Below are positions 1 through 10,028 of a stretch of DNA of 10,028 nt, in pieces. A program made the translations under genes and the position numbers. The DNA lies in contig JAJRTK010000312.1 of assembly GCA_024278345.1 (NCBI GenBank), forward strand, positions 1 through 10,028, written 5' to 3'. Source of the DNA: a bacterium. Its GTDB lineage: Bacteria; CSSED10-310; JAJRTK01. The number at the start of each line of letters is the position of its first letter. The stretch's first letter is position 1. The notes below the pieces were generated by a model. That model was not told the origin of the DNA and searched no databases. It saw nothing but the letters and a program-made list of their open reading frames with translations.

Positions 1-53
1 ATCACCGCTGGGGCGGGCCTCCTTCCCGGCTCCGTGCAGCCCGGAGGGCGCTA

Positions 54-72
54 CACCGGCAAGATGCCGGTG
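54..72. repeat. Perfect short inverted repeat near left edge
   Basis: CACCGGC (54-60) and GCCGGTG (66-72) form a 7-bp stem around AAGAT. No T-tract follows, so this is not an obvious terminator. A second inverted repeat, AAATTGT (91-97) with ACAATTT (112-118), lies just downstream. Both are upstream of recognisable transposase homology. Their role is unknown, and they could belong to the insertion-sequence scar or to the host sequence that replaced the transposase N-terminus. Confidence 0.45.
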
Positions 73-130
73 CCACCGTTTCGGCGAAGAAAATTGTAAA
101 GCAAAAACACGACAATTTGATAGGTCCCCT

Positions 131-505
131 ATCATCCACTGGGAGATCCGCGAGAGTATGACAGAGCGGGAAGTTGAAAACATCGTACAGCGTGCTCGTG
201 AGCCGCACCCCGATGCACGCCCGCGAATCATTTCCGACAATGGCCCGCAATTCCTCGCACAAGATTTCAAGGCCTTTATCCGCATCGCCGGATTCGAGCA
301 CGTGCGTACCTCTCCCTACTACCCCCAGAGCAACGGGAAAATCGAACGTTGGCACCAGAGCCTGAAGGAGCATTGTATCCGAACCCAGACCCCGCTCTCT
401 CTCCGAGATGCGCGCCGAGTCGTCGGCTACCGGCTCTTCCCATCGAATCGACGCGCGAATCTCAAACCCAAGAAACTCCGGTTACCGCTGAACCAGTACA
501 CGTGA
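131..505 (+). pseudogene. IS3-type transposase (rve/DDE integrase core) fragment, truncated at both ends
   Basis: This is a remnant of an insertion-sequence transposase of the IS3 type. Recognisable homology starts at IIHWEIRESM (131), before the first ATG at 158, so that ATG is not the original start. Two catalytic positions of the DD(35)E triad are visible: the Asp of ISDNGPQF (codon 236-238) and the Glu of NGKIERWHQSLK (codon 344-346), with exactly 35 residues between them. TSPYYPQSNGKIERWH is typical of the family. The first Asp is missing, as there is no W..D motif in the open frame further upstream. After LSLRDARRVV (about 424) the usual HYNxxRLHSAIGY segment is absent in all three frames and replaced by unrelated sequence, so the 3' end is lost by deletion or recombination rather than a simple frameshift. 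It cannot be an active transposase. It directly abuts the polysaccharide cassette. Confidence 0.85.
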
Positions 506-520
506 GAGAGGATGCTTGAA

Positions 521-1429
521 ATGAACCTGGTTTCTTTTCCTTCTCGCTTTCGGAATCTGCCTCGAAAAGGGATTCGCAAGACGAGGAGGAAACTTCGAGC
601 TTTCCTAAACCAGTGTGAACAGGCCCTTTACGGCGCTCCCACAGAGCGGGAGGTGAAAATCGGCGAGGAGCGCCTTCTAGGCCGCGAGTACGCAGGGTAT
701 ACCGTGCTCTACTCGGAAGGAACGTCCTTGGTCCAGCGGCTAAAACACCGGAAAAGTCTCTACGAACCCTACGTTTTGCGGGCCATGTGGCAAGAGGCGA
801 AGAAGCGAAACGCCAAGAAAATCCTGGACATCGGTGCCAACATTGGCCTCCATTCCCTGGCGCTTCTCCGCCGCTCATCCCAACTGACCATCGAGGCATT
901 CGAGCCAAGTCCCCATGCGGCAAACTTGCTTGCACGGACCATCGCTTTCAACCGACTCGATTCGCGCTTGCATCTCCATCGTCTTGCGCTTTGTGATTCC
1001 GAGGGCTGGATCGACTTTTGTCTGCACTCCCACGAACATGCCAGCGGCGACGGACTTCGTGACACGGGCCGGGCTGGACCAACCAGAAAAGCCCGCGTTC
1101 CTGCTACGACCCTCGACCATTGGTGGATCGAACACTCCAAACCAGACGTTCCAGTCGTGAAGATGGATACGGAAGGAGCCGAGTTCTTGATCCTCAAGGG
1201 CTCCCCCACTTTTCTTTCGTCGTGCAAGCCAACGCTCTTTCTTGAGATTTCCTCCAAAAACCTCCGAGTGTACGACTGGGGGCCCATGGAAATTGTGAAC
1301 TGGCTCGCTTCGACGGGGTACACTCTTCACGAGCTCAACGGGAGACCCGTGAAGGCGCTTGACAATAAGGATGATATCTGGAAGCAGACCGACTGCTTCG
1401 TGGCCAGGCCGGAAGGCGGCCCCGCTTGA
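521..1429 (+). CDS. FkbM-family SAM-dependent methyltransferase
   Basis: This is a predicted S-adenosylmethionine methyltransferase of the FkbM family, whose members often O-methylate sugars in surface polysaccharides or glycolipids. Counting from ATG 521 (302 aa), motif I for SAM binding is LDIGANIGLHSL (102-113), the acidic post-motif is FEPSP (127-131), VVKMDTEGAE (212-221) is the FkbM signature, and LFLEIS (239-244) is the following strand. The roughly 95-residue N-terminus is basic and not recognised. An in-frame ATG at 512 gives 305 aa, but the Shine-Dalgarno GAGAGAGG (504-511) touches it, while ATG 521 has a normal gap of 9. The gene follows the transposase fragment directly and precedes two glycosyltransferases on the same strand, so a role in modifying a glycan is a reasonable inference. 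The exact substrate cannot be told. Confidence 0.88.
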   Translation: MNLVSFPSRFRNLPRKGIRKTRRKLRAFLNQCEQALYGAPTEREVKIGEERLLGREYAGYTVLYSEGTSLVQRLKHRKSLYEPYVLRAMWQEAKKRNAKKILDIGANIGLHSLALLRRSSQLTIEAFEPSPHAANLLARTIAFNRLDSRLHLHRLALCDSEGWIDFCLHSHEHASGDGLRDTGRAGPTRKARVPATTLDHWWIEHSKPDVPVVKMDTEGAEFLILKGSPTFLSSCKPTLFLEISSKNLRVYDWGPMEIVNWLASTGYTLHELNGRPVKALDNKDDIWKQTDCFVARPEGGPA

Positions 1430-1521
1430 GTTTTCAGAAGACAGTTCGGCCTCGCCCCCCATTTTCACCGGGGCAAGTTCTCCGGGCCGTTGGACCTCCC
1501 CCATCTCCCGTTGGAGCTCCC

Positions 1522-2322
1522 ATGAATCTTCCCGTCAGTGCAGTGATCGTGACCTATAACGAAGCGGATCTATTGCCGCGGTGCCTTGAGAACTTGCCAG
1601 AGTGTCAGGAGATTGTCATCGTGGACCTTGGCTCGAAGGACTCGTCTCGAGAAATCGCTGTTAGCCACGGGGCTCGTCTCCTGTCACACCCTCTGGTTCC
1701 CTTCGCCAACCTGCCGCGACAGTTCGGGCTGGCCGCCTGTAAACATCAATGGGTAATTAGCATCGATCCGGATGAGGTTTTTCCGAGGGCCGACTGGCCG
1801 AAGATCGAGGCCGTTATCTTGGAAAACCCTGAACTCGCCGCCATCAAGTTGCCCTGTCATTACTACTTCCGCGGCGTGAGGTTGAGGACGACCATCTGGG
1901 GAAAGCCGGGAAAAACGAGATGGGCAGTCTTGAATCGAGAACGGGTGCAAACGACCCGCTACATCCACCGGGAATTCGCAAATAACCAGATGATCCATGT
2001 TTTCGGGGAGGAGGAAGTGGAGGCAATCCGCCACGATTGGGCCCGCTCCTGGAAGGAGCTATTGGAAAAGCACCGACGGTATGTCCTCCACGAGGGAGAA
2101 AAAATGTATACAGCGGGGAGCAGATTCTCATGGCGCCGGGCCGGCAAGAATTGTCTCTTGTCGTTGAAGGGTAACCTGTTCGATTTACGGGGTATCACGT
2201 CATCGACAGGTTTTCCCCTGTCGCTGTTTCATGCGGCCTATGTGTTGGGGAGTCACCTTTCATTGCGGCGTTACCAGCGTGAGATCGTTGGAGATGTGTC
2301 CCGGAACGGGAAGGAAAAATGA
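1522..2322 (+). CDS. Family 2 glycosyltransferase, short WaaE/KdtX-like type
   Basis: This is a predicted GT-A fold glycosyltransferase that moves a sugar from a nucleotide-sugar donor to a lipid-linked or LPS-core acceptor at the cytoplasmic face of the inner membrane. From ATG 1522 it is 266 aa. SAVIVTYNEADLLPRCL (6-22) is the N-terminal nucleotide-binding strand and helix, IVIVDLGSKDSS (31-42) matches the usual VDsgSxD motif, and SIDPDEVFP (80-88) holds the metal-binding DxD (D82, D84). The overall pattern, including the Trp/Arg-rich middle and C-terminal helices, resembles the WaaE-like LPS-core branch. The open frame extends upstream to a TTG at 1426, but those 32 residues are Pro-rich and unlike the family, and GGAG (1513-1516) sits 5 bases before ATG 1522. 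Its stop overlaps the next start. Donor and acceptor are unknown. Confidence 0.85.
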   Translation: MNLPVSAVIVTYNEADLLPRCLENLPECQEIVIVDLGSKDSSREIAVSHGARLLSHPLVPFANLPRQFGLAACKHQWVISIDPDEVFPRADWPKIEAVILENPELAAIKLPCHYYFRGVRLRTTIWGKPGKTRWAVLNRERVQTTRYIHREFANNQMIHVFGEEEVEAIRHDWARSWKELLEKHRRYVLHEGEKMYTAGSRFSWRRAGKNCLLSLKGNLFDLRGITSSTGFPLSLFHAAYVLGSHLSLRRYQREIVGDVSRNGKEK

Positions 2323-3290
2323 ACGACGACCAGGAAGGATCGCGAAGCAGTTGGCACGACCTCCCAGGGAGCGAAGTCGGAGTCGAAGACTGGCCCAGCA
2401 TCACGATCATCACTCCCTCCTTCAATCAGGGCTCTTTTATTGAGGAAGCGATTCTGTCGGTCGTCGAACAGGATTACCCAAACGTCGAGTATTTTGTCTT
2501 CGATGGCGGAAGCTCCGACGAGACAGGCCAGATATTGGATCGGTATTCTTCCAGGATCGACTATTGGACGATGGAACCGGACAATGGACAGACTCATGCC
2601 ATCAATAAGGGATTCCAAAGGGCGAAAGGAGAAATCCTTGTGTGGCTGAATTCGGACGACTTCTATTACCCGGGGGCGCTTCTTGCGGTTGCAGAGGTCT
2701 TCCGAAAGGCTCCGCGAGTGGACATCGTCATGGGTCTCTGTGCAATCGTGGATCGGGAGGGCAGGCTTTTGAAGAAAAAAAGTCCACCCCCTTGGAGCCC
2801 AAGACATTTTCTGGTCAATGGACGCGTCCCCGGACAGCCGGCAGTCTTCTTTAGGCGCAAGCTTGTGGAAAGGATCGGGCTTCCGTCAGAGGATCTCCAC
2901 TACGTTCTCGACTGGGAATACTGGCTGCGAGCTAGTTTGGTCGATCCGCCCGTCACAATCCGAACGTTAGACCAGACTTTGGCAGCGGCCCGTATCTGGC
3001 CAGGAGCGAAAACGCCAACATCGGGAAAACGCGGGCTCCAAGAAAAGGCAAAGGTATTGAGCAAGCTCTTTTGCTCAAAGAAACTTCCAGTTTCTGTTGC
3101 CAGACTGAAGGGAGCGGCTTTTAGTAGGCTTCATTGGCAACAGATCCTTCTCGAGCTTGAGCGGGGAAAGCGACGCAAAAGCTTGGCCAAGATGGTTCGA
3201 CTCCTTGCCCGATATCCATCCGTTCCCGCCAACTGGAAACGTTTCGGTCGATTCGCCTTGCTGATGCTCAAACCCCATGGCGCCAACTAG
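2319..3290 (+). CDS. Family 2 glycosyltransferase (EpsE/WcaA-like), second of the cassette
   Basis: This 323-aa protein is a predicted inverting GT2 glycosyltransferase for surface polysaccharide assembly. ITIITPSFNQGSFIEEAILSV (28-48) is the first nucleotide-binding element, followed by YFVFDGGSSDET (58-69), the donor-site stretch EPDNGQTHAINKGF (86-99), and the metal-binding NSDDFYYPGAL (111-121, with D113 and D114). GQPAVFFRR (172-180) and DWEYWLR (198-204, equivalent to the catalytic ED or DYDLWLR region) complete the fold. The last 100 residues are basic and may sit on the membrane surface. The ATG overlaps the upstream TGA in ATGA, which suggests translational coupling with the first glycosyltransferase, and no independent strong ribosome site is seen. 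A hairpin with a T-tract follows shortly after the stop, so this probably ends the operon. Sugar specificity cannot be read from sequence. Confidence 0.9.
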   Translation: MNDDQEGSRSSWHDLPGSEVGVEDWPSITIITPSFNQGSFIEEAILSVVEQDYPNVEYFVFDGGSSDETGQILDRYSSRIDYWTMEPDNGQTHAINKGFQRAKGEILVWLNSDDFYYPGALLAVAEVFRKAPRVDIVMGLCAIVDREGRLLKKKSPPPWSPRHFLVNGRVPGQPAVFFRRKLVERIGLPSEDLHYVLDWEYWLRASLVDPPVTIRTLDQTLAAARIWPGAKTPTSGKRGLQEKAKVLSKLFCSKKLPVSVARLKGAAFSRLHWQQILLELERGKRRKSLAKMVRLLARYPSVPANWKRFGRFALLMLKPHGAN

Positions 3291-3640
3291 CAGAGGGATC
3301 CGTGAGATTACGTTCCCCGAAGGCTCCGGTGCGTGGTCGGGGCTTTTTCCCGCCCTCTTCCGAACCTGGACGAAAGGGTAACGGTATCCCAGCCATTGGT
3401 CATGGTTCGGGCTAATTCCATGTGGAAACCTGCGGCTCAAGAGGTCGGAAGAGTTCCCCTGTTCGTTTTTTTCCACCGGAAAACCGATGGCCTTCGAAGT
3501 GGGAAGAAAAAAACACACCGGTTTTGCCGGAGTATCGGCAAGGCGAAAAGGTGGTGAAGGTTCTGGCAGGTCCTTTTGAAAGCTCCCGTGGAGGCTGTTA
3601 GTAAAGGTATAACATCGCGAACGCACCATGAGGCAGTCCC
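3291..3640. other. Structured intergenic region upstream of the histidine kinase
   Basis: No convincing gene lies here. Beyond the terminator-like hairpin at 3315-3348, the second half is rich in inverted repeats. CCGGAAAACCG (3476-3486) pairs with CGGTTTT-G-CCGG (3519-3530), giving 11 bp with one bulged G. TTGCCG (3524-3529) pairs with CGGCAA (3536-3541). AAAAGG (3546-3551) pairs with CCTTTT (3572-3577). The first two structures share bases and exclude each other. A -10-like TATAAC lies at 3608-3613, but no -35 box stands at normal distance. I do not recognise a known riboswitch class. Confidence 0.5.
3315..3348 (+). terminator. Probable intrinsic terminator after the polysaccharide genes
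   Basis: CCCCGA (3315-3320) pairs with TCGGGG (3337-3342) across a 16-base loop, and a T5 run follows (3344-3348). The stem is short and the loop long for a strong terminator. The position, 25 bases after the stop of the last glycosyltransferase, supports the call. Confidence 0.5.
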
Positions 3641-4855
3641 ATGTCCGAGCTCCAGCGAAAGATCGAAAAGCTGTCCACCCTCATCGAAGTGGGCAAGGCC
3701 CTGAGTTCCGAAATCGAGTTCGACAAGCTCCTTGAGCTCATCACGGCGAAGGCGAACGAAGTCGCCGATAGCGTGCGTTGTACTCTCTTTTTGGTGGACG
3801 AAGTCCAACAGGAGCTCGTCTCCCGGACAGCCACGGCCAATGAGCTTCGGGAAATCCGTATTCCCATCTCCAGCGGCATTGCGGGGCACGTGGCGCAAAC
3901 CGGTGAGATCCTCAATATTCCCAACGCCTACGACAGCCCACACTTCAACCGCGAAATCGACAAAGAAACCGGTTTTACGACCCGCTGCATCCTCTCGGTT
4001 CCCATCCTCGATAAGAACGGCATGGTCATCGGGGTCTTCCAAGCCCTGAACAAGGAAGACGGGAGCACCTTCACGGAGCAGGATGAAGAGCTCCTGACGG
4101 CCATGGCCTCTCAAGCGGCGGTGGCGATCCAGAACTCCCTGCTGATTGCGCAGAAGATTGAGTCGGAGCGCCTTGCTCTGGTGGGCCAAACGGCCAGCGG
4201 GCTCGTCCATGATGTCAAAAACAGCCTCACGTCCATCTACGGTTTTGCGCAGCTCCTTGTACGGCGCCTGGAGGGGACACCGGGCAGTTACGCCCAGATC
4301 ATTTTCGATCAGACCGAAAAGGTCCTGATGATGCTGGAGAATCTTCTCTCGTTCACGCGGCACCACCGATTCGCTCCCACTCTCCGACCGTTGACCCTGG
4401 TGGACTTCCTGGACAAGGACGTCCTTCCTCCGCTCTTGAAGGATCTTGAGGACATCGGCATCGAAGTTGATGTACAACACGGGTTCACCGAGACAATCCT
4501 CATGGATTCGGGCGAAATGCGGCGAGCGATTTCGAACATTCTTATCAACGCCAAGGAAGCGATGCCCCAGGGTGGAGGCATCTCTCTTGTCACGCGGCCT
4601 CTGAACGATGATCGCGTTGAGTTGCGAATCTCAGACAGCGGTAAGGGTATTCCCGAAAAGTTGATTCCCACCATCTTCGAGCCGTTCAAATCTTACCTGA
4701 AGAAGGGCGGCACCGGACTCGGTCTCTACAACACGCGAGAGATCGTCACGGCCCACGGCGGCACCATCGAGGTCAAGAGTGAGCTCGGCAGGGGAACGAC
4801 GTTCATTCTTCGCCTCCCAAGAAGCGGTTTTCAACCCGCCAATCACTCTCGGTAA
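3641..4855 (+). CDS. Soluble GAF-domain sensor histidine kinase
   Basis: This 404-aa protein is a predicted cytoplasmic two-component sensor kinase. Residues 1-20 form a short helix. A GAF domain covers about 20-165 (SSGIAGHVAQTGEILNIP near 78-94; SVPILDKNGMVIGVFQALNK near 119-138) and would sense a small ligand or redox state. The dimerisation and phosphoacceptor helix has H190 in GLVHDVKNSLTSIYGF. The ATPase domain shows the N-box NILINAKEAMPQGG (N303), G1 DSGKGIP (332-338), the F-box FEPF (346-349) and G2 GTGLGL (357-362), so all the motifs needed for autophosphorylation are present. No transmembrane helix or receiver domain is seen. GAGG (3630-3633) is 7 bases before the ATG. No response regulator lies nearby, so its partner is encoded elsewhere. 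The signal is unknown. Confidence 0.92.
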   Translation: MSELQRKIEKLSTLIEVGKALSSEIEFDKLLELITAKANEVADSVRCTLFLVDEVQQELVSRTATANELREIRIPISSGIAGHVAQTGEILNIPNAYDSPHFNREIDKETGFTTRCILSVPILDKNGMVIGVFQALNKEDGSTFTEQDEELLTAMASQAAVAIQNSLLIAQKIESERLALVGQTASGLVHDVKNSLTSIYGFAQLLVRRLEGTPGSYAQIIFDQTEKVLMMLENLLSFTRHHRFAPTLRPLTLVDFLDKDVLPPLLKDLEDIGIEVDVQHGFTETILMDSGEMRRAISNILINAKEAMPQGGGISLVTRPLNDDRVELRISDSGKGIPEKLIPTIFEPFKSYLKKGGTGLGLYNTREIVTAHGGTIEVKSELGRGTTFILRLPRSGFQPANHSR

Positions 4856-4872
4856 GAGGCTCTTATCTTTTT
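4853..4872 (+). terminator. Weak terminator-like hairpin at the kinase stop codon
   Basis: TAAGA (4853-4857, including the stop codon) pairs with TCTTA (4861-4865), followed by TCTTTTT (4866-4872). The stem is AT-rich and has only 5 bp, so it would terminate poorly at best. The kinase and the following aldolase could be co-transcribed through it. Confidence 0.3.
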
Positions 4873-4939
4873 GGGGTTGCCTTCCGCTCAGGTCGCACGT
4901 CGGTCGATCTGCGCCCATCGCCCACACCGGAGCCATCAG

Positions 4940-5965
4940 ATGATCTCAGATTTCCGAAGCGACACGGTCACCCGTCCCACGCCAGAAATGCGCCAAGCCA
5001 TGGCCCGGGCAGAAGTCGGGGACGACGTTTTTGGCGACGATCCCACCGTCCTGAAGCTTGAAATCAAGATCGCCGAGCTCCTGGGCAAGGAAGCCAGCAT
5101 CTTCGTCCCCACGGGCAGCATGGGAAACCAACTGGCCATCGCCCTCCAGACCCGCCCAGGAGAAGAGATCCTGGTGGGGGACCAGAGCCATATCTTTCAC
5201 TACGAGATGGCCGGACCGGCGCTTCATTCGGGGGTGCAATGTCATCCCGTGAGGAGCGGGGCGTCTGGACGGATGGACCCCGAGCATCTGGTGGGAGCCA
5301 TCCGGCCCGCGAGCCCCTACCTGCCCCGAACCAGCCTTCTCTGCCTGGAGAATACCCACAATCTGGCGGGAGGGGCGGTCATTCCTTTGGCTCACATGGA
5401 GGAATGCGCCGCCATCGCCAGGGAGCGAGGCCTGGCCGTGCATCTGGATGGCGCCCGGATCTGGAACGCCGCCGGGGAAAGCGGGATCCCCCTTTCCCGC
5501 TACTCTAGCCTGGCCGATACGGTGATGGTCTGCTTGAGCAAAGGACTCGGTGCGCCCATCGGATCGATGCTAGCCGGCACGGGAGAACTTATCCGAAGGG
5601 CACGCAAGGTACGCAAGGCTTTCGGTGGAGGGATGCGGCAGGTGGGCATCCTGGCGGCGGCAGGGCTCGTTGCACTGGAACACCGGAAGAAACTGCGGGC
5701 CGATCATCTGCTGGCCAGAAAAATCGCCGGGGAGCTTTCGGAGATCCCGGGGCTGATTTGTGAGGCTCAAGCCACGGAAACAAATATCGTGCTGGTGGAT
5801 TTAGCCGGCGACCCGCCGCGGGCCCGGGTGTGGCGTGAAAAGTTGGAGAAGATGGGTGTTCTTGTCTTGGACATGGGGCCACGGCGGATTCGGATTATGA
5901 CCCACCGGGACGTGAATTCAGAAGATGGGAAGCATTTAGTCGATGCGTTTTCAAAATTGTCTTAA
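4940..5965 (+). CDS. ltaE: Low-specificity L-threonine aldolase
   Basis: This is a PLP-dependent fold-type I enzyme that cleaves L-threonine or L-allo-threonine to glycine and acetaldehyde in the cytoplasm, feeding glycine and one-carbon metabolism. From ATG 4940 it is 341 aa, the normal family length. Visible motifs are FRSDTVTRPT (5-14), GDDVFGDDPT (27-36), the phosphate-binding FVPTGSMGNQLA (55-66), HIFHYEMAGPALHSG (84-98), LENTHNLAGGAVIP (136-149), VHLDGARIWNAA (167-178) with the PLP-nitrogen Asp D170, and CLSKGLGAPIGSMLAG with the Schiff-base lysine K201. The open frame reaches back to a TTG at 4871, but the extra 23 residues are not family-like and GGAG (4929-4932) is 7 bases before ATG 4940. 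It stands alone, 84 bases after the kinase, with no metabolic neighbour. L versus allo preference cannot be read from sequence. Confidence 0.93.
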   Translation: MISDFRSDTVTRPTPEMRQAMARAEVGDDVFGDDPTVLKLEIKIAELLGKEASIFVPTGSMGNQLAIALQTRPGEEILVGDQSHIFHYEMAGPALHSGVQCHPVRSGASGRMDPEHLVGAIRPASPYLPRTSLLCLENTHNLAGGAVIPLAHMEECAAIARERGLAVHLDGARIWNAAGESGIPLSRYSSLADTVMVCLSKGLGAPIGSMLAGTGELIRRARKVRKAFGGGMRQVGILAAAGLVALEHRKKLRADHLLARKIAGELSEIPGLICEAQATETNIVLVDLAGDPPRARVWREKLEKMGVLVLDMGPRRIRIMTHRDVNSEDGKHLVDAFSKLS

Positions 5966-5993
5966 AGCTCATAAAGTTCGGTTTCAAGGTCCT

Positions 5994-6034
5994 TCGCAGC
6001 CCTTCGTATGATTGATTGGTTGCGATTTTTTTTT
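5994..6034 (+). terminator. Intrinsic terminator after threonine aldolase
   Basis: TCGCAGCC (5994-6001) pairs with GGTTGCGA (6018-6025), 8 bp with one G-U, around a 16-base loop. A run of nine T (6026-6034) follows immediately. It lies 28 bases after the aldolase stop and just before the groEL promoter, as expected for a unit boundary. Confidence 0.65.
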
Positions 6035-6052
6035 AATGGATCTCACAAGGTC

Positions 6053-6081
6053 TTGCAATTTTCTTTCGCCGGGTACATTGT
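6053..6081 (+). promoter_or_regulatory. Candidate vegetative promoter of groEL
   Basis: A -35-like TTGCAA (6053-6058) is followed by TACATT (6074-6079, spacing 15) or CATTGT (6076-6081, spacing 17) as the -10 region. Neither -10 is a close match. The placement right upstream of CIRCE is the usual arrangement, with the repressor site over or just after the transcription start. Confidence 0.45.
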
Positions 6082-6088
6082 AGGCCTA

Positions 6089-6115
6089 TCAGCACTCGAT
6101 GGTGATGAGTGCTAA
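6089..6115. promoter_or_regulatory. CIRCE operator (HrcA binding site)
   Basis: TCAGCACTC (6089-6097), a 9-base spacer, then GAGTGCTAA (6107-6115) match the CIRCE consensus TTAGCACTC-N9-GAGTGCTAA with a single difference (C for T at 6090). CIRCE is bound by the heat-shock repressor HrcA. Its position between the promoter candidate and groEL, 106 bases before the start codon, predicts heat-inducible derepression of groEL. hrcA itself is not in the window. Confidence 0.93.
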
Positions 6116-6215
6116 CTGTTTCAAGTTGAACCTGCGACAGGCGCCGGAGGTTGGCGTACCCATCCAGAGGTTTCTTGCAGGTGAATCGACGGCTAATCCT
6201 GATTAGGAGGGATAG

Positions 6216-7865
<1,650 letters not shown>

Positions 7866-7919
7866 ACCGCGCCCTGCGTGGGGTCCCTCCCTCCCGTGGG
7901 TCCCCGCGCCTTGGCCACC

Positions 7920-7998
7920 GGGACCAACCCAAGGATCTCTGCCCTCCCCCTGCGGAGAACTTGCCAGGTTGGTCCCCTGGAGTGGCGCTCGCCACTCC
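7920..7998 (+). repeat. Two perfect inverted repeats in the groEL 3' region
   Basis: GGGACCAACC (7920-7929) is the exact reverse complement of GGTTGGTCCC (7967-7976). Right behind it GGAGTGGC (7979-7986) pairs with GCCACTCC (7991-7998) around the tetraloop GCTC. Neither is followed by T residues. Together with the terminator that follows they would give the groEL transcript a heavily folded 3' end. mRNA stabilisation or an unidentified small RNA are possible roles. Confidence 0.7.
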
Positions 7999-8004
7999 AC
8001 TCAC

Positions 8005-8034
8005 AGGAGCCCCTCTTGGGGCTCCTTCTCTTTT
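8005..8034 (+). terminator. Intrinsic terminator of groEL
   Basis: AGGAGCCCC (8005-8013) and GGGGCTCCT (8018-8026) form a perfect 9-bp GC-rich stem around TCTT, followed by TCTCTTTT (8027-8034). It stands 140 bases after the groEL stop. Confidence 0.88.
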
Positions 8035-8076
8035 GCCGTGACGATCCGTGATGAGAGTTCCGGGTTTGAGTGATGC

Positions 8077-8101
8077 CGGAAAAGAGGTTTGATCTTTTCC
8101 G
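8077..8101. promoter_or_regulatory. Perfect 9-bp inverted repeat upstream of phaR
   Basis: CGGAAAAGA (8077-8085) and TCTTTTCCG (8093-8101) are exact reverse complements around GGTTTGA. No T-tract follows, so it is not a terminator. Its place between the groEL terminator and the phaR start suggests an operator or a leader hairpin. It does not share the TGC-N3/4-GCA core seen before the granule-protein gene. No clean promoter is visible in 8035-8165. Confidence 0.5.
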
Positions 8102-8165
8102 CGCTTGCATCTTCACGAAACCCCTGCCAAGGATAGTGTGCCCCCTCTAGGAACTGGGAGAAACC

Positions 8166-8798
8166 GTGCCGAAAAAGCTCATTATCAAGCGCTATGGAAA
8201 CCGCCGGCTCTACAATTCCGACTCCAAGAGCTACGTCAAGCTTCGAGACATCGCGGAGTTCATCCGTCAGGGATCGGAGATCCAGGTTCTTGACTCTAGA
8301 ACTGGCGAGGACATCACGAAGCTCATTCTGACGCAAATCATTCTGGAAGAAGAAAAAAGCAAAAAAGATCTCCTGCCGATCTCCTTTTTGTATGATCTCA
8401 TTCGACATCAACAAGGCTGGGTCCAGGAGTTCTTCCGAAAACATATCGCCAAGGCGTTGGAGAGCTACTTTCCGGCCAAAACGGACCTCGTTGGGCAAAT
8501 CAAGCAGTCCCTTGACTTCCGCTCCGCAAGCGGGCTTTTCGAGCGGATTCTTAGCCCGAAGAACCCATCGGAAAAAGCGGTTCCCGGAGAAGGCGACCAT
8601 CCGGTGGAGGACGCCTCTTCCGCTCTAGAAGATCCAGGGGAAATCGAAGAATCCCCTTCTTCTCCCTCAGAGGATTGTTCGGGCGAAGCAACCCCTCCCA
8701 TGGTGGCCATTACGGTTTCGGAGCTCCTCAATCGCCTGGCGACGATGGAGCAACGCCTGTCCCATCTGGAGACGCGGCAGCCGGAAGACGAAGAATAG
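8166..8798 (+). CDS. phaR: PhaR-type polyhydroxyalkanoate synthesis regulator
   Basis: This 210-aa protein is a DNA-binding regulator of PHA storage. Known PhaR proteins repress the granule-coat (phasin) gene, bind nascent PHA and release DNA when polymer appears. The N-terminal PHB/PHA accumulation regulator domain spans about 4-64: KLIIKRYGNRRLYNSDSKSY (4-23), then LRDIAEFIRQG, VLDSRTGEDIT (41-51) and LTQIILEEE (55-63), all diagnostic. Residues 70-115 are a helical segment (QGWVQEFFRKHIAKALESYF). Residues 133-178 form an acidic Ser/Pro/Glu-rich linker, and 183-204 form a short coiled coil. The start is GTG 8166, with GGGAG (8156-8160) 5 bases upstream and conservation beginning at residue 4. 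A strong terminator follows. The next gene is a granule-associated protein, its expected target. PHA synthase is not in the window. Confidence 0.9.
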   Translation: MPKKLIIKRYGNRRLYNSDSKSYVKLRDIAEFIRQGSEIQVLDSRTGEDITKLILTQIILEEEKSKKDLLPISFLYDLIRHQQGWVQEFFRKHIAKALESYFPAKTDLVGQIKQSLDFRSASGLFERILSPKNPSEKAVPGEGDHPVEDASSALEDPGEIEESPSSPSEDCSGEATPPMVAITVSELLNRLATMEQRLSHLETRQPEDEE

Positions 8799-8856
8799 AA
8801 AAGTAAGCCGGGAAATCCGTGACGCGATTCCGGGCAAAAGTATTGTGCCTCACCAG

Positions 8857-8881
8857 CTCCCCGCTGCCGGGGAGTTTTTTT
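8857..8881 (+). terminator. Intrinsic terminator of phaR
   Basis: CTCCCCG (8857-8863) and CGGGGAG (8868-8874) form a perfect 7-bp stem around CTGC, followed by seven T (8875-8881). It ends the phaR unit 58 bases after its stop. Confidence 0.93.
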
Positions 8882-8888
8882 AGTTTCA

Positions 8889-8904
8889 TTGTGCAGTCGC
8901 ACAA
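8889..8904. promoter_or_regulatory. Palindrome TTGTGC-N4-GCACAA, candidate PhaR operator 1
   Basis: TTGTGC (8889-8894), AGTC, GCACAA (8899-8904) form a perfect palindrome. The same half-sites recur at 9123-9137. A lone TTGTGC half-site is at 8843-8848. It lies 74 bases upstream of the -35 box of the candidate granule-protein promoter. The TGC-N3/4-GCA core resembles what I recall of PhaR sites in alphaproteobacteria. The link to PhaR is inference. Confidence 0.5.
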
Positions 8905-8977
8905 CGAACTCTTCGAAATCCATGGCAACTCCCCCCTCTTGGCCAGAAACTTTTTTTCGCAAATGCACAGACATGCC

Positions 8978-9006
8978 TTGACAAATGGCTGTGGAGTAAC
9001 TACATA
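8978..9006 (+). promoter_or_regulatory. Candidate promoter of the granule-associated protein gene
   Basis: A perfect -35 TTGACA (8978-8983) is followed after exactly 17 bases by TACATA (9001-9006), a weak -10. It would give a leader of about 170 bases containing two of the three palindromes. A second, poorer candidate is TTGGCT (9085-9090) with CATACG (9108-9113). Confidence 0.5.
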
Positions 9007-9067
9007 GAAACGTGTAAGCAGTGTGGATCACTTGAGTTGGTCCAAGTTTGAGATTTCGCACATCGTT

Positions 9068-9080
9068 TTTGCTCTGCAAA
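9068..9080. promoter_or_regulatory. Palindrome TTTGC-N3-GCAAA, related candidate operator
   Basis: TTTGC (9068-9072), TCT, GCAAA (9076-9080) is a perfect 5-bp inverted repeat with a TGC-N3-GCA core. It lies downstream of the TTGACA promoter candidate. It shares the core but not the outer bases of the two TTGTGC palindromes, so it is the weakest of the three. Confidence 0.35.
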
Positions 9081-9122
9081 GATCTTGGCTCCTCCAACGG
9101 AGTTCCACATACGCGTTCGCGA

Positions 9123-9137
9123 TTGTGCGGCGCACAA
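9123..9137. promoter_or_regulatory. Palindrome TTGTGCG-G-CGCACAA, candidate PhaR operator 2
   Basis: This is a perfect 15-bp palindrome, equal to TTGTGC-N3-GCACAA with the same half-sites as 8889-8904. It lies 37 bases before the ribosome site of the granule-protein gene, where a bound repressor could block transcription. As RNA it would form a short strong hairpin, so a leader role is an alternative. Confidence 0.55.
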
Positions 9138-9186
9138 AAGATGGACCCGGAATAGGAACTGAGCCCACAGAATGAGGAGAATTGCC

Positions 9187-9696
9187 ATGACAGCCGTTGA
9201 GAAGATCATCCCCGAGAGCGCACGCCAAGCCTTCAAGAACGTCCAAGAACAGACTGAAAAGACTGTTCGAAGCGTGATCCCAAATAAGACCTTCCAAACT
9301 ATCAGGGAGGTTCAGGAAGGCACGGAAAAACGCGTGAAAGATCTCCTTGATCGCGGAGAAGAAAGCCTTCATACCCTCCGTGAAAAGATCGACCCGGCTT
9401 TCCGGTTCAGCGAAGATCTGGTGCGCAAGGCCCGAACCAATGCCGAGTGGCTCCAGGAACAGATCGAGCTTGGTGTCAATAAGACTCTGGAAGCTTTGCA
9501 CATTCCCACGCAGCCTGAAGTCGAAAAGCTACAGGCGTCTCTCACGCGGCTTCGCTCCAAGGTCAATACCCTTGATCGCAAGCTCCGGAAGCTGAACCAA
9601 GAGCAAGCCAAGCCGGCCATGCGGCGAAAAACAGCAGCCAAAAAGACCACGCGAACAACCAGGAAGTCTTCCGCGACAGCTTCGGCCAAGGCGTAG
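9187..9696 (+). CDS. PHA granule-associated protein (PhaF/phasin-like) with leucine zipper and histone-like tail
   Basis: This 169-aa protein would coat PHA granules in the cytoplasm. Residues 1-105 are amphipathic and helical, with an internal repeat: VQEQTEKTVRSV (19-30) and VQEGTEKRVKDL (42-53). HIPTQPEVEKL (105-115) matches the linker typical of PhaF/PhaI granule proteins and opens a leucine zipper with L115, L122, L129 and L136 in one heptad register and V112, L119, V126 and L133 in the other. Residues 142-169 are a Lys/Arg/Ala/Thr tail like histone H1, which in PhaF binds DNA nonspecifically and helps granules segregate. ATG 9172 is in frame, but its codons include the ribosome site GAGGAGA (9174-9180), which is 6 bases before ATG 9187, so 9187 is chosen. 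It follows phaR with its own promoter region. The phasin assignment rests on architecture and context as much as on sequence motifs. Confidence 0.78.
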   Translation: MTAVEKIIPESARQAFKNVQEQTEKTVRSVIPNKTFQTIREVQEGTEKRVKDLLDRGEESLHTLREKIDPAFRFSEDLVRKARTNAEWLQEQIELGVNKTLEALHIPTQPEVEKLQASLTRLRSKVNTLDRKLRKLNQEQAKPAMRRKTAAKKTTRTTRKSSATASAKA

Positions 9697-9774
9697 GCGA
9701 TTCTTCCATGGAGTCTACAACCTGGGGCGGGGCGAAACCCACACCTCGCCTCCTCTCCCAGTGCCATGACTTCA

Positions 9775-9862
9775 GACCCGGTCTCTTTCTTTCGGCGACT
9801 TTCCACTTATGGAGTGGGACCCGGTCCCCAGCGCCGTAGTCGGAAGGGGCATGGACCCGGTC
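9775..9862. repeat. Three copies of the 9-mer GACCCGGTC
   Basis: GACCCGGTC occurs at 9775-9783, 9818-9826 and 9854-9862. It is an odd palindrome (GACC-C-GGTC). The middle copy is extended to GGGACC-C-GGTCCC (9816-9828). Start-to-start spacing is 43 and 36 bases. Possible binding sites or the remains of a repeat family; function unknown. Confidence 0.6.
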
Positions 9863-9951
9863 ATCGTTGGTGCCTTCGGCAGCTATCGCTGTCGCTCGAG
9901 CCCGGCCACCCGGTGAGATTTCGGGCACAGCGCCAGGGCGGGAAGCTGAGT

Positions 9952-10019
9952 AGGGTCACGGCACGCCGTGACCCTCCCTGGACCCACAACGGCACGCCGT
10001 GACCCTCCCTGGACTCCAC
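9952..10019. repeat. Direct repeat (two 26-base copies, period 31) with a long palindrome
   Basis: A 26-base sequence starting ACGGCACGCCGTGACCC and ending CCCTGGAC is present identically at 9958-9983 and 9989-10014, followed by CCACA and TCCACA. The first copy sits in a perfect palindrome, AGGGTCACGGC (9952-9962), AC, GCCGTGACCCT (9965-9975), with 11-bp arms. The second copy keeps only the inner ACGGC-AC-GCCGT. It resembles a REP-like intergenic repeat. It may continue beyond the window. Confidence 0.8.
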
Positions 10020-10028
10020 AGCTAGCGC

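Follow-up and report, generated by a model that had tools for sequence, protein, structure and literature searches.

The window, by which we mean the whole stretch of 10,028 nucleotides that was analysed, carries a phaR homologue (8166..8798, forward strand) followed by a phasin-like gene resembling those of PHA-granule proteins (9187..9696, forward strand; 169 amino acids), whose ATG has an AGGAG upstream. Between them lies a gap of 388 bases (8799-9186). The PhaR protein has a PHB_acc_N DNA-binding domain at residues 6-65, in an NRRLYN variant with arginine at residue 14 (R14), and passes the Pfam cut-off for PF07879 (90.7 bits against 25; E 6e-26); its gene is the sole PF07879 gene in the window's genome. 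The match to the NCBIfam model TIGR01848 is nearly full-length and, at 102.2 bits, just below the cut-off of 109.45. We therefore label the product a PhaR homologue, short of NCBI equivalog status. The downstream product is the genome's top match to PF05597, yet it scores 25.4 bits against a cut-off of 28.8, and 28.1 bits with TIGR01837, far below the cut-off of 94.7. Scoring below both curated phasin cut-offs, it is classed as phasin-like only.

The window's PhaR shares an RRLY[N/H] motif with alphaproteobacterial PhaRs, and a tree groups it with them (support 93/95), although this placement carries a long-branch warning. Structure prediction for residues 1-105 (window 8166-8480) suggests a DNA-binding domain with a beta-beta-beta-alpha-beta-alpha order, with pLDDT of about 90-96 across residues 11-60. 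This beta-rich prediction is unlike the helix-turn-helix by which papers describe the PhaR DNA-binding domain. When the predicted domain was compared with solved folds, no match was convincing (best Z 4.3), and a sequence search for a related solved structure found none. The missing fold match does not show that the modelled fold is novel.

Downstream of phaR, a stem of 9 base pairs leading into a T run forms a likely intrinsic terminator (8855..8876, forward strand), for which the evidence is moderate, since the terminator scan yields 2.2 comparable sites in shuffles. This hairpin probably ends the phaR transcript, and the phasin-like gene would therefore need its own promoter. The sequence-only reading, an earlier examination of this DNA, had proposed one around a TTGACA box. 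The candidate -35 box is indeed present (8978..8983, forward strand), but the candidate -10, TACATA at 9001-9006 after a 17-base spacer, is a poor match, and a promoter scan of the window detected nothing there.

The same reading had drawn attention to four features in this gap as a candidate PhaR operator set, all of which are confirmed by the sequence. Two are perfect palindromes with TTGTGC half-sites: TTGTGC-AGTC-GCACAA, with a four-base spacer (8889..8904), and TTGTGC-GGC-GCACAA, with a three-base spacer (9123..9137), which is the best predicted operator in the window. The third, TTTGC-TCT-GCAAA (9068..9080), is weaker. These three fit known PhaR sites, whereas the fourth, a lone TTGTGC (8843-8848), is unsupported; the hexamer has no partner half, and was dropped as background. 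A further candidate, missing from that list, is TTTCGC-AAAT-GCACAG (8955..8970), which also has a four-base spacer and sits 7 bases upstream of TTGACA. None of the four retained sites is assigned a strand. Their centres (8896.5, 8962.5, 9074 and 9130) spread over about 250 bases, and the best palindrome lies 49 bases ahead of the start codon of the phasin-like gene, for which the family score is below cut-off and the promoter only a candidate. A TGC-RNY-GCA core with a three-base centre is present at 9123-9137 (TGC-GGC-GCA). The site at 8889-8904 deviates from it by its four-base centre, and that at 9068-9080 breaks the R at the first base of RNY. The absence of a good motif before phaR, also claimed earlier, was borne out: the only four-base-spacer match there (8094-8115, score 11.0) is at background level, since a match within coding sequence at 1017 scores as high, and was rejected as an autoregulation site.

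Could such a cluster arise by chance? Simple dyads with 5-base arms are common enough to lend this idea some substance, as at least three occurred in 101 of 2000 shuffles. The exact motif behaves differently. TTGTGCN{3,4}GCACAA has two matches in the window and none in 200 dinucleotide shuffles, and the genome-wide scan suggested alongside the earlier reading finds it only at the same two gap sites in 6.06 Mb, with no control matches. A further 116 genomes (344 Mb) contain 28 matches, or 0.08 per Mb, a density from which about 3e-5 would be expected within the gap. We therefore regard a chance cluster as very improbable. Looser patterns are barely above controls in the genome (7 against 3; 5 against 3; and 120 against 95 with two mismatches). 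Regarding other targets in the genome, the matches examined to TGTGCN{2,5}GCACA and TKNTGCRNYGCANMA, together with near-exact matches, fall inside open reading frames or overlap them; for one site, TTGTGC-GCT-GCACGC (L037), an intergenic position is possible, flanked by a methyltransferase gene and a weak sulfotransferase-like frame, with no PHA link.

A weight matrix points to the same positions; it was built from 16 Sinorhizobium meliloti sites whose promoters are listed as being bound efficiently by PhaR. Over the window it ranks 9120-9140 first (16.4) and 9064-9084 second (9.9), with the third scoring only 5.6, and the best score was equalled or beaten in just 8 of 2000 shuffles. When the centre is lengthened by one base, the matrix gives 19.3 for 8886-8907 and 16.8 for 8952-8973; other loci, totalling about 0.55 Mb, contain no score as high as 19.2 and a single one of at least 16.7. 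Judged by the density in other loci, about 0.03 sites as good as the weaker one at 9068-9080 would fall in the gap by chance.

Characterised PhaR sites provide the closest comparison. Consensus sequences have been reported for S. meliloti (WNWD2NYGCRNYGCRNH2WNW; PMC12542648), Bradyrhizobium diazoefficiens (TGCRNYGCASMA, from footprints; PMC6201568) and Ralstonia eutropha (YTKNTGCRNYGCANMAR; PMC12849132), and sites for Herbaspirillum seropedicae (TG[N]TGC[N]3GCAA; PMC3206438) and Rhodobacter sphaeroides (CTGCN3GCAG; cited in PMC3206438 and PMC12542648). The sequence-only reading had likewise associated TGC/GCA palindromes with alphaproteobacterial PhaR. The palindrome at 9123-9137 is letter-for-letter the 15-mer TTGTGCGGCGCACAA of S. 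meliloti SMc00103, a site predicted within a PhaR-repressed module, binding at which was not evaluated in that study (PMC12542648). It agrees with the S. meliloti consensus at 19 of 21 positions, fits TGCRNYGCASMA fully on both strands, and, at 9122-9138, matches 16 of 17 positions of YTKNTGCRNYGCANMAR. The R. sphaeroides site has the same TGC-N3-GCA core, but with CTG/CAG arms in place of the window's TTG/CAA.

The S. meliloti PhaR (AniA) operator also shares with the window the TTGTGC half-site, the three-base RNY centre and a position ahead of a phasin or phasin-like gene. Indeed, S. meliloti phaP1 bears TTGTGC-ACT-GCACAA (PMC12542648), so the longer half-site is not, as had been supposed, a peculiarity of this lineage. 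The arrangement does differ. Sites in S. meliloti flank the -35, and the B. diazoefficiens phaP1 pair lies 6 bp either side of it (PMC6201568), whereas those in the window span about 250 bases, include four-base spacers and stand where phaR adjoins the phasin-like gene. R. eutropha belongs to another phylum and has several phasin genes. Of the two spacings noted earlier, the three-base one is familiar; a four-base spacer of equal score was found in none of the alphaproteobacterial loci, and it is, like the wide spacing of the sites, an unusual feature of the window. Four alphaproteobacterial records, together 10.6 Mb, were scanned for the exact motif and contain four matches, three of them directly before phasin genes (S. 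meliloti phaP1, and Phasin_2 genes in Shinella and Methylobacterium), and the exact motif is therefore a good marker of phasin promoters. The fourth precedes an S. meliloti haloacid dehalogenase gene (SMc00103-tam region) in the predicted PhaR regulon. One 3.7 Mb record, CP090106.1, is titled S. meliloti plasmid pSymB and bears phaR and phaP1; as both are chromosomal in the reference, it is probably the chromosome under a wrong title.

We propose that the gap palindromes are operators for the PhaR encoded just upstream, which would repress the phasin-like gene, and we consider this interpretation quite probable. PhaR, probably as a dimer, would read each (Y)GC half-site with its TTG/CAA arms around an RNY-type centre, and its occupancy of the palindromes would keep the phasin-like gene repressed. 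When a hydrophobic storage surface appears, PhaR would be titrated onto it and the gene would come on. Since the sites are far apart, looping or roadblocking may, speculatively, add to promoter occlusion. Release of PhaR by storage granules has been described in R. eutropha and others, PHA being the surface in characterised systems; by analogy, binding, repression and granule release may operate in the window.

The palindromes could instead be operators of a different regulator acting on the phasin-like gene. TTGTGC/GCACAA half-sites are not exclusive to PhaR, and uniqueness in the genome shows a local role without naming the protein. What makes this unlikely is the identity to PhaR sites, RNY centre included, the adjacency to the genome's only phaR, and the ties of the alphaproteobacterial copies of the motif to phasins. 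It is harder still to credit that the palindromes work at the RNA level, as hairpins in the leader of the phasin-like transcript, instead of serving as protein sites on DNA. A hairpin of six base pairs could form at 9123-9137 within the putative leader, but the fold of that leader is no better than those of shuffled sequences (z 0.22), Rfam gives no match for it, and 8889-8904 lies upstream of the candidate promoter. The initial observation is real, and its interpretation as a PhaR operator set is supported as largely right.

The identity of the signal is the weakest step in the proposed PhaR mechanism. Searches with PF07167 and TIGR01836 found no PHA synthase in the window's genome (87.9% complete), and PF07167 also had no match in seven genomes of the same phylum. 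To call this locus a PHA circuit therefore goes beyond the evidence, with the phasin-like protein scoring short of its curated cut-offs and the searches yielding no PHA synthase; PHA as the signal for this PhaR is unproven. Where phaR occurs without a PF07167 synthase, accompanied in the window by a phasin-like gene, PhaR may sense something else. Alternatively, the synthase may be missing from the assemblies or too divergent. The question raised by these genomes is what PhaR senses there.

In many other phyla, too, PhaR-type palindromes stand ahead of phaR and of phasin genes. We compared 80 named PhaR loci and 14 further ones (L005-L018). Across these 94 loci TGC-type palindromes are scarce and the TTG-type motif is absent, which might be read as non-proteobacterial PhaR loci having no operator. 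That reading was rejected, as it reflects a TGC-only search and the core there is CGC. The pattern TRAYGC-RNY-GCRTYA, with up to one mismatch, has 74 matches in 43 of the 94 loci, against a single match for the reversed-pattern control (430 kb). A coarse sorting assigns 20 of the 74 to positions ahead of phaR and 26 to positions ahead of small phasin-like genes. Nine of these small genes were compared with PF05597, and seven scored over its cut-off. TGACGC-type pairs are typically 24-33 bases apart, and many Chloroflexota and Rokubacteria loci carry strong palindromes of this type (for example, L101 1456-1615, L102 2018-2056 and L117 2091-2129). Among the 14 loci unselected by residue pattern, seven have a TGACGC-type match (control 0), that of L012 lying inside coding sequence. 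Three from the window's own phylum carry perfect 15-mers (L014 546-560, L016 1836-1850 and L017 1778-1792), each immediately ahead of the phaR frame or overlapping its 5' end. A scan of the genome collection with a single protein gave no matches. One record, L085 (BNCN01000001.1), is titled Comamonas sp. KCTC 72670; its PhaR domain does not differ from the Myxococcus xanthus one, and the record is probably mislabelled or mixed.

TGACGC-RNY-GCGTCA is put forward as the predicted PhaR operator for Chloroflexota, Rokubacteria and three same-phylum genomes, a proposal new here; no description of TGACGC-type PhaR sites was found in the literature searched. These loci resemble the window in their YGC-RNY-GCR core, have their sites before phaR and phasin genes, and differ in their TGA/TCA arms, CGC core and a PhaR with lysine at residue 14 (K14). 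The window itself has no TGACGC-type site, even at two mismatches. Because perfect PhaR-type palindromes precede phaR in three same-phylum genomes, the window's lineage may once have had autoregulation and lost it, rather than never having had it.

The site types also correspond to the reader. PhaRs at TGACGC-type loci have RKLY, RKMY or RKFY, and RRLY is found in the window's PhaR, in six from alphaproteobacteria and in three from gammaproteobacteria. Residue 14 splits the two types fully (K with TGACGC, 43; R with TGC, 7), although the pattern of the second scan forced NRK and so pre-selected this residue in L041-L120, such that only the unselected set (L005-L018) and a plasmid set count as evidence. 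The independent evidence is therefore small, since the named loci were selected for K and the alphaproteobacteria form a single clade. From a Pseudomonas veronii plasmid comes an NRRLYD-type R14 PhaR, with two TGC-type sites about 120-160 bases before an annotated phasin gene. Unlike its same-phylum relatives, the window combines R14 with TGC-type sites. In the model, residue 14 is placed just before a predicted strand of the beta-rich domain.

We speculate, with confidence evenly balanced for and against, that there are two coupled operator classes built on a YGC-RNY-GCR core. R14 would read TGC with TTG/CTG arms (Proteobacteria and the window), and K14 would read TGACGC-RNY-GCGTCA (Chloroflexota, Rokubacteria/Methylomirabilota, other phyla and the three same-phylum genomes). 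In the window's lineage, reader and matching site would then have been exchanged together, either through transfer or by parallel change. If this code is true, residue 14 becomes a candidate specificity residue in the PhaR DNA-binding domain. The locus extends a known PhaR switch to a little-studied phylum with a precise candidate site, but the cross-phylum comparison, rather than the window alone, is the interesting part: it supplies a predicted PhaR operator for many phyla, for which none is described as far as the literature searched shows.

Two further features lie towards the ends of the window. At the contig start, an open frame (2-505) resembles the C-terminal part of an IS-type integrase or transposase (DNGPQF...YYPQSNGKIERWHQSLK). 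Near the contig end, 9958-10014 holds a perfect 26-base direct repeat, ACGGCACGCCGTGACCCTCCCTGGAC, with a start-to-start distance of 31 bases.
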